64,000 nucleotides of DNA from Halothermothrix sp. GTDB lineage: Bacteria; Bacillota; Halanaerobiia; DY22613. Both the position numbers and the translations under genes were made by a program. The notes beneath the pieces were generated by a model, which was given only the letters and a program-made list of their open reading frames with translations, did not search any database and had not been told where the DNA came from. Positions 1 through 64,000 of the stretch are shown here, in pieces; position 1 is the first letter of the stretch; each line of letters starts with the position of its first letter. The stretch covers positions 310,001-374,000 of the forward strand of contig JAENYK010000002.1 of assembly GCA_016841825.1 (NCBI GenBank), written 5' to 3'.

Positions 1-1
1 G

Positions 2-2830
2 AACAAACTCTTAAGAACAGATTTGCAAAGGGTAGGTGGCAGAATGTGGCTGGCTTTAGAAGAAGATGTAACAGAAGTAGCCGAAATCTTTGAAAAATAC
101 CAACTCCATGATGCAGTTCAGGTGCTTACTCTGGCGAAAGAGATAAAAAATAAATTACAGAATATAGAAATTGACTCCACTCTAATTCAGCCAGGTTTAA
201 AGCTAGAGCGATTTAAATCTTTTTCGCCGAAAACAAAAAAGAGTTGGGGAATCACGGTAAGTTTTTTTGGTTCCAATCAGGAAGTATTAAGCCAGGTTTT
301 GCAAGGTGTAGAGATGGCTTCAAATTCATTGAATCGTCTAAAGGTGCAGTTACTTACTGATCGGGAATACCAGTTCAAAACTTTTTTGACTATGGAAACA
401 ATGATTAAACCGTCACAGGATGAAAGAATTAAAGCTTATGAGAAGTCGGATATAATTATTCATATCCCTGGTGCAGAAAGATTCTCTCTGGTTCCTTTGG
501 AAGGAATGGCGGTAGGTTTACCGGTTATTTTGCTGGATCACCCAGGAATAAAGCAATATGCTAAAAATCGGGAAAACTCCCTGATTATAAAAAAAATTAA
601 TCCCACTGATATTGCCCTTTCCATCTTAAATATCACTAAATTTGGTAATATTAGGCAAAAACTAAAAAGTTATGGTTTACAAGTTGTTCAAAATTATGAC
701 CTAAGTACCAGCATTAAGGGTCTGGAAAGTTTGATAGATCAAATGATTCCAACAAAGGATGATCTTGTTCATGAATCAGATAATTCTGAGCAGGAGATGG
801 TTGATATTGTGGTAGTTAATCATAATTCAGGTTCCGGGATCAAAGATTGTCTGGCTCTTTTGAGGAAATATACATTGAATACGTCTTATTCTTCAAGAAT
901 TATTGTAGTAGATAATGGAAGCAGTGACGAGAGTCTTGGCTATCTGCAAAAACAAGAGGAGATCACTCTGATCGCTAATCAACAGAATGGGGGCTATGCC
1001 AAAGCATGTAATCAGGGCATTTTAGCGGGCAAAGGTAATTATATTTTACTCTTGCATAGCGATAGTAAGGTTACTGAAGGATGGTTAGTACCGCTTCTCA
1101 AAGCAATCAAAGATCCAAAAGTTGGAATGGCTGTTCCGCGGATAATTACTACTGTACAGGAAGGATTAGACACAAATGAAGAAAACTTATCTGGAGAATT
1201 GGAAGAGATAGAGGCAGCCGAAGATTCGGTTGAGCGAAATTTACATATTGCTGAAACTGAACAACGGGCTAAAGATTCAGTGGAATTTGCAGTTGGATGC
1301 AAAATGATTAAGCGAAAACTTTTAAATCAGATTGGTTTGTTGGCAGAGGAGTTTTTCTTATACTGCGAAGAGATGGATTATTCCTTAAGAATAAAAGAAA
1401 AAGGCTATGAGATTAAGGATGTTCCTGAATCGGTGGTAATACATGACTGTGATCAGGCCTGGCAAAAACTATCTCCAGAGATGCAGCTGCAGAGAGATAA
1501 ATATTTGAACGAGAGCAAAAAATACTTTAAAGAAAAGTGGGGTACTCTTGATCTGGTTACATCACCAACACGAGAAGTAGATGGAATCATTCTCTTGAGT
1601 ATTAATCCCTGGCAGAGAAAAGCACAGCGTACAGAAGCAGTAATGGATTATTTTACCCGTCAAGGTCAAAAAATTGTCTATGTAGAACCCTATTGCTCTG
1701 CAGCGATTCCAATTGTTTTAGGGCAAGGACAGTATATTTATACGCCAAAAGGTAGTGGAACTATCTATCATAATCTACAAAATTCGGGAAGTAGAACCGA
1801 GATGATCGACGATTTGAAGGGATACCTGGGTGAATGGGAGATTAAACAACCACTGCTCTGGATTGAAGTTTCCTGGTGGGAGCCAGTACTGAAACATGTG
1901 GAGCATCTATATCAAATATACGTAGCCCCGGGAACCCTTCTGGGGGATGATATAGAGACATATCAACAACTCAAAGCCAGATATGGTAGTGATGAAGAAT
2001 CAATTTTAGAAACCGTTGATTTAATCATCACTGGTTCTGTGAAAGAGAAAGAAGATCTGAAGAAATATGATGAAAAAGTCTTTTATTCTCCGGGGGGTTT
2101 TTATCCGACAGATCTGGAGCGCTTCTTAAAAGGTCACTATACTGTTCCGGATGAGTTATTTTATCTACCTGGACCAAAAGTTGGGATTGTGGGTACTTTC
2201 AATCGTTACTTTCCCCATCAACTATTGCGCCGGTTAGCGATCAATAATTCCGATTTTTCCTTTGTTTTTATTGGAGAGATTACCTGTGATCTGAAAAATT
2301 TGCAGGGTATCAGTAATCTATATTTCCTGGGCAATAAGGATTGGGAGAGTTTATTAGATTGTCTGTATTTCTTTGATATGATGCTTTATCCACACCAGGA
2401 TAAGAATTTTAACTCACATTTAGATCCATATATGATTAATTACTACCTGGCTATGGGAAAACCTGTTGTCGCTTTTGAACATAGGGAACTGGAGAGATTT
2501 GGGTCAATGATCCAGCTTGCCAAAGATGAAGAGGAGTTTGTTCAGTTGGTCAGTGAAGCCACCAACAAATTAGAGAAAGAGAAGTCTGCGGATAAGATCA
2601 AACAACGAATACATCAAATTAAAGGTCAAAGTTGGGAACAGAAAATGGATGAAATTTATGACATGATACTGGCTGACGTTCCACTGAGGCAAACTTCTGA
2701 GATAAAGATTACAGAAGAGCTAGAGATGTCAGAATCAACAGAGGACAAAGGAAACATTTTTGCTAGCCTCATAAAACAGATCTATGAAGGATACCAACGT
2801 TTGTTTAAGGGACAGCGAGAGAAGGAGTAG
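2..2830 (+). CDS. Multidomain glycosyltransferase, 5' partial
   Basis: The frame is open from base 2, so the gene very probably begins outside the window; the first possible start inside is TTG at 23, without a ribosome binding site. Of the visible 942 residues, about 150-250 resemble the acceptor-side half of a GT-B enzyme (HIPGAERFSLVPLEGMAVG). About 265-510 form a GT2-type GT-A domain (DIVVVNHNSGSG, VVDNGSSDES, then an HSDS acidic motif and CEEMDYSLR). About 525-865 look like a second GT-B unit (SINPWQRKAQR, PGTLLGDD). It likely transfers sugars in cell-surface polysaccharide or glycoprotein assembly; the substrate is unknown. It is followed after 180 bases by another glycosyltransferase gene. 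The fold assignments come from motif reading only. Confidence 0.8.
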   Translation, partial: NKLLRTDLQRVGGRMWLALEEDVTEVAEIFEKYQLHDAVQVLTLAKEIKNKLQNIEIDSTLIQPGLKLERFKSFSPKTKKSWGITVSFFGSNQEVLSQVLQGVEMASNSLNRLKVQLLTDREYQFKTFLTMETMIKPSQDERIKAYEKSDIIIHIPGAERFSLVPLEGMAVGLPVILLDHPGIKQYAKNRENSLIIKKINPTDIALSILNITKFGNIRQKLKSYGLQVVQNYDLSTSIKGLESLIDQMIPTKDDLVHESDNSEQEMVDIVVVNHNSGSGIKDCLALLRKYTLNTSYSSRIIVVDNGSSDESLGYLQKQEEITLIANQQNGGYAKACNQGILAGKGNYILLLHSDSKVTEGWLVPLLKAIKDPKVGMAVPRIITTVQEGLDTNEENLSGELEEIEAAEDSVERNLHIAETEQRAKDSVEFAVGCKMIKRKLLNQIGLLAEEFFLYCEEMDYSLRIKEKGYEIKDVPESVVIHDCDQAWQKLSPEMQLQRDKYLNESKKYFKEKWGTLDLVTSPTREVDGIILLSINPWQRKAQRTEAVMDYFTRQGQKIVYVEPYCSAAIPIVLGQGQYIYTPKGSGTIYHNLQNSGSRTEMIDDLKGYLGEWEIKQPLLWIEVSWWEPVLKHVEHLYQIYVAPGTLLGDDIETYQQLKARYGSDEESILETVDLIITGSVKEKEDLKKYDEKVFYSPGGFYPTDLERFLKGHYTVPDELFYLPGPKVGIVGTFNRYFPHQLLRRLAINNSDFSFVFIGEITCDLKNLQGISNLYFLGNKDWESLLDCLYFFDMMLYPHQDKNFNSHLDPYMINYYLAMGKPVVAFEHRELERFGSMIQLAKDEEEFVQLVSEATNKLEKEKSADKIKQRIHQIKGQSWEQKMDEIYDMILADVPLRQTSEIKITEELEMSESTEDKGNIFASLIKQIYEGYQRLFKGQREKE

Positions 2831-3009
2831 AGTACAGTTCTTAGAAGACGACTTAACCAGTTACCTGGTATCCGGAGTCATTCATTGTGGTGGATGGCTC
2901 TTTTTTTCTGCTTTCTGGCCTCCTTTCTTACTTTAAGACGTGGAGTAACTATTTTCCTTTCGTAACATATGATGATTATAAAAAACGAGTTTGTGAGGAG
3001 GATGCTGAA

Positions 3010-4026
3010 GTGAAGGTATTAATGCAAGCCAGACCGGATCTAATAAAGATTCCGGCAGGAGATACTATTCAGGTATTAAAAACCAAAGACGCTCTGGAAG
3101 ATTCTGGTGTGGATGTTGATCTAAATTTAGACCTTACCCCAGATCTGTCACAGTATCAGTTGGTGCATTGTTTTAATATCACTCGCATTGATGAGATATC
3201 TGTTCAAATTGATAATGCAATTCAGCAAGGTTGTCCTGTTGCCTTGTCTCCAGTATATTGGAATATGGAGGAGTTTTTAGCTAAAAATGCTCAGGAACAA
3301 ATAACCTGGTGGAAAAATGGTTGGAAGAGGAGAAAAGAAGCATTGGAAAAAGCTAATATAATTTTACCAAACTCTAAAAGTGAGATGTATCAGTTGAAGA
3401 TGGATTTTAAATTCGAAACACCTTATCAAGTAGTTTACAATGGAGTAGATCCTTCATTTTATGAGGCAGATTCTAGAGAATTTATCGAAGAATATGGCTT
3501 GCGTGATTTTGTTCTTTGTATAGGTAGGGTATGTAAGCGTAAAAATCAATTGACTGTAATTGAGGCTTTGCAAAATAGTGATTTTCAAATGGTGTTTATT
3601 GGGAATATTAATGATCCCATTTATTATAAAGAGTGTTTGAAAGCTGGCGGAAATCGAGTGAAATTCATTCCACATTTACCTCATGAGAAGTTGGTTTCTG
3701 CATATGGAGCGGCCAGAGTTCATATTTTAGCCAGTTGGTTTGATACACCTGGATTGGTTAATTTAGAAGCAGGTTTAGCAGGCTGTAATCTGGTAGTCTC
3801 CAATCGGGGGACGGCTCAGGAATATTTTAACGATCTGGTCTGGTATTGTAGTCCAGATGATCCCAATACCATACGTACATCTGTTAAAGAAGCATATCAT
3901 AGTCCGCGAATTGATGATTTGAAAGATCATATTTTACGAAATTTTACCTGGAAGCAAATTGGTGAAACAACCTATGAAGCATATGCCAGAATGCTTAATT
4001 TTCGATATATTAGTAGAGTTACTTAG
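3010..4026 (+). CDS. GT4-like glycosyltransferase
   Basis: A GT-B glycosyltransferase of 338 residues. The frame is open from 2887, but GTG at 3010 is preferred because GAGGAGG lies 8 bases before it and the protein then begins MKVLMQARPD, as expected for a Rossmann strand. Motifs: LPNSKSEMYQL and YNGVDPSFY at the domain junction, CIGRVCKRKNQLTVIEAL (nucleotide-sugar site), and the DTPGLVNLEAGLAGC stretch ending in the acidic loop typical of GT4. It probably acts with the upstream multidomain glycosyltransferase in surface glycan assembly. The acceptor and donor cannot be read from the sequence. Confidence 0.85.
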   Translation: MKVLMQARPDLIKIPAGDTIQVLKTKDALEDSGVDVDLNLDLTPDLSQYQLVHCFNITRIDEISVQIDNAIQQGCPVALSPVYWNMEEFLAKNAQEQITWWKNGWKRRKEALEKANIILPNSKSEMYQLKMDFKFETPYQVVYNGVDPSFYEADSREFIEEYGLRDFVLCIGRVCKRKNQLTVIEALQNSDFQMVFIGNINDPIYYKECLKAGGNRVKFIPHLPHEKLVSAYGAARVHILASWFDTPGLVNLEAGLAGCNLVVSNRGTAQEYFNDLVWYCSPDDPNTIRTSVKEAYHSPRIDDLKDHILRNFTWKQIGETTYEAYARMLNFRYISRVT

Positions 4027-4052
4027 AGAAGCAATAAAGGAGGTCTGGTTTT

Positions 4053-4262
4053 ATGATGTTTATCAAAATTTATTTAATGATTGCTTTACCTGTGGTCGCT
4101 GCAGTGTTTCTGGTATATGTAAATTTAAAAGTAAAAAAGAGAATTCAAAATCTAAAGAATAAAGAATCTTATCATTTACAAGAGGATAGTATAGATAAAG
4201 GAAAATCTCCAGATTTAAGTTCAAAGAGACATAGGGTTAAAGGTGGTGGAAACTCTGTGTAA
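4053..4262 (+). CDS. Small single-pass membrane protein
   Basis: A 69-residue protein preceded by AAAGGAGG 11 bases before ATG 4053. Residues 3-23 (FIKIYLMIALPVVAAVFLVY) form one hydrophobic segment, followed by a basic and strongly hydrophilic tail (KVKKRIQNLKNK, later KRHRVKGGG). That predicts an N-terminal anchor with a cytoplasmic or surface-facing charged tail. It starts 26 bases after the glycosyltransferase stop, so it is probably co-transcribed. I do not recognise a family. Confidence 0.6.
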   Translation: MMFIKIYLMIALPVVAAVFLVYVNLKVKKRIQNLKNKESYHLQEDSIDKGKSPDLSSKRHRVKGGGNSV

Positions 4263-4269
4263 GATATAG

Positions 4270-4318
4270 ACCCTGTATATGCTAGTTATCTATCTCTATC
4301 CAGGTTCATATACAGGGT
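4270..4318 (+). repeat. 12-bp inverted repeat, possible terminator
   Basis: ACCCTGTATATG at 4270-4281 is the exact reverse complement of CATATACAGGGT at 4307-4318, with a 25-base loop. No T-run follows, so it is not a classical intrinsic terminator, though it lies where the glycosyltransferase operon should end. It could also be a processing site or operator. Confidence 0.45.
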
Positions 4319-4455
4319 GGATAATAATTTCTGGATAGTATAAAAAGAATGTTCCTCCCGTGGATGATATTTCCTAAAAAGATGGATTACAGGGAAATAA
4401 AGATTGAATTTTGTCAAAAAAATTGGTTAAAAACGAAAAAATTTTTTCTAAATTG

Positions 4456-4484
4456 TTGAAATAGAGAATTAAATTGTGTATAAT
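4456..4484 (+). promoter_or_regulatory. Sigma-A-type promoter of the TPR/peptide unit
   Basis: TTGAAA at 4456-4461, a 17-base spacer, then a perfect TATAAT at 4479-4484. The longest open frame of the next gene starts inside this -10 region, which argues for a start further downstream. Confidence 0.75.
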
Positions 4485-4517
4485 AACAGTAGACAAAAAT
4501 GTTGGTGGAAGGGGGAA

Positions 4518-5693
4518 ATGTTACTAATGAGTAGTAAATTAGGCTGTAATCTAGAGATTATTGATCAGGAATTTAACCTTCTGCTGGAAACATGTAGAGA
4601 GGTTTTAAATACAAAACATGATTATATAAGTGCCTATGATCATGCTGTACAGGCTAAGTATCTGGCAAAGAGATTTTTGGAAAATGAGATATATGTGGTT
4701 GAAAGTGAGATGCTGCGGGGACTGGCATATCTGGGGATTGATCGCATGGTCGGTCATGACATATTAAATAAACTATATTATGAGAGTCAGAAGAAAATTA
4801 AAGGCAATGCCAATTTGGAGATTAGACTAAAGAAGACTTTTGGTATTGCCAAAAGGTATATCGGGGAATATGATGAGGCGATGACTCTTTTTTGTGAAGT
4901 TCTTGGACTAGTTCAAAAAGAGGTAGAGAAGGCAGAAGCTAGAGATGACCCTCAAGAAGAACTTTTGCGGTGGATTATATATACTCTGCAGCAGATGGGA
5001 ATATCACTGGTTTTTAAAAGTAGGCAAAAGCATTATCCAATGATGGTAAGACGAACTGAGCGGCGGATCAAACAGATGAATTTTAATGATCTTGACCATT
5101 TCCGGATGGAACTCAAGAAGATTCAAAGTGTAAGTGAAGTTAATAATGAACTAATAGAAGCTCGAAAATATATTAATGAGGCTTTACGGATGGCACAACA
5201 ATGTGGATTAAAGGATATGGAGGTTGCCTGTTTACATAATTTTGCATGTATTTTAGTAGAATCGGAAGAGTATGTTGAAGCTTTAAGAATTCTTGAGGAG
5301 ATTCAAGATGAACCATACATTAGAGAAAATTTACTGGGGAATGTCTTAAATGAGGTAGCTATTGCTTACATTAATTTAGGGGAATTAGAAGCAGGAGCTG
5401 ATCTTTTACATAATGCCTGGATGTGGTTGTCTAGACGGAATGACTTAGATGAGTTATGCCGAAACTCTTATGGAACTGCTCTCTATTATTACAAAAAAGG
5501 TAACCTGGACATGGCTTATGCTTTTGCTGAATTAACTTATAATAAAGATTTTGATATCTGCAGTCTGAAGTTACTTTATGAGATAACTTTCCTTAAATAC
5601 GTCCAGGCTCGAAGGCTTGGAAATGAATCAGAATATGTATTTTACCGGTGTGAGTATGAGAAATATAGAGAACAAATAGAAAGGAGGGCTTGA
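4518..5693 (+). CDS. TPR-type helical protein, Rap-like in size
   Basis: An all-helical protein of about 391 residues without a signal peptide, membrane segment or DNA-binding domain. Several 34-residue helix pairs look like tetratricopeptide repeats, for example AKRYIGEYDEAMTLFCEVL, HNFACILVESEEYVEALRIL, EVAIAYINLGELEAGADLL and YGTALYYYKKGNLDMAYAF. Size and layout (helical N-terminus, then TPRs, no HTH) resemble Rap-type members of the RRNPP peptide-receptor families; that link is inference. The start is ATG 4518 or ATG 4527, since the G-rich GGAAGGGGG at 4507-4515 sits just ahead; the frame itself is open from 4476. A 38-codon repeat-peptide gene starts 3 bases after the stop and the pair ends in a terminator, so the two form a self-contained operon. 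Confidence 0.8.
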   Translation: MLLMSSKLGCNLEIIDQEFNLLLETCREVLNTKHDYISAYDHAVQAKYLAKRFLENEIYVVESEMLRGLAYLGIDRMVGHDILNKLYYESQKKIKGNANLEIRLKKTFGIAKRYIGEYDEAMTLFCEVLGLVQKEVEKAEARDDPQEELLRWIIYTLQQMGISLVFKSRQKHYPMMVRRTERRIKQMNFNDLDHFRMELKKIQSVSEVNNELIEARKYINEALRMAQQCGLKDMEVACLHNFACILVESEEYVEALRILEEIQDEPYIRENLLGNVLNEVAIAYINLGELEAGADLLHNAWMWLSRRNDLDELCRNSYGTALYYYKKGNLDMAYAFAELTYNKDFDICSLKLLYEITFLKYVQARRLGNESEYVFYRCEYEKYREQIERRA

Positions 5694-5696
5694 GAT

Positions 5697-5813
5697 ATGT
5701 TAAATATTAAATGTGGTCCTGGCTTACCTCTTGAGGATGCTTATGGCCCTGGTTTGCCACCTGAGGATGCTTGTGCTGTAGGTCCTGGATTGCCACTCGA
5801 AGATATCTTATAA
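5697..5813 (+). CDS. Triple-repeat small peptide (GPGLPxED)
   Basis: A 38-residue ORF starting at ATG 5697, with a near-perfect AAAGGAGGG site 8 bases before it and only 3 bases after the TPR gene stop. After MLNIKC, the peptide is three copies of a nine-residue unit GPGLP(L/P)ED(A/I) at residues 7-15, 17-25 and 29-37, separated by Y and CAV. The three DNA copies differ mostly at synonymous positions (GGT/GGC, TTA/TTG, CCT/CCA, GAG/GAA), so the peptide sequence seems to be conserved by selection. It has two cysteines (6 and 26), an acidic net charge and no signal peptide. It may be a multi-copy signalling peptide read by the TPR protein, or a multi-core precursor of a modified peptide. I recognise no family. 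Confidence 0.75.
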   Translation: MLNIKCGPGLPLEDAYGPGLPPEDACAVGPGLPLEDIL

Positions 5814-5848
5814 GATTGAGTGTGTAACGTAAAACAAAGGAATTTTTC

Positions 5849-5885
5849 AAAAAATGACCTGAGAGTTGCTCCAGGTCATTTTTTG
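5849..5885 (+). terminator. Intrinsic terminator after the repeat-peptide gene
   Basis: AAAATGACCTG pairs with CAGGTCATTTT around a 10-base loop (AGAGTTGCTC), followed by a T-run. It closes the TPR/peptide transcription unit. Confidence 0.85.
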
Positions 5886-6138
5886 ATGCCTGTAAATATG
5901 TATTTTGCAGATTTTTATACAATTTAGGGGAAAAAGATGCTAATAGCCAATTTGTTCTTATAAATTCCTAGAGATTTTTATTGATTGATGATAGATTTCC
6001 TACAGGAATCGACTAAAAGTTCTTTTAAGGTTGACTAAAATGGTAGTTTGATGTTAATATTAGGTTAACACAAAAATATTTAGTATAGCGAAGGAATTAT
6101 TCAAAGATGGATAACCAAGAAGAGAGGAGAGATTAGTT
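5886..6138 (+). other. Leader region of the gamma-glutamyltransferase gene
   Basis: About 250 AT-rich bases with no convincing ORF. A possible promoter is the TTAACA / TAGTATAG area near 6063-6090, but the fit is weak. A 9-codon ORF (6107-6136) overlaps the ggt ribosome binding site; I see no reason to call it a leader peptide. Confidence 0.3.
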
Positions 6139-7749
6139 ATGAAATTTGATTTTTTGAGCTATCCATATGGTTCTCAAAGAATGACAACCTTCGGTAGAAG
6201 AGGAATGGTGGCTACATCCCAACCCCTGGCGGCTCAAGCGGGGTTGGAAGTTTTAAAAAATGGTGGCAATGCGATCGATGCAGCCATCGCCACTGCAGCA
6301 GCTTTAACTGTTGTTGAACCTACTTCTAATGGAATTGGTTCAGATGCTTTTGCTCTTGTCTGGACTAAAGGAGAACTGCATGGTCTAAATTCAAGTGGCC
6401 CGGCTCCGAAAAGTACATCAATTGAAGCTTTAAAAGAGCGAGGGTATACAGAGATGCCGAAATTTGGTTGGATGCCAGTAACAGTACCTGGTGCTCCTGG
6501 CGCCTGGGCGGAGTTGTCCAAAAAATTTGGTAAATTGTCTTTATCGGAAGTGTTGCGGCCAGCAATTGACTTAGCTGAAAATGGGTATCCTATCTCTCCA
6601 ATTACTGGAAAATATTGGAATATTGCCTATCGGAGATATAAAGAATCTCTGCAAGGTGCTGAATTTACACCCTGGTTTGAGACCTTTGCTTCCCGGGGTA
6701 GAGCCCCAAGAATTGGTGAGATGTGGCAGTCTGGAGGTCATGCAGATACTTTACGGATTATAGGTGAAACTTATGCTGAAGCTTTTTATCGTGGAGAATT
6801 AGCGGAAAAGATCGGTCATTTTTCCCAGAAGTTTAATGGGTTTTTGGCAGTCGAAGATCTCGCTGAATTTACTCCAGAGTGGGTGACTCCTATTGCGGTA
6901 AATTATCGAGGATATGATGTCTGGGAGATTCCACCTAATGGTCAAGGTTTGGTAGCCCTTATGGCCTTAAACATCTTAAAAGGGTTCGATTTTTCGACCA
7001 AAGATAGTATTGAAACATTTCATCGACAGATTGAAGCTATAAAACTGGCCTTTGCAGATGGGCAGAGGTATATTACTGAAGAGAAGAAAATGTCTGTTAA
7101 AGTGGCTGATTTATTGTCTGATGCTTTTGCAGTGGAACGCAGAAGCCTGATTGGTGATAATGCCCTAACTCCAGAACCGGGTACACCGCCACAAGGTGGG
7201 ACAGTCTATCTGGCTACCGCTGACGGTGAAGGTAATATGGTATCCTTTATTCAAAGTAACTATATGGGATTTGGTTCGGGGTTGGTAGTTCCGGGAACTG
7301 GTATAGCTTTACAGAATAGAGGTCATAATTTCTCACTGGATCCTAAACATGATAATTGTCTGGAACCTGGAAAGAGAACTTACCATACAATTATTCCTGG
7401 CTTTCTAACCAGAGATAATCAACCTGTAGGACCGTTTGGGGTTATGGGGGGATTTATGCAGCCTCAAGGTCATCTGCAGGTTATAATGAATACTATAGAT
7501 TTTAATTTGAATCCGCAAGCTGCTCTGGATGCTCCAAGATGGCAATGGATGGAAGATAAGAAAGTAATAGTTGAACATGGATTTTCTCAAGATATGGCCC
7601 AGGCATTAATGAGAAAAGGCCATCACATTCAGGTTGCTTTAGATGGAGGTGGTTTTGGGCGCGGCCAGATTATCTGGCGAAATCCGGAGACAGGTGTTCT
7701 AATGGGAGGTACCGAACCACGGACTGATGGAGCAATTGCAGTATGGTAG
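6139..7749 (+). CDS. ggt: Gamma-glutamyltransferase, cytoplasmic YwrD-like type
   Basis: A 536-residue Ntn-hydrolase that autocleaves into two subunits and transfers or hydrolyses gamma-glutamyl groups (glutathione or gamma-glutamyl peptides). Family marks: KNGGNAIDAAIATAAAL at 40-56, VEPTSNGIGSDAFALV, and the cleavage/catalytic threonine expected in PQGGTVYLATADGEGN (Thr355). After it come the GFGSG, PGKRTYHTI and GVMGGFMQPQGH motifs. There is no signal peptide, as in YwrD-type relatives and unlike secreted Ggt. GAGGAG precedes ATG 6139. It may be read with the following membrane-protein gene, 21 bases downstream. The physiological substrate is uncertain. Confidence 0.92.
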   Translation: MKFDFLSYPYGSQRMTTFGRRGMVATSQPLAAQAGLEVLKNGGNAIDAAIATAAALTVVEPTSNGIGSDAFALVWTKGELHGLNSSGPAPKSTSIEALKERGYTEMPKFGWMPVTVPGAPGAWAELSKKFGKLSLSEVLRPAIDLAENGYPISPITGKYWNIAYRRYKESLQGAEFTPWFETFASRGRAPRIGEMWQSGGHADTLRIIGETYAEAFYRGELAEKIGHFSQKFNGFLAVEDLAEFTPEWVTPIAVNYRGYDVWEIPPNGQGLVALMALNILKGFDFSTKDSIETFHRQIEAIKLAFADGQRYITEEKKMSVKVADLLSDAFAVERRSLIGDNALTPEPGTPPQGGTVYLATADGEGNMVSFIQSNYMGFGSGLVVPGTGIALQNRGHNFSLDPKHDNCLEPGKRTYHTIIPGFLTRDNQPVGPFGVMGGFMQPQGHLQVIMNTIDFNLNPQAALDAPRWQWMEDKKVIVEHGFSQDMAQALMRKGHHIQVALDGGGFGRGQIIWRNPETGVLMGGTEPRTDGAIAVW

Positions 7750-7770
7750 AGATGTTAAGGAGGGTGGATT

Positions 7771-9141
7771 ATTAGTACTTCAACGGCGAAAAATATCAAA
7801 CAACATGAAGGTGTTCCTCAGGCATTGGGTGAAGTTTCGATATTTGAACAGATAAGTTTTTTTGTGCCATTGGCGGTGACCTCTTTTTTGATTACAGTAA
7901 CTCACTCTTTGTTCAACGCCGGGTTGGCTAGACTGGCGACACCAGAAATATATATATCTGCCTTTGCTGTAGCTAAAAGTCTGGAACAGCTTCTGCAAAG
8001 TCCTGTAGTTATGGTAAGACAGGTCGTAACAGCTCTGGTTATAGATAGACAGAGTTACTACAAAGTGAAAAGATTTATTAGTTTATTGGTTTTGGGTGTA
8101 GTAGTTTTTTATGCCATCTTCGCCTACACTGGTATAGCTAGATGGGTTTTTTCTAATCTGTTGGGAGTTAAGGGGAGAATTCTTGATGAGGCTGTGCATA
8201 TACTTAGAATGTTGATTATCTTTCCTGCAGCGGTAGCTTTGCGGAGTTTTAATCAAGGGATAGCAATTAGATTCAGGATGACTCCTTTAATTACCCTGGC
8301 TACTATTGCCAGAATAATATATGTGTGTTTGATGGTGTATTTTGTCAATGATCTTGCGAAGCTGCTGCCAGGTGCAGTGATTGCTGGACTCATGTTTTTA
8401 GGGGCTATCTGTGTGGAAGCACTGGTGGCTTTTTTGGGAGTTCATTTTTCGATTAAAAATATTCCCAGTGGTTTAGAAGCGATGAAACAGAATAGGATAA
8501 GCCAGGAGCATTTAAAGGAAGTAACTAATCGCATAATCTTGAACTTCTTTTTACCATTGATGATTACTTCGTTAATGCGTACTTTAGCTAAACCTGTAAT
8601 TAATGCGGGTCTGGCAAGAGCTGTTAGTCAGGAGATAGCTTTATCTGCCTATGCGGTAGGTTGGAACCTGGGGATGATCGTGATCAGTCCGCTAAATATG
8701 TTTCATCAGGTTTCTTTGAATTTTATTGAAGGTGAATTGAATCTACAGGCTGTGAAGAAATTTGCTGTCTGTTTGGGGATATTTGTCTCTGTTGTGATGG
8801 TGACCATCTCTTTTACTGATGTTGGTTATTTCATTTTGCGAAATTGGATCTGTGCAACTGAGGAGATTAGTCGATTATCTTTAGATGTATTACGGATTAT
8901 GTGCCTGCTGCCGATAATAATTATTTCCCGGGAATATCAATGGGGAATTTTGATGAAAAAACATCAGACTAAAAATATTGGAAGGGCAAAAATTATTAAT
9001 CTGGTTAGTTTAATTGTGGCAATTTTTGTTCTGACCTTTGTTAATTTCCCCAATCCCGCAGTTGTCGGGGCTATTGGAATGCTTTTCGCCCAATCCATGG
9101 AGCTGATTAGTTTATTAGTCAGAATTTCAAATACACGTTAG
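7771..9141 (+). CDS. MOP-superfamily (MATE/ANK-like) membrane protein
   Basis: A polytopic membrane protein of about 456 residues. Its two halves are clearly homologous: PLAVTSFLITVTHSLFNAGL in the first and PLMITSLMRTLAKPVINAGL in the second, each followed by a conserved LSAYAV/ISAFAV stretch. This 6+6 helix duplication is the mark of the multidrug/oligosaccharide/polysaccharide exporters. The cargo is unknown. The start is unusual: a perfect AAGGAGGG at 7757-7764 is followed 6 bases later by ATT codons (7768, 7771) in frame, with TAA at 7756 closing the frame upstream, while the first conventional start is TTG 7825 with no binding site. ATT 7771 is therefore proposed. Confidence 0.75.
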   Translation: MSTSTAKNIKQHEGVPQALGEVSIFEQISFFVPLAVTSFLITVTHSLFNAGLARLATPEIYISAFAVAKSLEQLLQSPVVMVRQVVTALVIDRQSYYKVKRFISLLVLGVVVFYAIFAYTGIARWVFSNLLGVKGRILDEAVHILRMLIIFPAAVALRSFNQGIAIRFRMTPLITLATIARIIYVCLMVYFVNDLAKLLPGAVIAGLMFLGAICVEALVAFLGVHFSIKNIPSGLEAMKQNRISQEHLKEVTNRIILNFFLPLMITSLMRTLAKPVINAGLARAVSQEIALSAYAVGWNLGMIVISPLNMFHQVSLNFIEGELNLQAVKKFAVCLGIFVSVVMVTISFTDVGYFILRNWICATEEISRLSLDVLRIMCLLPIIIISREYQWGILMKKHQTKNIGRAKIINLVSLIVAIFVLTFVNFPNPAVVGAIGMLFAQSMELISLLVRISNTR

Positions 9142-9142
9142 C

Positions 9143-9174
9143 AAAAGGACTTTGAGTAATCGAAGTCCTTTTCC
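9143..9174 (+). terminator. Intrinsic terminator
   Basis: AAAAGGACTT at 9143-9152 pairs with AAGTCCTTTT at 9163-9172 across a 10-base loop. It separates the membrane-protein gene from the Pho genes. Confidence 0.85.
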
Positions 9175-9305
9175 GCATTTAAGAAAGCTGTAATTTGTTA
9201 ATATTATGTTACACAAACAGGGAAAAACTATATTATGCAGAAGTTATTTGTTAACAAGGCGATAAACGCATAAACTAAAACTAGCATTAGAGAGCGAGGG
9301 GATTA

Positions 9306-10022
9306 ATGATGAATGTGAATAAAGGTCGTATCCTGGTTGTTGACGATGAAGATGCTATTCGCGATTTGATTGTGTTCAATTTGACTCAACAAGGTTTTGA
9401 GGTTATAGAAGCAGCTGATGGAATAGAGGCTTTGGCTAAAGTCAAAGAGAGTCAGCCAGATTTGATCCTGTTAGATCTGATGCTTCCCCAGATGGATGGA
9501 TTGGAGGTTTGTCAGAAATTACGTCACTCCAAAGAATTTTCTTCAATACCCATTATTATGCTCACTGCCCGGGGAGATGAAGTGGATCGAGTATTGGGAT
9601 TAGAGATTGGAGCAGACGATTATGTAACCAAACCTTTTAGTCCACGAGAATTGACAGCCCGGGTTAAAGCTATTTTTCGCCGTATGTCCCAACCTCCGGC
9701 GATTAATGATAGTGAGGAATTGACTATGGGATTGATTAAAATTGATCTAAGTCGGCATCTGGCAACATTTCAGGGTGAAGAGATGGAACTCACTCCTAAA
9801 GAGTTTGAACTGCTCTATCTTTTGGCTCAAAACCCAGGTAAGGTATTGACCAGAGATGTTCTTTTAGAGAAAGTCTGGGGTTATGAATATATGGGAGATA
9901 CCAGAACAGTGGATGTTCACATTCGTCGTTTGAGAAAGAAGATGGAAGATATTAACTCAGATCCAGATTATATTGAAACAGTGAGAGGGGTTGGCTATCG
10001 TTTCCGGGAGTTGAAAGGATGA
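9306..10022 (+). CDS. phoP: PhoP/PhoB-type response regulator
   Basis: An OmpR-family DNA-binding regulator of 238 residues. The receiver domain has VVDDED near residues 11-16, phosphoacceptor Asp57 (LLDLMLPQ), the LTARG switch region and Lys in YVTKPFSP. The C-terminal winged helix runs from about 132 to 236 (LTPKEFELLYLLAQNPGKV, YEYMGDTRTVDVHIRRLR, TVRGVGYRF). With the overlapping PhoR gene and the downstream pst genes it is the likely phosphate regulator. The start may be ATG 9306 or ATG 9309; GAGGGG at 9296-9301 favours the second slightly. The region upstream contains GTTAATA and GTTACA spaced 11 bases, a weak hint of autoregulation. Confidence 0.93.
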   Translation: MMNVNKGRILVVDDEDAIRDLIVFNLTQQGFEVIEAADGIEALAKVKESQPDLILLDLMLPQMDGLEVCQKLRHSKEFSSIPIIMLTARGDEVDRVLGLEIGADDYVTKPFSPRELTARVKAIFRRMSQPPAINDSEELTMGLIKIDLSRHLATFQGEEMELTPKEFELLYLLAQNPGKVLTRDVLLEKVWGYEYMGDTRTVDVHIRRLRKKMEDINSDPDYIETVRGVGYRFRELKG

Positions 10023-11791
10023 ACACTGGGATCAAGTGGAAGATAATCTCCTTTTTTGTCCTGATTCAGATTCTGATTCTGTCCGGGATTGGATTATATC
10101 TATCAACTTATTTAAATAATTTTTTCTATCAGCAGATGGAAGCAAGTATGCTTAAGCAGGTTGAGTTGCTAAGTGAGATTCTGTCTGATTCTTTAGAATC
10201 TAAAGATGAAGTAACTTTGCAGCACTTAAGTACTAAGTTGGTTGAGGAGATTAATGGACGGATAACGATTATCTCAAATGAAGGTAAGGTTTTAGCCGAT
10301 ACAGAAGAGAATCCCACGATTATGGAGAACCATGGCAATAGGCCAGAGGTTATCCAGGCAAGGTCAAACGGCATCGGGTGGGCGACTCGCTATAGTGCTA
10401 CTTTGCAGATTGATATGAAATACCTGGCGAAAAAAGTTGCCGATGCTGGTTATGTTAGATTGGCTATCCCTGTGACTGAGGTAAAAATTATTTTGTTTAA
10501 GATTTTGGGTCGTTTGTTAGTTGGATTTGGAATAGCTTTTGGATTGTTTGTAGTTCTGGCCTGGAGAGTCAGTCAGAGTATTACTGAACCAGTAGAGCGA
10601 ATAACTGCTGCTGCGAAGCAGATCTCCAGAGGTAATCTGAGTGAAAGGATTCATATCTATACTAAAGATGAAATCGGAACATTAAGTAGAGTTTTCAATT
10701 TGATGGCCCATCAACTGGAAGAGACAATCAAAAAGATTTCCAATGAAAAAGAACGACTGGCGACGATTTTAGAGAATATGGCTGACGGATTGGTTGCTCT
10801 GGACAGAGAGCTGAAAGTTATTCTGGTTAATGCTGCAGCTACACAATTTTTTGGAATTAAAGAGGAAGATTTTTTGGAGAAAACATTAATTCAGGTCAAT
10901 CGAAATCAGCATTTGACTGAAGCAGTTCAGGAAGCTTATAGCACCGGGAAAACTGTGAGTACTGAGGTTCATTTACATTTTCCAAAAGAGGAGATTTTGA
11001 AGGTTCAACTGGCTCCGATTATTCGTAATGCAAATGAGGTACATGGATTGGTTTTAATCTTTACAGATATTACTGAACTTAGACGCCTGGAACACTTACG
11101 GACTGAGTTTGTGGGTAATGTCTCTCATGAGCTAAAAACACCTCTGACTTCAATTAAAGGTTATGTGGAAACATTGTTGGACATGGAGACTATTGATGCA
11201 AATAATTCATCAGTGGTCAAACGATTTTTAGAGGTAATCAATAAGGAAAGCGAACGTCTGGCCCGTCTGATTAACGACCTGCTGGATTTATCTCGCCTGG
11301 AAGGAAAACGCCAACATCAGTTAATCCCCACTCATCTGGGAGATGTATTGGAAAATGTGGTCGATATTCTAAAATCAGAAGCCCGAAAGAAAGATATAGA
11401 TCTGCAGATTGAGATACCTGTCAATCTTCCACGAATTATGGGAATCGAGGAACAGTTAAATCAGGTTTTGATCAATTTAATTGATAATGGAATCAAATAC
11501 ACTCCTGCGGGAGGTCAGGTACAAGTCACTTTGACTACGGAGGAGAAATGGGTGGTTTTACGGATTACTGATAATGGGATTGGAATTCCGGAAGAAAATT
11601 TAGATCGAATTTTTGAACGTTTTTACCGTGTGGACAAAGCCAGAACCCGCCAAATGGGTGGTACAGGCTTAGGATTGAGTATTGTTAAACATATTGTTAA
11701 AGGTCATGGCGGTGAGATCCAGGTTCAGAGTCAAGTGGAGAGAGGTACGACTTTTATTGTAAAATTCAAGATGGTTGATCAGAATGCATAG
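10019..11791 (+). CDS. phoR: PhoR-type sensor histidine kinase
   Basis: A membrane kinase of 590 residues that should phosphorylate the upstream regulator. Order: membrane helix about 10-31, extracytoplasmic domain about 35-155, second helix about 157-182, HAMP about 183-235, PAS about 243-350 (ILENMADGLVALDRELKVIL), HisKA with His370 (GNVSHELKTPLTSI), and HATPase with the N box (NLIDNGIKYTP), G1 (DNGIGIP) and G2 (GGTGLGLSIV). Its ATG overlaps the phoP stop by 4 bases (ATGA), showing translational coupling. A terminator follows directly, so phoPR forms a two-gene unit. Confidence 0.93.
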   Translation: MNTGIKWKIISFFVLIQILILSGIGLYLSTYLNNFFYQQMEASMLKQVELLSEILSDSLESKDEVTLQHLSTKLVEEINGRITIISNEGKVLADTEENPTIMENHGNRPEVIQARSNGIGWATRYSATLQIDMKYLAKKVADAGYVRLAIPVTEVKIILFKILGRLLVGFGIAFGLFVVLAWRVSQSITEPVERITAAAKQISRGNLSERIHIYTKDEIGTLSRVFNLMAHQLEETIKKISNEKERLATILENMADGLVALDRELKVILVNAAATQFFGIKEEDFLEKTLIQVNRNQHLTEAVQEAYSTGKTVSTEVHLHFPKEEILKVQLAPIIRNANEVHGLVLIFTDITELRRLEHLRTEFVGNVSHELKTPLTSIKGYVETLLDMETIDANNSSVVKRFLEVINKESERLARLINDLLDLSRLEGKRQHQLIPTHLGDVLENVVDILKSEARKKDIDLQIEIPVNLPRIMGIEEQLNQVLINLIDNGIKYTPAGGQVQVTLTTEEKWVVLRITDNGIGIPEENLDRIFERFYRVDKARTRQMGGTGLGLSIVKHIVKGHGGEIQVQSQVERGTTFIVKFKMVDQNA

Positions 11792-11794
11792 TGA

Positions 11795-11824
11795 AAGAAG
11801 GTCTATTTAGGCCTTCTTTTTTTA
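11795..11824 (+). terminator. Intrinsic terminator after phoR
   Basis: AGAAGGTC and GGCCTTCT form a stem around TATTTA, followed by a run of T. Confidence 0.85.
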
Positions 11825-11921
11825 TAATCAATATTTCGTAAACTGGAAATAAATAAAAGCAGGATTTTTGAAAGAAATTAAGAATTCTCTAACTACCAGA
11901 TAAATGGAGGGAATAGATAAG

Positions 11922-12722
11922 ATGCGTTTGAGTTTACCCAAGTCATATAGCAAAAAGCTCTGGCGAGCTATTGCAGAATTTGATCTGATTCAGGCAGATG
12001 ATAAGATTATGATCGGTTTTTCTGGCGGTAAAGACAGCTCTTTTCTGGCTTATGCTTTATCAGTCTTATGTAAATCTGCTCCTGTGCCTTTTGTGGTAGA
12101 AGCTGTGCATGTTGATTTAGGTTTTAATCCAGATTATGATTATACCGCTTTTTATGAGTTTTTCGAACGAATTCAGATCCCCTTGCATATTGAGCATACC
12201 AGAATTCAGGAGATGGTCTTTGCTGGTGGCAAGAAAAGCGCCTGTGCCCGGTGTGCTTATTTTCGTCGGGGAGTAGTAAATGCTCATGCAGCTGCCAAAG
12301 GGTTTAACAAGGTAGCCTATGCTCATCATTATGATGATGCTGTTGAGACTTTTTTGATGAGTATCCTTTATGCTGGTCAGGTGAGTACTTTTTTACCCAG
12401 TACTTATTTGAGTGAGAGCAAACTGACTGTGATCCGACCAATGGTTTATCTTCGGGAGAAAGAAGTCAGAGAAGCAAAAAAATTTGTTAGTTTTGAGCCA
12501 GTAGTCAGCCCATGCCCAATGGATGGTTGTACGAAGAGGCATGAAGTGAAAGATTTGATTAGACAGATGACTATGAGGAATAAGATGGTCTTTTACAATG
12601 TAGCAGCGGCTATGTGTGAAGGTAGTGTTAGAGACATGTGGCCAGGGCGTTTAGATGGTAAGGAGATGGAAGCCAGGATGAAACAATTTTGGGCTCCAAA
12701 GTATTGCAATCAAGAGGAATAG
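11922..12722 (+). CDS. TtcA-like tRNA thiolation PP-loop ATPase
   Basis: A 266-residue adenylating enzyme of the TtcA/Ncs6 group, which thiolates tRNA bases. The PP-loop FSGGKDSS lies at about 33-40. CARC (with YFRRG after it) and HHYDDAVETFLMS match the cysteine pair and the active-site region of the family, and a further CPMDGC motif follows near residue 193. The cysteines suggest an iron-sulfur cluster. The ATG at 11904 overlaps the GGAGGG site and cannot be the start; ATG 11922 lies 10 bases after it. The gene sits alone between two hairpins inside the phosphate block, with no obvious link to phosphate. Exact tRNA target (C32 or U34) is not decided. Confidence 0.85.
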   Translation: MRLSLPKSYSKKLWRAIAEFDLIQADDKIMIGFSGGKDSSFLAYALSVLCKSAPVPFVVEAVHVDLGFNPDYDYTAFYEFFERIQIPLHIEHTRIQEMVFAGGKKSACARCAYFRRGVVNAHAAAKGFNKVAYAHHYDDAVETFLMSILYAGQVSTFLPSTYLSESKLTVIRPMVYLREKEVREAKKFVSFEPVVSPCPMDGCTKRHEVKDLIRQMTMRNKMVFYNVAAAMCEGSVRDMWPGRLDGKEMEARMKQFWAPKYCNQEE

Positions 12723-12733
12723 AGCGGTAATAG

Positions 12734-12766
12734 AGGCTGTTCTGCCAGATTCAGGTAGAATAGCCT
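12734..12766 (+). terminator. Strong hairpin, possible terminator
   Basis: AGGCTGTTCTGCC pairs with GGTAGAATAGCCT over 13 positions (two G-U pairs) with a 7-base loop. The bases after it are not T-rich, so intrinsic termination is uncertain. Confidence 0.5.
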
Positions 12767-12950
12767 ATGTTATATGCAGAGCTGAATTGATTTTTCTCAA
12801 AAAATACTTTACAATAGATATACTTCCCCATAGTTTGGAGAGAGTGACTGGTCAGAAGGTTTGAATTTGTTCAAAATTTACAGAATATTTTTAAAAATAC
12901 AGAAAACGTTGAACTTATTGGAGTTAAGTGTACTTTAGGAGGGGATATAG

Positions 12951-14618
12951 TTGTTAATTTTACTTGGAGTTGTCGGAGGTCTGGCAATTTTTCTCTATGG
13001 AATGCAGATGACCAGTGAAAGTTTACAATTAGCTGCTGGTGCCAGATTTAAGAAAATGTTAAGATTCGTGACCAAAAATCGCTTTTTGGGAATTCTTATG
13101 GGAATCGTGGTGACTGTATTACTTCAGAGTAGTAGTTCTACTACGGTATTGTTAGTAAGTTTTGTTAGTGCTTCTTTGATGAGTTTGACTCAGACTTTGG
13201 GTGTCATATTAGGAGCCAATATTGGTTCTACTTTGACGGTTCAGTTGATTTCGTTAAATTTTTCAGATTACGCTCTATTACTGGTGGCCATTGGATTTAT
13301 GATGCGGTTTATCAAGAAGAAGCCACAACTAAAAGAGATTGGCGGAGTTATTCTGGGGTTTGGCTTTATTTTTTTTGGAATGAGGATTATGTCTGATGCC
13401 ATGTATCCATTGCGGGCGATGCCATCTTTTACTGCTTTGTTGGCTAAGTTGGGAACCAATCCTTTTTTGGGAATATTAATGGCTACCCTGTTTACTGCAA
13501 TTGTTCAGAGTAGTGCTGCTACTTTAGGTCTTGCTTTATCTTTAGCTACTCAGGGTCTTTTACCATTTGCAGCAGCTATACCGATTGTTTTTGGGGCACA
13601 CATTGGAACCTGTACAACCGCTTTGTTATCCTGTATTGGATCCAGCCAGGAGGCGAAAAAAGTAGCTATTGCACATACTATATTTAAAATTCTGGGGGTA
13701 GTCATTTTTCTACCTTTTATTGGGGTATTGAATAAATTTGTACAAAGTATGGGTGGAAGTATGACCAGGATGATTGCGAATACTCATACAGTATTTAATC
13801 TGGTCTCTGCTTTAGTCTTCTTACCTTTTGTACCATATCTGGCACGGTTGGTTGAATGGTTAGTTCCGGCAAAAAAAGAGGAGGGTATTGGGGTTCCAAA
13901 ATTCCTCAATGCTGCGTATTTAGATACCCCGTTTGCTGCTGTGGAAGAAGCCAGGAGAGAGGTGGTTAGAGTAGGAAGAATTATTCAGCAGATGACGGAA
14001 AAAGTATTAGATGCGATTTTGAGTAAAGAGCAGTTGAAGATAGCTGAGCAACTGGCTATTGAAGCCGCGATAGATCGCCTGGCTTTGGCTATTACTATGT
14101 ACCTTAGTGATATTAGTCAGCGGACTATTGATCAATCTACAGAACAGAAAGTGATTAATTTGTTATTTATTATTAATGATTTGGAGCATATTGGTGATAT
14201 TTATGAGAAGATTTTATGGAAAGGGCAAAGCATTTTGCGTGAAGATCTTAATTTCTCTACAGATGGGTTGGCCGAACTGCAGGAGATGCATGCTACTGTA
14301 AGTGAGATGATTGAGTTAACTGTAGATGCACTGGAATCTGGTGAATGGCAGAAAGCGAGAACAGTTACCCTGGAACAACCTTATATTATTATGGATGAAT
14401 GGAAATATCGCAAGACTCATATTGAACGTCTGCAGCAGGGAATTCAGGATACCCGGGATACTAGTGGTATTCATCTGGATATTTTGAATAATATGCAGCG
14501 GGTATGTGAGCATTCGCGAAATATCTGTCAGGTGTTGTTATATGAAGCTGGGCAATTGTACGACCTTTTTCATATTTTTGATGAAAAGGAAAAAGGGGAT
14601 TGTGCTGAACAGGTTTAA
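12951..14618 (+). CDS. Na+/phosphate cotransporter with C-terminal PhoU-like domain
   Basis: A 555-residue protein of the NptA/PNaS group that takes up inorganic phosphate with sodium. The membrane half (1-310) has the two inverted-repeat signatures LLQSSSSTTVLLVSF and IVQSSAATLGLALSLA, each followed by a GANIGS/GAHIGT motif. Residues about 335-545 are helical and PhoU-like (LAIEAAIDRLALAI, INDLEHIGDIYEKI). The start is TTG 12951 behind AGGAGGGG. It lies between phoPR and pst, so phosphate control is likely, though I found no clear PhoP-box array in front of it. Confidence 0.9.
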   Translation: MLILLGVVGGLAIFLYGMQMTSESLQLAAGARFKKMLRFVTKNRFLGILMGIVVTVLLQSSSSTTVLLVSFVSASLMSLTQTLGVILGANIGSTLTVQLISLNFSDYALLLVAIGFMMRFIKKKPQLKEIGGVILGFGFIFFGMRIMSDAMYPLRAMPSFTALLAKLGTNPFLGILMATLFTAIVQSSAATLGLALSLATQGLLPFAAAIPIVFGAHIGTCTTALLSCIGSSQEAKKVAIAHTIFKILGVVIFLPFIGVLNKFVQSMGGSMTRMIANTHTVFNLVSALVFLPFVPYLARLVEWLVPAKKEEGIGVPKFLNAAYLDTPFAAVEEARREVVRVGRIIQQMTEKVLDAILSKEQLKIAEQLAIEAAIDRLALAITMYLSDISQRTIDQSTEQKVINLLFIINDLEHIGDIYEKILWKGQSILREDLNFSTDGLAELQEMHATVSEMIELTVDALESGEWQKARTVTLEQPYIIMDEWKYRKTHIERLQQGIQDTRDTSGIHLDILNNMQRVCEHSRNICQVLLYEAGQLYDLFHIFDEKEKGDCAEQV

Positions 14619-14855
14619 GGTGGTGAAAGCAGATTAATTTCTTTCAGGAAAGGAAAAGAGTAATTTTTCAAAAAACAGAGTGGCAGATAAGTCATTTTGT
14701 GTTGTGTAAGTTTTATAAGATAGACCAAATTGCCGTTCCATGTTGGGATACTTAAGTTGGTTTATGAATTTTAGATAAACTTTTCTTAATTAACAGAGGA
14801 ACAAACGCTCCCGGACAAGAAGATTTATTAGTGAAATATTAAGGAGGTAGATTAG

Positions 14856-15689
14856 ATGAAATATCGCTTAATCGTTTCTGACATTGATGGAACATTAACC
14901 TCTGTCTGGGATAAGGTAAACGACTATAATCGAGAGGTTTTGAGAAAATTAGTGAAGCAAGGAGTGCACTTTATGATAGCCACTGGGCGAAGCTATCGCT
15001 CAGCTCAGGGAATTTTAAAGTCTCTGGATATTCCCTGTTATGCCTGTCTTGTTAATGGAGCTGTGTTACTTTCCTATCCTGATGTGAGGTTAATGCATGC
15101 AAACTACTTGTCTGTTGAAGAAAAAAATCTTTTGATTTCGAAAATACATCAGGTAGAAGGACATGCGGTAATGTATAACGGTTTTGAAGCTGGAGATAAA
15201 GTGCTCTATACAGGAAACTATCACCTTAGTCCAATTTTGAAGCGCATTATAGAAAAAGAAAGGAATGAGACGGTCTTTGTTGAGGATATGATAACAGAGA
15301 TTAATCATCCTGTTCCTGTGATTAGTTGTGTGGGCACTTTTGAAGAGATCGCTGCTATTCAGGAGATTTTGATTCCTTATCGGGATGAATTTAACATTTT
15401 GCATCTGAAAGATACTTATTTTGAGAATAACTATTGGTTGATGATTTCCCGAAAGAGTGTTGATAAAGTTCATGGTATTCAAACTATTGCTGATCATCTG
15501 GGTGTATCCCGGGAAGAGATTATCGCCATTGGAGATGACCTGAATGATCTGGAGATGATTAAGTTCGCCGGTTTAGGAATTGCGATGGATAATGGGCGAA
15601 ATGAGCTCAAAGAGGTCGCTGATATGATCGCACCACAGGTTGATGAAGATGGGTTAGGTAAGATTTTGGAAGAAATTTATGCAATCTAA
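14856..15689 (+). CDS. Cof-type HAD phosphatase
   Basis: A 277-residue HAD-superfamily hydrolase of the Cof (class IIB) group. Motif I is VSDIDGTLTS at 8-17, motif II ATGRSY near 44-49, Lys in SRKSVDKVHG, and motif III IGDDLNDLEMIKFAG near 228-242. It probably dephosphorylates sugar phosphates or flavin nucleotides; the substrate cannot be read from the sequence. AAGGAGG precedes ATG 14856. A terminator follows before the pst region. Confidence 0.88.
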   Translation: MKYRLIVSDIDGTLTSVWDKVNDYNREVLRKLVKQGVHFMIATGRSYRSAQGILKSLDIPCYACLVNGAVLLSYPDVRLMHANYLSVEEKNLLISKIHQVEGHAVMYNGFEAGDKVLYTGNYHLSPILKRIIEKERNETVFVEDMITEINHPVPVISCVGTFEEIAAIQEILIPYRDEFNILHLKDTYFENNYWLMISRKSVDKVHGIQTIADHLGVSREEIIAIGDDLNDLEMIKFAGLGIAMDNGRNELKEVADMIAPQVDEDGLGKILEEIYAI

Positions 15690-15699
15690 TAGATTATTT

Positions 15700-15737
15700 A
15701 AAGACCCCTGGAATGCGCAGGGGTCTTTGCATTTTTT
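15700..15737 (+). terminator. Intrinsic terminator
   Basis: AAAGACCCCTG at 15700-15710 pairs perfectly with CAGGGGTCTTT at 15718-15728, followed by GCATTTTTTG. Confidence 0.9.
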
Positions 15738-15740
15738 GTT

Positions 15741-15815
15741 GTAACATATCTGTAACATTAAATTCACATAAGTTAACATCCCCGTTATTTGTACCTAACA
15801 AAGGTCTGCTATACT
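15741..15815 (+). promoter_or_regulatory. PhoP-box array and pstS promoter
   Basis: Direct repeats GTAACA (15741), GTAACA (15752), TTCACA (15763) and TTAACA (15773) recur every 11, 11 and 10 bases, with one more TAACA ending at 15800, two turns further on. This 11-base spacing of TTAACA-like half sites is the known layout of Bacillus-type PhoP boxes. A -10-like TATACT follows at 15810-15815, about 48 bases before the pstS start. Phosphate-starvation activation is the expected outcome. Confidence 0.75.
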
Positions 15816-15862
15816 AAGACGGTAAGCCAAATTATATATTTTGCTTAAGGGGGAAATTTTGC

Positions 15863-16780
15863 ATGAACATGAGAAAAGGTTTAGGTGTAATAGTTTTGGT
15901 CTTAGTATTTAGTTTGCTGTTATTAGGTTGTCAACCTAAAGAGAAGGAGCAAGGGCTTTCTGGTCAGCTGCAGATTAAAGGTTCTGATACGATCGTTAAT
16001 CTGGCCCAGGTTCTGGCTGAAAAGTACATGGAAGAAAAGCCAAAAGTAGCTGTGGCGGTTACCGGTGGCGGCTCTGGTACTGGTATTGCTGCTCTGATTA
16101 ATGATGCGATAGATATCGCTAACTCTTCTCGTGAGATTAAGGAATCAGAGATTAATCAGGCGAAAGAGCGTGACATTGAACCGGTATCTTTTGCCATTGG
16201 TATGGACGGTATTTCTTTCATCGTAAATGAAAATAATCCAGTGAAAGATTTGACCGTAGAGGAATTGGGTAAAATTTACCGCGGTGAGATAACTAACTGG
16301 AAAGAAATTGGTGGAGATGACCGGGAGATCACTTTGTATGGTCGTCAAAGCAATTCGGGAACCTTTGCTTTTGTACAAGAGTTTGTTCTACTGGGCGATT
16401 ATTCTGATAAAATGATGAGAATGAATGGCAATGCTCAAATCGTTGAAGCTGTTAAAGGTGATAAAAATAGTATTGGCTATGTTGGCGTAGCCTATGTGAA
16501 AGATGAAAATGGTAATGAAATTCCTGGATTGAATGTTCTGGCTGTAAGTAAAGATGCTAATACTCAAGCTTATAGTCCATTAGATACTGAATCAGTGAAA
16601 GCTGGTAAGTACCCAGTTGCCCGTGCAGTATATCAGATTATTGATGGTAAGCCAGAAGGAATTGTAAAAGACTGGCTGGAGTTTGTGCTAAGTGAGGAAG
16701 GGCAAAATATTGTGGAAACTGAGGGTTTTTTCCCGGTTCCTTCTAATCTGGCAGCCGAAAACGACGAAAATCTAAAATAA
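15863..16780 (+). CDS. pstS: Phosphate-binding lipoprotein PstS
   Basis: A 305-residue solute-binding lipoprotein, the phosphate receptor of the Pst ABC importer. A signal peptide ends in a lipobox LLLLGC with the lipidated Cys23. The mature part shows phosphate-binding motifs KGSDTIVNLAQ, TGGGSGTGIAAL and GRQSNSGTFAFVQEF, plus EITNWKEIGG. GGGGG lies 9 bases before the start. A PhoP-box array precedes it, and a hairpin separates it from pstC, which fits the usual excess of PstS over the permease. Confidence 0.95.
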   Translation: MNMRKGLGVIVLVLVFSLLLLGCQPKEKEQGLSGQLQIKGSDTIVNLAQVLAEKYMEEKPKVAVAVTGGGSGTGIAALINDAIDIANSSREIKESEINQAKERDIEPVSFAIGMDGISFIVNENNPVKDLTVEELGKIYRGEITNWKEIGGDDREITLYGRQSNSGTFAFVQEFVLLGDYSDKMMRMNGNAQIVEAVKGDKNSIGYVGVAYVKDENGNEIPGLNVLAVSKDANTQAYSPLDTESVKAGKYPVARAVYQIIDGKPEGIVKDWLEFVLSEEGQNIVETEGFFPVPSNLAAENDENLK

Positions 16781-16861
16781 TTCTACTCATTATTCACCAA
16801 CAATTTGATATAAATTTTCGAAAATCCTTAAAATCTGTTAAACACACCTACCACTATCTAG

Positions 16862-16892
16862 GAAGGGCCTGGCTCTGCGCCAGGTCTTTCCC
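16862..16892 (+). terminator. Attenuating hairpin between pstS and pstC
   Basis: AAGGGCCTGGC pairs with GCCAGGTCTTT around TCTGC. The T-run is short and broken by C, so partial read-through into pstC is likely. Confidence 0.65.
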
Positions 16893-16949
16893 CATTTGTG
16901 AAAAAAGTGGTAAATTTAGGGTAAATATAGTACCGGGAGGAGACTGGGT

Positions 16950-17876
16950 ATGAAAAATAAAAAGAGCAATCAGGCTGTCTTTATGCTGAGAAATCGAAAA
17001 AAGTCTAGATTACGGGAATCTGGATATAAATATTTTTTTCTATGTAATGGTCTATTGGCCATTTTTGTGCTGGGTGGGATTTTTTATCTTCTGTTAACAA
17101 ATGCCTGGCCATTTTTTAAAGAAATATCTTTGAAGGAGTTTATCTTGACAAAATCATGGAATCCTACCGGCTGGAATGGTGCGTCTTATGGGATTCTTTC
17201 GATGGTTGTAAGTACTTTAATGGTTACATTTGGTGCAATGTTGATTGCTGTACCCCTGGGAATTGCCTGTGCAGCTTATCTGGCAGAGGTAGCATCTCCT
17301 GGATTTAGGGAAGTTGTTAAACCACTTATTGAAATTTTAGCGGGAATTCCTTCTGTTGTGATAGGTTTTATTGGTATCGTGGTTCTTGGACCGTTACTTG
17401 CCAGAATATTGGGGACCTCTCATGGTCTAAATGCTATAAATGGGTCACTATTGTTGAGTATTATGTCTCTGCCGACCATTATCACATTGTCAGAGGATGC
17501 AATATCTTCAGTACCTATTGAATATAAACGGGCATCTCTGGCTTTAGGAGCAAATAAGTGGTATACGCTTATAAAAATTACCTTACCTGCAGGTCTATCT
17601 GGAATAGTCGCTGCTGTGATGTTAGGGATGGGGCGAGCTATTGGAGAGACAATGACTGTGTTAATGGCTACTGGAAATGCACCGGCTTTTCCTACTTCTT
17701 TTACAGATTCTGTGCGGACGATTACGTCGTCCATTGCGATTGAATTAGGGGAAGTACCTTATTATACAACCCACTTTCATGGTTTATTTGCGATCGGGTT
17801 AATTTTATTTATGATGACTTTTTTTGTCAACCTGGTCTCAGATTTGATTCTAAATAAGTACCAGGAGGTGGAATAG
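16950..17876 (+). CDS. pstC: Phosphate ABC permease PstC
   Basis: A 308-residue inner-membrane permease of the Pst importer with about six membrane helices. The first helix is at 29-50, and the transmembrane-domain signature ALGANKWYTLIKITLPAGLS (EAA loop that contacts the ATPase) lies near 197-216. IPSVVIGFIGIVVLGP is typical of PstC. GGGAGGAG precedes ATG 16950. The pstA gene starts on the base after its stop, so the two are translationally linked. Confidence 0.94.
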   Translation: MKNKKSNQAVFMLRNRKKSRLRESGYKYFFLCNGLLAIFVLGGIFYLLLTNAWPFFKEISLKEFILTKSWNPTGWNGASYGILSMVVSTLMVTFGAMLIAVPLGIACAAYLAEVASPGFREVVKPLIEILAGIPSVVIGFIGIVVLGPLLARILGTSHGLNAINGSLLLSIMSLPTIITLSEDAISSVPIEYKRASLALGANKWYTLIKITLPAGLSGIVAAVMLGMGRAIGETMTVLMATGNAPAFPTSFTDSVRTITSSIAIELGEVPYYTTHFHGLFAIGLILFMMTFFVNLVSDLILNKYQEVE

Positions 17877-18743
17877 ATGAATAAGAGTACTAAAATAGAG
17901 ATGAATGAAGTGATTGGGTTTGGTCTATTAAGGTTAGCAATGGTGATAGTTGTAGCAATTTTAGGTGTTATTTTATTTGATATTGTGACAAAAGGTTATG
18001 GGGTGATTAGCTGGGAATTTTTGACCAGTGCACCGCGAAACCGAATGACGGAAGGAGGAATCTTTCCGGCAATTGTTGGTACAATTTACGTCACGTTTAT
18101 TACAGCTTTTCTGGCTATTCCCATTGGGATTTCGGCGGCAATTTATCTGAGCGAATATGCAAAACAGGGTAGATTGACACGGATTATTAGATTGGCCATT
18201 CGTAACCTTTCGGGAGTTCCATCTATAGTATATGGGTTATTTGGTGTGGCGTTATTTGTTGAAAACCTGAATTTTGGTTATTCTCTGTTATCTGCTGGTA
18301 TGACTCTGGGATTGATGACCCTGCCTGTGGTGATTACAGCTAGCGAAGAGGCTTTGAAAACTGTTCCGAAATCACATAGAGAAGGAGCATTGGCTCTGGG
18401 AGCGACCCGTTGGCAGGCTATCAAAGGTAATGTTTTGCCATCGGCTTTACCGGGGATGATGACTGGGGCAATTCTAGGTTTATCGAGAGCGGCGGGTGAG
18501 ACTGCACCAATTTTGTTTACAGGAGTGGCTTTTTTCTTACCATTTTTACCTGATAATGTTATGAGTCAGTTTATGGCTTTGCCATATCATTTATATGTTA
18601 TGTCAACTCAACATCATTCCATTCTACAGGTCCGACCTTTGGCATATGGTACAGCATTGGTGTTGATTACTCTGGTTTTAACCATGAACCTGTTGGCAAT
18701 CATTATTCGCTATAGATTTAGAAAGAGATTCAAACAGGTCTGA
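17877..18743 (+). CDS. pstA: Phosphate ABC permease PstA
   Basis: A 288-residue second permease subunit of the Pst importer. It contains NLSGVPSIVYGLFGVALFV and the EAA-type loop ALGATRWQAIKGNVLPSALP near 177-196. It starts immediately after the pstC stop, with AGGAGGTG in the end of pstC as its ribosome binding site. A 67-base gap leads to pstB. Together PstC and PstA form the membrane channel. Confidence 0.94.
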   Translation: MNKSTKIEMNEVIGFGLLRLAMVIVVAILGVILFDIVTKGYGVISWEFLTSAPRNRMTEGGIFPAIVGTIYVTFITAFLAIPIGISAAIYLSEYAKQGRLTRIIRLAIRNLSGVPSIVYGLFGVALFVENLNFGYSLLSAGMTLGLMTLPVVITASEEALKTVPKSHREGALALGATRWQAIKGNVLPSALPGMMTGAILGLSRAAGETAPILFTGVAFFLPFLPDNVMSQFMALPYHLYVMSTQHHSILQVRPLAYGTALVLITLVLTMNLLAIIIRYRFRKRFKQV

Positions 18744-18810
18744 CAAATGAAGTAATTTAATAGAAGTCAAATAACTTAAGCTCTCAAATATTCTAAAGGT
18801 GGTGTATGTA

Positions 18811-19584
18811 ATGAAAACTGTTAATGAACTTCAGACGAAAATTCTCGTAGATAATCTGAATTTTTACTATGGTAATTTTCATGCGTTAAAAAATGTTTCT
18901 CTTGAGATTTATAAAAATCATGTCACAGCATTGATTGGCCCATCCGGATGTGGTAAATCCACATTTTTACGGACCTTAAATCGGATGAATGATCTGATTG
19001 AAGGTGTGCGGGTAGAGGGTTCGATTAAGATTGATGATAGAGATATTTATGTTAAGGATGTTGATGTAGTGGATTTGCGAAAACAGATTGGAATGGTCTT
19101 TCAGCGTCCCAATCCATTCCCTAAATCCATCTATGATAATATCGCTTATGGCCCGAGAATTCATGGAACCAAAAAACGTGCAGATTTAGATCAGATTGTG
19201 GAAGAGAGTTTAAGAGCTAGCGCTTTATGGGATGAAGTCAGAGATAGATTACACGAATCTGCTATGGGGTTATCTGGTGGACAGCAACAGCGGCTGTGTA
19301 TTGCCAGAGCTTTAGCGGTAAAACCTGAAATTCTGTTGATGGATGAACCCGCCTCTGCTTTAGATCCAATAGCTACGGGGCGGATTGAGGAACTGATTGA
19401 TATATTACGGGAGAACTATACGATTGTTATTGTTACCCATAGTATGCAGCAGGCGGCCCGGGTTTCTGATTATACTGCATTTTTCCTAATGGGTGAGATT
19501 ATAGAGTTTGATGAGACAGGGGTAATTTTTGAAAGACCCGCAGATCAAAGGACGGAAGATTATATTACAGGAAGATTTGGTTAA
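18811..19584 (+). CDS. pstB: Phosphate ABC ATPase PstB
   Basis: A 257-residue ATPase powering phosphate import. Walker [10 protein letters not shown] near 43-51, the Q-loop [13 protein letters not shown], signature LSGGQQQR, Walker [14 protein letters not shown] and switch His in [11 protein letters not shown] are all intact. The frame is open from GTG 18799, but AAAGGTGG at 18795-18802 sits correctly for ATG 18811. It closes the pst cluster; phoU follows under its own promoter. Confidence 0.95.
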
Positions 19585-19633
19585 TCTAGTGATATATATA
19601 GGAAATTCAAGCTTTTTGACAGAAAATTTTAGA

Positions 19634-19661
19634 TTGCAAATGGGAAAGTTTGTGATATAAT
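19634..19661 (+). promoter_or_regulatory. Sigma-A-type promoter of phoU
   Basis: TTGCAA at 19634-19639, a 16-base spacer and a perfect TATAAT at 19656-19661. A TTGACA also occurs at 19616, but 34 bases from this -10. Confidence 0.6.
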
Positions 19662-19740
19662 TAAAGGAAGCAGGTGAAATTGGATTATGGAAAATGGCAT
19701 ACCTGTAAATTTTGCCCACGATCAAGGAGGAGGGAGTATT

Positions 19741-20391
19741 GTGGCCAGAAGAAGTTTTGATGAAGAACTTAAAGAACTCAAAGAAGATATGCTCAAAATG
19801 GGATCATATGTAGAAGAAGCCATTTTTAAAGCAGTCAGGGCACTGGCCGAACAGGATATTAAACTGGCGGAAGAAGTGAACCAGAACGATGAACGGATTG
19901 ATGAGTATGAAGTTAAGATTGAAGAGAAGTGTATCCGTTTAATCGCTCTGCAGCAACCTGTAGCAAAGGATTTACGGACAATTGGGATGATTACTAAAAT
20001 TATTACAGATTTAGAAAGAATTGGTGATAATGCCTGTAATATATCCCGAATTGCCCAGAAGATAGGCACTGAGCCTCTGGTCAAACCACTAATCGATATT
20101 CCACGAATGGCTGATCTGGCTTGTCTAATGGTTCATCAAAGTCTGAACTCTTTTGTTGATCAGAATGTGGAGTTGGCGAGAGAGACAGCGAAAAAGGATG
20201 AAGAGGTTGATCTGTTGAATGATCAAATCTTTCGCGAATTACTAACTTTTATGATGGCAGATCCTTCTACCATTAATCAATCAACTTATCTTCTGTTCGT
20301 TGGTCGTTATCTCGAGAGAATTGCTGACCATGCTACTAATGTTTGTGAGCGAGTTATCTACATGGCTACTGGTAAGCGAGAAAGTTTTTAA
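19741..20391 (+). CDS. phoU: Phosphate uptake regulator PhoU
   Basis: A 216-residue cytoplasmic helical protein that links the Pst transporter to PhoR and restrains the Pho response when phosphate is plentiful. It has the two-fold three-helix PhoU repeat, with KIITDLERIGDNACNISR in the first half and RYLERIADHATNVCERVIY in the second (metal-binding E-x-x-x-D pattern). The frame is open from ATG 19687, but AAGGAGGAGGG at 19724-19734 places the start at GTG 19741, giving the usual N-terminus MARRSFDEEL. A terminator follows. Confidence 0.94.
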   Translation: MARRSFDEELKELKEDMLKMGSYVEEAIFKAVRALAEQDIKLAEEVNQNDERIDEYEVKIEEKCIRLIALQQPVAKDLRTIGMITKIITDLERIGDNACNISRIAQKIGTEPLVKPLIDIPRMADLACLMVHQSLNSFVDQNVELARETAKKDEEVDLLNDQIFRELLTFMMADPSTINQSTYLLFVGRYLERIADHATNVCERVIYMATGKRESF

Positions 20392-20432
20392 TTTTTTAAG
20401 TAAAAGACTTACGTAATATCTTCGATGGGACG

Positions 20433-20463
20433 ATAGACCTGGCCTCATGCCAGGTCTATTTTA
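20433..20463 (+). terminator. Intrinsic terminator after phoU
   Basis: ATAGACCTGGC pairs perfectly with GCCAGGTCTAT around CTCAT, followed by TTTTA. Confidence 0.88.
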
Positions 20464-20525
20464 TGTCGAGAAAGTGGATTATAGATCATCAAGCTAGAAG
20501 AAATTGAGAAAGATAGTGGAAAATG

Positions 20526-20554
20526 TTGACAGATTTGAGTAATTAGATTATTAT
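20526..20554 (+). promoter_or_regulatory. Sigma-A-type promoter of the MFS gene
   Basis: TTGACA at 20526-20531 and TATTAT at 20549-20554 with a 17-base spacer. Confidence 0.55.
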
Positions 20555-20588
20555 AAAAATTAGGTGACTTTTGGAAGGAGGTTTTAGA

Positions 20589-21956
20589 TTGATTAACAAG
20601 AAGAATGTTGTGCAGGATAATGGAAATGGTAAATATACAGGGATGGTTGGGTTTACTTTCCTGTGGATTGGACAGTTAGTTTCTTTGTTTGGAAGTGCTA
20701 TGACTAGTTTTGGTATTATGATCTGGGTTTGGAAGACCACAGGACAAGCAACACCTTTTGCTTTATATGGATTTGCGATGGCAGTACCTTTGATAGTAGC
20801 GTATCCTCTGGCTGGTGTTTTTGTGGATCGCTGGAATCGGAAGCTTACCATGGCTATTAGTGATCTGGTAGCAGGTTTGTCCTCAGTAATAATTCTAATT
20901 TTGCATACTACTGGTAATTTAGCAATGTGGCATCTGTATATTTTGGCTGTTTTAGCTGGATTTTTTAGTGCTTTTCAAACACCAGCTTTTTCTTCTGCAA
21001 TAACGATGTTAGTATCTAAGGAGAATTATGCGAGAGCCAGTGGGATGATGTCAGTTGCGGAAACTTTTTCGGGATTGGCAGCTCCCGTGCTGGCGGCTGT
21101 GTTATTGGAACAGATTGGGTTAAGGGGAATATTGATGATCGATATTGTGACTTTTTCCTTTGCTGTAGGAGTATTAGTATTTATTTTTATTCCCAAGCCA
21201 CCTGTTAGTGAGGAGGGATTGGAAAGTTTGGGGAGTGTTTGGCAGGAGGCTCTGTATGGATTTCGCTATATTTATCAGCGCAAGTCACTTTTAGGCTTAT
21301 TGATCGTCTTTTTAATGATGAACATGTCTTTGAGCTTTAGCAATGTTCTACGGGTACCAATGATTATGGCCAGGTCAGAGAATAATGAGATGCTTATGGC
21401 GATTGCTAACTCTTTCACAACCATAGGGGGGTTAGTTGGTGGTCTAATTTTGATGGTTTGGGGCGGTCCGAAGAAAAAGATTAGAGGACTGTTCGTCGCT
21501 ATGGCTTTTATGGGGATAGGAGTATTTCTTGGTGGATGTGGAGAGGGATTGGTTGTCTGGGCTTTATCAGGTTTTATAATGGTCTTCTGTGGTGTAATGG
21601 CTAACGCCAGCAGCCAGGCCTTCTGGCAGTCAAAGGTAGTACCTGATGTGCAGGGGAGAGTCTTTTCAGCCAGGAGTATGATTGGTGGAGTTGCCCGACC
21701 TCTGGCTTTGTTGATTTCTGGTCCGCTGGCAGATAAGGTTTTTGAACCTGCTATGAGTAATGGCGGAACTCTTGCGAAGCTTTTCGGTTGGTTGACAGGT
21801 ATTGAGCCAGGAGCTGGATTCTCCTTATTATTTGTGATTACTGGTCTATTTTGTTTTGGGACAGCGGCTGTTGGATATATGTTTAAAAGTATTAAAGATG
21901 CAGATAGTATCTTGCCAGATTATGATGTAAAAATAGGTTCCAGTGTTGGGATTTAG
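20589..21956 (+). CDS. MFS exporter, macrolide-efflux-like
   Basis: A 455-residue major facilitator protein with about 12 membrane helices, resembling the MFS_3 / macrolide-efflux (MefA-like) group. Helix 1 starts FLWIGQLVSLFGSAMTSFGI, and the loop 2-3 motif is VDRWNRKLTMAISDLVAG. GMMSVAETFSGLAAP and VQGRVFSARSMIGG are also typical. It is predicted to export a small hydrophobic compound; the substrate is unknown. The start is TTG 20589, 7 bases after GGAGG; the earlier TTG at 20571 precedes that site. It stands alone between its own promoter and the aspS leader. Confidence 0.85.
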   Translation: MINKKNVVQDNGNGKYTGMVGFTFLWIGQLVSLFGSAMTSFGIMIWVWKTTGQATPFALYGFAMAVPLIVAYPLAGVFVDRWNRKLTMAISDLVAGLSSVIILILHTTGNLAMWHLYILAVLAGFFSAFQTPAFSSAITMLVSKENYARASGMMSVAETFSGLAAPVLAAVLLEQIGLRGILMIDIVTFSFAVGVLVFIFIPKPPVSEEGLESLGSVWQEALYGFRYIYQRKSLLGLLIVFLMMNMSLSFSNVLRVPMIMARSENNEMLMAIANSFTTIGGLVGGLILMVWGGPKKKIRGLFVAMAFMGIGVFLGGCGEGLVVWALSGFIMVFCGVMANASSQAFWQSKVVPDVQGRVFSARSMIGGVARPLALLISGPLADKVFEPAMSNGGTLAKLFGWLTGIEPGAGFSLLFVITGLFCFGTAAVGYMFKSIKDADSILPDYDVKIGSSVGI

Positions 21957-21977
21957 TGAAAAAGTGTGAGATTACCC

Positions 21978-22007
21978 TTGACATATCTCATACAGTCAGC
22001 GTATAAT
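21978..22007 (+). promoter_or_regulatory. Sigma-A-type promoter of the aspS T-box transcript
   Basis: TTGACA at 21978-21983, an 18-base spacer and TATAAT at 22002-22007; transcription should begin near 22014. Confidence 0.8.
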
Positions 22008-22020
22008 GTGTATTAACAAG

Positions 22021-22268
22021 TAAAGATTTTAAAAATGTTGAAGGGGAAGAGTAAGAGGTTGAAAGACTGCTAGCGAATCAGGGATGGTGGAAGCCTGAAC
22101 AGTATTCACATCTGAAAGACACCCTGGAGTTGCTTATCTGAAAGGATAGTAGGGTAAGACGGTTTCCTCCGTTAACGGGAATTTTGAGAGAACCTATGTG
22201 TACATGGTTAATTAGGGTGGTACCGCGGGAATAATAACTCGCCCCTTTGTTTGGAGGGGCGAGTTTTT
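22021..22268 (+). ncRNA. T-box riboswitch 1, Asp (GAC) specifier
   Basis: A full T-box leader: distal-loop motif GGATGGTGGAAGCC near 22082-22095, then GAAAGACACCCTGGAGTTGC, where GAC (22118-22120) sits in the usual specifier position. The T-box AGGGTGGTACCGCGG is at 22214-22228. It is followed by a terminator stem CTCGCCCCT / AGGGGCGAG with T5 (22238-22268). Uncharged tRNA should stabilise the antiterminator and allow transcription of aspS. GAC codes for Asp, matching the downstream gene. The specifier position was read by pattern, not folded. Confidence 0.9.
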
Positions 22269-22438
22269 GATTTTTGGGAAAAGAGTGTGATGATTTCCTA
22301 AATCAGTCTTTTCTGGTGTCCATTCAAATTAGCATGGAGTGGGGGAATGATCAGGATTGAGTCCTCATAGGTTAATCAGGGTGGTACCGCGGATTACTCC
22401 GTCCCTTGATGTCTTTACATCAGGGGCGGAGTTTTTTT
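22269..22438 (+). ncRNA. Second T-box antiterminator/terminator module without visible stem I
   Basis: A second T-box sequence AGGGTGGTACCGCGG at 22378-22392 is followed by a strong terminator: CTCCGTCCCTTGATG pairs with CATCAGGGGCGGAG, then T7 (22397-22438). Only about 110 bases separate it from the first terminator. They contain no GGTGGAA distal loop and no CCTGGAGTTGC-type specifier arm. It looks like a partial duplication, or a module that takes tRNA input from the first leader. Confidence 0.8.
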
Positions 22439-22547
22439 ATTCATCTTTCTGGCCAACAAAGATGAATGTTGTTGAAACATTAGATTTAATCTTTATTTTG
22501 GAAAGGGATGTGTTGTTGAATCTGTAAAAATAATCAGGAGGTTGAGA

Positions 22548-23837
22548 ATGGTGGAACGTACTTTAGTAAAAGAGTTAAAACATAGTGTTGGTGAAATGAT
22601 AAAAGTGCAGGGTTGGGTTCAGCGTATTCGCAAATTAGGTAAGATTGCATTTATTCTGTTGAGAGAGAGATCGGGTGTGGTTCAATGTGTAATTGATACT
22701 ACTAAGATTGAGCTTACCAGTTTAAAGGTTGAGTCAGTAATAACTATTGTGGGCAGGGTGGTAGAGGCTAATGTGGCTCTGGGGGTTGAACTGCAGGTGC
22801 AGAGTCTGGAGATTATATCTGAAGTGGGAGAAGATCTCCCCTTTGAGCTTAATAAGGAAGAGTTAGAAGTAAATATGGAGATGCTGCTAGATCATCGGGT
22901 GTTGGGCTTGAGACATGAAAAAACTAATGCGATCTTCAAGGTGCAGGCAGTGCTGGCTCAGGCATTTGGAGCATTTTTGAAAGAAGAAGGCTTCACTCAG
23001 ATATACACCTCTAAAATTGTGGCTGAAGGAACCGAAGGGGGAACAGAGCTTTTTGAGATCGAATATTTTGATCGGAAAGCATATCTGGCCCAGAGTCCAC
23101 AATTCTACAAACAGATGATGGTTGGAGCAGGTTATGAGCGGGTTTTTGAGATAGGTCATGTTTACAGAGCAGAATCACATGCAACTTCAAGACATATTAA
23201 TGAATATGTCAGTCTGGATCTGGAGATGGGATTTATTACAGATGAAATGGAGATTATGGATTTAGAGACCAGAATGTTGCGCTATATGTTAACTATGGTA
23301 AAAGCAGAGTGTCCACAGGAATTAGAAGTGTTGGGTGTAAGATTGCCTGAAATTAGAGAAAAGATACCCGCCTTAAAGATGTCAGAAGTTATTGAGATTC
23401 TTCATCGGCGATATGACCGTACAGATTTAGAGATGGATTTGGATCCTGAAGCTGAAAGGATGATAGGTGAATATGCGGTTGAAAAATATGGTTCAGAGTT
23501 TGTCTTTATCACCCATTACCCTCAATCAAAGCGTCCGCTGTACACTATGCCTGCAGAAGAAGGTATGACTCACAGTTTTGATCTATTATTTCGGGGTTTG
23601 GAGATTACTACAGGTGGGCAGAGAATTCACAGTTATCAACAGTTATGCCAGAGTATCCGCACTAGAGGAATGGATCCGGAAAATTATGCTGACTATCTGG
23701 AGGTCTTCAAATTTGGTATGCCACCTCATGGAGGTCTGGCTATTGGATTGGAGCGGTTAACGGGTCAACTATTGGGATATAAGAATATTCGCCAGGTTAC
23801 CTTATTTCCCCGGGATAAAAATCGGGTGCAGCCATAA
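22548..23837 (+). CDS. aspS: Aspartyl-tRNA synthetase, archaeal/short type
   Basis: A class II synthetase of 429 residues. An N-terminal OB fold ([20 protein letters not shown]) is followed by the catalytic domain: motif 2 [21 protein letters not shown] and motif 3 [23 protein letters not shown]-type [13 protein letters not shown] is typical of AspRS. It lacks the large GAD insertion of bacterial AspRS (about 590 residues), so it belongs to the archaeal-type AspRS2 group, which in clostridia may also charge tRNA-Asn. The start is ATG 22548, 6 bases after AGGAGG. It is controlled by the tandem T-box leader. AsnRS is the alternative; the GAC specifier favours Asp. Confidence 0.85.
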
Positions 23838-23979
23838 TGATAAGATCATGATTGATTATCTTTACTGGATTATTTTACTGATTTATGTTAAAATGACCTG
23901 TGGGGTATCTTTCCCGGGATAGGGTAAAATAAAGCTGAATATAAACATGCCGATTGCATGGATAAAGAGGGTGTTTAGA

Positions 23980-25161
23980 ATGAATAATATTGTATATTTA
24001 GATCATAGTGCGACCACTCCTGTTCACCCAAAAGTTATTACAGCTATGGTGGAGATGATGGAAGAGGATTATGGTAATCCTTCCTCTTTACATCGAATGG
24101 GAATGGTTGCGGAGAAAAAGATAAGAAAAGCCAGAGAACAGGTTGCTGAAGTTCTGGGGGTAAAGTCAAAGGAGATTATCTTTACTTCTGGGGGAACTGA
24201 AGCCAATAATCTGGCTATACGGGGGATTGCTCTGCAGTATGCAAATCGGGGAAAACATTTGATTACTACCACGATTGAACATCCATCGGTATTGAATACT
24301 TTTAAAGAATTAGAAACAGAAGGTTTCACTGTTACATACTTAAATGTGGACAGAGAAGGCTTTATTCAGATAGATCAGCTTAAGGAAGCTTTAATTCCCG
24401 GAACCATTCTGGTGAGTGTCATGCATGTGAATAATGAGATAGGTTCAGTTCAACCTATTCAGCAGATTGGCGAATTGATCAAAGCTTTTGATCATCGTAC
24501 TTTCTTTCATGTGGATGCTATCCAGTCTTTTAGTAAGACGGAGCTAGACCTTAGCCAGATGAAGATTGATTTATTAACCATTAGTGGGCATAAAATTCAT
24601 GGGCCAAAGGGAATTGGAGCGTTATATGTCAATGAGAAGATTAACCTTAAGCCTCAGCTTTATGGTGGCGGTCAAGAACGGAATATCCGTTCAGGAACAG
24701 AAAATGTACCCGGAATTATTGGATTAGGATTGGCAGTTGAACTAATAGCTGAGGAACAAAAATCAAAGATTGATAAACTCAGGAAGTTGAAAGCATGGTT
24801 TTTAGAAGAGGTCACAAAACAAATTGATGATGTAAAAATAAATGGTCCTGCCAGTATAGAGGATATATATTCCGAAAAAAGTACTCCACAGATCATCAAT
24901 CTGTCATTTCCCGGGTTAAAAGCTGAAGTCTTGCTTCATGCGTTGGAGGATTTTGAGATATATGTATCTACTGGTTCAGCCTGTCATTCGAGAAATAGTG
25001 AACCCAGCCATGTCTTGCAGGCAATAAAGCTATCTGGTAGAGAATTAGAGAGTGCGATTCGAATTAGTCTGGGCTATTGGACCAGGCGAGAGGAACTGGA
25101 GTATCTGTTACAGCATTTACCCGGTCTGGTTAGTGAATTGAGAATATTGATGCAGAGGTGA
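23980..25161 (+). CDS. Cysteine desulfurase (NifS/IscS family)
   Basis: A 393-residue PLP enzyme that removes sulfur from cysteine and passes a persulfide to acceptors. Seen: LDHSATTPVHP at the N-terminus, TSGGTEANNLAI, PLP-binding HVDAIQSFSK, the Schiff-base lysine in ISGHKIHGPKGIGALY, and the mobile-loop cysteine in STGSACHSRNSEPSHV. The frame is open from 23947, but GAGG 9 bases before ATG 23980 supports the shorter form. The thiI gene begins 8 bases after its stop, so it probably supplies sulfur to ThiI for 4-thiouridine in tRNA and possibly thiazole synthesis. Confidence 0.92.
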   Translation: MNNIVYLDHSATTPVHPKVITAMVEMMEEDYGNPSSLHRMGMVAEKKIRKAREQVAEVLGVKSKEIIFTSGGTEANNLAIRGIALQYANRGKHLITTTIEHPSVLNTFKELETEGFTVTYLNVDREGFIQIDQLKEALIPGTILVSVMHVNNEIGSVQPIQQIGELIKAFDHRTFFHVDAIQSFSKTELDLSQMKIDLLTISGHKIHGPKGIGALYVNEKINLKPQLYGGGQERNIRSGTENVPGIIGLGLAVELIAEEQKSKIDKLRKLKAWFLEEVTKQIDDVKINGPASIEDIYSEKSTPQIINLSFPGLKAEVLLHALEDFEIYVSTGSACHSRNSEPSHVLQAIKLSGRELESAIRISLGYWTRREELEYLLQHLPGLVSELRILMQR

Positions 25162-25169
25162 GAGAGAAA

Positions 25170-26381
25170 ATGTATTCTGATATTCTGGTACGTTATGGTG
25201 AGATTAGTCTTAAAGGGAAAAATCGCAAACTGTTTGAGAAGATATTAATGCAAAACATTAAACTTAGAATACGTGATATTGGCCGTTTTACAATTGAACG
25301 TACTTTTGGGCGCATTTATTTGCGGAAAGTAAATGAACTGACTGATAAGGTTATTCAACGTTTGACAATGATACCGGGCGTGGTCTCTGTTAGTCCAGTA
25401 GTCAGAGCTGGACTGGATTTAGATGAATTTAAAGAGTGTGCCCTGAACGTTCTTCTGGATGCTTTACCCAATGGGGGAACATTTAAGGTTGAGACTAAAC
25501 GGGCAAATAAACAATATCCCCTAAAATCTCCAGAAGTGACCCGAATTTTGGGAGGACATCTGCTGACTAATTATCCGCATGAACTGACTGTGGATGTGCA
25601 CAATCCTGATGTAATTGTCTATATAGAGATCAGGGAGCATGATGTATATATCTATTCTAAAGTAGTTGCTGGCCCGGGAGGTCTTCCGATTGGAGCCAGT
25701 GGTCGAGGTCTGTTATTGATTTCAGGGGGGATTGATAGTCCTGTCGCTGGTTGGATGGGCATGAAACGCGGTGTAACTATTGACGCGCTGCATTTTCATA
25801 GTTTTCCCTTTACCAGTGAACGGTCTAAGGAGAAAGTGATTGAATTAACCAGGATTTTGGCTCAATACTCTGGAAGAATTCGTCTGGTTATTGGGCATTT
25901 TACTGATATTCAAAAAGCTATCGGATTACACTGTCCCGAGAAGTTACATATTACAATTATGCGGCGAATGATGTTTAGAATGGCTACCAAAGTAGCTGAT
26001 ATGTTGAATGCCAAAGTATTGCTGACAGGTGAGAGTATTGGTCAGGTTGCCAGCCAGACCCTGGAGAGTATGGAAGTTATTAATGCGGTTACCAACATAC
26101 CAGTACTCCGTCCGTTAATTACTGCCGACAAAACCGAAATTATTGATATCGCCCGTAAAATAGGTACTTTTGAAACGTCAATTTTGCCATATGAAGATTG
26201 TTGCACTGTCTTTGTACCAGAAGCACCTGCTACCAAACCAAAAATTAAAGACGCAGAAGCTGCAGAGGTTAATTTAGATATTGACCAATTAATCGAAGAT
26301 GCAATTAATAAGAGTGAAGTTTTGATTGTTACTTCAGATGGTATTGTTGCAGAATTTGATAGGATTGGTGATTCTGAATAA
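25170..26381 (+). CDS. thiI: tRNA 4-thiouridine sulfurtransferase ThiI
   Basis: A 403-residue enzyme with an N-terminal ferredoxin-like region, a THUMP domain (about 60-165) and a PP-loop domain with LLLISGGIDSPVAGW near 180-194. It adenylates U8 of tRNA and inserts sulfur. It lacks the C-terminal rhodanese domain of the E. coli protein, so an upstream persulfide donor is needed; the desulfurase gene 8 bases before it fits. GAGGTGA at 25155-25161 places the start at ATG 25170 rather than GTG 25158. Confidence 0.93.
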   Translation: MYSDILVRYGEISLKGKNRKLFEKILMQNIKLRIRDIGRFTIERTFGRIYLRKVNELTDKVIQRLTMIPGVVSVSPVVRAGLDLDEFKECALNVLLDALPNGGTFKVETKRANKQYPLKSPEVTRILGGHLLTNYPHELTVDVHNPDVIVYIEIREHDVYIYSKVVAGPGGLPIGASGRGLLLISGGIDSPVAGWMGMKRGVTIDALHFHSFPFTSERSKEKVIELTRILAQYSGRIRLVIGHFTDIQKAIGLHCPEKLHITIMRRMMFRMATKVADMLNAKVLLTGESIGQVASQTLESMEVINAVTNIPVLRPLITADKTEIIDIARKIGTFETSILPYEDCCTVFVPEAPATKPKIKDAEAAEVNLDIDQLIEDAINKSEVLIVTSDGIVAEFDRIGDSE

Positions 26382-26479
26382 CATTGGCTATAATACCTCC
26401 AACACAGCACACTCCCTGATTTGTATTCATATAATGGAGTAAAGTCACAAAAGTGACACAAATAAGGGGGGTTATAACA

Positions 26480-26818
26480 ATGCGGAGGATAGTGATATCA
26501 CTTGCCGAGTGTCGATTATACCTGTTTGAAGATGGAAAAATAATTCGGAGTTATCCAGCGGCAGTAGGAAAACCGGTAACTCCTACACCGGTTGGTGAAT
26601 TTGAAATTAGACATAAATTGATGAATCCAGGGGGACCTTTTGGAACCAGGTGGATGAGTTTTAAACCTCACTATGGGATTCATGGGACGAATCGACCCAG
26701 TTTAGTCGGTCAAGCGGTTAGTCATGGGTGTATTAGGATGATTAATCAAGATGTGGAAGAATTATATCTTCTGGTTGAAGTGGGAACACCTGTTAAAATT
26801 ATAGAAGATTCTTTATAA
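26480..26818 (+). CDS. Minimal L,D-transpeptidase (YkuD domain), no export signal
   Basis: A 112-residue YkuD-domain protein. The active-site motif is complete: IHGTNRPSLVGQAVSHGCIR with the catalytic cysteine near residue 84. L,D-transpeptidases make 3-3 peptidoglycan cross-links or attach proteins outside the cell. Here the domain starts at once (MRRIVISLAECRLYLFEDG), with no signal peptide or membrane anchor. GGGGGG precedes ATG 26480; the earlier GTG 26453 adds only nine residues without a signal. It may be released by mother-cell lysis, act in a spore, or use a non-classical route. Confidence 0.85.
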   Translation: MRRIVISLAECRLYLFEDGKIIRSYPAAVGKPVTPTPVGEFEIRHKLMNPGGPFGTRWMSFKPHYGIHGTNRPSLVGQAVSHGCIRMINQDVEELYLLVEVGTPVKIIEDSL

Positions 26819-26831
26819 ATAAGATTATCTG

Positions 26832-26865
26832 AAGGGAACTAGTAGTAATAGTTCTCTTTTTTTAT
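26832..26865 (+). terminator. Intrinsic terminator
   Basis: AAGGGAACTA pairs with TAGTTCTCTT around GTAGTAA, then a run of T. Confidence 0.85.
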
Positions 26866-26956
26866 TATATAGTAATATTTATCTTTTATTTGAAAAAGGA
26901 TTAGAATCTAAACATGTAGAATTAAATTAAATATATATGTTACTCAACTAGGACTA

Positions 26957-26985
26957 TTGTCCTATTTTCATAGGTATGATATAAT
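26957..26985 (+). promoter_or_regulatory. Promoter of the pilus operon
   Basis: TTGTCC at 26957-26962, a 17-base spacer and TATAAT at 26980-26985 with an extended -10 (TGA just before). It is 70 bases before pilB. Confidence 0.7.
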
Positions 26986-27054
26986 GGAAATATAGTTCAT
27001 TTTCTTATGAACAATATAGAAAAATTGCTAACTTCTATAAGTAGGTGAATAAAA

Positions 27055-28725
27055 ATGAGCCAACCCAAATTAGGAAAACTCTTAATTGATTATAATTTAA
27101 TAACCCAGGAGCAGTTTGATCAAGCGCTTCGCATCCATGAACACTCCAATAAACGTATTGGTGAGATTTTGATAGACTTAGGTTTTATTACGGAAAATCA
27201 ATTGGTACAAGTTCTGGAATTCCAATTGGGAGTACCCCATATGGATCTGACAAAGTATGATATTGACCAACGGTTAATCCGATATATTCCGGAGAGTATC
27301 GCCAGACGCCATCGAGTTGTGCCAATTGAGAAGCATGGAAATGTTTTGAAGGTGGCGATGGCTGATCCGCTGGATATTTTTGCTATTGATGATATAAAAT
27401 TGAATGCCAGATGTAAGATAGAGGCTTTGATCGCTTCTGTAAGCGAGATTGATAAAGCTATCGATCGTCTCTACACAGTTAAAGGTCTGGCTGATGAGAC
27501 TCTGGAGGTATCTAGCTTACCTGAAAATCCTGAAGATCTCCAGGTTGCTGAACTTAGACGTCTGGTTGAAGATGCTCCTATTGTCCGTTTGACTAATTTA
27601 TTGATTAGGCAGGCAGTTCAACAAAGGGCCAGTGATATACATATTGAGCCTTTGAAAGAAGAAGTTAGGGTACGATATCGGATTGATGGTGTCTTACACG
27701 AGTTTCGAACTTTACCGAAAAATAATCAACCGGCTCTGATTTCCAGATTAAAGATCATGGCGGGTCTGGACATAGCTGAACGCCGTAAACCTCAAGATGG
27801 TCGGATGGAATTAAAGCATACTGAAGGGGATATTGATATTCGTGTTTCCACTGTTCCCACCATTTATGGCGAGAAGGTGGTTCTTAGAATTTTGAATAAA
27901 AAATCTCAATTATTAGATATTGATCTATTAGGTTTTTCCGTTAGAAATAAACTGCATTTTGAGCAGATACTAAAAAAGCCGTATGGAATTGTGTTGGTTA
28001 CTGGGCCAACCGGAAGTGGTAAATCCACCACGTTATTTGCGGCTTTAAATAAATTGAATGATGTCTCGAAGAATATTTCTACTGTCGAGGATCCGGTAGA
28101 GTATCAGTTGGAGGGAGTTAATCAGATTCAGGTAAATCGTAAAGCTGATCTGACTTTTGCATCAATTCTTCGATCAATCTTGCGCCAGGATCCTGATATT
28201 ATAATGATTGGAGAGATTCGAGATAGTGAGACTGCTTCAATTGCGGTGAAAGCAGCTCTGACTGGTCATCTGGTGCTGAGCACAATTCATACTAATGATG
28301 CTCCCAGTGCGATTACCAGATTGATTGACATGGGTGTTGAGCCTTATCTGATGGCTTCATCTTTGATTGGTGTAGTAGCTCAGCGCCTGGTTCGCAAAAT
28401 TTGTCCAGTCTGTAAGGAGAGATTTGAACCATCCGGGGAGATGAGATTATATCTGGGTGAAGAAGTAGGGCAGCAGATACAGTATCTCTATCGGGGTAAA
28501 GGGTGTTCTGAGTGTTCTAATACTGGCTATCAAGGCCAGATAGCGATTCATGAGATTCTGATTCCTGAACGTCAGATTAGAGCACTTATCACTCAAAATC
28601 GCTCAACAGATGAAATCCGGGATGTAGCTATTGCCAATGGCTTAATGACTTTAAAAATGGATGGAATAGAGAAAGCAATCAAAGGGTTGACCAGTTTAGA
28701 GGAGATAATGCGTGTGGCCATCTAA
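27055..28725 (+). CDS. pilB: Type IV pilus assembly ATPase PilB
   Basis: A 556-residue GspE/PilB extension ATPase. The N-terminal GspE-N domain spans about 1-145, followed by the secretion ATPase core. Walker A GPTGSGKSTT lies at about 317-326, the Asp/His boxes include SDIHIEP and STVEDPVEYQLEG, Walker B is IIMIGEIRDSETA, and two cysteine pairs (CPVC, CSEC) form the zinc site. It powers pilus extension. First gene of the operon; PilT is the opposing retraction motor. A structured RNA begins directly after its stop codon. Confidence 0.95.
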   Translation: MSQPKLGKLLIDYNLITQEQFDQALRIHEHSNKRIGEILIDLGFITENQLVQVLEFQLGVPHMDLTKYDIDQRLIRYIPESIARRHRVVPIEKHGNVLKVAMADPLDIFAIDDIKLNARCKIEALIASVSEIDKAIDRLYTVKGLADETLEVSSLPENPEDLQVAELRRLVEDAPIVRLTNLLIRQAVQQRASDIHIEPLKEEVRVRYRIDGVLHEFRTLPKNNQPALISRLKIMAGLDIAERRKPQDGRMELKHTEGDIDIRVSTVPTIYGEKVVLRILNKKSQLLDIDLLGFSVRNKLHFEQILKKPYGIVLVTGPTGSGKSTTLFAALNKLNDVSKNISTVEDPVEYQLEGVNQIQVNRKADLTFASILRSILRQDPDIIMIGEIRDSETASIAVKAALTGHLVLSTIHTNDAPSAITRLIDMGVEPYLMASSLIGVVAQRLVRKICPVCKERFEPSGEMRLYLGEEVGQQIQYLYRGKGCSECSNTGYQGQIAIHEILIPERQIRALITQNRSTDEIRDVAIANGLMTLKMDGIEKAIKGLTSLEEIMRVAI

Positions 28726-28862
28726 TTTAACGACATTTCAGACAGGAAGTCTCCGGCAGCTATAGGTGGGAATATATAACTGAAGGTCTTTTACTTCGGT
28801 GGAGGTATAATCTTCTGCTGAAGTCGTTAAACTTAAGGTATTCACGCTTGCTGTTAATGGGA
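28726..28862 (+). ncRNA. Structured RNA element, copy A (pilB-pilT)
   Basis: TTTAACGAC (28726-28734) pairs with GTCGTTAAA (28823-28831) and TTCAG (28737-28741) with CTGAA (28818-28822). Inside are CTCC/GGAG (28751-28754 with 28801-28804) and a 7-bp hairpin ACTGAAG/CTTCGGT (28779-28785 with 28794-28800). Downstream lies ACTTAAGG and a weakened version of the hairpin that is perfect in copy B. Copy B (37307-37446) is homologous and keeps most helices by compensating changes. No match to a riboswitch class I know (c-di-GMP I/II, c-di-AMP, lysine, THF were considered). Confidence 0.7.
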
Positions 28863-28937
28863 CTTTTGTACTAATGGTCAGTGTGGCAAATAACGATTAA
28901 GGTAGCTATCTGTTAGAGAAAGGTGGGTTTTAGAAGA

Positions 28938-30041
28938 ATGATTAATGTTGAACAGTTATTGCGTGATGTAGCCTCTGATTTTCTAATTTCAGATCTACAT
29001 TTGACAGTGAATACTGCTCCGATCATTAGGAAAAATGGCGATTTACAGCCTTTTGGTAAATATAGAGATACTATCCTGAGTTATGTTGACCTGATTGAGA
29101 TAGCCAAACACTTAATGAATGAGGTGCAGTTTGCTGATTTTGAGGAGAGGGGAGAACATGATTTTTCCTATAGTATGCAGAATATTGGTCGCTTTCGGGT
29201 TAATGCATATCACCAGCGGGGAGCAGTGGGTCTGGCTCTAAGGATTATTCCTGGGGACATACCAACAATAGACGAACTGGGATTGCCCCAGGTGGTAAAA
29301 GAACTGGCAGACAGGAAAAATGGTCTAATTCTGTGTACTGGGCCTACCGGGAGTGGTAAATCAACAACTTTAGCTGCGATGTTAAATCTGATCAATTCTA
29401 CCCGGACATGCCATATCTTAACTCTGGAGGATCCAATTGAATATCTGCATTCGCATCAAAAAAGTTTAATTCATCAGCGGGAGATAGGAGCAGATACTCG
29501 CTCTTTCGCCAATGGTATGAGATCTGCATTGCGTCAGGACCCGGATGTAATCCTGGTAGGCGAGATGAGAGATTTAGAGACTATTACGATAGCTTTGGAA
29601 GCGGCGGAGACTGGTCATCTGGTATTTGCCACATTACATACTAATGATGCTCCGGGAACTATCGATAGAATTATTGATGTTTTTCCACCCAATCAGCAGC
29701 AGCAGGTCAGAACCCAGTTATCTGCAGTGCTGCAGGGAGTAATAGCTCAACAGTTAATCAAGCGGATTGATCAGCCGGGTAGAGCGGCTGCACTGGAGAT
29801 TATGGTGGTCATTCCTGCGATCAGAAATTTGATTAGAGAGAGTAAAGCACATCAGATATATTCAGCGATGCAGACCGGAGCCAAATATGGGATGCAGACT
29901 ATGGATTCCAGTCTAATTAGATTATGCAGAGAAGGAATTATTAGTTTTGAAGAGGGGAGAGCCAGGGCAGTTAATGAAGAATTTTTTGAAAGATTGGCTC
30001 GCCGTCCTGAACAGTCAGCTCTGGTTAAATCTGAGTATTGA
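28938..30041 (+). CDS. pilT: Type IV pilus retraction ATPase PilT
   Basis: A 367-residue hexameric ATPase that depolymerises the pilus and drives twitching. Seen: N-terminal PAS-like domain with SDLHLTVNTAPIIRKNGDL, Walker A GPTGSGKST near 135-143, ILTLEDPIEYLHSHQKS, ALRQDPDVILVGEMRDLETI (Walker B) and GHLVFATLHTNDAPGTIDRI. The AIRNLIRESK motif, important for retraction in PilT, is intact. The frame is open from GTG 28923; ATG 28938 follows AAAGGTGG. It is preceded by the copy A structured RNA. Confidence 0.95.
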   Translation: MINVEQLLRDVASDFLISDLHLTVNTAPIIRKNGDLQPFGKYRDTILSYVDLIEIAKHLMNEVQFADFEERGEHDFSYSMQNIGRFRVNAYHQRGAVGLALRIIPGDIPTIDELGLPQVVKELADRKNGLILCTGPTGSGKSTTLAAMLNLINSTRTCHILTLEDPIEYLHSHQKSLIHQREIGADTRSFANGMRSALRQDPDVILVGEMRDLETITIALEAAETGHLVFATLHTNDAPGTIDRIIDVFPPNQQQQVRTQLSAVLQGVIAQQLIKRIDQPGRAAALEIMVVIPAIRNLIRESKAHQIYSAMQTGAKYGMQTMDSSLIRLCREGIISFEEGRARAVNEEFFERLARRPEQSALVKSEY

Positions 30042-30088
30042 TCTGCAGAGCAGTGAAAATCCAAGAATAGTTGAGGTGTAATCTAAAT

Positions 30089-31297
30089 ATGCCACCTGAG
30101 TTTATTTATAAAGCTAAAACTCCAGATAGCAAATTTGTCAAAGGAACGATGCAGGCTGAATCCCGTCTGGATGTGGCTGATTATATTCACAAACAGAATT
30201 ATTATGTGGTTAGTATAGAGGAGAAGAAGGATATTGATTTGAAGAAGATTTTAAAATTCTTTAATCGGATTAAACTTAAAGAACTGGCGGTGCTTAGTCG
30301 TCAGTTTGCTGTGCTCTTTAATGCCGGAGTTCCAATTGTTCAGTGTCTGGATATCTTAATTGACCAGATAGAGAATAAACATTTGAAGCGAGAGATGGCA
30401 GAGATCTATCAAGATGTAGAAGTAGGAATGTCCTTTTCAGAGGCTCTGGAGAGACGTGAAGCTACATTTCCGATTCTGTATTCCCGAATGATTAATGCCG
30501 GAGAGACTGGTGGTATTCTCGATGTGGTTATGAATCGTTTGGCCGACTATTATGAACGGGAGAGCGAATTGATGTCTAGAGTGCAGTCTGCCATGATTTA
30601 TCCGATTGTTTTATTATTTATTGCTGTAATTGTAATAATCTTTCTGATGACTACAGTGGTTCCGGTATTTGCTGAACTGTTTTCCAGTATGGGGGGAACC
30701 TTGCCTTTGCCAACCAGAATTGTGATTGGAGCCAGTAATATTTTGTCGGAGTACTGGTATTTAATTCTAATCTTTGGATTTATATTTATTGTAAGTTTAA
30801 TAAGTTACCTGAGAAGTCCCAAGGGGAAGTATAAATTTCATAATCTACAGCTTAAATTACCGATATTCGGAAAACTGATTATTAAGATTGAAGTAGCCCG
30901 TTTTACCAGAACTCTGGGAAGTTTGCTAAAGAGTGGAGTGCCCATAATGGAAGCTTTGCGAGTTGTTGAAAAGATTATTTCAAATCAGATTATTGCTAAT
31001 CGCTTAACTGATGCCAGATTAAGAGTCAGGGAAGGAATAAGGTTATCTGAACCTTTACGGGAGAGTGGAGTTTTTCCCCGAATGATGGTGCAGATGTTGG
31101 CAGTTGGAGAAGAGACAGGAACTATGGATGAGATGTTTGAAAAGATTGCTCAATTTTATGATAAAGAAGCTGAGAATTCTATTAAGGCAACAATGTCGCT
31201 AATCGAACCATTATTGATCATCTTGATGGCGGTATTTGTCGGGTTTATCGTTATTGCTATTGTAATGCCGATGTTTGGTATGATGGATCTGATTTAA
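30089..31297 (+). CDS. pilC: Type IV pilus platform protein PilC
   Basis: A 402-residue inner-membrane platform protein (GspF family). It has two homologous cytoplasmic domains (about 65-190 and 270-395), each with the LARFTRTL/SRQFAVLFNAGVPI and GEETGTMDEM/GETGGILDVV motifs. Three hydrophobic helices occur near 170-195, 225-245 and 375-400. It couples the PilB/PilT motors to pilin insertion. GAGGTG lies 10 bases before ATG 30089; the open frame starts at TTG 30071 without a better site. Confidence 0.94.
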   Translation: MPPEFIYKAKTPDSKFVKGTMQAESRLDVADYIHKQNYYVVSIEEKKDIDLKKILKFFNRIKLKELAVLSRQFAVLFNAGVPIVQCLDILIDQIENKHLKREMAEIYQDVEVGMSFSEALERREATFPILYSRMINAGETGGILDVVMNRLADYYERESELMSRVQSAMIYPIVLLFIAVIVIIFLMTTVVPVFAELFSSMGGTLPLPTRIVIGASNILSEYWYLILIFGFIFIVSLISYLRSPKGKYKFHNLQLKLPIFGKLIIKIEVARFTRTLGSLLKSGVPIMEALRVVEKIISNQIIANRLTDARLRVREGIRLSEPLRESGVFPRMMVQMLAVGEETGTMDEMFEKIAQFYDKEAENSIKATMSLIEPLLIILMAVFVGFIVIAIVMPMFGMMDLI

Positions 31298-31406
31298 GTT
31301 GAGTTCCAATGGTGGTCTATGGTCTGAGAGATCATAAAACTTATGACAAAGTTTGTCCTAATTTATGTTGGAGGACAGATCTTTTCTGAAGGGAGGTGAA
31401 ATTCAG

Positions 31407-31829
31407 ATGATTATGCGGAAGATTAGAAAAGCTTTGGAGAGTAAAGAAGGTTTTACTCTGGTAGAACTGTTAGTAGTCATTGCAGTTTTAGGCATCTTAG
31501 CTGCGATTGCCGTTCCTAGATTCGCTGATATGAGAGCTAAGGCACGGGAAACTAAAGCTATCGCTGAGGTCAAACAGGTTCAAACAGGTTTAGAGTTATA
31601 CTATGCGGAACATGGTGTGTATCCTGCTGATGGTGCAGATCTGGATGCTGCTGATGGTCCATTGATAGAGTACATTAATGTGGAGGATTTAGCCAATTTT
31701 GATCTGGAATATGAACTAGATGCTAATGGAGTTTATACTATTACTGCTACTTATGATTCAAACGGTGATGACAGTGTAGATGTTGGTTCAGATGCTGCTT
31801 TGACGATTACTCGAGATAATATTGAGTAA
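31407..31829 (+). CDS. Major pilin / type II pseudopilin (PilA/GspG-like)
   Basis: A 140-residue prepilin. A short leader ends KEG, cleaved before Phe in GFTLVELLVVIAVLGILAAI, the class III signal with Glu5 and a hydrophobic helix. The globular part ends with an acidic loop DSNGDDSVDVGSD that resembles a calcium site, like that in GspG major pseudopilins. GGGAGGTGA precedes ATG 31407. Its place after pilC and strong ribosome binding site suggest it is the main structural pilin of this operon. Confidence 0.88.
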   Translation: MIMRKIRKALESKEGFTLVELLVVIAVLGILAAIAVPRFADMRAKARETKAIAEVKQVQTGLELYYAEHGVYPADGADLDAADGPLIEYINVEDLANFDLEYELDANGVYTITATYDSNGDDSVDVGSDAALTITRDNIE

Positions 31830-31865
31830 TTCTGAGAGAGGACAAGATAGCACTTAAGGGAATAT

Positions 31866-31885
31866 AGCCCTGAATTTTCAGGGCT
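31866..31885 (+). terminator. Small hairpin after the pilin gene
   Basis: AGCCCTG and CAGGGCT enclose AATTTT. There is no T-run, so it is more likely an mRNA-stability hairpin or weak attenuator than a terminator. Confidence 0.4.
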
Positions 31886-31926
31886 TACTCCCTCCTGGGT
31901 GAATATTTCATTTTTTGGAGGTGATT

Positions 31927-32349
31927 ATGATTCGTAGTGAAGAAGGTTTTACCTTAATTGAATTATTGGTGACCATTGCTTTTATCGGGATTGTAATCAT
32001 TTCCTTTACTTTGGTTTTTACTAATTCTATCTATCTGGGCAAGATGTCTGAAAAACGCAATCAGGCGGTAAATTTGGCTGAGTTGGTAGTCGAAAACCTG
32101 CAAACCTATAATTTTGAATCGGCAGATCTGACTCAGGGTGAACACGTTTATTCTTTGGTTGGATTGACAGAAGGTTTTACTGCTAAATATCAGATAACAG
32201 ATCCCCGGATTGACGAAACAGGTAAATGGGATGACCAGGGGAACCCTTTACTCAAGACGGTTACTGTAACTATTGAATGGACGGAGGGGAATCATTCTCG
32301 AATGATAGAAGTAACCACATATCGGGCTAAGACAGTCTTATCTGACTAG
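31927..32349 (+). CDS. Minor pilin, PilV/GspI-like
   Basis: A 140-residue prepilin with a class III signal: MIRSEEG then FTLIELLVTIAFIGIVIISF, the hydrophobic helix with Glu5. The C-terminal domain is short and beta-rich (VTVTIEWTEGNHSRMIEVTTYR), similar to PilV/GspI-type minor pilins that sit at or near the pilus tip. GGAGGTGATT leads to ATG 31927. The next gene starts 13 bases downstream. Confidence 0.8.
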   Translation: MIRSEEGFTLIELLVTIAFIGIVIISFTLVFTNSIYLGKMSEKRNQAVNLAELVVENLQTYNFESADLTQGEHVYSLVGLTEGFTAKYQITDPRIDETGKWDDQGNPLLKTVTVTIEWTEGNHSRMIEVTTYRAKTVLSD

Positions 32350-32362
32350 AAGGGTGATATTT

Positions 32363-33076
32363 ATGAAGATTTCTGATTTGAAAAGAGATGACTATAAACA
32401 GGCGGGTTTTACTCTGGTAGAAATATTAATGGTTTTGGCTATTTTTGGAATTCTAATGGTAGCTGTTCAGACTATGTTTACTACCGGAATGGATCTTTTT
32501 AATCGGGAGAAGGCTGATTTGGAGGTCAGGCAACAGCTGTATTTTGCTGTTGAGGGGTTGTTAAAAAATATTCGCAACACGTCGGGAGACAAGATTGAAC
32601 TTCCCCGGGATTCTGCTGAATATACCGAAATCGTGGTTGATCAAACCAGATATTATCTTGAAGGGGACAAATTTTATAGTGAAGTGGCGGGGATCAGGCG
32701 GCGCATAGCTGAAAAGATTGATCTGTTAGAGTTTAGTGTAATCTGTGAGGCGAAAAAGGGTGTTTATGATTACTATGATCCACAGACTTTGATATTTTAT
32801 GATAATGATGGCAATCTGGAAGATTATGATCCCTCTATCAAAGGGATGGTAGTAGCTTTTACTGGTAATTTTGCTGGTGAAGTTGGAAGTATATATCGTC
32901 GAATTGTGGATTATGATCATGGGTGGTTTGAGATCGATAGGGGTTTTTCTTTTGGAGTTGTGCCTGACAGCAACCATTATGCCATTGGGGATATTTATCA
33001 GATCAGGTTACAAACTTTTGCTGGTGGGAGTAAAGAGGGGTGCGAAGTGATAACGGGAGCTAAACCTCGACTTTGA
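32363..33076 (+). CDS. Minor pilin, PilW/GspJ-like
   Basis: A 237-residue prepilin with leader MKISDLKRDDYKQAG cleaved before FTLVEILMVLAIFGILMV. The larger C-terminal domain starts with RQQLYFAVEGLLKNIRNTSG, the region typical of PilW/GspJ proteins. AAGGGTGAT precedes ATG 32363. It is probably a minor pilin of the tip complex, next to the PilV-like and PilX-like proteins. Confidence 0.8.
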   Translation: MKISDLKRDDYKQAGFTLVEILMVLAIFGILMVAVQTMFTTGMDLFNREKADLEVRQQLYFAVEGLLKNIRNTSGDKIELPRDSAEYTEIVVDQTRYYLEGDKFYSEVAGIRRRIAEKIDLLEFSVICEAKKGVYDYYDPQTLIFYDNDGNLEDYDPSIKGMVVAFTGNFAGEVGSIYRRIVDYDHGWFEIDRGFSFGVVPDSNHYAIGDIYQIRLQTFAGGSKEGCEVITGAKPRL

Positions 33077-33094
33077 TTGAAGGGGGTGTTTACT

Positions 33095-34204
33095 ATGATG
33101 AAATATTTGCGTGGAGAAGTGGGAGTAACCCTGGTCTCAGTGATGATAATTATCGTTCTTACCACTATACTGGGGGCAGGATTACTGACTTCTGCAACTA
33201 TGGAATATAAGATAGTACACCGTCTGGAAGACCGTAAACAGGCCTATTATCTGGCTCAGGCAGGTATAGAATATGCCAGATATAGATTGCAAAAAGATTT
33301 AACATGGCGAGTAGAGGAGTCAGAACCTCAGTATCTTGGTAATGGGTATTTTGTTCTAAGTATAGTCGATAATGGAGACAACCAACTGCTGCTTAGATCG
33401 ACAGGTTGGGTAGCTGATGTTAGTAAGACTTTAGAAGTTGATCTGTTGTATACTACGGCTGGAGGAACAGAATTAGTTGAAGAATTGGCTGGCTACTTGA
33501 TAATCAGCGGTGGCGCTACTATGCAGTTTAGTAATCATATTATATTAGATGGTGATATAAGATCCAATGGTGATATCGAATTTTATAATAGGAAGACAAT
33601 ACCAGGGGATGTTCTGATTATAGCCAGCGGCAGGGTTATTGAACATCATCATAATCCTCCTTTGGTGCAGGAACAGATTATCCAAAATGCAGATGAATAT
33701 CTGATTCCGGAAGTAGATTGGGATCAATTACGGGATCTGGCTTTGGCAGAGGGTCGTTATATGACTCAATGGGATCAAGGCCAATTTAGAGATGGGGTAG
33801 TTAATTATATCGAGGGCGATGTAAACTTAAATCCAGCAGTAGACTTAAGCTTACAGGGTATTTTGGTGATTAATGGTGCTTTGAGAGCTAATAACAGCTT
33901 TAGGATTAATCAGGGCAGACCTAATAATCGATTGATGATCTTTGTGGATGGATCAGTGACTATGAATAATCGGGCAGAGATTAATGCAGCTATCTTTGCT
34001 ACGGACCGAATAGAATGTTATAATCATACAGAGATTGATGGTGCTCTTTATTCCAGGAAAACAGTAAGGTGTACAAATTTTGCTAATATTAGTTTGGAGT
34101 CAGGTCATCTACTGCAGTCGATTGTTGAAGAATTCTTTATATCCACTGGGTCTGGTGATGCGTCAGATCAAAGTATGTCATTGTCTGGTTGGCGAGAGAT
34201 TTAG
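33095..34204 (+). CDS. PilX-like pilus protein with beta-helix-like C-terminus
   Basis: A 369-residue protein. The N-terminus MMKYLRGEVGVTLVSVMIII is a PilX-type pilin-like helix with alanine-rich continuation (AYYLAQAGIEYARYRLQ), but the cleavage Gly is followed by Val rather than Phe. Residues about 150-350 contain repeated short strands such as LIISGGATMQFSNHIILDGD, LVINGALRANNSF and MFVDG-like VDGSVTMNNRAEINAAIF, suggesting a beta-helix or bactofilin-like fold. It is much longer than classic PilX (about 180-200), so the extra domain may be an adhesive tip module. AAGGGGGTG precedes ATG 33095. Confidence 0.75.
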   Translation: MMKYLRGEVGVTLVSVMIIIVLTTILGAGLLTSATMEYKIVHRLEDRKQAYYLAQAGIEYARYRLQKDLTWRVEESEPQYLGNGYFVLSIVDNGDNQLLLRSTGWVADVSKTLEVDLLYTTAGGTELVEELAGYLIISGGATMQFSNHIILDGDIRSNGDIEFYNRKTIPGDVLIIASGRVIEHHHNPPLVQEQIIQNADEYLIPEVDWDQLRDLALAEGRYMTQWDQGQFRDGVVNYIEGDVNLNPAVDLSLQGILVINGALRANNSFRINQGRPNNRLMIFVDGSVTMNNRAEINAAIFATDRIECYNHTEIDGALYSRKTVRCTNFANISLESGHLLQSIVEEFFISTGSGDASDQSMSLSGWREI

Positions 34205-34218
34205 GAAGGAAGATATCT

Positions 34219-35304
34219 ATGACTATTTTAAAACTAAATCAAACATATCTGGGGATTGATATTGGCAGTCAAAACATTAAAGGGATTAAAATCAAAAAAA
34301 GTATTCAGGGTTTTAAGATTGTTGAGATGGGTAGTGTGGAGATTCCGAAAGGAGCGATTAAACAAGGTTTATTTTTTGACCAAAATGTGGCGATTAACTT
34401 AATCCGTGAGCTTCAGAGCCAGCTCAAAGCCGGAAATCTGGGAGCATATATCGGTTTCTCGGGTCAACACGCTATTATTAGAGAGATTGAATTACCAGTG
34501 ATGACAGAGAAAGAGCTTCATGAGGCTATCTTCTGGGAAGCGGAAAAAGTTTTGCCCTATTCAGTAGAAGAGGCGATTATAGACTGGATTATCCTTGAAC
34601 GTAAACGGGAGACTGATCAGATGATGAGTATTTTGTTGGTAGCAGGACGTCAGGATTATATTCAGTCTTTTTTAAAACCATTTAAAGCAGTAGGGATAAA
34701 ACCGTTAAATCTCAGCATTTTTCCCATTGCAATGATTCATCTTTTACAACATATACCTTCTTTTAATCAGCAATCCATAACTGCTATAATCGATATGGGT
34801 GCAGAGGTTACTCATCTATTGATCGCCAAAGAAGGAACTCCCTGGCTGAGCAGAACGATACCTACTGGGGGTAAAGACTATACGGAAGCCGTAGTTCAAT
34901 CCTTTGGAATTGACTTTGAGGAAGCGGAGAGTGCGAAAAGAGAACATGGAGGATTAGATAGTCAGGAAGTAGATTTTAATAAGCTTGATCTGATGACTAA
35001 CCCATTTTTGGGAATTGAAGAGATTTTGTATGGGGTAGCTCAAGATGTAATGAGTGAAATCAGACGTTCGTTTGTTCATTTTCAACTGCACAATCGAGGT
35101 CAGGAGATCCAGCAGATCTATCTGGTTGGAGGTTCAGCTTTACTCCCGGGTATGGCAAAACACTTGCAGCAATTTATGAATATATCGGTTACTCTACTGA
35201 ATTTAGCGGATTATTTTCAGTATGGTAAGGAACTAGAGCAGGTAATTGCACAGGATGGAATACTTTTTGCAGAGGCTCTTGGTCTGGCTTTAAGTGAGGT
35301 GTAG
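34219..35304 (+). CDS. pilM: Type IV pilus actin-like protein PilM
   Basis: A 361-residue cytoplasmic actin-fold ATPase that binds the PilN N-terminus and connects the motor with the PilNO complex. Phosphate-1 motif YLGIDIGSQNIKGIKI at 10-25, phosphate-2 region IIDMGAEVTHLLI and adenosine motif YLVGGSALLPGM are clear. The ATG 34219 start follows AGGAAGGA; the frame overlaps the preceding gene if taken from TTG 34189. PilN follows 2 bases after its stop. Confidence 0.92.
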   Translation: MTILKLNQTYLGIDIGSQNIKGIKIKKSIQGFKIVEMGSVEIPKGAIKQGLFFDQNVAINLIRELQSQLKAGNLGAYIGFSGQHAIIREIELPVMTEKELHEAIFWEAEKVLPYSVEEAIIDWIILERKRETDQMMSILLVAGRQDYIQSFLKPFKAVGIKPLNLSIFPIAMIHLLQHIPSFNQQSITAIIDMGAEVTHLLIAKEGTPWLSRTIPTGGKDYTEAVVQSFGIDFEEAESAKREHGGLDSQEVDFNKLDLMTNPFLGIEEILYGVAQDVMSEIRRSFVHFQLHNRGQEIQQIYLVGGSALLPGMAKHLQQFMNISVTLLNLADYFQYGKELEQVIAQDGILFAEALGLALSEV

Positions 35305-35306
35305 TT

Positions 35307-35837
35307 ATGGCCAATATAAATCTACTGCCGCCTGAATATCGGAGAAGAAATCTGGATTTGGGTCAGAAGCTGATGTTTATTGGAATTGTAGGTTATATTT
35401 TGTTTCTGCTTGTGGTATTTGTTAACAACTATCTGCAGATTACTCATTTACAGATAGAGAAGGAAGCCTTACAGCAGCAACTAAGTATTGTCGAGCCTAA
35501 ATTGGAGAATATTACTGATCTGGAGAAAGAACAGCAGAATTTACGGGTAAAATTACAGGTTATCAAACAGTTTGACAGGGAGGTCTACTATTTTCAGTTA
35601 CTAGTGTTGACCAGTGATTTACTGCCCGAAGGTGTAGGCTTATCTAAATTAAAGTATGATGGAGAGAGTTTGTCCTATGAGGGTGAGGCGGTTGATTACC
35701 GTGATGTGGCTGAATTTATGGATAGACTCAGAGCTTCGGAAAGTTTTACTGATGTTGAACTTATCTCTTCTTTTACTACGCATAATCAGAGTTCTATCGC
35801 TTTTAAAATTACTGCGAGATTAACTATAAAGGATTGA
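35307..35837 (+). CDS. pilN: Type IV pilus alignment protein PilN
   Basis: A 176-residue bitopic membrane protein. The N-terminus MANINLLPPEYRRRN contains the INLLP motif that binds PilM. One membrane helix spans about 22-42, then a coiled coil (about 45-95) and a ferredoxin-like periplasm-side domain. GAGGTG lies before the start. It should pair with PilO, whose gene overlaps the end. Confidence 0.9.
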   Translation: MANINLLPPEYRRRNLDLGQKLMFIGIVGYILFLLVVFVNNYLQITHLQIEKEALQQQLSIVEPKLENITDLEKEQQNLRVKLQVIKQFDREVYYFQLLVLTSDLLPEGVGLSKLKYDGESLSYEGEAVDYRDVAEFMDRLRASESFTDVELISSFTTHNQSSIAFKITARLTIKD

Positions 35838-35842
35838 TTCCT

Positions 35843-36394
35843 ATGTTTAAAAATTTGACAAAACGAGAAAAAACAGTAATTATGATCTCTATATTCGCAC
35901 TTTTATCTGCAATTTACTTTGTTCAATTATACCAACCTTTGGTTTTGGAGCGAACCACTCTGGAGAAGGAGATTATCAATCTTCGTTCAGAATATCAGCA
36001 AAAGCTGAATCTAATCAAACGTAGATTACCAGAGGTCAAAGAGACTATCAGTGGCCTGGAAACCGACTATCAACAGGCTATTCAACAATTTCCCAACCAG
36101 GAGGAGATATCGGCTTTTTTGCTTGAAATTACTGAATTAGCTACCAGGCAGGGAATTAAGATAGATTATTTTACTCCACGAAATATTCAGGGTAAGGGTG
36201 AGTTCTATGAATTACCGATTAATATATCGTTTTATACCAATTATGGGTCATTAGTTAGTTTTATATATGTACTTGAGCATTCTTTTAAGAAAATTGAGAT
36301 TGTTAATCTTGATGTTGTAACATCAGGTCAAACAGATAATAAACCTCTTCTTCAGGTTGATGCAACTTTGAAGATATATCTTATTAAGCTTTAA
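35843..36394 (+). CDS. pilO: Type IV pilus alignment protein PilO
   Basis: A 183-residue bitopic protein: membrane helix about 10-28, coiled coil about 32-75 and a C-terminal ferredoxin-like domain (ELATRQGIKIDYFTP, VSFIYVLEHSFKKIEIVNLD). It forms the PilNO frame around the pilus motor. AAAGGA sits 9 bases before ATG 35843. It is the last gene of the operon; no secretin gene (pilQ) follows, as expected for a single-membrane cell. Confidence 0.88.
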   Translation: MFKNLTKREKTVIMISIFALLSAIYFVQLYQPLVLERTTLEKEIINLRSEYQQKLNLIKRRLPEVKETISGLETDYQQAIQQFPNQEEISAFLLEITELATRQGIKIDYFTPRNIQGKGEFYELPINISFYTNYGSLVSFIYVLEHSFKKIEIVNLDVVTSGQTDNKPLLQVDATLKIYLIKL

Positions 36395-36421
36395 ATCTTC
36401 CTGGTTACCAGAGATTACCTC

Positions 36422-36450
36422 TTAACTTTTTGGATAACACCTGCTATAAT
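36422..36450 (+). promoter_or_regulatory. Promoter of the first CAP-domain gene
   Basis: TTAACT at 36422-36427 and a perfect TATAAT at 36445-36450 with a 17-base spacer, 24 bases before the start codon. Confidence 0.65.
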
Positions 36451-36474
36451 CATTGACCAGGGAGGTGTTGCTGA

Positions 36475-37092
36475 ATGAAGAAAGTTACAATAGCTATAAT
36501 TGTATTAATGGTATTGGTTTTTACAGTAACGGTAGGGAATGTTATGGCGCATGACGGTTCTGTCGGATATTCTTCCAATTGGAATTGGTGGGGTTTTTTA
36601 AATAATTTAGTCTCCCAATATTCCGCAAAACAACCTGCTAACTTTGTCGAAGAGACATACTCAGAAGATAAAACTCATGTTTCAGTAACATCTGGACAGG
36701 AATTGAATATTGATGAGCAGCAGATGGTTGATTTGGTGAATGCTGAACGGGTAGAGCGAGGTTTGAATCCACTGAAAGTGGATATGCGGTTGGTGAAGTT
36801 AGCCAGAACCAAAGCCCGGGATATGATTGTGAACAATTATTTTGATCATCAATCTCCAACATTGGGTTCACCTTTTGATCAGATGAGAGCTGTTGGTATT
36901 GACTATGCACATGCTGGTGAGAATTTGGCAGAATCATCTACAGTTGAACGGGCTCATGCTGGGCTGATGAATAGTCCTGGACATCGGGCGAATATTTTGC
37001 ATGATCGGTATACTCACATTGGTATTGGTGTGGTTGATGGTGCCCCATATGGTAAGATGTTTGTTCAACATTTTATTCAAGTTTGGGAATAA
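36475..37092 (+). CDS. Secreted CAP/SCP-domain protein
   Basis: A 205-residue secreted protein. The signal peptide is MKKVTIAIIVLMVLVFTVTV with likely cleavage after VMA. The C-terminal CAP domain (about 80-204) starts EQQMVDLVNAERVERGLNPL and shows NYFDHQSPTLGSPFDQM, AGENLAES and MNSPGHRANIL, with the usual His and Glu residues. This YkwD-like group is common in spore-formers; the function is not settled. AGGGAGGTG precedes ATG 36475. A paralogue with a peptidoglycan-binding domain follows 400 bases downstream. Confidence 0.9.
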   Translation: MKKVTIAIIVLMVLVFTVTVGNVMAHDGSVGYSSNWNWWGFLNNLVSQYSAKQPANFVEETYSEDKTHVSVTSGQELNIDEQQMVDLVNAERVERGLNPLKVDMRLVKLARTKARDMIVNNYFDHQSPTLGSPFDQMRAVGIDYAHAGENLAESSTVERAHAGLMNSPGHRANILHDRYTHIGIGVVDGAPYGKMFVQHFIQVWE

Positions 37093-37108
37093 ACATTCAT
37101 TGACAGAT

Positions 37109-37135
37109 AAACCTGGCTTTATAGGCCAGGTTTTA
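37109..37135 (+). terminator. Intrinsic terminator
   Basis: AAACCTGGC pairs with GCCAGGTTT around TTTATAG, followed by TATT. Confidence 0.8.
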
Positions 37136-37171
37136 TTCAGTTTATCTCAATTTAATGGGAATATTTACAGC

Positions 37172-37200
37172 TGGTGTTAGAATAAGAGTTATGCTATAAT
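37172..37200 (+). promoter_or_regulatory. Extended -10 promoter before RNA copy B
   Basis: TATAAT at 37195-37200 with TGC directly before it (extended -10). The -35 position, 17 bases upstream, is a weak TGGTGT at 37172-37177. Confidence 0.6.
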
Positions 37201-37216
37201 CATAAGTAAGACAAGC

Positions 37217-37309
37217 AACTAACAAACGTTAGTTACTACATAGGAGGTGATAAGTTACAATTAAATAAAGTTTCAAGTTGTTGGAGTTAGGAGGAAAAGT
37301 TGAAACTTT
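37217..37309 (+). repeat. Two inverted repeats in the CAP gene leader
   Basis: AACTAAC (37217-37223) and GTTAGTT (37228-37234) form a 7-bp palindrome with a 4-base loop just after the predicted transcription start, possibly an operator. AAAGTTTCAA (37267-37276) and TTGAAACTTT (37300-37309) form a 10-bp stem whose 3' end shares three bases with the first helix of RNA copy B, so the two folds may compete. AGGAGGTGATAAG near 37242 looks like a ribosome binding site without a usable ORF. Confidence 0.5.
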
Positions 37310-37446
37310 AACGATATTTCAGAAAGTGTCCAACCTCTGTAGGTGGGAGTTAAATAAACTAAATAGCGTTTTACTTCAGTAGAGGTATAAATTCTTTTCT
37401 GAAGTCGTTAAACTTAAGGCATTAACAGCTTGCTGTTAATGCAATT
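37307..37446 (+). ncRNA. Structured RNA element, copy B (CAP gene leader)
   Basis: Homologue of copy A. TTTAACGAT (37307-37315) pairs with GTCGTTAAA (37404-37412), and TTCAGAAA (37318-37325) with TTTCTGAA (37396-37403). CCTCT (37334-37338) pairs with AGAGG (37381-37385); copy A has CTCC/GGAG here, a compensated change. Conserved single-strand parts include TAGGTGGGA and TTTTACTTC, followed by GTCGTTAAACTTAAGG. Then GCATTAACAGC / GCTGTTAATGC (37419-37442) forms an 11-bp hairpin with a 2-base gap, followed by AATTTTAAT: a possible expression-platform terminator. It lies 46 bases before the gene start. Confidence 0.75.
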
Positions 37447-37492
37447 TTAATAATTATAAAAACTAAACAATTTAAGAAAGGTTGGCGAAATC

Positions 37493-38350
37493 ATGTTAAA
37501 AAAAGTACTTATCGTTGCAGCAGTGGCAGTTCTACTCGTCAGTAATATATCTGGTCAAGACGCTAAAGCGTATACCTGGAAGGCGGGGACATCTAATACT
37601 TATTATAGCACAGGTTATCAATACAGTACTGGTGGTTCTTATAGCTATCGAGATAATAATACTACAACTACTTCTGAGCTAAAATATGGTTCTGTAGGTG
37701 CTGAGGTTGCAGCAGTTCAGGGGTATCTAAAAAATCTTGGTTATAATCTGGGTACTGAAAATGGTAAATATGGGTACTATACTTTAAAGGCAGTATTGGA
37801 TTTTCAGCGGAAGAATGGTTTAACTGCCAATGGTCGGGTGGACGCAAGGACATTAAATCTGTTGAAAAGCGCTGGCTCTACAGTAGAACAACCTACTACA
37901 CCAACTCCAACCCCCACTCCAACTGACCCCACTCCAACCCCACCATCTCCTGGTCAAGTTCAAGGGTTGACCGTTGAAGAGCAGCAGATGTTGAATTTGG
38001 TAAATAGTGAACGGGTTAAAAATGGACTGGCTCCATTACAGGTAGATATGGAAATGACCCGTCTGGCGCGGATGAAGAGTCAAGATATGATTGACAAAAA
38101 TTATTTTAGTCATACATCACCGACTTATGGATCTCCATTTACCATGTTAAGGAATGCCGGTATTACTTATCGCTCAGCAGGTGAAAACCTTGCTGGTGCT
38201 GGTTCAGTTAGTCGAGCACATACTAACCTGATGAATAGTTCGGGTCACCGTGCGAATATTTTGAATTCTTCCTTTACCCATGTTGGTATTGGTATTGTTA
38301 AGGGTGGCCCCTATGGGATGATGTTCACCCAGTTATTTGTCGGTAGATAA
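37493..38350 (+). CDS. Secreted protein with peptidoglycan-binding and CAP domains
   Basis: A 285-residue secreted protein. Signal peptide MLKKVLIVAAVAVLLVSNIS, then a PG_binding_1 domain at about 63-125 (GSVGAEVAAVQGYLKNLGYN, TLKAVLDFQRKNGLTANGRV). A Thr/Pro linker of TPTP repeats (about 134-153) leads to a CAP domain at about 160-284 (NYFSHTSPTYGSPF, AGENLAGAG, MNSSGHRANIL). It is likely held in the cell wall. The architecture is that of YkwD-type wall proteins. AAAGG precedes ATG 37493. Expression may depend on the structured leader RNA just upstream. Confidence 0.9.
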   Translation: MLKKVLIVAAVAVLLVSNISGQDAKAYTWKAGTSNTYYSTGYQYSTGGSYSYRDNNTTTTSELKYGSVGAEVAAVQGYLKNLGYNLGTENGKYGYYTLKAVLDFQRKNGLTANGRVDARTLNLLKSAGSTVEQPTTPTPTPTPTDPTPTPPSPGQVQGLTVEEQQMLNLVNSERVKNGLAPLQVDMEMTRLARMKSQDMIDKNYFSHTSPTYGSPFTMLRNAGITYRSAGENLAGAGSVSRAHTNLMNSSGHRANILNSSFTHVGIGIVKGGPYGMMFTQLFVGR

Positions 38351-38374
38351 TTAGAATAAGTTATCAGAAAAAGC

Positions 38375-38415
38375 AAAAGTGCTGCTTTCAGATGAAGGCG
38401 GTGCTTTTGTTTTTT
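38375..38415 (+). terminator. Intrinsic terminator
   Basis: AAAAGTGCTGCTTTC pairs with GAAGGCGGTGCTTTT (four G-U pairs), followed by GTTTTTT. Confidence 0.8.
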
Positions 38416-38484
38416 ATACATATCTTGATATATAAATTATTATCATGCTGATACAAAAAGTTTATAACTGCGAATGATTTATTA

Positions 38485-38512
38485 ACACTTCCTCTTTCTT
38501 TTCCATATAATA
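38485..38512 (+). promoter_or_regulatory. Sigma-K/sigma-E-like promoter of SPOCS gene 1
   Basis: CATATAATA at 38504-38512 matches CATAnnnTA, with AC 17 bases before it (38485-38486). The same AC-N17-CATATWATA arrangement precedes SPOCS gene 2 and sipL. Sigma-A use cannot be excluded, as ATATAAT is also present. Confidence 0.55.
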
Positions 38513-38543
38513 CAGTAAAAAGTTAAAGAAAGGAGGCCTTAAT

Positions 38544-40853
38544 ATGAATTCTAACCCTTTGAGTGTTAGAAGGGAACAGGTTGGAGGAGTGACCTTACCA
38601 GTTCCGGCAGAGAAAATTAAAGAGATAAGAGCTGAAATTAGAAATTTACAGATTAACATTATCACAGACAAGGTGATTATTCAGGGGATTATCCATAAAC
38701 AGATCTTTTTTGTAGATTTAAATGGTATAGTCAGACACTTCCCTGAAGATGTGTCATTCAGTACTTTTATAGATGTACCGGGTGCTTTACCTGAAATGCA
38801 TGCTCAGGTAGATGTGGAGATTGAACATATAAAAGCAGAGTTGAGTCCAGATGGCAAACGGATTACTCAAAAAGTGATCCTGGAAATCTTCGTTAAGGTA
38901 GTGGATGAAGTTCAATTTAATATTAATCTGAACCCAAGCGGTCCATTAGTTAAATTAGAAGCTGTGGTCGGTGAAAATATAAAACAAGATATGGTGGTCA
39001 ATGAGATAGAACTGCCATTTCTGGCTCTTAAGATTGCAGATATTGTTGCTGAGATCAGAATTAATGACATTGAAGTGATTCCAAATAAAGTGATTATCCA
39101 GGGAATTATTCACAAACAGGTATTCTACATTGATGAAACTAATATTGAACGCCATATCGCTGAAGATGTACCTTTTTCCACTTTCCTGGATGTACCTGGT
39201 GCTCTACCGGGAGACAATGTTCAGGTTAATGCCGTTATTGAGATTATCAAACGTGAGCTGAATGCAATTCCCGGAAACATTTTGACACAGGAGATTGTTT
39301 TTGAGATCTTTGTTAAAGTACATCGAACCGAACAGATGAACATTGAATTGGGTGGAGGCCCATTAATCAAATTGCCTTTTGTTATTGGGGAGAATACTAA
39401 ACAGGATCTGGTTGTAAGCGACATTGAATTGGAAAATCCGGCGATTAAAGTGAAAGATATTGATGTAACCTTGCGTGATATCAGAACAGTAGTAATTACT
39501 GATAAAGTAATTGTGCAAGGTACAGTTCATAAACAGATCTATTATGTAGATCAAAATAATATTGAGCGCCACCAGGCTGAAGATGTACCATTCAGAAACT
39601 TTTTGGATATTCCAGGTGCGTTATCTGAGAGTTCGGTGGACTTTAACCCAGTTATTGAAGACGTACTTTTCACTTTATTGCCAGGCAATATTTTACATCA
39701 AAAAGTAGTATTGCAATATTTCGTTAAAGTAACCGAATTACAGCAGGCTAATGTAGTACCAGGTAGTGGGCCATTGGTTAAAGTTGAAGAGGTAATTGGT
39801 GAAAACACGAAACAGATATTAGTAGAACGTCGATTCCCACCTGAAATAGTGGTTCCAATCACTGTTACTCGTGAAGTGATTCGGGTTGCAGAAGGTGCAG
39901 AACAGATGGTGCAGAAGATTTTAACCAATACCTTCACCTTACCTACTCAGGCGGTCAAAGTAAAATCAATTACACCTACTATTCGCAATGTAGAGATAGA
40001 TGTGTTAGTAGATCAAATTTTGATTACAGGTGAGTTGGTTAAACAGGTGACCTTTGTTGATTTAAATAATGTGGTACGCAGTGTTACCGAAATTGTTCCA
40101 TTTGAATTCTTACTTGAGACTCCGGGAGTTACTCCAGATGTAACCGTTGATGATATTGACGTTGAGATTGAAAGTTTGACCTTCAAACTTCAGAAAGATT
40201 GTCAGAGTGTTGATCAGACTATCGTCTTCAAATTTACTATCGGTCTTGAGGATGCAGAACAACTATTTGTGGTCACCAATGTCAGTGGGCCAGGTATTGT
40301 AACTGATACAGTAAGAGCAAGAGCCGAAGTTGTAGTTATCCCAGATGAACCAGGTCTAATAGAATTAGGTCCGATACCAGTAGAATCTGCAGTAGACTTA
40401 ATCCCACCAGCAATAGAGATCCTTGATATTATTGCGACTGTCCAGGAGTTTACAGTGGAAACTGAAGACGGTGCAGTACGCTTCACAGGTATTATTAACA
40501 AAGAGGTCATTTATCTGACAGAAAATGAGATTGAAACTACCGAAACAGAGTTAGTACCATTTGATATTCTCTTTGAAGATACTGCCATCGAAGCCGATTT
40601 CATTGTACCTGAAGCATTTGTTTCTATAGTAGATATTCAACCCACTCTTAGTGATGATGGAGCTCTCTTAGAGCAGGCTATACTTCTCACCTTTGAGTTC
40701 AAAGTTACAGATGAGAGAATTATTACAATAGTTACAGATGTAAGCGGTCCGGGGATCGGTACAGTCACCAAAGAGACAATTCTTTTAGATATCGTGGGTG
40801 ATGGAGTTGGCCCAGTACCAGTTGAAGTTGTAACAGATGTAGAAATTTTATAA
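38544..40853 (+). CDS. SPOCS (DUF3794) protein 1, five repeats
   Basis: A 769-residue protein made of five SPOCS units at about 24-125, 163-265, 301-405, 471-577 and 624-730. Each has a strand pattern around KVIIQGIIHKQIFFVD, a middle part EDVPFSTFLDVPGALPG and an end part ILTQEIVFEIFVKV. Units 1-3 are close to each other; 4 and 5 have diverged and lost the HKQ core. No signal peptide or LysM is seen. SPOCS domains occur in the spore-coat morphogenetic protein SipL and its relatives, so a coat or cortex-surface role is inferred. AAAGGAGG lies before ATG 38544. A terminator follows, so this is a single-gene unit. Confidence 0.88.
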   Translation: MNSNPLSVRREQVGGVTLPVPAEKIKEIRAEIRNLQINIITDKVIIQGIIHKQIFFVDLNGIVRHFPEDVSFSTFIDVPGALPEMHAQVDVEIEHIKAELSPDGKRITQKVILEIFVKVVDEVQFNINLNPSGPLVKLEAVVGENIKQDMVVNEIELPFLALKIADIVAEIRINDIEVIPNKVIIQGIIHKQVFYIDETNIERHIAEDVPFSTFLDVPGALPGDNVQVNAVIEIIKRELNAIPGNILTQEIVFEIFVKVHRTEQMNIELGGGPLIKLPFVIGENTKQDLVVSDIELENPAIKVKDIDVTLRDIRTVVITDKVIVQGTVHKQIYYVDQNNIERHQAEDVPFRNFLDIPGALSESSVDFNPVIEDVLFTLLPGNILHQKVVLQYFVKVTELQQANVVPGSGPLVKVEEVIGENTKQILVERRFPPEIVVPITVTREVIRVAEGAEQMVQKILTNTFTLPTQAVKVKSITPTIRNVEIDVLVDQILITGELVKQVTFVDLNNVVRSVTEIVPFEFLLETPGVTPDVTVDDIDVEIESLTFKLQKDCQSVDQTIVFKFTIGLEDAEQLFVVTNVSGPGIVTDTVRARAEVVVIPDEPGLIELGPIPVESAVDLIPPAIEILDIIATVQEFTVETEDGAVRFTGIINKEVIYLTENEIETTETELVPFDILFEDTAIEADFIVPEAFVSIVDIQPTLSDDGALLEQAILLTFEFKVTDERIITIVTDVSGPGIGTVTKETILLDIVGDGVGPVPVEVVTDVEIL

Positions 40854-40877
40854 ATCAGCAGACCTGGTATTGGATTG

Positions 40878-40910
40878 AAAAGGCGTAGATACAAGATCTA
40901 CGCCTTTTCC
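40878..40910 (+). terminator. Intrinsic terminator after SPOCS gene 1
   Basis: AAAAGGCGTAGAT pairs perfectly with ATCTACGCCTTTT around ACAAG. Confidence 0.9.
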
Positions 40911-40930
40911 CCACTATAAAAAAAAGTTTC

Positions 40931-40958
40931 ACATATCTCAGACCTACTCCATATTATA
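40931..40958 (+). promoter_or_regulatory. Sigma-K/sigma-E-like promoter of SPOCS gene 2
   Basis: AC at 40931-40932, 17 bases, then CATATTATA at 40950-40958 (CATAnnnTA). Confidence 0.55.
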
Positions 40959-41016
40959 TAGAGAAAGTTCACAGATACAACACTTAATCGCAGTACAGAA
41001 AGGAGGGAATAGCTGG

Positions 41017-42672
41017 ATGTTTGATCTTTTCATTATGGCCGGTATGATGATGGGATTTATGCTAAGCAGCTTATACGTATACCAACAATGGCTAAATACC
41101 GGAAAAGAAATTTGGAACGGAGTTGGTGCTCTTAAGTTTTTGAAGTCAACTAACTCGGATCAACGCAGTTCTCCAGCAATAACAAAAGAGGAGTTAGAAA
41201 GACAATATATTGATGTAATGTTTAATCATGATAACAAACTCCAAGAGTTAAATACTATTCAAACCTTTGAAAGGGGGGAAAGGTTGAACGACAATGACGA
41301 TGTTGATCAACTTCGATGTACACATGATGTTGTCCAAGTGCGGCAAAGTTTATCAGAAGGGGGGAGTAATATGGTAGAAATTAATCAAACCAATCAAATT
41401 GAATTGGTAAAGATCCCGGTGGTAGTTGGTGAAAATACTACCCAGCAAATGTTGGTTACTGATCTGGCTTTAGATTATCCTGCTTTAAAAGTTCGAAATG
41501 TCGATGCTTGCATTCGCGACCTGACTGCAACGGTAATTAATAATAAGGTGATTGTTCAGGGAATTCTTCACAAACAGATCTTCTATGTGGATTTGAATAA
41601 TGTAGTACGGCATCAACCTGAAGATATTCCGTTTAGCTTCTTTGTTGATATCCCGGGTGCGGAGCCAGGTATGGATGTTCAAATACACCCTGAAATAGAA
41701 CATATTAAAACTGAGTTAATTAAGGACTGTACTATAATTCATCAGAAAGTGGTTATTGAATTCTTTGTTAAAGTAACAGATACTCAACAGATTTTTGTAG
41801 CTATCGGCGCAGGTCCTCTGACAAAACTACAACGGGTAATTGGAGAAAACTCTGTGCAAACATTGATTCCGAATGAGGTAGAGCTACCTGTTCCAGCTAT
41901 AAAGATTGTCGATATTGACGCAGAGGTTCGGGATATAACCTGTGATATTATTGAAGATAAAGTGATTATTCAAGGTATAGTCCATAAGCAAGTATTTTAC
42001 ATTGATACTGAAGATATTGAACGCCATGTGGCTGAAGATGTACCATTTAGTACTTTTGTGGATGTTCCAGGTGCCGAGCCAATTCATACATGTCAAGTTC
42101 ACCCAACGATTGAATTTATTAAGCGGGAGCTAATGGATGGAGGTACTCTTCTATTACAGGAAGTGGTATTAGAGATCTTTGTCAAAGTTACTGAGAGTGT
42201 ACAGTTGAATCTGCAATTAGGTGAAGACATTATTGTTAAGGTTCCGGAAGTAATTGGAGAGAATGTACGTCAGATTCTTTTAGAAAATATCGTTCAGCTG
42301 CCAGTACCAGCAATTAAGATTAAAGAGATTGAAGCATCTGTGCAGAAGATCCATACTACAGTTATCAATAACAAAGTAATTATTCAGGGTATAGTCCATA
42401 AGCAGATCTTCTTTGTGGATGAAGAGAATATTGAAAGACATCTGGGTGAAGATGTACCATTCAGTACTTTTGTAGATGTACAGCATGCTCAACCGGGAAT
42501 GGATGCAGATGTAGATGCGATTATTGAATTTGTTAAACCTGAATTATGTCCACCAAGTGATATGTTGACTCAAAAAGTAGTTATTGAACTCTTTGTCAAA
42601 GTAACCGAAACTACTCAATTGGGAATTCCAGAAGTTATTGGTCCTTACGGACCATACGGGGCTGGATTATAG
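41017..42672 (+). CDS. SPOCS protein 2 with N-terminal membrane segment
   Basis: A 551-residue protein. Residues 1-24 are hydrophobic and methionine-rich (MFDLFIMAGMMMGFMLSSLY), likely a membrane anchor, followed by an acidic linker to about 118. Three SPOCS units follow at about 154-262, 291-400 and 429-540, all close to units 1-3 of SPOCS protein 1 (KVIIQGIVHKQVFYID, EDVPFSTFVDVPGAEP, VVIEFFVKV). AGGAGGG precedes ATG 41017. A second good site, AAGGGGGGA, stands before in-frame ATG 41371 (residue 119), exactly where the SPOCS part begins, so a soluble short form is possible. The protein ends in GPYGPYGAGL. Confidence 0.87.
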   Translation: MFDLFIMAGMMMGFMLSSLYVYQQWLNTGKEIWNGVGALKFLKSTNSDQRSSPAITKEELERQYIDVMFNHDNKLQELNTIQTFERGERLNDNDDVDQLRCTHDVVQVRQSLSEGGSNMVEINQTNQIELVKIPVVVGENTTQQMLVTDLALDYPALKVRNVDACIRDLTATVINNKVIVQGILHKQIFYVDLNNVVRHQPEDIPFSFFVDIPGAEPGMDVQIHPEIEHIKTELIKDCTIIHQKVVIEFFVKVTDTQQIFVAIGAGPLTKLQRVIGENSVQTLIPNEVELPVPAIKIVDIDAEVRDITCDIIEDKVIIQGIVHKQVFYIDTEDIERHVAEDVPFSTFVDVPGAEPIHTCQVHPTIEFIKRELMDGGTLLLQEVVLEIFVKVTESVQLNLQLGEDIIVKVPEVIGENVRQILLENIVQLPVPAIKIKEIEASVQKIHTTVINNKVIIQGIVHKQIFFVDEENIERHLGEDVPFSTFVDVQHAQPGMDADVDAIIEFVKPELCPPSDMLTQKVVIELFVKVTETTQLGIPEVIGPYGPYGAGL

Positions 42673-42691
42673 TCAATATTCAAAAGAATAT

Positions 42692-42729
42692 GAACGAGTC
42701 GGGTGATCCTTGACTCGTTCATTTTTTTT
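42692..42729 (+). terminator. Intrinsic terminator after SPOCS gene 2
   Basis: GAACGAGTC pairs with GACTCGTTC, then a run of eight T. The long open frame of the next gene extends back through this hairpin, so its real start must be downstream. Confidence 0.9.
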
Positions 42730-42771
42730 GTCTCTGGAGCATACATTTGTATAGAGAGAGGGGGGAGGGCA

Positions 42772-44958
42772 TTGGGAAAAACTATAATGGAAAAATTAGT
42801 AAATATATATAATTATCAGTTTGATCTCTGTTACGAGATACCTGTTGACTTTTCCATGAATGTCCACCCCCGGATTACGGCTGAGGTCATAGAAAAAAAA
42901 CAACTACTTCGTCCCGAAGGACTTTTAATCAGTGGAACCATTGTTGGAAAAATTCATCTTTCACCATACGATATTGTTTCAGTGGAAGGGAAAAAGCAGC
43001 AATCTAAGATCTCAGAACATACTTATTTTTTTACATACCTTATTCCGGATGAGGAGTTAAAAGAACGTAATCTGTTAAATTATGAATTTGAAGTACAAAT
43101 AGAAAAAATAAACTATTATTTTATAAAAAAGAAAGGACAGGTTTTTTTAATTCAACAATTGCATATGATTCTTGACCTGGCCCACTATTCTCTGGAGAAT
43201 TTAAATATGGATTTATTAGGAGGGATGCAGAAGAAGTCGGGTGTCTTTTTAAAAAAATCAAAAGATATTGAAGAAAGTTTTTTGAAGATCTCACCACTGG
43301 ATTTACCCCCGGATTTTTCTTCAATAATTAATATCTCAGGTAGAGTTGACAATTTTGAGATTGACCTGATTCAGGATGGTTGTTTAGTTGATGTAATAGG
43401 TAAGTTTCATTGTGAGTATATTACTGAAGATAAGCGTATAGGAATATTTTTTTTTGAAAAAGAGGAGCATTTTTTTTTCCCAATGATCGATCTGGATCCC
43501 AAAGTTATTGTAAAACATGATATCCAGATAGATTTGAAAGATATTTCCCTGGAAAGGGACAACAATCTTCTAATTCTCTATCATTGTCAAATCAATTTCT
43601 TTCAAAAGCAGGAGACAGTGTATTTTACGGGTAATCAGCCAACTAATAATGTTTGTAAAACAATTCAAATCGAACAAATTAGCCAACCTGTGGTTAAAAG
43701 TCAGATGCTAAAAGAAGAGGTAAATCTTAAAAATATTCCCATAGCTCAAATACTAGAACTGACGGGGGAGTTTACAGAGACATTATTAGAAAAAGTTTCT
43801 GATCAACTTCTGATTAGTGGTTTTGTGAATTATGTCTGTAGTTATCTGGATTTGGATGGTGTCGAACGAATATATGAAGGGCAATGTAAAGTTGAAGAAA
43901 TGGTAAATTTACCCAATTATCCCCAACAATTTAGTGAAAATTGGAGTTTGGAGACCAGAGTAGAGGTCCCAACCTGGGAATTGGTAGATGCTGTATTATT
44001 GATGAAACTGATCATTGATTATGAGGTATGTTCTTATAAGAAATCTTTTGAATTAGTGGTAATAGATTTTCCTCAAAGATCAGTTAAGAGAGAACGATTT
44101 TATTTGACAGAAGAGATTAATCGGGGACGTTGTTTATTTCACGACAGTGAAAAAATTTATCTAAATCGTTATGCTGAAAGCATTCTACGGATTGAGAGCA
44201 AAATCATAGATTGGCAGACTAGACGACTTGATATGGGGTGGCTAGTCAAAGGAAGCGGAGAATTGGTGATTTACTATCTGAATGAAGATGGAGAGTTTCA
44301 TCAGTCTAAAGATTTTTCTTTCTATCATTATTTGCAATTAGAAAATGAATTGGGCATAGAAGTTCAGGTGACGCCTGAACTTCACATATTGGATAACAGT
44401 TTATTACAGGACGGTAGTCTGGTGAGAATAGAATATCTGATCAGACAGAACTATCAGATTTTGAAAAAAGCGGAAGAATGGTTAGTGGTGGAAATGGGAT
44501 GTGAACTGAATTCTAAACAAAAAATTAGACCAATTTTGAAGATGGATTCAATTAATAAGCGATTTGATAAAGTATTATCTCTGGGGAGTGGAGAATTTTC
44601 AGAAAATGGGTTAAGCGAAATATTAGAATTAAAAATGACTTTTGGAGATTATGACCTGGATTATCGCGATCAGATATTGTTCTTCACTGGTGAGCTGGAG
44701 ATAGAGATTAGGTATACAAACCAACGGGGTAAATTGAGGACAGATCGTTTACCTATCCCCATGGAAGTTAAAGAAAGAATAGAGATAGAGGATGACATGC
44801 TGCCCAATGGTGATCTTCGGGCTTTTCCTGTTATAAAAAATTATGAATATACAATTAATTCAGGGTCAGGTCATCCTCTCCAAACAGAAAATTATATCTA
44901 TTTGTGTGTTGATTTGGAGATTAATTATCGAATGGTTGGTAAATTTGTTTTACGCTGA
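42772..44958 (+). CDS. Divergent SPOCS-like multi-repeat protein
   Basis: A protein of about 728 residues with no signal peptide. At least five segments repeat the SPOCS strand pattern in a worn form: LLISGTIVGKIHL, CLVDVIGKFHCEYI, QLLISGFVNYVCSYLDLDG, WLVKGSGELVIYYLNEDG and ILFFTGELEIEIRYTNQRG. The QGI-HKQ core is not kept. This places it as a distant member of the SPOCS cluster; the assignment is inference. The start is TTG 42772 after GGGGGGAGGG; the frame is open back to 42703 but that part holds the previous terminator. Its 3' end overlaps the convergent minus-strand gene by 34 bases. Confidence 0.72.
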   Translation: MGKTIMEKLVNIYNYQFDLCYEIPVDFSMNVHPRITAEVIEKKQLLRPEGLLISGTIVGKIHLSPYDIVSVEGKKQQSKISEHTYFFTYLIPDEELKERNLLNYEFEVQIEKINYYFIKKKGQVFLIQQLHMILDLAHYSLENLNMDLLGGMQKKSGVFLKKSKDIEESFLKISPLDLPPDFSSIINISGRVDNFEIDLIQDGCLVDVIGKFHCEYITEDKRIGIFFFEKEEHFFFPMIDLDPKVIVKHDIQIDLKDISLERDNNLLILYHCQINFFQKQETVYFTGNQPTNNVCKTIQIEQISQPVVKSQMLKEEVNLKNIPIAQILELTGEFTETLLEKVSDQLLISGFVNYVCSYLDLDGVERIYEGQCKVEEMVNLPNYPQQFSENWSLETRVEVPTWELVDAVLLMKLIIDYEVCSYKKSFELVVIDFPQRSVKRERFYLTEEINRGRCLFHDSEKIYLNRYAESILRIESKIIDWQTRRLDMGWLVKGSGELVIYYLNEDGEFHQSKDFSFYHYLQLENELGIEVQVTPELHILDNSLLQDGSLVRIEYLIRQNYQILKKAEEWLVVEMGCELNSKQKIRPILKMDSINKRFDKVLSLGSGEFSENGLSEILELKMTFGDYDLDYRDQILFFTGELEIEIRYTNQRGKLRTDRLPIPMEVKERIEIEDDMLPNGDLRAFPVIKNYEYTINSGSGHPLQTENYIYLCVDLEINYRMVGKFVLR

Positions 44959-45368
44959 CAGCAAACCTTTTCGGTAATTGAATCAATAACCTCAAAGACT
45001 AAATCAGGTTTGTAAAAATATCTGGTAAGAATTTTGACTACCTGATCTGTACCAGGACAGGGGGTGGCGACAACAGTTACATAATTACCCCGATACTTAA
45101 TGGTTTCTAATTGGGCATTAAGTAAGATTAACCCCAGTTCAGAGTCTGGGTTCAAAGTAAACTCTTCGAGTTGAATCAAAAAAGGTATTACATCTTTCGC
45201 CATCACACCTGTAAAAATAAGGATATTTGGACTTTTGTTTAAGGGCTGTGGATATTTAGTGTCTGACTTTGTTCTTTCCTCATTTAAAACATAAGTTTCA
45301 AGAGGAAGTAAAGGTATGTATTCCACAGCCGGATGGGAAAAAATCTTGTTTGAATAACCAAATGGCAT
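44925..45368 (-). CDS. Hypothetical protein under a sporulation-type promoter
   Basis: A 147-residue minus-strand protein of unknown family. The frame is open back to 45554, but GGAGGG at 45375-45380 lies 6 bases before ATG 45368, and a sigma-E-like promoter (45399-45425) lies inside the longer frame; the shorter form is therefore preferred. The C-terminal half alternates hydrophobic strands and helices (PNILIFTGVMAKDVIPFLIQ, YVTVVATPCPGTDQVVKIL) and ends with a CC pair. It resembles no domain I know. It lies between the divergent SPOCS-like gene (convergent) and sipL (divergent), suggesting a sporulation role. Confidence 0.65.
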   Translation of the reverse strand: MPFGYSNKIFSHPAVEYIPLLPLETYVLNEERTKSDTKYPQPLNKSPNILIFTGVMAKDVIPFLIQLEEFTLNPDSELGLILLNAQLETIKYRGNYVTVVATPCPGTDQVVKILTRYFYKPDLVFEVIDSITEKVCCQRKTNLPTIR

Positions 45369-45398
45369 GTTCATCCCTCCAAAAAAGGATTCTTCATA

Positions 45399-45425
45399 TA
45401 TTGTATGCCAAAAGGGAAAATTGGT
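45399..45425 (-). promoter_or_regulatory. Sigma-E/sigma-K-like promoter, minus strand
   Basis: On the minus strand CATACAATA (45407-45399) equals the sigma-E -10 consensus and fits CATAnnnTA of sigma-K. AC lies 16 bases upstream (45425-45424), matching a sigma-K -35. Confidence 0.6.
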
Positions 45426-45536
45426 GTAGAATTTCCCTGAGATTTGAGTCATATTTTGGTCAAGGCTGCTATATATATTAATAGTAAAAGTGAATATATA
45501 GTCATCACTAAGAGTAAAACTATGTTTATAGATGGC

Positions 45537-45564
45537 ACTTTTAAGGTTATCCATGCATATTATA
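45537..45564 (+). promoter_or_regulatory. Sigma-K/sigma-E-like promoter of sipL
   Basis: AC at 45537-45538, 17 bases, CATATTATA at 45556-45564, 41 bases before the start codon. Confidence 0.58.
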
Positions 45565-45605
45565 TAAGTGAACTAATTTTAGCGTAAAGAAAGGAGGAGA
45601 AAAAG

Positions 45606-47192
45606 TTGGCCATCAAGTTTCACGAAGAACAAGTCAAAGCAGAAGTAGTGGTTGCACGGGAGTTGGTCAAGGATGTAGTCTCAGGAGATATCGAATTACG
45701 AGGCCATGATAATGGCTTACAAGTGAATGAGATTCTGGATGTAAAAACACAGGTGAGAGATGTTAAAGCAGTCATTGCCGATGGTGGAGTAGAGATTAAT
45801 GGAGTATTACACATAAATGTGGTCTATAATGTGGAAGACATGAGCGAAGAAGACAATGCAAATTATGTAGATACTTATCATCAGGCTGCCAGAATTGAGT
45901 TTGAAAACTTTATCGATATTCCTGAAGCGGAAGCTGGAATGCATATTCTGCTAAATATTCGGGTTGCTGACATAACTTATGATGTATTAGAGACCGATGC
46001 ATTAGAGGTTGCCATAACTTTAATTAAGTATTGTGCTGTAAGTGATATTCAGGATATTCGATGCGTCACCCAGGTACATGGATTGTCTAGAGAAGAGATC
46101 GTTGAAGAGCAGTTGAGATTAGAAGAGTGGATAGGTGATGAAAGTATCCGGGCAGCAGTTGCCAAAGAGGTAGAATTAAATGATCATTTCCCATTGGTAG
46201 AAGAGGTCTTAGCGGTTGTTGGGGAAGTTGTAAAGGCTGAGTACAAGACAATGGAGAATGCTGTCATTTGTGATGGCATCATGGAAGTAAGTGTTCTCTA
46301 TCGGGGTGAAGATAGCGGTCTTTACGTTATTGACGAACGAATAGAATTCAATCATGCCCTTGATCTCTATGGGGTAGAACCGGGAATGACTGTAGCTGCT
46401 AACTACAAGCTGAACGAATTGGATGTACAGTCTTTATCAGAGAACAGGATTAGAATTTTGGGTCAGGTTGAGTGTTATGTCAAAGTTACTAGACCACACA
46501 GGATAACTGTGGTTACTGACATTTTGAATGAACGGGTTGATACCGAAAAGGTAACTGTAATGATGGAAGAGGTTGTTGGTCGGGGTAGAGTTAAAGATTC
46601 AATAGTTCACAGGGTTAATGTTCCTCCAACAAGGCCGGATATCAAATCAATCCTTCAATGTTATAGTAGAGTAAAAGATTTAACTTCTATCGTCAATGAC
46701 GGTGGGATCGTTGTGGAAGGGAGTCTGGAGGGCACTGCCTATTATCTGTCTGAAGATGATTATTGTACAGGTGACCGTTCTGTATGCTTAAAAGATTACT
46801 TTGATTTTGATGACTATATTCATATTGAAGAATGTGAAGAAGGGATGGATGTTTACATTGAAGTTGATGTAAAACGTACTTCCTGGCAAATACTCAATGA
46901 TCGTACTCTGGAAATGAGTGTCTTATTAGAGAAGATGGCAAAGGTCACTGAAAAGATTGAGGTTGACTGTGTAACTGATCTGGTAGAAGTGTCACCAATT
47001 GTGGATGATCCGTATCCGCCCTCTTATATTGTTTATGTTGTGCAGAGGGGAGACACTCTCGATAAAATTGCCCGTAGGTATAAGATATATCTGGATTCTC
47101 TAATCGAAATCAATAATCTCGATAATCCTGATCTGTTGTATATAGGACAAAAGGTTTTGATTCCCAGAAGTCTTATTGGAGCGACAGGATAA
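45606..47192 (+). CDS. sipL: SipL-like spore morphogenesis protein (SPOCS + LysM)
   Basis: A 528-residue protein with three SPOCS units (about 1-150, 165-310 and 325-455) and a C-terminal LysM domain at about 475-520 (YVVQRGDTLDKIARRYKIYL, YIGQKVLIP). This is the architecture of SipL, the clostridial protein that binds SpoIVA and is needed for coat localisation around the forespore. The start is TTG 45606, 8 bases after GGAGG. It has its own sporulation-type promoter and a strong terminator. The presence of SipL is the best sign in the window that the organism forms spores. Confidence 0.9.
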   Translation: MAIKFHEEQVKAEVVVARELVKDVVSGDIELRGHDNGLQVNEILDVKTQVRDVKAVIADGGVEINGVLHINVVYNVEDMSEEDNANYVDTYHQAARIEFENFIDIPEAEAGMHILLNIRVADITYDVLETDALEVAITLIKYCAVSDIQDIRCVTQVHGLSREEIVEEQLRLEEWIGDESIRAAVAKEVELNDHFPLVEEVLAVVGEVVKAEYKTMENAVICDGIMEVSVLYRGEDSGLYVIDERIEFNHALDLYGVEPGMTVAANYKLNELDVQSLSENRIRILGQVECYVKVTRPHRITVVTDILNERVDTEKVTVMMEEVVGRGRVKDSIVHRVNVPPTRPDIKSILQCYSRVKDLTSIVNDGGIVVEGSLEGTAYYLSEDDYCTGDRSVCLKDYFDFDDYIHIEECEEGMDVYIEVDVKRTSWQILNDRTLEMSVLLEKMAKVTEKIEVDCVTDLVEVSPIVDDPYPPSYIVYVVQRGDTLDKIARRYKIYLDSLIEINNLDNPDLLYIGQKVLIPRSLIGATG

Positions 47193-47205
47193 ATGGTGTA
47201 TTATG

Positions 47206-47247
47206 AGTCCAGAAGTTGGAGGTATAATCTAACTTCTGGACTTTTTT
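47206..47247 (+). terminator. Intrinsic terminator after sipL
   Basis: AGTCCAGAAGTT pairs perfectly with AACTTCTGGACT, followed by TTTTT. Confidence 0.92.
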
Positions 47248-47461
47248 AATGCCTGCAAAAGATCGTTCTTGTGGAATAGTGGTGTAAAGAGTTTTTTCAC
47301 TCCAGATTTGGCTTCTGTCGGGAAAGGAGAAGGGGAAATTTTGACAGGAAAGGATGACTGATAGGTTGAGTTATTCTTTAAATTATTAAGTAAAAAATTA
47401 TACTGGGATGATTTTTTTTCAGAGATTACGGAAATACTTTTTTTGTGAGGTGAAGGCTTGA

Positions 47462-48520
47462 ATGAATAATTTTAAAAGATGGTTTAAGGTCTTATACATA
47501 TTTGTTCCGATTAGTTTAGGACAAAGATTTGTCGATGGGAGTTCGGATTGGAGTTTTTTGACATCATCATTAGCAATTATTCCCCTGGCTGCTCTAATTG
47601 CCAGGAGTACCGATGAACTATCCAAACATTTAGGACCCAGTTTAGGTGGATTAATCAATGTAACCTTTGGAAATGCTACAGAATTGATTATCTCCACCTT
47701 TGCTATTCTTAAAGGGTTGATCAGAGTAGTAAAAGCTGCGATTGCCGGATCAATAATTACTAATCTGTTGTTGGTTTTGGGAATGAGTCTTTTTTTTGGC
47801 GGAATGAATCATCAAAAACAAAAATTTAATCATCTAATGGCAGTTACCAATGGCAGTATGCTGACGTTAGCTATTGTTGGTATGATTGTGCCCGCTATCT
47901 TCTACTATGCATCTCCCAATATCAGGACAGTGGTTTTGGGAAGATTTAGTATTGGAGTGGGGGGCACTTTGTTTTTTACCTATTTAGCCAGTTTATACTT
48001 TACTCAGGTTACTCATCGCAAATATTGTGCAACAGATAAACAAGAAAAGGAGAGAATCAAATGGGGTTTAGCAAGATCTGTGATCACTTTATTGATTTCA
48101 ACAGTTTTGATCGCCTTTGAGAGCGAGCAGCTTGTTAGTGCGATCGATCAGGTTGAAGAGCATTTGGGGATCTCCGGGGTTTTTATTGGAATAATTATTA
48201 TCCCACTGATTTCTAATGTTGCCGAAAATACCACGGCTGTTCTTATGGCCAGGAAAGGGAAGATTGATCTAAGTCTGAACATGATCTTTGGATCTAGTAT
48301 TCAGGTGGCTTTGTTTATCGTCCCTCTGATGATATTTTTTAGCCATATCGTGGGGAATCCGATGAATGTATTATTTAGTCCTTTTGAGCTGAGTGCCATT
48401 GGTTTTGGTGCTTTAACGGCAAATACTATTTATCTTCAGGGGGAGGCTAACTGGTTTGAAGGAGTACAATTGATTGCCGCTTATATAATTATAGCTTTAG
48501 CTTTCTTTTTCGCATATTGA
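47462..48520 (+). CDS. Ca2+/H+ antiporter (CAX family)
   Basis: A 352-residue membrane exchanger with about 11 helices, exporting calcium or another divalent cation against protons. The two alpha-repeat signatures are present: NVTFGNATELIISTFAILKG near 65-84 and SNVAENTTAVLMARKGKIDL near 250-269, each with the acidic residue used for ion binding. GAGGTGAAGG precedes ATG 47462. It stands alone after the sipL terminator. A role in calcium handling during sporulation is possible but only suggested by position. Confidence 0.9.
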   Translation: MNNFKRWFKVLYIFVPISLGQRFVDGSSDWSFLTSSLAIIPLAALIARSTDELSKHLGPSLGGLINVTFGNATELIISTFAILKGLIRVVKAAIAGSIITNLLLVLGMSLFFGGMNHQKQKFNHLMAVTNGSMLTLAIVGMIVPAIFYYASPNIRTVVLGRFSIGVGGTLFFTYLASLYFTQVTHRKYCATDKQEKERIKWGLARSVITLLISTVLIAFESEQLVSAIDQVEEHLGISGVFIGIIIIPLISNVAENTTAVLMARKGKIDLSLNMIFGSSIQVALFIVPLMIFFSHIVGNPMNVLFSPFELSAIGFGALTANTIYLQGEANWFEGVQLIAAYIIIALAFFFAY

Positions 48521-48570
48521 AGGGATTTTGGTTAATATTAAAGTATTTTAAGAAAATTATGACATTATAA

Positions 48571-48606
48571 AAAAGCCAGATCATTGAGATCTGGCTTAGG
48601 TTTTTT
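48571..48606 (+). terminator. Intrinsic terminator after the antiporter gene
   Basis: AAGCCAGATC pairs with GATCTGGCTT around ATTGA, then AGGTTTTTT. A-rich bases in front make it possibly bidirectional. Confidence 0.8.
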
Positions 48607-48695
48607 AGGAGTCCTGGTGGGGATAGCGAGCACATTAGTGCTGCTAAGAAGTAGGGTAAAAGAGGAGGCAGGACTCCTACGCCATAGGCGTTTTT
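48606..48695 (+). ncRNA. Candidate small structured RNA
   Basis: TAGGAGTCCTG (48606-48616) pairs perfectly with CAGGACTCCTA (48669-48679). Inside, TAGC-AGCAC (48624-48633, one bulged G) pairs with GTGCTGCTA (48638-48646) around ATTA, followed by the purine-rich GGGTAAAAGAGGAGG. A short terminator-like hairpin ACGCC-ATA-GGCGT with TTTT follows (48679-48695). No clear promoter of its own was found, and I recognise no RNA family. Confidence 0.45.
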
Positions 48696-48738
48696 AAAAC
48701 CAATAAAACCTATAAGAACTGTAGGAATTCAACTTAAT

Positions 48739-48852
48739 AATATTTATTCGCTATAAAGTGACGAAACCCTGCAAAGATTAATAATATTTTCGATATTTCC
48801 CTATAAAAGTGGTTTGCCATAAAATTCTTAAAGGTATAGCGAAATAAATATT
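48739..48852 (+). repeat. 17-bp inverted repeat with nested pairing
   Basis: AATATTTATTCGCTATA (48739-48755) is matched by TATAGCGAAATAAATATT (48835-48852) with one bulged A. Between them a further CGAAACC / GGTTTG pairing occurs. The element could be a MITE-like remnant or a long hairpin RNA. The rest of the 48696-48989 stretch is AT-rich without an ORF. Confidence 0.5.
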
Positions 48853-48989
48853 GAATATTTATCAATAAACATATTTGAAATAATCTATGTAGATTTGTTT
48901 GCTATTAGTAATACTTATATAACTTATAATCGGTAAAGTTAGTGAATACAGCACCATTCTCAGCATATAACATTGAAAGAAGTGATATA

Positions 48990-49820
48990 ATGAAATATAC
49001 CTATATACTAATAATATTTATAATATTGATGACCCTTACATATCCGGTTTTTTCGGATTATATTTCTCAAGTTATAGACCCGTCTGGAGAAGCGATATTT
49101 GCAGTAAATGCTCGGGAGGGAAAAGATTTGGATCAATTACGGATTATGACCTATAATATACACCACGGTGAAGGGGTGGATGGGGTTTTAGATCTGAACA
49201 GAATAGCTCAAATTGTTCTGGATTATAATGTAGATATAGTGGGATTAAATGAGGTGGATCTTCTAATGCCTCGTTCGGGTCTGGCTAATCAGACTAAGGT
49301 ACTGGCTCAAAAGGCAAATAGGAACTATTTTTTCGCATCAGCAATGTCTATTGGTTTGAGCCAGTATGGGAATGGGGTGTTATCTTCTCTACCAATTTTA
49401 AACCCTACGGGAGAACTATTGCCTAAATTTATGAAAAGAGAGCCCAGAGGTTTTCTCAAGTTTACTACTAAAGTTGGGAAACAAAATGTCCAGATTATTG
49501 TGACCCATCTGGGTTTAAACCCGGTCGAACGGAAGAATCAGTTGGATTATCTGGCTCAAACTATTCAGCAGATTAAAGATCCCTTGATTATGATGGGGGA
49601 TTTTAACACTACTCCATCATCTCAGGCGATGAAAGATTTTCTCAAACAAACAGGGTTACAGGTCAATTCTTTTGAACCCACTTTTCCCGCTGACAAACCA
49701 GAATTGAAAATTGATTACATTTTGACATCGATTCATTGGGAAGTGGTTATAGAACCCTGGTCATTGTCTACTCTGGCTTCAGATCATCTACCATTACTGG
49801 CTACATTTCACTTACGTTAA
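48990..49820 (+). CDS. Endonuclease/exonuclease/phosphatase-family protein, exported
   Basis: A 276-residue EEP-fold hydrolase. Residues 1-21 (MKYTYILIIFIILMTLTYPV) act as signal peptide or anchor. Active-site motifs in order: MTYNIHHGEGVDG, VGLNEVD (metal-binding Glu), THLGLNPVERKNQL, MMGDFNTTPSS and SDHLPLLATF. Such extracellular enzymes cleave phosphodiesters of nucleic acids, lipids or sugars; the substrate is not clear. The frame opens at GTG 48942; ATG 48990 is chosen because the signal sequence starts there, though the binding site (GAAAGAAGTGAT) is weak. Confidence 0.85.
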   Translation: MKYTYILIIFIILMTLTYPVFSDYISQVIDPSGEAIFAVNAREGKDLDQLRIMTYNIHHGEGVDGVLDLNRIAQIVLDYNVDIVGLNEVDLLMPRSGLANQTKVLAQKANRNYFFASAMSIGLSQYGNGVLSSLPILNPTGELLPKFMKREPRGFLKFTTKVGKQNVQIIVTHLGLNPVERKNQLDYLAQTIQQIKDPLIMMGDFNTTPSSQAMKDFLKQTGLQVNSFEPTFPADKPELKIDYILTSIHWEVVIEPWSLSTLASDHLPLLATFHLR

Positions 49821-49970
49821 GAGTATTGTAGAGTCTGGAGTAAATGTTGTTTTGTGTTAAAGATAGAGATTATTTTGTAGGATTTCTACTTTTTTAAGAT
49901 AGTACTTAATAGTGATCTTGCCTCCCGCTCTTATTATGAGATGGGTAATACGTCGTGAAATGTTGTTAAA

Positions 49971-50000
49971 CACCCAGATAACCTGGGTGCTTTTCTATTT
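49971..50000 (+). terminator. Intrinsic terminator
   Basis: CACCCAG pairs with CTGGGTG around ATAAC, followed by CTTTTCTATTT. Confidence 0.75.
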
Positions 50001-50063
50001 ATGGTATAAATTTATCTCAAAGGCGAAAAAATAGTATCATGCGACAAAAAGGAGGATGTGAGG

Positions 50064-50930
50064 GTGGCTAAAGGTGAACTATTGATCATCGGTGGCGCTG
50101 AAGACAAGCAAGATAAGTGCCAAATTCTACAGTGGTTTGTGAAACGGACAAACCGTGTTAAGGGAAGAATTGCGATTATCACGACTGCTACTAAAATTCC
50201 CGGGGAGGTAGGTAAAGAGTATCTTAAGATATTTGAAGAACTTGGGAGTAAAGAAGTAGATATTTTAAATGTTAATAGTCGCCTCGATGCTCAGCAAAAA
50301 TCCTTAGCAGATAATTTGAAAGGGGCTGCCGGTATATTTTTTACTGGGGGAGATCAGTTACGAATTACCAGTATTCTGGGAGGTACACCGGCGAGTAAGG
50401 CTATCTATCAGGCATACGACAGGGGATCTGTGATAGCCGGAACCAGTGCCGGAGCAGCGATAATGAGTGAGACCATGATTGTGGAAGGCGAAGATGATGA
50501 ATCACCACGCCGCTGTACCGTTAAAATGGCTCCCGGACTCGGATTATTGAAGAATGTAGTCGTTGATATGCATTTCTCTCAACGGGGTCGTCAGGGTAGA
50601 TTACTCACTGCTATTGGGCAAAATCCAAATATTTTAGGAATAGGTATTGATGAGGATACTGCGATTATTGTAAAAAACGAAGCTGTAATACAGGTTCTGG
50701 GGTCAAGAACAATCTGGATTGTGGATGGTCAGCAGATCTCTTATTCCAATGTGTCAGAACTTGCTCCAGATGAAGTATTGGTTTTGGCCGATGTAGGTCT
50801 GCATATCTTACCGACAGGGTATGGGTTTGATTTGAATAAACGGCAAGTATTACATGAGGGGTCTGCTAAGTTGACCAGATATCTCGAGGATGGGTCTGTT
50901 TGTGATGAGGAGAAGGAGGAAGGAAAGTGA
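50064..50930 (+). CDS. cphB: Cyanophycinase
   Basis: A 288-residue serine peptidase of family S51 that releases Asp-Arg dipeptides from cyanophycin. The nucleophile Ser lies in AGTSAGAAIMSETM, and FFTGGDQLRI and IGIDEDTAIIV are family motifs. There is no signal peptide, so it acts on internal granules. AAAGGAGG at 50048-50055 supports GTG 50064 over GTG 50058. Its stop overlaps the start of the synthetase gene (GTGA), so synthesis and breakdown enzymes are translationally coupled. Confidence 0.92.
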   Translation: MAKGELLIIGGAEDKQDKCQILQWFVKRTNRVKGRIAIITTATKIPGEVGKEYLKIFEELGSKEVDILNVNSRLDAQQKSLADNLKGAAGIFFTGGDQLRITSILGGTPASKAIYQAYDRGSVIAGTSAGAAIMSETMIVEGEDDESPRRCTVKMAPGLGLLKNVVVDMHFSQRGRQGRLLTAIGQNPNILGIGIDEDTAIIVKNEAVIQVLGSRTIWIVDGQQISYSNVSELAPDEVLVLADVGLHILPTGYGFDLNKRQVLHEGSAKLTRYLEDGSVCDEEKEEGK

Positions 50931-53599
50931 AATTTTTAAATTTGTACAGTATAAAAGGACCTAACATTTATTCTTATAATCCAGTAATTGTCATGGAGGT
51001 AGACTTAGAAGAACATACGAGAATTTATTCAAATGAGATTCCTGACTTTATTCCTACTTTACTTGCCTATTTTCCAGGTTTAAAGAAACATCATTGCTGC
51101 AAGAATTATGCTGGAGGTTTTGTGGAAAGACTTCACACGGGAACTCTATTAGGACATGTTATGGAACATTTGGCTCTGGAATTACAGACAATGATTGCTG
51201 AACCGGTTCATTATGGTAAAACCCGTTATTCTGATGAGATTAATGCTTATCGAATTGTATTTTCTTATTATCATGAAGCCCTGGGATTACAGACGGCGAA
51301 GGTGGCGTTTCAATCTATTGTAGATATTCTGGCAGGTAAGGAGTTGGATGTGCAGGGGATTATTAACCGATTGGAGAGGGAATATACTAATGCCAGTTAT
51401 GGTCCCAGTACCCAATCAATTATTGAAGTAGCGCAAAAAAGAAAAATACCCGTAATTCCTCTCAGTAGACGAAGTAGTCTAGTCCAGCTTGGGTATGGCT
51501 CTAAGCAGAAGCTAATTCAAGCTACCATTACTCAGGGAACTTCCTGTATTGGGGTGGATATAGCCTGTGACAAACTGGAAACTAAAGAGATCTTCGGGGA
51601 GATGGGATTACCAGTACCCAAAGGTTATCAGGCGTCTACTCTGGAAGAAGCCCGGACGATAATGGATAAATTGGGAACTCCAGTGGTAGTAAAGCCTGTG
51701 GATGGTAATCAGGGAAAAGGTGTATCTTTAAACATTTCTACTCCTGAAGAATTACTTCGGGCTTTTGAGGTTGGACAGAGATATGGGAAAGAGGTTCTGA
51801 TTGAAGAGTATATACAGGGGAACGATTATCGCTTAACTGTGGTTAATGGAGAATTGGCTGCAGCTTCTCATCGATTACCTCCTTTTGTAGTTGGAGATGG
51901 AGTTCACAATATTCGTCAGTTGATTCAAAAAGTGAATGCAGATAATCTGAGGGGGGAAGGTCATGAGAAGCCATTGACCAGAATAAAAATTGACCAGGTG
52001 GTATTGATGACAATTTATCGACAAGGTCTAACTTTGGAGAGGATTTTACCCGAAGGAGAAAAAGTTTTCTTACGGGAAAATGGTAATTTGAGTACCGGTG
52101 GTACTGCTTACGACGTTACGGAAATGGTTCATCCGGAGAATAAGCAATTGGTCGAGCGTGCTGCCCGGATAATCGGTCTGGATATCGCGGGAATTGATCT
52201 ACGAACAGAGGATATCTCTAGACCGATCTCCCGTTATGGAGGAGCAATTATTGAAATCAATGCAGCTCCTGGAATTAGAATGCATCATTACCCTACTGCT
52301 GGCAAAGTTAGAAATGTTGCAGAAAAGATTGTGGATATGTTATTTCCCAAGGGTAATGGAAGGATTCCGATCTTTGCAGTAACCGGAACTAATGGTAAGA
52401 CGACTACTACCAGGTTAATTCAGCATATTTTACTCCAGACGGGGAAAACTGTTGGGATGACAACTACAGATGGAATATATGTTAATCGAAATCTGGTGTT
52501 TAAAGGTGATACTACTGGCCCGTGGAGTAGTCAGGTTATTTTAAAAGATTCAACGGTGGAGATGGCGGTTTTGGAGACGGCGAGAGGTGGAATTATTCGG
52601 GCTGGATTAGGCTATGATAGAAGCGATGTGGGGATTGTCCTCAATGTTAGTGATGATCATCTGGGGTTGGCAGGGATTGAAACTTTAGAGGATCTGGCCA
52701 GAGTTAAATCTCTGGTGGCGGAAACAGTGCATAAAGATGGGATATGTGTTCTTAATGGGGACAATTTGTACACGGTGAAGATGGCGGAGAAGTGTATTGG
52801 TGAGGTAATATTTTTTACCCGAAATCCTCATCAGGAGGTTATTCAACGGCATTTAAAAGTTGGAGGTAGGGTAATAGTCGCTGATGAGGAGATGATTCAA
52901 ATCTGGAATGCCGGAGAGATTAAGCCTTTAATATCTTTAAAAGAGATTCCGATGGTCTGGAATGGAAAGGCAATTCATCAGGTGGAAAATGTTTTGGCAG
53001 CAATTGCAGGTCTTTATGGATATGGAATGGATGTTGAATATATTGTCAAAGGATTGTGCACTTTTGGTGGAGATATTCAAAGTAATCCCGGAAGGTTAAA
53101 TCTGATCGAATGTGATGGTTGGAGATTAATTTTGGATTATGGGCACAATGTAGAAGGTTATAGATCGGTAATAAATTTTGCTCAAAAATTGGGCTATCAA
53201 CGCCTGTTAGGCGTCGTAGGTGTTCCGGGTGATCGTCCGGATAGTTCGATTGAAAAGGTCGGTCATCTGGTAGGTGATACTTTTGATCAGGTCTGGATTA
53301 AAGAAGATGATGATTTACGTGGGAGAAGGTCAGGTCAGATAGTAGATATCCTGCTAAAAGGTATCTCTGCTGGTGGACAGCGAACCAGGCATAAAATTAT
53401 TTTAAATGAGAAAGAAGCATTGGAGGCTATGTTGTCAGAATTACAAACTGGAGATATTGGAATAATTTTTTATGAAAAAGAACCAGAAAAACTTTTAAAA
53501 ATTATCGAAAAATATATGGGGGAACTGCAGCAAGATAGGCAAGAAAAGGATTTAAGTTTAAATAAAAGCAGTGTATTCGCAGTAAACTCATCCAGATAG
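50927..53599 (+). CDS. cphA: Cyanophycin synthetase
   Basis: An 890-residue enzyme that polymerises Asp and Arg without a template, giving the nitrogen reserve cyanophycin. It has the full length of the family (about 870-900). The N-terminal domain runs to about 160, an ATP-grasp module lies at about 220-475 (KPVDGNQGKGVSL, IEINAAPGIRMHHYP), and a Mur-ligase-like module starts at VTGTNGKTTTTRLIQHIL (about 484) and includes DDHLGLAGIETLEDLARVK. GTG 50927 overlaps the cphB stop and follows AAGGAGGAAGG. Both catalytic sites look intact. Confidence 0.95.
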   Translation: MKFLNLYSIKGPNIYSYNPVIVMEVDLEEHTRIYSNEIPDFIPTLLAYFPGLKKHHCCKNYAGGFVERLHTGTLLGHVMEHLALELQTMIAEPVHYGKTRYSDEINAYRIVFSYYHEALGLQTAKVAFQSIVDILAGKELDVQGIINRLEREYTNASYGPSTQSIIEVAQKRKIPVIPLSRRSSLVQLGYGSKQKLIQATITQGTSCIGVDIACDKLETKEIFGEMGLPVPKGYQASTLEEARTIMDKLGTPVVVKPVDGNQGKGVSLNISTPEELLRAFEVGQRYGKEVLIEEYIQGNDYRLTVVNGELAAASHRLPPFVVGDGVHNIRQLIQKVNADNLRGEGHEKPLTRIKIDQVVLMTIYRQGLTLERILPEGEKVFLRENGNLSTGGTAYDVTEMVHPENKQLVERAARIIGLDIAGIDLRTEDISRPISRYGGAIIEINAAPGIRMHHYPTAGKVRNVAEKIVDMLFPKGNGRIPIFAVTGTNGKTTTTRLIQHILLQTGKTVGMTTTDGIYVNRNLVFKGDTTGPWSSQVILKDSTVEMAVLETARGGIIRAGLGYDRSDVGIVLNVSDDHLGLAGIETLEDLARVKSLVAETVHKDGICVLNGDNLYTVKMAEKCIGEVIFFTRNPHQEVIQRHLKVGGRVIVADEEMIQIWNAGEIKPLISLKEIPMVWNGKAIHQVENVLAAIAGLYGYGMDVEYIVKGLCTFGGDIQSNPGRLNLIECDGWRLILDYGHNVEGYRSVINFAQKLGYQRLLGVVGVPGDRPDSSIEKVGHLVGDTFDQVWIKEDDDLRGRRSGQIVDILLKGISAGGQRTRHKIILNEKEALEAMLSELQTGDIGIIFYEKEPEKLLKIIEKYMGELQQDRQEKDLSLNKSSVFAVNSSR

Positions 53600-53687
53600 G
53601 CAGGAAAATTTTAATTTATAGCTAATATTGTAAGATAAACATTAGCTTTCGATGTACTGGAGAGCAAAGTGAGAGGAGATTTTGGAT

Positions 53688-54551
53688 TTGAAAGAATTAC
53701 AATTTTCTGCATATGCTAAGATTAATCTTACACTGGATGTTTTAGGGAAACGTGCTGATGGATATCATGAAGTAGAGATGATTATGCAATCCATCGACCT
53801 TCATGATCAGATAAGTTTACAGGAACAGAAGAGTGGCATTGATATATTGGTTAATCATCCACTGGTTCCTAATGATGAGGATAATTTAGCTTATCGCGCC
53901 GCCTCTTTATTGATGGAGACATCTCAGGTCAATTCTGGTGTCAGAATTGAGATAGCGAAAAATATTCCTGTGGCTGCCGGGTTGGCAGGTGGAAGTAGCG
54001 ATGCAGCTGCTGTCCTGGTGGGCTTGAATCAATTATGGAATCTGGGATTATCAAAGCAAGAACTGATGGAACTGGGGTCACAGTTGGGTGCTGATGTTCC
54101 TTTCTGCATTTTGGGGGGAACGGTATTGGCTAAAGGTATCGGAACCGAACTGATTCCTGTGGAATCGCTGCCAGAGATAGACCTGGTATTGGTCAAACCG
54201 GAGATCAGTATCTCTACAAAGGATATTTATTCCAGATATTCTCCGGCTCTGGTAAAGCGAAAACCTGAATTGAAGGCCATGTTGACCGGGATCAGGGAGA
54301 GAAATATTCAGACGATAAAGGCCAATCTGGTTAATGTATTGGAAGATATTACGCTGCACTATTATCCGGAAGTTCAAAGGATTAAAGATCAGATGTTAGA
54401 GATGGGGCTGTCTTCTGTTCTAATGTCAGGTAGTGGACCTACATTATTTGCTTTAGTTGATTCTTCAGAGATAGCTGAAAAATGTGTTAATCAGTTAAAA
54501 TCAGTGATAAATGGTCAGGTGATCGGGACTCGGACTGGCAAAGGTAATTAG
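53688..54551 (+). CDS. ispE: 4-diphosphocytidyl-2-C-methylerythritol kinase
   Basis: A 287-residue GHMP kinase of the MEP isoprenoid pathway. Seen: YAKINLTLDVLGKRADGYHE at the N-terminus, the ATP loop PVAAGLAGGSSDAAAVL near 92-108, GADVPFCILGGT and MSGSGPTLFALV at the C-terminus. GAGAGGAG places the start at TTG 53688 rather than TTG 53682. The neighbouring nucleotidyltransferase starts 17 bases later. In many Bacillota ispE lies near purR and glmU, as here. Confidence 0.95.
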   Translation: MKELQFSAYAKINLTLDVLGKRADGYHEVEMIMQSIDLHDQISLQEQKSGIDILVNHPLVPNDEDNLAYRAASLLMETSQVNSGVRIEIAKNIPVAAGLAGGSSDAAAVLVGLNQLWNLGLSKQELMELGSQLGADVPFCILGGTVLAKGIGTELIPVESLPEIDLVLVKPEISISTKDIYSRYSPALVKRKPELKAMLTGIRERNIQTIKANLVNVLEDITLHYYPEVQRIKDQMLEMGLSSVLMSGSGPTLFALVDSSEIAEKCVNQLKSVINGQVIGTRTGKGN

Positions 54552-54568
54552 ATAAGGGAGGTTCAAAG

Positions 54569-55330
54569 ATGAAAGTAGATGCAATTTTACTGGCAGGGGC
54601 CAAAAATCACGGAGCATTACGGGAATGTAGTACGCTGGAATATGAAGCCCTGATTGAGGTCAATGGTGTTCCAATGATAGATTATGTTGTTGAAGCTGCC
54701 CGTAGTGCAGTCTCTGTTGAAAGGATTATTGTAGTTGGCCCTGAAGAATGGTTAAAACCACACCTTAAGGATCGAGTGGATTATGTTGTCGAAGGAACGG
54801 ATCAGATTATTGAGAATTTGAGCAAAGCTATTGAAGTTTTGGGTAAAGAGAAGAAAGTTTTGATTATTACCTCTGATATTCCGATGATTAGTTCAGCGGC
54901 TATTGATCGTTTTGTAGCTCAATGTGAGGATAGGGAAGTTGATTTTTATTATCCAATAATCAGTAAAGAAGCCAATCTACAGAGATTTCCGGGCACTCAG
55001 AGAACTTATGCCCGTTTACGGGAAGGTACATATACTGGGGGGAATATATTTGTTTTAAATCCAGTAGTTATTGATCAGGCTGAGGATTTTATGAATAAGC
55101 TGGTAACCTGGCGAAAGAAACCTCTTAAGTTAAGTCAGCTTTTTGGAGTGAAGTTTATCTGCAAATTTGTCCTGGGGAGGTTGACAATCACTGAATTGGA
55201 ACAGAGGTTGAAGAAGATAACTGGATGTTCAGCCGCCACATTGGTTTGTGAATCCCCCGAAATTGGTTTTGATATTGATAAACCGAGTGATCTGGATTTG
55301 ATTGAAAAATTTATGGGTCAAGCGAATTAA
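54569..55330 (+). CDS. MobA-like nucleotidyltransferase
   Basis: A 253-residue GT-A-fold NTP transferase. The N-terminal VDAILLAGAKNHGALRECST is a modified version of the LAxGxGxRM motif, with NHG in place of the usual basic pattern. ITSDIPMISSAAIDRFV holds the metal-binding Asp. YTGGNIFVLNP is also typical. It could activate a sugar or cofactor nucleotide; the substrate is unknown. AAGGGAGG precedes ATG 54569. It is linked to ispE and likely co-transcribed. Confidence 0.8.
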   Translation: MKVDAILLAGAKNHGALRECSTLEYEALIEVNGVPMIDYVVEAARSAVSVERIIVVGPEEWLKPHLKDRVDYVVEGTDQIIENLSKAIEVLGKEKKVLIITSDIPMISSAAIDRFVAQCEDREVDFYYPIISKEANLQRFPGTQRTYARLREGTYTGGNIFVLNPVVIDQAEDFMNKLVTWRKKPLKLSQLFGVKFICKFVLGRLTITELEQRLKKITGCSAATLVCESPEIGFDIDKPSDLDLIEKFMGQAN

Positions 55331-55380
55331 TTCCGTATCTCACCGAGATGCATAACCTGGAAAATTTAACAGCAAAGAAG

Positions 55381-55411
55381 ATGTCGGTGAATTGCAGATG
55401 CCGACATTTTA
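55381..55411 (+). terminator. Terminator-like hairpin after the nucleotidyltransferase gene
   Basis: ATGTCGG and CCGACAT enclose 13 bases, then TTTTAT. The 55331-55632 gap otherwise contains only AT-rich leader and the operator listed separately. Confidence 0.6.
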
Positions 55412-55574
55412 TATATGTTTAGAATTGAGACATATTCCACTGTAGGATATCCTGTAGGTCATTTTGCTCTAATAAAGAAGTGTAAGAGAGTTGTAGCTCT
55501 GGCTCTGGCTGAAATGATTTTCTTTGGGAATAAAATTCAACTCTAAAGAGGAAAATAACCATAAGTGTAGAAAT

Positions 55575-55607
55575 GAACATTAGAGACAAATAAACGAGCT
55601 AATGTTC
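55575..55607 (+). promoter_or_regulatory. PurBox-like operator before purR
   Basis: GAACATTAG (55575-55583) and CTAATGTTC (55599-55607) form a perfect inverted repeat with a 15-base spacer; with flanks the right half reads ACGAACATT on the minus strand. This resembles paired PurBoxes (CGAACWWT core) bound by Gram-positive PurR. It is 26 bases before purR, so autoregulation is likely. Confidence 0.7.
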
Positions 55608-55632
55608 GTCTTACAAAGGAGGTTTAAGGGCT

Positions 55633-56454
55633 ATGAGGAGAAGTGAGCGGATTGCTGCAATCACCAGAGTTCTTACTGATAACCCCAGGAGATTATTTCC
55701 CTTAAAATATTTTACTGAGAAATTTGATTCAGCCAAATCATCAATTAGTGAAGATTTAGCCATTGTGAAGAAGGTTTTTGAAAGCTTGAAGCTAGGTAAA
55801 GTCGAAACATTAGCCGGGGCTGCTGGCGGTGTGCGCTATATTCCTCTGTATCCTGACACAGAGATCCGGCGTATTTTGACAGATTTATGTAAGAATTTAT
55901 CCGATCCAGAAAGGGTTTTACCTGGGGATTTTTTATATATGACAGATTTAGTTTTTATGCCGGGACTGGTCAATAAAATAGGTGGGATTTTTGCTACGTA
56001 CTTTTTTGACAAAGACCCTGATTGTATTATCACTATGGAGACTAAGGGAATTCCGATAGCATTAATGACTGCCAGAGCTTTTAATGTACCTCTGGTCACT
56101 ATTCGCAGGAGCGGTAAGGTTACAGAGGGTTCAGTAGTAAGTATTAATTATGTAACTGGCTCTTCAAAGAAGATTGAAACCATGTCTTTATCTCGCAAGG
56201 CTTTACCGGTTGGTTCAAAAGTTATCATTATCGATGATTTTATGAAAGCCGGAGGTACGGTTCGCGGCATGTTAGAACTGATGGAAGAATTTAAAGCGGA
56301 AGTTCTTGGTGTAGGAGTGCTTGTTGAGACTGCTAAACCAGAGAAAAAGTTAGTAGAGAAGTATATCTCTTTGCTGATATTGGAGAGTGTTGATAATGAT
56401 ACAGATTCAATTACAATCCGCCCGGGAGAATGGATGCAAGAAGCGGGTTTATAA
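55633..56454 (+). CDS. purR: Purine operon regulator PurR
   Basis: A 273-residue Gram-positive PurR. An N-terminal winged helix (about 1-73: RRSERIAAITRVLTDNPRRL, SAKSSISEDLAIVKK) is followed by a phosphoribosyltransferase-like domain with the PRPP motif VIIIDDFMKAGGTVRGM near 198-214. It senses PRPP and controls purine genes; the domain is regulatory rather than catalytic. AAAGGAGG precedes ATG 55633. The inverted repeat just upstream fits self-control. Confidence 0.93.
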   Translation: MRRSERIAAITRVLTDNPRRLFPLKYFTEKFDSAKSSISEDLAIVKKVFESLKLGKVETLAGAAGGVRYIPLYPDTEIRRILTDLCKNLSDPERVLPGDFLYMTDLVFMPGLVNKIGGIFATYFFDKDPDCIITMETKGIPIALMTARAFNVPLVTIRRSGKVTEGSVVSINYVTGSSKKIETMSLSRKALPVGSKVIIIDDFMKAGGTVRGMLELMEEFKAEVLGVGVLVETAKPEKKLVEKYISLLILESVDNDTDSITIRPGEWMQEAGL

Positions 56455-56476
56455 TTTTTTGGTTTTTGTGATATGA

Positions 56477-56512
56477 ATAAAGAATCTGCCCATTGCGAGC
56501 AGATTCTTTATT
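56477..56512. terminator. Bidirectional terminator between convergent genes
   Basis: AATAAAGAATCTGC (56477-56490) pairs perfectly with GCAGATTCTTTATT (56499-56512). T-rich and A-rich flanks let it work for purR and for the minus-strand gene, whose stop codon it touches. Confidence 0.88.
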
Positions 56513-57558
56513 TATAAAAAGTATTCCCATAACTCCTGCCCATCACATAGAGCCAACAATTTATGCACTAATCGTCTTCTCTGGATAAATAGTTGGTCTA
56601 AGTCCAACGTATACCAATAATACTCATCCATTTCTTCACGATATGATTGAGCTCTAATTAAAGAACTTACCGCCATCTTTAGTTTTTGTTCAAAGTCATC
56701 CTTATCCGCGGACACCTCCTCATTTCGAAAATATAACTCAATATCTTCGGGTCGTCTCGTAAGGGTATGACATTTGTTTTCGGAAAGAATAAGTTGTTGT
56801 TCTTCGGGGAATAGGATACCTTCTACTAAATCTGGCACAAGGGGATTAATGAACAATTTACATTTCATGTTCAAATTATGGGCTCTGGATTCTGCCAGTT
56901 TGAAGAAAGTTCGGGCAAAAGTATCGGAGCTTTTCAATATATATCTCCTTTTGAGTTCACCTGTTAGTTTTTCAATATTAGATACCCACCCATTGCTGGT
57001 AACCGAAGAAATCAAAACTTTTTCTGGTTGTCCTGTATTTTCGGCGGTAATCGGAAAAATTGATTGGAACAATAATAGCATCTCCCGGGTTAATTCACCT
57101 AACTGATATGAGGGATATGGCAGTGAGTTCAATAACTGTAAACCTTGCTGTTGGTAAAAAAGAACTTTTTCTTCCAGTTCATCAATAGAGTTCTGATAAT
57201 GATTTAACAGTTCAGCATTACAATATAGAGTGAGATCCAATTCTTCCAGAGGAGAATGATATTCTTTAGAGTTTGCAGCTATCTCTTTTAAAAGAGATAC
57301 TAGATTGTTACCATTGAGAATGACTCTTTTTAGTGAGGGCATAATAATTATGTCTGGTGTATCGGGATAAACACAACTTAAAAAAACTTCAAGTGGAATA
57401 TCATGAATCTCTAAATCAGCTACTGTGTCATGTAAAAAAATAGTCACAGCAGATTGGGGTAATCCCCGAACGACCAGAACCTGATAGTCCTTATTCCACT
57501 GGGGAATAGAGTGATATATGCCATCTCCAGAAAATGTATTTGCAAAATAGTAATTCAT
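56512..57558 (-). CDS. Protein of unknown function, possible degenerate ATPase
   Basis: A 348-residue minus-strand protein, divergent from glnR. GGGAGG lies 9 bases before ATG 57558; the frame is open back to 57651 without a binding site. It has two similar halves, each starting with a strand region and carrying a motif like INPLVPDLVEGILFPEEQQL. This reminds me of a clostridial two-domain P-loop protein family (PRK06851-like), but the place where a Walker A motif would stand reads VVRGLPQSAVTIFL, with no GKS. If the relation is right, the ATP site has been lost. It has no membrane segment. The assignment is tentative. Confidence 0.6.
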   Translation of the reverse strand: MNYYFANTFSGDGIYHSIPQWNKDYQVLVVRGLPQSAVTIFLHDTVADLEIHDIPLEVFLSCVYPDTPDIIIMPSLKRVILNGNNLVSLLKEIAANSKEYHSPLEELDLTLYCNAELLNHYQNSIDELEEKVLFYQQQGLQLLNSLPYPSYQLGELTREMLLLFQSIFPITAENTGQPEKVLISSVTSNGWVSNIEKLTGELKRRYILKSSDTFARTFFKLAESRAHNLNMKCKLFINPLVPDLVEGILFPEEQQLILSENKCHTLTRRPEDIELYFRNEEVSADKDDFEQKLKMAVSSLIRAQSYREEMDEYYWYTLDLDQLFIQRRRLVHKLLALCDGQELWEYFL

Positions 57559-57635
57559 GGGGACATTCCTCCCAAATTTCTCCCTGATTACTACATATGT
57601 ATGCGAATATTTTAAAAACTTTCCTCTAAATTTTA

Positions 57636-57652
57636 TGTTAAAAAACCTCACA
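57636..57652 (+). promoter_or_regulatory. GlnR/TnrA box
   Basis: TGTTA, 7 bases, TCACA: a perfect match to TGTNA-N7-TNACA. It sits just before the -35 of the glnR promoter. A second, half-preserved copy (TGTAA, 7 bases, TCATT) overlaps the -10 at 57680-57696. Confidence 0.8.
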
Positions 57653-57657
57653 TAAAG

Positions 57658-57686
57658 TTGACATAGAATATAATAAGGTGTAAAAT
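57658..57686 (+). promoter_or_regulatory. Promoter of glnR-glnA
   Basis: TTGACA at 57658-57663, a 17-base spacer and TAAAAT at 57681-57686. It is flanked by the GlnR boxes. Confidence 0.75.
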
Positions 57687-57724
57687 AGTTTCATTATTTT
57701 AGTTTAGTAAAGTGGTGAATTAAA

Positions 57725-58111
57725 ATGACAGAGACAACTAGACCAAAATATTCAATGGCATTGGTGCGCAAAAAAACAGGTTTAACCGACCGCCAGATAC
57801 GTTATTATGAGGAAGTTGGATTAATCAATCCAGTACGTACCACAGGTAATCAAAGAATCTTCACGGCCGGGGAGATTGAAAGACTGCTTAAGATTAAGGA
57901 GTTACTCGCAGGTGGTATGAATATTGAAGGGATTAAAGAACATTTATCTTCAAGGGCAGATCTTCCTCTAAATTATACTCCCACCCCACCAGCAAGGTCT
58001 TTACCTGGAATGAAACGGGGGCTTACTTCACTGTATCCAGTCTCAAACAGAGCTCAATTGGTTGAGATGATAGTACAGAGAAGGAGAGAGAAAGAAAAAA
58101 ACAAAACTTAA
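57725..58111 (+). CDS. glnR: Nitrogen regulator GlnR (MerR family)
   Basis: A 128-residue MerR-type repressor. The winged-helix region LVRKKTGLTDRQIRYYEEVGLI lies near 14-35, with the wing and coiled-coil start after it. The C-terminal tail (about 95-128) would sense feedback-inhibited glutamine synthetase in GlnR proteins. It starts 39 bases after the promoter -10, and glnA follows after 24 bases. The GlnR box upstream indicates autoregulation of the glnRA operon. Confidence 0.92.
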   Translation: MTETTRPKYSMALVRKKTGLTDRQIRYYEEVGLINPVRTTGNQRIFTAGEIERLLKIKELLAGGMNIEGIKEHLSSRADLPLNYTPTPPARSLPGMKRGLTSLYPVSNRAQLVEMIVQRRREKEKNKT

Positions 58112-58135
58112 TTTCAAAAAGGAGTGTTCCAAAAA

Positions 58136-59476
58136 ATGTCCAAAAATAAAAAAATGACTCGTGAAGATGTATTACGATTAGTAAAAGAATGGGATGTAAA
58201 GTTTATCCGTTTGCAATTTACAGACATTCTTGGAATCATCAAAAATGTTGCAATTTCTGTTGAACAATTAGAGCGGGCGATCGATACAGGTATAATGTTT
58301 GACGGTTCTTCGATTGAAGGATTTACCAGAATTCAGGAATCTGATATGTACTTAAAACCAGATTTAGATACTTTCGCAATCTTCCCCTGGCATCCACGCA
58401 AGAGTTCTGTAGCCAGATTGATCTGTGATGTGTACACTCCTGATGGAAAGCCATTTGTTGGCGATCCACGAAGTACTTTGAGAAAGGTGATTGCAGAAGC
58501 AGAAGAGATGGGCTTTACTTTATTTGCCGGGCCAGAACCTGAATTTTACCTCTTTAAAGTAGACGAACAGGGACGACCAACAACTATTCCCAATGATGAA
58601 GGAGGATATTTTGACTTATCTCCAGTGGATTTAGGCATCAACACTCGCCGGGATATTGTGTTAGCTTTGGAGGAGATGGGTTTTGAAATTGAAGCATCTC
58701 ACCATGAAGTTGGCCCTGGACAGCATGAGATTGATTTCAAATATGAAGATGCCTTACGGACGGCAGATAATATTGCTACATTTAAATTTGTCACCAAAGC
58801 AATTGCCAAAGAACATGGTTATCACGCGACATTTATGCCGAAACCTATCTTTGGAGAGGCGGGATCGGGAATGCATATCCATCAGTCTTTATTTAGAGAT
58901 GGTAAAAATGCTTTTTATGACCCAAATAATACTCTGGGATTGAGTGAAATTGCCTACTACTATATCGGAGGAATTCTGAAACACGCCCGGGCTATTGCAG
59001 CTATTACTAATCCGACTGTAAATTCTTACAAACGATTGGTTCCAGGATTTGAGGCACCAGTATATATCTCCTGGTCTGCAGCCAATCGAAGTGCTTTAAT
59101 TCGCATTCCATCTGCCCGGGAAGAAGCAACCCGAATTGAGATTCGTAATCCGGACCCATCCTGTAATCCATATTTGGCGATGGCGGTTACTTTAAAAGCA
59201 GGTCTGGACGGAATCAAGAATAAGATTGATCCAGGTACTCAGACCCTTGATAATATTTTTGATATGACTGAAGAAGAACGCATTGATGCTGGGATTATTA
59301 ATCTGCCCGGTAATATTATTGAGGCAGTTCAGGAATTGGCCCAGAATACTATAATTAGAGAAGCCATTGGAGACCATATTTTTGAACATTTTGTGGAAGC
59401 TAAGATGATTGAATGGGATGTTTATCGAACTCAGGTTCATCAATGGGAATTAGATCAATACCTAAAAATATATTAA
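58136..59476 (+). CDS. glnA: Glutamine synthetase type I
   Basis: A 446-residue type I-alpha glutamine synthetase, the enzyme that assimilates ammonium into glutamine. Motifs: [19 protein letters not shown], metal site [25 protein letters not shown] region [16 protein letters not shown] and [20 protein letters not shown]. The length and lack of an adenylylation site (no NLYDLP-like motif) fit the GlnR-regulated Gram-positive type. AAAGGAG precedes ATG 58136; GTG 58124 overlaps the binding site. Confidence 0.96.
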
Positions 59477-59510
59477 AGGCGGACAAAGGCAGGAATAAAC
59501 CCTCCGGAAG

Positions 59511-59540
59511 TTGAATACTCTTAGAGTTGACAATTATACT
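59511..59540 (+). promoter_or_regulatory. Promoter before the ECF gene
   Basis: TTGAAT at 59511-59516, an 18-base spacer and TATACT at 59535-59540. Confidence 0.5.
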
Positions 59541-59559
59541 TTAGGGAGAGGATATGCAT

Positions 59560-60054
59560 ATGAAACAGTTATCGGCAAAACAACTGGTCTTAATAGCTCT
59601 TTTTGCTGCTACTGTCACTGTTGCAACCATGTTTTCCAGGATTTCTTTTTCACCAAATGGTTATTTTAATCTTGGTGAGACTCTGATTTATGCTACAGCT
59701 TTTACCTTTGGGCCATTGGTAGGGGGAATCGCTGGTGGTCTTGGTGCTGCTCTGGCAGATATATTTAGCGGATTTTTGCTGCCCTGGGCACCTATTACCT
59801 TTGTACTTAAAGGAATCGAGGGTTACGTAGTGGGTAAACTTGGCTCTGGGAAAGAGATTGGTGGCAAAATTACTGCTGCAATTATTGGGGGGTTAGTCAT
59901 CATTATTGGTTATCCACTGGCCAGTGTTATTTTTTATGGCTGGGGAGCTTTTTTACCAGAATTATATGTGGATCTGGTGCAGGTCAGTGTTGGCATTATT
60001 GTAGCTATCCCATTATCCAAAATTTTAAAAAATATTGCAAAAGAGATGATATAA
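59560..60054 (+). CDS. ECF transporter S component
   Basis: A 164-residue membrane protein with five or six helices, the substrate-binding subunit of an energy-coupling-factor vitamin importer. The N-terminus KQLVLIALFAATVTVATMF and the GETLIYATAFTFGPLVGGIAG / GAALADIFSG stretches are typical. The substrate is unknown; no riboswitch was seen upstream that would identify it. GGGAGAGG favours ATG 59560 over ATG 59554. The shared ECF ATPases and T subunit are not in this window. The next gene starts one base after its stop. Confidence 0.85.
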   Translation: MKQLSAKQLVLIALFAATVTVATMFSRISFSPNGYFNLGETLIYATAFTFGPLVGGIAGGLGAALADIFSGFLLPWAPITFVLKGIEGYVVGKLGSGKEIGGKITAAIIGGLVIIIGYPLASVIFYGWGAFLPELYVDLVQVSVGIIVAIPLSKILKNIAKEMI

Positions 60055-60055
60055 G

Positions 60056-61048
60056 ATGAAGGCTGGCAAATTAATTCCAGATAAGTTAAATGAACTGATT
60101 TTAAATCAGATCAATACCCGACGCCAGGATGTTTTACTTTATCCCCGAATAGGGGAAGACTCAGCAGTAATTGACTTTGGTGATCTGGTCTGTGTAATTT
60201 CCACAGACCCAATAACGGGAGCATCAAAGGGAATGGGAAGACTGGCTGTTCATGTCTCCTGTAATGATCTGGCATCTAATGGAGCAGAACCTGTAGGTGT
60301 ACAGATCGTCCTTCTTTTACCTGAAGACATTTCTGAAGAACGGATTAAGGAGATTATGCAGGAAGTGGATCAGGGAGCGGCTGAGTTGGGGATAGATGTT
60401 CTGGGCGGTCATACTGAGATTACCAGTCTTGTCAGTAAGCCGATTATCTCCGTTACTGCTATTGGTAAAGCAGCCAGAGACGGATATGTTACTTCATCAG
60501 GTGCTCAAGTAGGTGATGATATAATTATTACCAAAGGAGCAGGAATTGAGGGAACTGCTATTCTGGCTAATGATTATGGCGAACTATTAATCTCCAGGGG
60601 GGTTAGTCCAGAATCTATCTCAAAGGCCAGAGGCTTTCTGGGAGAGATTAGTGTATTGCCTGAAGGCCTGCTGGCAGCCCGGCTGGGGTCTACTGCGATG
60701 CATGATGTGACTGAAGGTGGTATCTATGGTGCTGTATATGAACTGGCAGGTGCTTCCAATGTTGGTTTTGAATTATATGCCGACCAGGTTTATATAAGAC
60801 CGGAAACCAGGGAAATTTGTCAGACCCTGGATATTGATCCACTGGGTTTAATCTCTTCAGGTACGATGCTAATTACTATCTCTGATGGTGATAGTTTGAT
60901 TGCTGCTCTGGCAGGAAAGAACATCTTAGCCTGCAAAATAGGCAAAATTACTGCTGCAGGTCAGAGATTTATAGTTAATGATCGGGAATGTGAATTTGTT
61001 CTGCCGCCCCGGGATGAGTTGTGGCGGATATTAGAAAAGATTTGTTAA
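60056..61048 (+). CDS. PurM/HypE/ThiL-superfamily protein
   Basis: A 330-residue AIR synthase-related protein. Acidic metal/ATP motifs GEDSAVIDFGD and STDPITGA sit in the first third, followed by VHVSCNDLASNGAEPVGVQI and GGHTEI; the C-terminal half has DVTEGGIYGAVYEL, typical of HypE-like members. It should bind ATP and phosphorylate or dehydrate a small substrate. HypE is one choice, but no hyp genes lie nearby. Coupling by one base to the ECF S component suggests it acts on the imported compound. This is inference. Confidence 0.8.
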   Translation: MKAGKLIPDKLNELILNQINTRRQDVLLYPRIGEDSAVIDFGDLVCVISTDPITGASKGMGRLAVHVSCNDLASNGAEPVGVQIVLLLPEDISEERIKEIMQEVDQGAAELGIDVLGGHTEITSLVSKPIISVTAIGKAARDGYVTSSGAQVGDDIIITKGAGIEGTAILANDYGELLISRGVSPESISKARGFLGEISVLPEGLLAARLGSTAMHDVTEGGIYGAVYELAGASNVGFELYADQVYIRPETREICQTLDIDPLGLISSGTMLITISDGDSLIAALAGKNILACKIGKITAAGQRFIVNDRECEFVLPPRDELWRILEKIC

Positions 61049-61066
61049 GTTATGTTTATCATAGTG

Positions 61067-61110
61067 AAAATACCCTTAGGTTGTGAATAGTGCCCAGGGG
61101 TATTTTTTTT
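61067..61110 (+). terminator. Intrinsic terminator
   Basis: AAAATACCCTTAGG pairs with CCAGGGGTATTTT across a 12-base loop, followed by a run of T. Confidence 0.85.
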
Positions 61111-61201
61111 GTTATTATTGCTAGTTAACACTTATTCTTCACCGACTATTTCGCCATACTAATAGTATACGTACATCAAAGACAGGAGGAGCGTATCTTT
61201 A

Positions 61202-62440
61202 ATGATGGAACTTCAGGAAATGCTAGAATTGGAAGATATAAAAGTTGCAACTAAACGTTTGCAGGGAGTTGTCGTTCGCACAGGTTTAGAGTTCTCCAGA
61301 ACTTTTTCGGAGATGGTAGGTGGGGAGATTTATCTCAAAACCGAGAACTTACAGTTAACGGGTTCTTTCAAAATAAGAGGAGCTTATAATAAAATAGCGG
61401 CATTGTCCGATGAAGAAAAATCCAGAGGAGTTATTGCTGCTTCAGCAGGTAATCACGCTCAGGGTGTAGCTTTGGGAGCAGCAAGATCTGGGATTAATTC
61501 TACTATAATTATGCCCAAAGGTGCTCCAATTTCTAAAATAGAAGCTACCAAAAACTATGGAGCAAAGGTGATCTTATCTGGTGATAATTATGATGAAGCC
61601 TATCAGAAAGCACAGGAGATTCGGGATAAAGAGGGTAGTACATATATTCATGCCTTTGACGATCCGGCAGTTATTGCAGGCCAGGGAACTATAGGTCTGG
61701 AGATCCTGGCAGATCGACCTGATGTGGATTATGTTTTTGTTCCTGTTGGTGGGGGTGGGTTGATCTCTGGAGTAGCTACTGCCATTAAATCAGTTAATCC
61801 CAGAGTGAAAATCATTGGTGTGGAAGCTGTAGGAGCAGCCTGTGCTCTTAGTTCTCATATTAAGGGTCAGGTCTGCGTCTTAGAGGAGATAAATACTATT
61901 GCCGATGGGATAGCGGTAAAACGACCGGGTGATTTGAATTTTAAAATTATTGAAAAATATGTTGACGAGCTAATCACAGTAGATGATGAAGAGATTGCCA
62001 GTACTATTCTGGCCCTGTTGGAACGATCGAAAATGGTAGTTGAGGCCGCAGGAGCTGCTGGATTGGCTGGAATGATTAGTGGTAAGACGAAGCTTCAAAA
62101 TAAGATCGGTGTAGCTATAATAAGTGGTGGTAATATTGATACAACACTAATTTCAACGATTATTGAAAGAGGTCTGATTAAGGAAGGCAGACGAATTAAT
62201 CTACAGACAATCTTACCTGATCTTCCGGGAGCATTATCTCGTCTATTGAAGATTATTGCTGAGGAAGGAGCTAATATTCTCTCTGTTTTACACAATCGTT
62301 TAGATCCAGCTTTAACTTTGAGACGGGTTTCAGTTGATTTGAGTTTGGAGACACGGAACCGTGATCATTGTCAACAGATAATCTCCAGGCTCAAAACAGA
62401 GAATTATCAGGTCAACGAAAGAAGTATATGGATAAAATAG
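61202..62440 (+). CDS. ilvA: Threonine ammonia-lyase
   Basis: A 412-residue PLP enzyme making 2-oxobutanoate from threonine. The PLP lysine is in LTGSFKIRGAYNKI near 56-69, SAGNHAQGVALGAAR binds substrate, and GGGGLISGVATAI binds the phosphate. A C-terminal ACT-like domain (about 330-412: LPDLPGALSRLLKIIAEEGA) suggests allosteric control. The form is the ~400-residue class shared by IlvA and TdcB, so biosynthetic or catabolic use is open. AGGAGGAGC precedes ATG 61202. Confidence 0.92.
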   Translation: MMELQEMLELEDIKVATKRLQGVVVRTGLEFSRTFSEMVGGEIYLKTENLQLTGSFKIRGAYNKIAALSDEEKSRGVIAASAGNHAQGVALGAARSGINSTIIMPKGAPISKIEATKNYGAKVILSGDNYDEAYQKAQEIRDKEGSTYIHAFDDPAVIAGQGTIGLEILADRPDVDYVFVPVGGGGLISGVATAIKSVNPRVKIIGVEAVGAACALSSHIKGQVCVLEEINTIADGIAVKRPGDLNFKIIEKYVDELITVDDEEIASTILALLERSKMVVEAAGAAGLAGMISGKTKLQNKIGVAIISGGNIDTTLISTIIERGLIKEGRRINLQTILPDLPGALSRLLKIIAEEGANILSVLHNRLDPALTLRRVSVDLSLETRNRDHCQQIISRLKTENYQVNERSIWIK

Positions 62441-62474
62441 GCAGTATATGTTCTGTCAGTGGGAGGGAAAGTGT

Positions 62475-63311
62475 ATGGATTTGGATGTGATTGCTGAAGA
62501 TCTGTATCCACATAAATTAGCTACAATTTTGGGAAGGGGGAAAAGATTGCACAAGTTGTTAAAAGCATATCCCACGGAAAGTCGCTTTAAACAGGCTGCT
62601 TTAGAGAATATTGGACAGGTTATTGGTATCAAAAATCATGAGTCAAAAATCATGCGTCAATTGGCTGATTTAGATCAGGTGTACTATGATCTGATAACCC
62701 CAAGATTCACAAAAGAATTTAGCATTAGTCCTGGCGCCAGGACTATTATGGGGATAGATACAGAATATCTGTTGAGTCCTCTTGATTCCATTCAGTTTGT
62801 GGTTTATCAGAATGAGAGTTTTTATACAGGTTTTATTTTCACTAATGAAAGATTAGCATCTGCTGTAGTTCCTAAACGGGGTATAGAATTGTTGCGGAAA
62901 ATAATCGCTGATTTTAAGCCAGACATTATTGTAGGCCATAATTTCAATTGTGATATTTCGGTTTTAGAAAGGGTATATGAAAACGAGATTCCCGAATTAC
63001 ACCAGTATGATGATACTATGAAGATTGCACGAAAAAGCCATGTTGCCAATATTGTGGGAAGTGCGGCTTTAAAAAGTCTGATTCAACGTATTTTTTCGAT
63101 TAAAGTGATTGAAGTTCAAAAAGCATATAGGAATTTAACATCTTTCGTAGAATATGGTTTAATGGATGCGGTTTTTCCAATCCATCTTAGAGATTTTCTG
63201 CTTACAGGTGAAAAACCGTACTTTTTACGACCAACGGTTATTGATTATATGATTCTTGCCACAAACAAAATCGAATTAAGATACGAAAAAATTCATTTTC
63301 CTGTCGAATAA
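62475..63311 (+). CDS. DEDD-type 3'-5' exonuclease-like protein
   Basis: A 278-residue protein with an RNase H-like exonuclease fold. Exo I GIDTEYLL gives the Asp and Glu, Exo II VGHNFNCDISVLERVY the second Asp, and Exo III may be EYGLMDAVFP. Before it, residues about 40-75 (AALENIGQVIGIKNHESKIM) resemble a helix-hairpin-helix. GGGAGGG lies before ATG 62475; the open frame begins at 62448. It is a stand-alone enzyme whose nucleic acid substrate is unknown. It lies between ilvA and glmU. Confidence 0.75.
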   Translation: MDLDVIAEDLYPHKLATILGRGKRLHKLLKAYPTESRFKQAALENIGQVIGIKNHESKIMRQLADLDQVYYDLITPRFTKEFSISPGARTIMGIDTEYLLSPLDSIQFVVYQNESFYTGFIFTNERLASAVVPKRGIELLRKIIADFKPDIIVGHNFNCDISVLERVYENEIPELHQYDDTMKIARKSHVANIVGSAALKSLIQRIFSIKVIEVQKAYRNLTSFVEYGLMDAVFPIHLRDFLLTGEKPYFLRPTVIDYMILATNKIELRYEKIHFPVE

Positions 63312-63394
63312 AAGAGGATAATTGGTCATTTGTATGGAAGATAACTAATTGGTCTCATATAATAAGTGAGAGTGATTTTTAAAGGAGGATATGT

Positions 63395-64000
63395 ATGAGT
63401 GAACTAGCTACTGTTATTCTGGCTGCCGGTAAGGGAACACGGATGAAGTCTCAGATGATTAAAGTTTTGCATAAACTGGTTGGTAAACCGATGCTTCAAC
63501 ATTTAGTTAACACTGCGGTGAAGTTAAATTCAACGAAAACTATAATGGTTGTTGGCTACCAGAGTGAATTGGTGCAGAAGACTATTCAGGGAGAGAATTT
63601 GGCTTATGCTGATCAAATTGAGCAGAACGGAACAGGTCATGCAGTTCTACAGGCTAAAGATCTTCTTCGCGATTTTCAAGGAGATACATTAGTATTAGTA
63701 GGTGATGCTCCTTTGTTAACAGAAGAGACTCTGCAAAATTTGATTAATGTTCATCAACAATATAGGGCTGATGCTACTATTCTAACAACACATCTTGAAA
63801 ATCCTTATGGATATGGACGAATAATTCGGGATGAAGACGGAACTTTTTTAAAGATTGTTGAACAGTTTGATCTTACAGGTGAAGAGGTAGAGATTGATGA
63901 AATCAATACGGGAATTTATATTTTTAATAACCAAAAACTATTTCGGGCTTTAGAACAGATTACTCCTGATAACAACAAAGGTGAATATTATTTGACAGAT
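63395..64000 (+). CDS. glmU: Bifunctional GlmU, 3' partial
   Basis: The first 202 residues of a nucleotidyltransferase running out of the window. ATVILAAGKGTRMKSQMIKV at the N-terminus, QNGTGHAVLQAK and VGDAPLLTEET (metal Asp) match the uridylyltransferase half of GlmU, which makes UDP-GlcNAc for the cell wall. The acetyltransferase half would follow beyond the window. AAAGGAGG precedes ATG 63395. A TATAAT at 63358-63363 with a poor -35 may be its promoter. The position near purR and ispE matches the usual Bacillota order. Confidence 0.93.
   Translation, partial: MSELATVILAAGKGTRMKSQMIKVLHKLVGKPMLQHLVNTAVKLNSTKTIMVVGYQSELVQKTIQGENLAYADQIEQNGTGHAVLQAKDLLRDFQGDTLVLVGDAPLLTEETLQNLINVHQQYRADATILTTHLENPYGYGRIIRDEDGTFLKIVEQFDLTGEEVEIDEINTGIYIFNNQKLFRALEQITPDNNKGEYYLTD

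Follow-up and report, generated by a model that had tools for sequence, protein, structure and literature searches.

The locus at 4456-5886 of the window, by which we mean the whole 64,000-nucleotide stretch of DNA analyzed here, raises a simple question: do a TPR gene and the 38-codon ORF behind it form a peptide–receptor signaling pair, and how could such a pair work when its peptide has no leader? The window belongs to a 5.08-Mb assembly of 43 contigs (G000). Read from the sequence, the locus is a compact unit of a near-consensus promoter, the TPR gene, the 38-codon ORF with a good ribosome site, and a strong hairpin terminator, which confirms the layout given by a first-pass annotation. 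Its features are as follows.

4456..4484, + strand: sigma-70-type promoter, TTGAAA-N17-TATAAT, with 11 of 12 consensus matches
4527..5693, + strand: 388-aa TPR receptor gene without an HTH, predicted fold resembling Rap, PF13424 match, four paralogues
5682..5687, + strand: Shine-Dalgarno sequence AGGAGG of the peptide ORF, within the last codons of the TPR gene (ERRA)
5697..5813, + strand: leaderless peptide gene, 38 aa, MLNIKCGPGLPLEDAYGPGLPPEDACAVGPGLPLEDIL, recognized by its ORF, its silent-site bias and a position common to the paralogues' peptide genes
5715..5738, + strand: core unit 1, GPGLPLED, from repeat comparison
5745..5768, + strand: core unit 2, GPGLPPED, from repeat comparison
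5781..5804, + strand: core unit 3, GPGLPLED, from repeat comparison
5847..5886, no strand assigned: intrinsic terminator hairpin flanked on either side by T-rich sequence, RNA fold z = -4.5

The promoter ranks top among 9 promoter-like matches in 2 kb, against a chance expectation of 7.3, and TTGAAA-N17-TATAAT also stands at the equivalent position before a paralogue on contig C11. The TPR frame is open from 4518, although the start at 4527 is better spaced, and it ends with the stop at 5693. The peptide ATG lies 3 bases past this stop, with AGGAGG 9 bases ahead of it. At about 5847-5886, the hairpin with its U tract was equalled in stability by none of 200 shuffles (z = -4.5); a simple terminator scan did not pick it up, probably owing to the scan's loop-length rule. 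Around the unit lie genes of glycosyltransferase, gamma-glutamyltranspeptidase-like, membrane-protein and two-component type, the latter two classes assigned by eye. A 69-aa single-span membrane protein that matches no family above cut-off is encoded at 4053-4262, in the gap separating the unit from the glycosyltransferase gene.

The three copies of GPGLP(L/P)ED reported earlier, with mainly silent DNA differences, are borne out by counting: against their consensus, the eight shared codons of the three repeats carry 7 silent differences and 1 replacement. Random placement gives a mean of 2.1 silent changes and reaches 7 in 0.015% of trials (p = 0.00015, an approximate value since the null is a simple one without transition bias). 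Elsewhere in the genome, GPGLPxED with up to 2 mismatches is coded only as one chance-level match. No signal peptide can be read in the 38-aa peptide, whose N terminus is without a hydrophobic stretch, and an unseen leader is excluded because the frame ahead of the ATG runs straight into the TPR stop codon. The precursor had thus been correctly called leaderless, a state that a second pair, described below, keeps across two genera. A family search found no database family for the ORF, and searches of genomes, viruses and plasmids found no relative of the exact window pair that would show the ORF to be maintained.

What kind of protein is the putative receptor? It matches PF13424 at 31.6 bits (cut-off 30.1), and searches of Pfam, NCBIfam, PHROGs and PDB sequences with the receptors of this family returned generic TPR matches only, with no model matching an HTH, Rgg or other effector domain. 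The family tables show RapH_N (PF18801) in none of the members, while RapLS20, used as a positive control, scores 49.2 bits for this domain. Since RapH_N is absent here and found in a true Rap, the receptor is, by its domain content, not a Rap proper; the profile match of the family to RapLS20 is weak, short and confined to 65 columns. Structure prediction can add to this picture. An AlphaFold (AF2) model of the window receptor built from six sequences is all helical (pLDDT 89.6, pTM 0.84), and Foldseek against the PDB places RapJ with CSF peptide first (E 3.8e-7, TM 0.44), followed by Rap of phi3T, with RapF, RapLS20 and NprR lower. A RapLS20 chain reaches TM 0.58, and eukaryotic LGN is interleaved among these matches, scoring nearly as well. 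TPR folds widely resemble one another. For a receptor of the second family, introduced below, the model has a pLDDT of 93 and LGN is the best Foldseek match, with RapH at rank 40. Because this model matches LGN better than Rap, the fold alone is no proof of Rap ancestry; the predicted structures speak more for a TPR superhelix that binds peptides than for descent from Rap itself.

Sister loci in the same genome bear on whether the two genes belong together. Four further TPR paralogues in G000 are 42-54% identical to the window receptor along their entire length, and immediately 3' of each of them lies a small ORF that starts with positive charge followed by a hydrophobic stretch, a Sec-like leader as called by hydropathy. 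The first of these peptides, MRKFIVVFLSLLMMIFASLVVLA-GPTAPIEV..., found behind the paralogue C22a, holds four copies of GPTAPIE with seven silent and zero replacement differences (p 5e-5). A second ends in ...GPWVPVTDD, the third locus has two tandem peptide genes, one terminating in CDPWVPIGVD and the other in CGPWVPVGDD, and the fourth peptide reads ...VIA-SPTIPITDPW.... All five share a core pattern of a residue, Pro, two residues, Pro and a hydrophobic residue (xPxxP), which GPGLPLED fits. The window peptide has two Cys residues, and a Cys immediately precedes its first core, an arrangement also seen in the tandem sister genes. Purine-rich ERRG/ERRV/ERRA codons at the receptor end, which carry the ribosome site of the peptide, are likewise kept in 5/5 G000 members. 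The peptide ORFs behind the paralogues, together with the Rap-like predicted fold, lend support to the earlier proposal of a peptide–receptor module, and a search akin to the one it had suggested, for TPR genes followed by short repeat ORFs, returned GPTAPIEV x4 and xPxxP-core peptides behind the G000 paralogues. Locus L015 (contig C22), in which near-identical tandem peptide genes behind one receptor differ in their final residues (DPWVPIGVD vs GPWVPVGDD), may reflect a duplication that is recent and has begun to diverge; farther downstream there is a tnpA/tnpB-like insertion.

Beyond these five, G000 encodes a second TPR family of ~300-350 aa, more diverged, with a profile match to the first family at a probability of 98.5%. 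The two families account for 44 ORFs, which correspond to 43 receptor genes and include fragments. By our own count, 25 of the ~38 second-family receptor genes have a neighboring peptide gene: 15 leader-bearing and downstream under a strict filter, 3 further downstream ones, 1 leaderless, and 6 upstream or overlapping. Together with the 5 first-family pairs, this gives a total of ~30 peptide–receptor pairs per 43 receptor genes. That the window pair is one of so many had been overlooked by the first-pass annotation. Counting the strict downstream class only, a leader-bearing small ORF directly follows 19/43 receptor genes vs 1/48 ordinary genes, the control being the 48 genes of the window (Fisher p = 6e-7). 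The small ORF behind the L048 receptor, which does not look leader-like although the filter let it through, was excluded from the count. In many of the leader-bearing peptides, the segment past the likely signal-peptidase site begins with xP, for instance A-DPHGEPDTG, A-DPNGHPGTQ, A-YPDPEPGTT, S-GPFPYPDGP and A-GPIQKPVG. Two further loci in G000 deserve mention. In L107 (242-5378, contig C14, reverse-complement coordinates), five consecutive receptor genes share the stretch with one peptide gene, of YPDPEPG core, behind the first. In L037 (2643-2993), a 116-aa leader-bearing precursor upstream of its receptor has six DPQNGGDEPF-like units with an excess of silent changes.

A related genome, G001, allows these pairs to be followed across genera. 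It has 17 such receptor ORFs, 12 of them with a peptide, and in reciprocal best receptors of G000 and G001 the cores are related and the rest of the peptide divergent. For instance, GPIQKPV occurring twice corresponds to about seven GPIEQP-like units, GPNWPPDD to GPTWPGDS, DPVWDDEPD to NPNWADEPD, and GPGWDDSD to GPGLDED. The GPIEQP-like units, which are degenerating, sit in a 104-aa precursor at L097 2045-2359 of G001, where the G000 orthologue has two. In the case of one orthologous receptor pair (64% identical; C30 in G000), a bare leaderless ORF stands behind the receptor in both genera, encoding the 12-13-residue peptides MRRNGPGWDDSDL and MRRITGPGLDED; both ORFs start with GTG, have a ribosome site and are followed by an inverted repeat. 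Since these bare ORFs are kept behind orthologous receptors in two genera, leaderless pairs persist in the lineage, and their presence in both receptor families suggests, as far as sequence comparison goes, more than one origin. An 18-aa leaderless ORF, MDGVKSGPIWPRLIDLLN, also lies behind a receptor at L093 1885-1941 of G001; at the G000 orthologue L040 (receptor 67% identical), no counterpart is recognizable. The first-pass annotation would have taken homologous TPR genes without a peptide ORF as a refutation. In this family, each intact paralogous TPR gene is directly followed by one, the sole exception being in G001, where an IS1182-like element (named by eye; L019 4232-5998) sits at the 3' end of the C22a-orthologous receptor and replaces its last residues, and where no peptide gene was found. 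An RluA-type gene, also named by eye, follows the C22a-type receptor locus in both genomes. Across 59 class genomes, 398 phylum genomes, genome contigs, viral contigs and plasmids, the first family was found in G000 and one relative only, that is, in one other genome among the 398 phylum genomes.

The host itself is of interest. G000 encodes Omp85/BamA, a family that no monoderm control genome contains and that is present in E. coli, Caulobacter, Synechococcus, Thermus, Deinobacterium, Bacteroides and Thermotoga, as well as Spo0A, found among the control genomes in Bacillus subtilis only. With both encoded, the gene content suggests a diderm relative of the Firmicutes, perhaps a spore former; Halanaerobiia would suit this description, as a tentative guess.

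From the observed gene order, ORFs, repeat conservation, sister pairs and predicted fold, we conclude that the window unit is probably a Rap/Phr-like (RRNPP-type) peptide–receptor pair with a leaderless, multi-core ligand. The following mechanism for its translation, processing, export, binding and target can be proposed. The TPR protein would be a cytoplasmic receptor and, because it has no DNA-binding domain, would likely act on another protein. Rap proteins act by protein binding on response regulators (Spo0F, ComA), and by analogy the window receptor probably works through binding as well. The 38-residue ORF, translated from the ribosome site in the last codons of the receptor, would supply the ligand, GPGLP(L/P)ED in three copies. 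As the window peptide has no Sec leader, unlike its four closest sisters, the ligand would either exit through a different exporter, in the manner of leaderless communication peptides, or act within the producing cell. Peptidases would cut the 38-mer into single cores, and once a core is bound, the receptor would change its hold on the target. What is least certain is whether the 38-aa peptide still works and whether it leaves the cell.

On the second point, a variant of this reading keeps the peptide inside the cell, where it would regulate its own receptor, for instance as a translation-coupled timer or brake. We regard this as somewhat unlikely: the missing leader and the translation initiation site inside the receptor gene are in its favor, but the sister systems have export leaders, and leaderless Streptococcus peptides are still exported and re-imported (PMC10518010). 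On the first point, the ORF could be a decaying precursor, its signal-peptide segment deleted and its cores the relics of a secreted pheromone, leaving a receptor that hears other peptides or none. All four sister peptides do have leaders, the silent differences between repeats could be older than the loss of the leader, and receptors without a peptide of their own are known in Rap systems (PMC9765709). However, nothing is disrupted in the ribosome site, the spacing, the ORF, the terminator or the receptor, and another receptor pair retains its bare peptide in two genera; we regard decay as unlikely. A RiPP-type modified multi-core precursor with the TPR protein as its partner, an option also raised earlier, could account for the repeated cores and the two Cys residues, but we rejected it as highly improbable, as no modification-enzyme or peptidase-transporter gene was recognized among the neighbors inspected and the four closest paralogous peptides are Sec-led. 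Finally, that the 38-codon ORF arose by chance and is no gene is scarcely credible, for although it is short and without a database family, it combines a triple repeat with silent-site bias and a strong ribosome site, and peptide genes occupy the equivalent place behind 4/4 paralogues.

Returning to the Rap/Phr-like pair as the preferred reading, a broader and more tentative proposal may be made. Possibly, a diderm and probably spore-forming lineage evolved its own RRNPP-like network of ~43 receptor and 30 peptide genes, in which ligands without a leader had several origins, one of these ligands being multi-core and working without Sec export, either intracellularly or through an unknown exporter. 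With Sec-led and leaderless peptides beside closely related receptors in one cell, two questions become open to experiment: by what route leaderless signals travel, and why a single precursor should hold several copies of a signal.

Descriptions of RRNPP-type signaling come from Bacilli, Lactobacillales and some Clostridia, and our literature search found no report of RRNPP-like systems in diderm bacteria, including Halanaerobiales and other diderm Firmicutes, and no description of this receptor family. Compared with Rap/Phr of Bacillus (RRNPPA), the window unit is similar in its ~390-aa TPR receptor without an HTH, a small, coupled peptide gene directly downstream, and multiple cores per precursor; the predicted receptor fold resembles Rap, with LGN scoring nearly as well. 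The unit differs in a receptor without RapH_N, a peptide without a leader, xPxxP cores, and a host that looks diderm. Set against the five published RRNPP criteria (PMC10075063), it shows four, namely receptor length (388 aa; range 250-500), a TPR HMM match, propeptide length (38 aa; range 10-100) and direct adjacency (3 bases). The fifth, a Sec signal, is missing from the window peptide, and stated exceptions to this criterion include SHP and PrgQ (PMC10075063).

The first-pass annotation knew of no described system with this repeat, and missed that multi-copy precursors and leaderless TPR-receptor ligands have each been described. For the combination of the two, no described case was found in the literature. 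The tandem-duplicated propeptides Phr3T and Phr105 hold several pheromone copies (PMC11343458), and Phr precursors can have up to 6 (PMC9765709). Like the window precursor, Phr3T and Phr105 carry several slightly varying copies, but theirs are secreted via a leader. The leaderless Streptococcus peptides (LCP/SIP) beside RopB resemble the window pair as bare signal peptides adjoining a TPR receptor, with MRRNGPGWDDSDL and MRRITGPGLDED closest in look. However, RopB is a DNA-binding Rgg-type protein with an N-terminal HTH, whereas the receptors here have no recognizable HTH, and SIP, the founding LCP, consists of one 8-aa core (PMC10518010) where the window peptide has three. The Alo systems of Paenibacillus likewise place many peptide–receptor pairs in one genome, >25 being called a record (PMC7425212), which the ~30 pairs in G000 would match or exceed. 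AloR is drawn with an HTH, however, and the receptors here, in which none was found, belong to another lineage and accompany other cores. As far as the literature found goes, what is new is the receptor family, cores of xPxxP pattern, a precursor that is at once leaderless and multi-core, and the likely diderm host.
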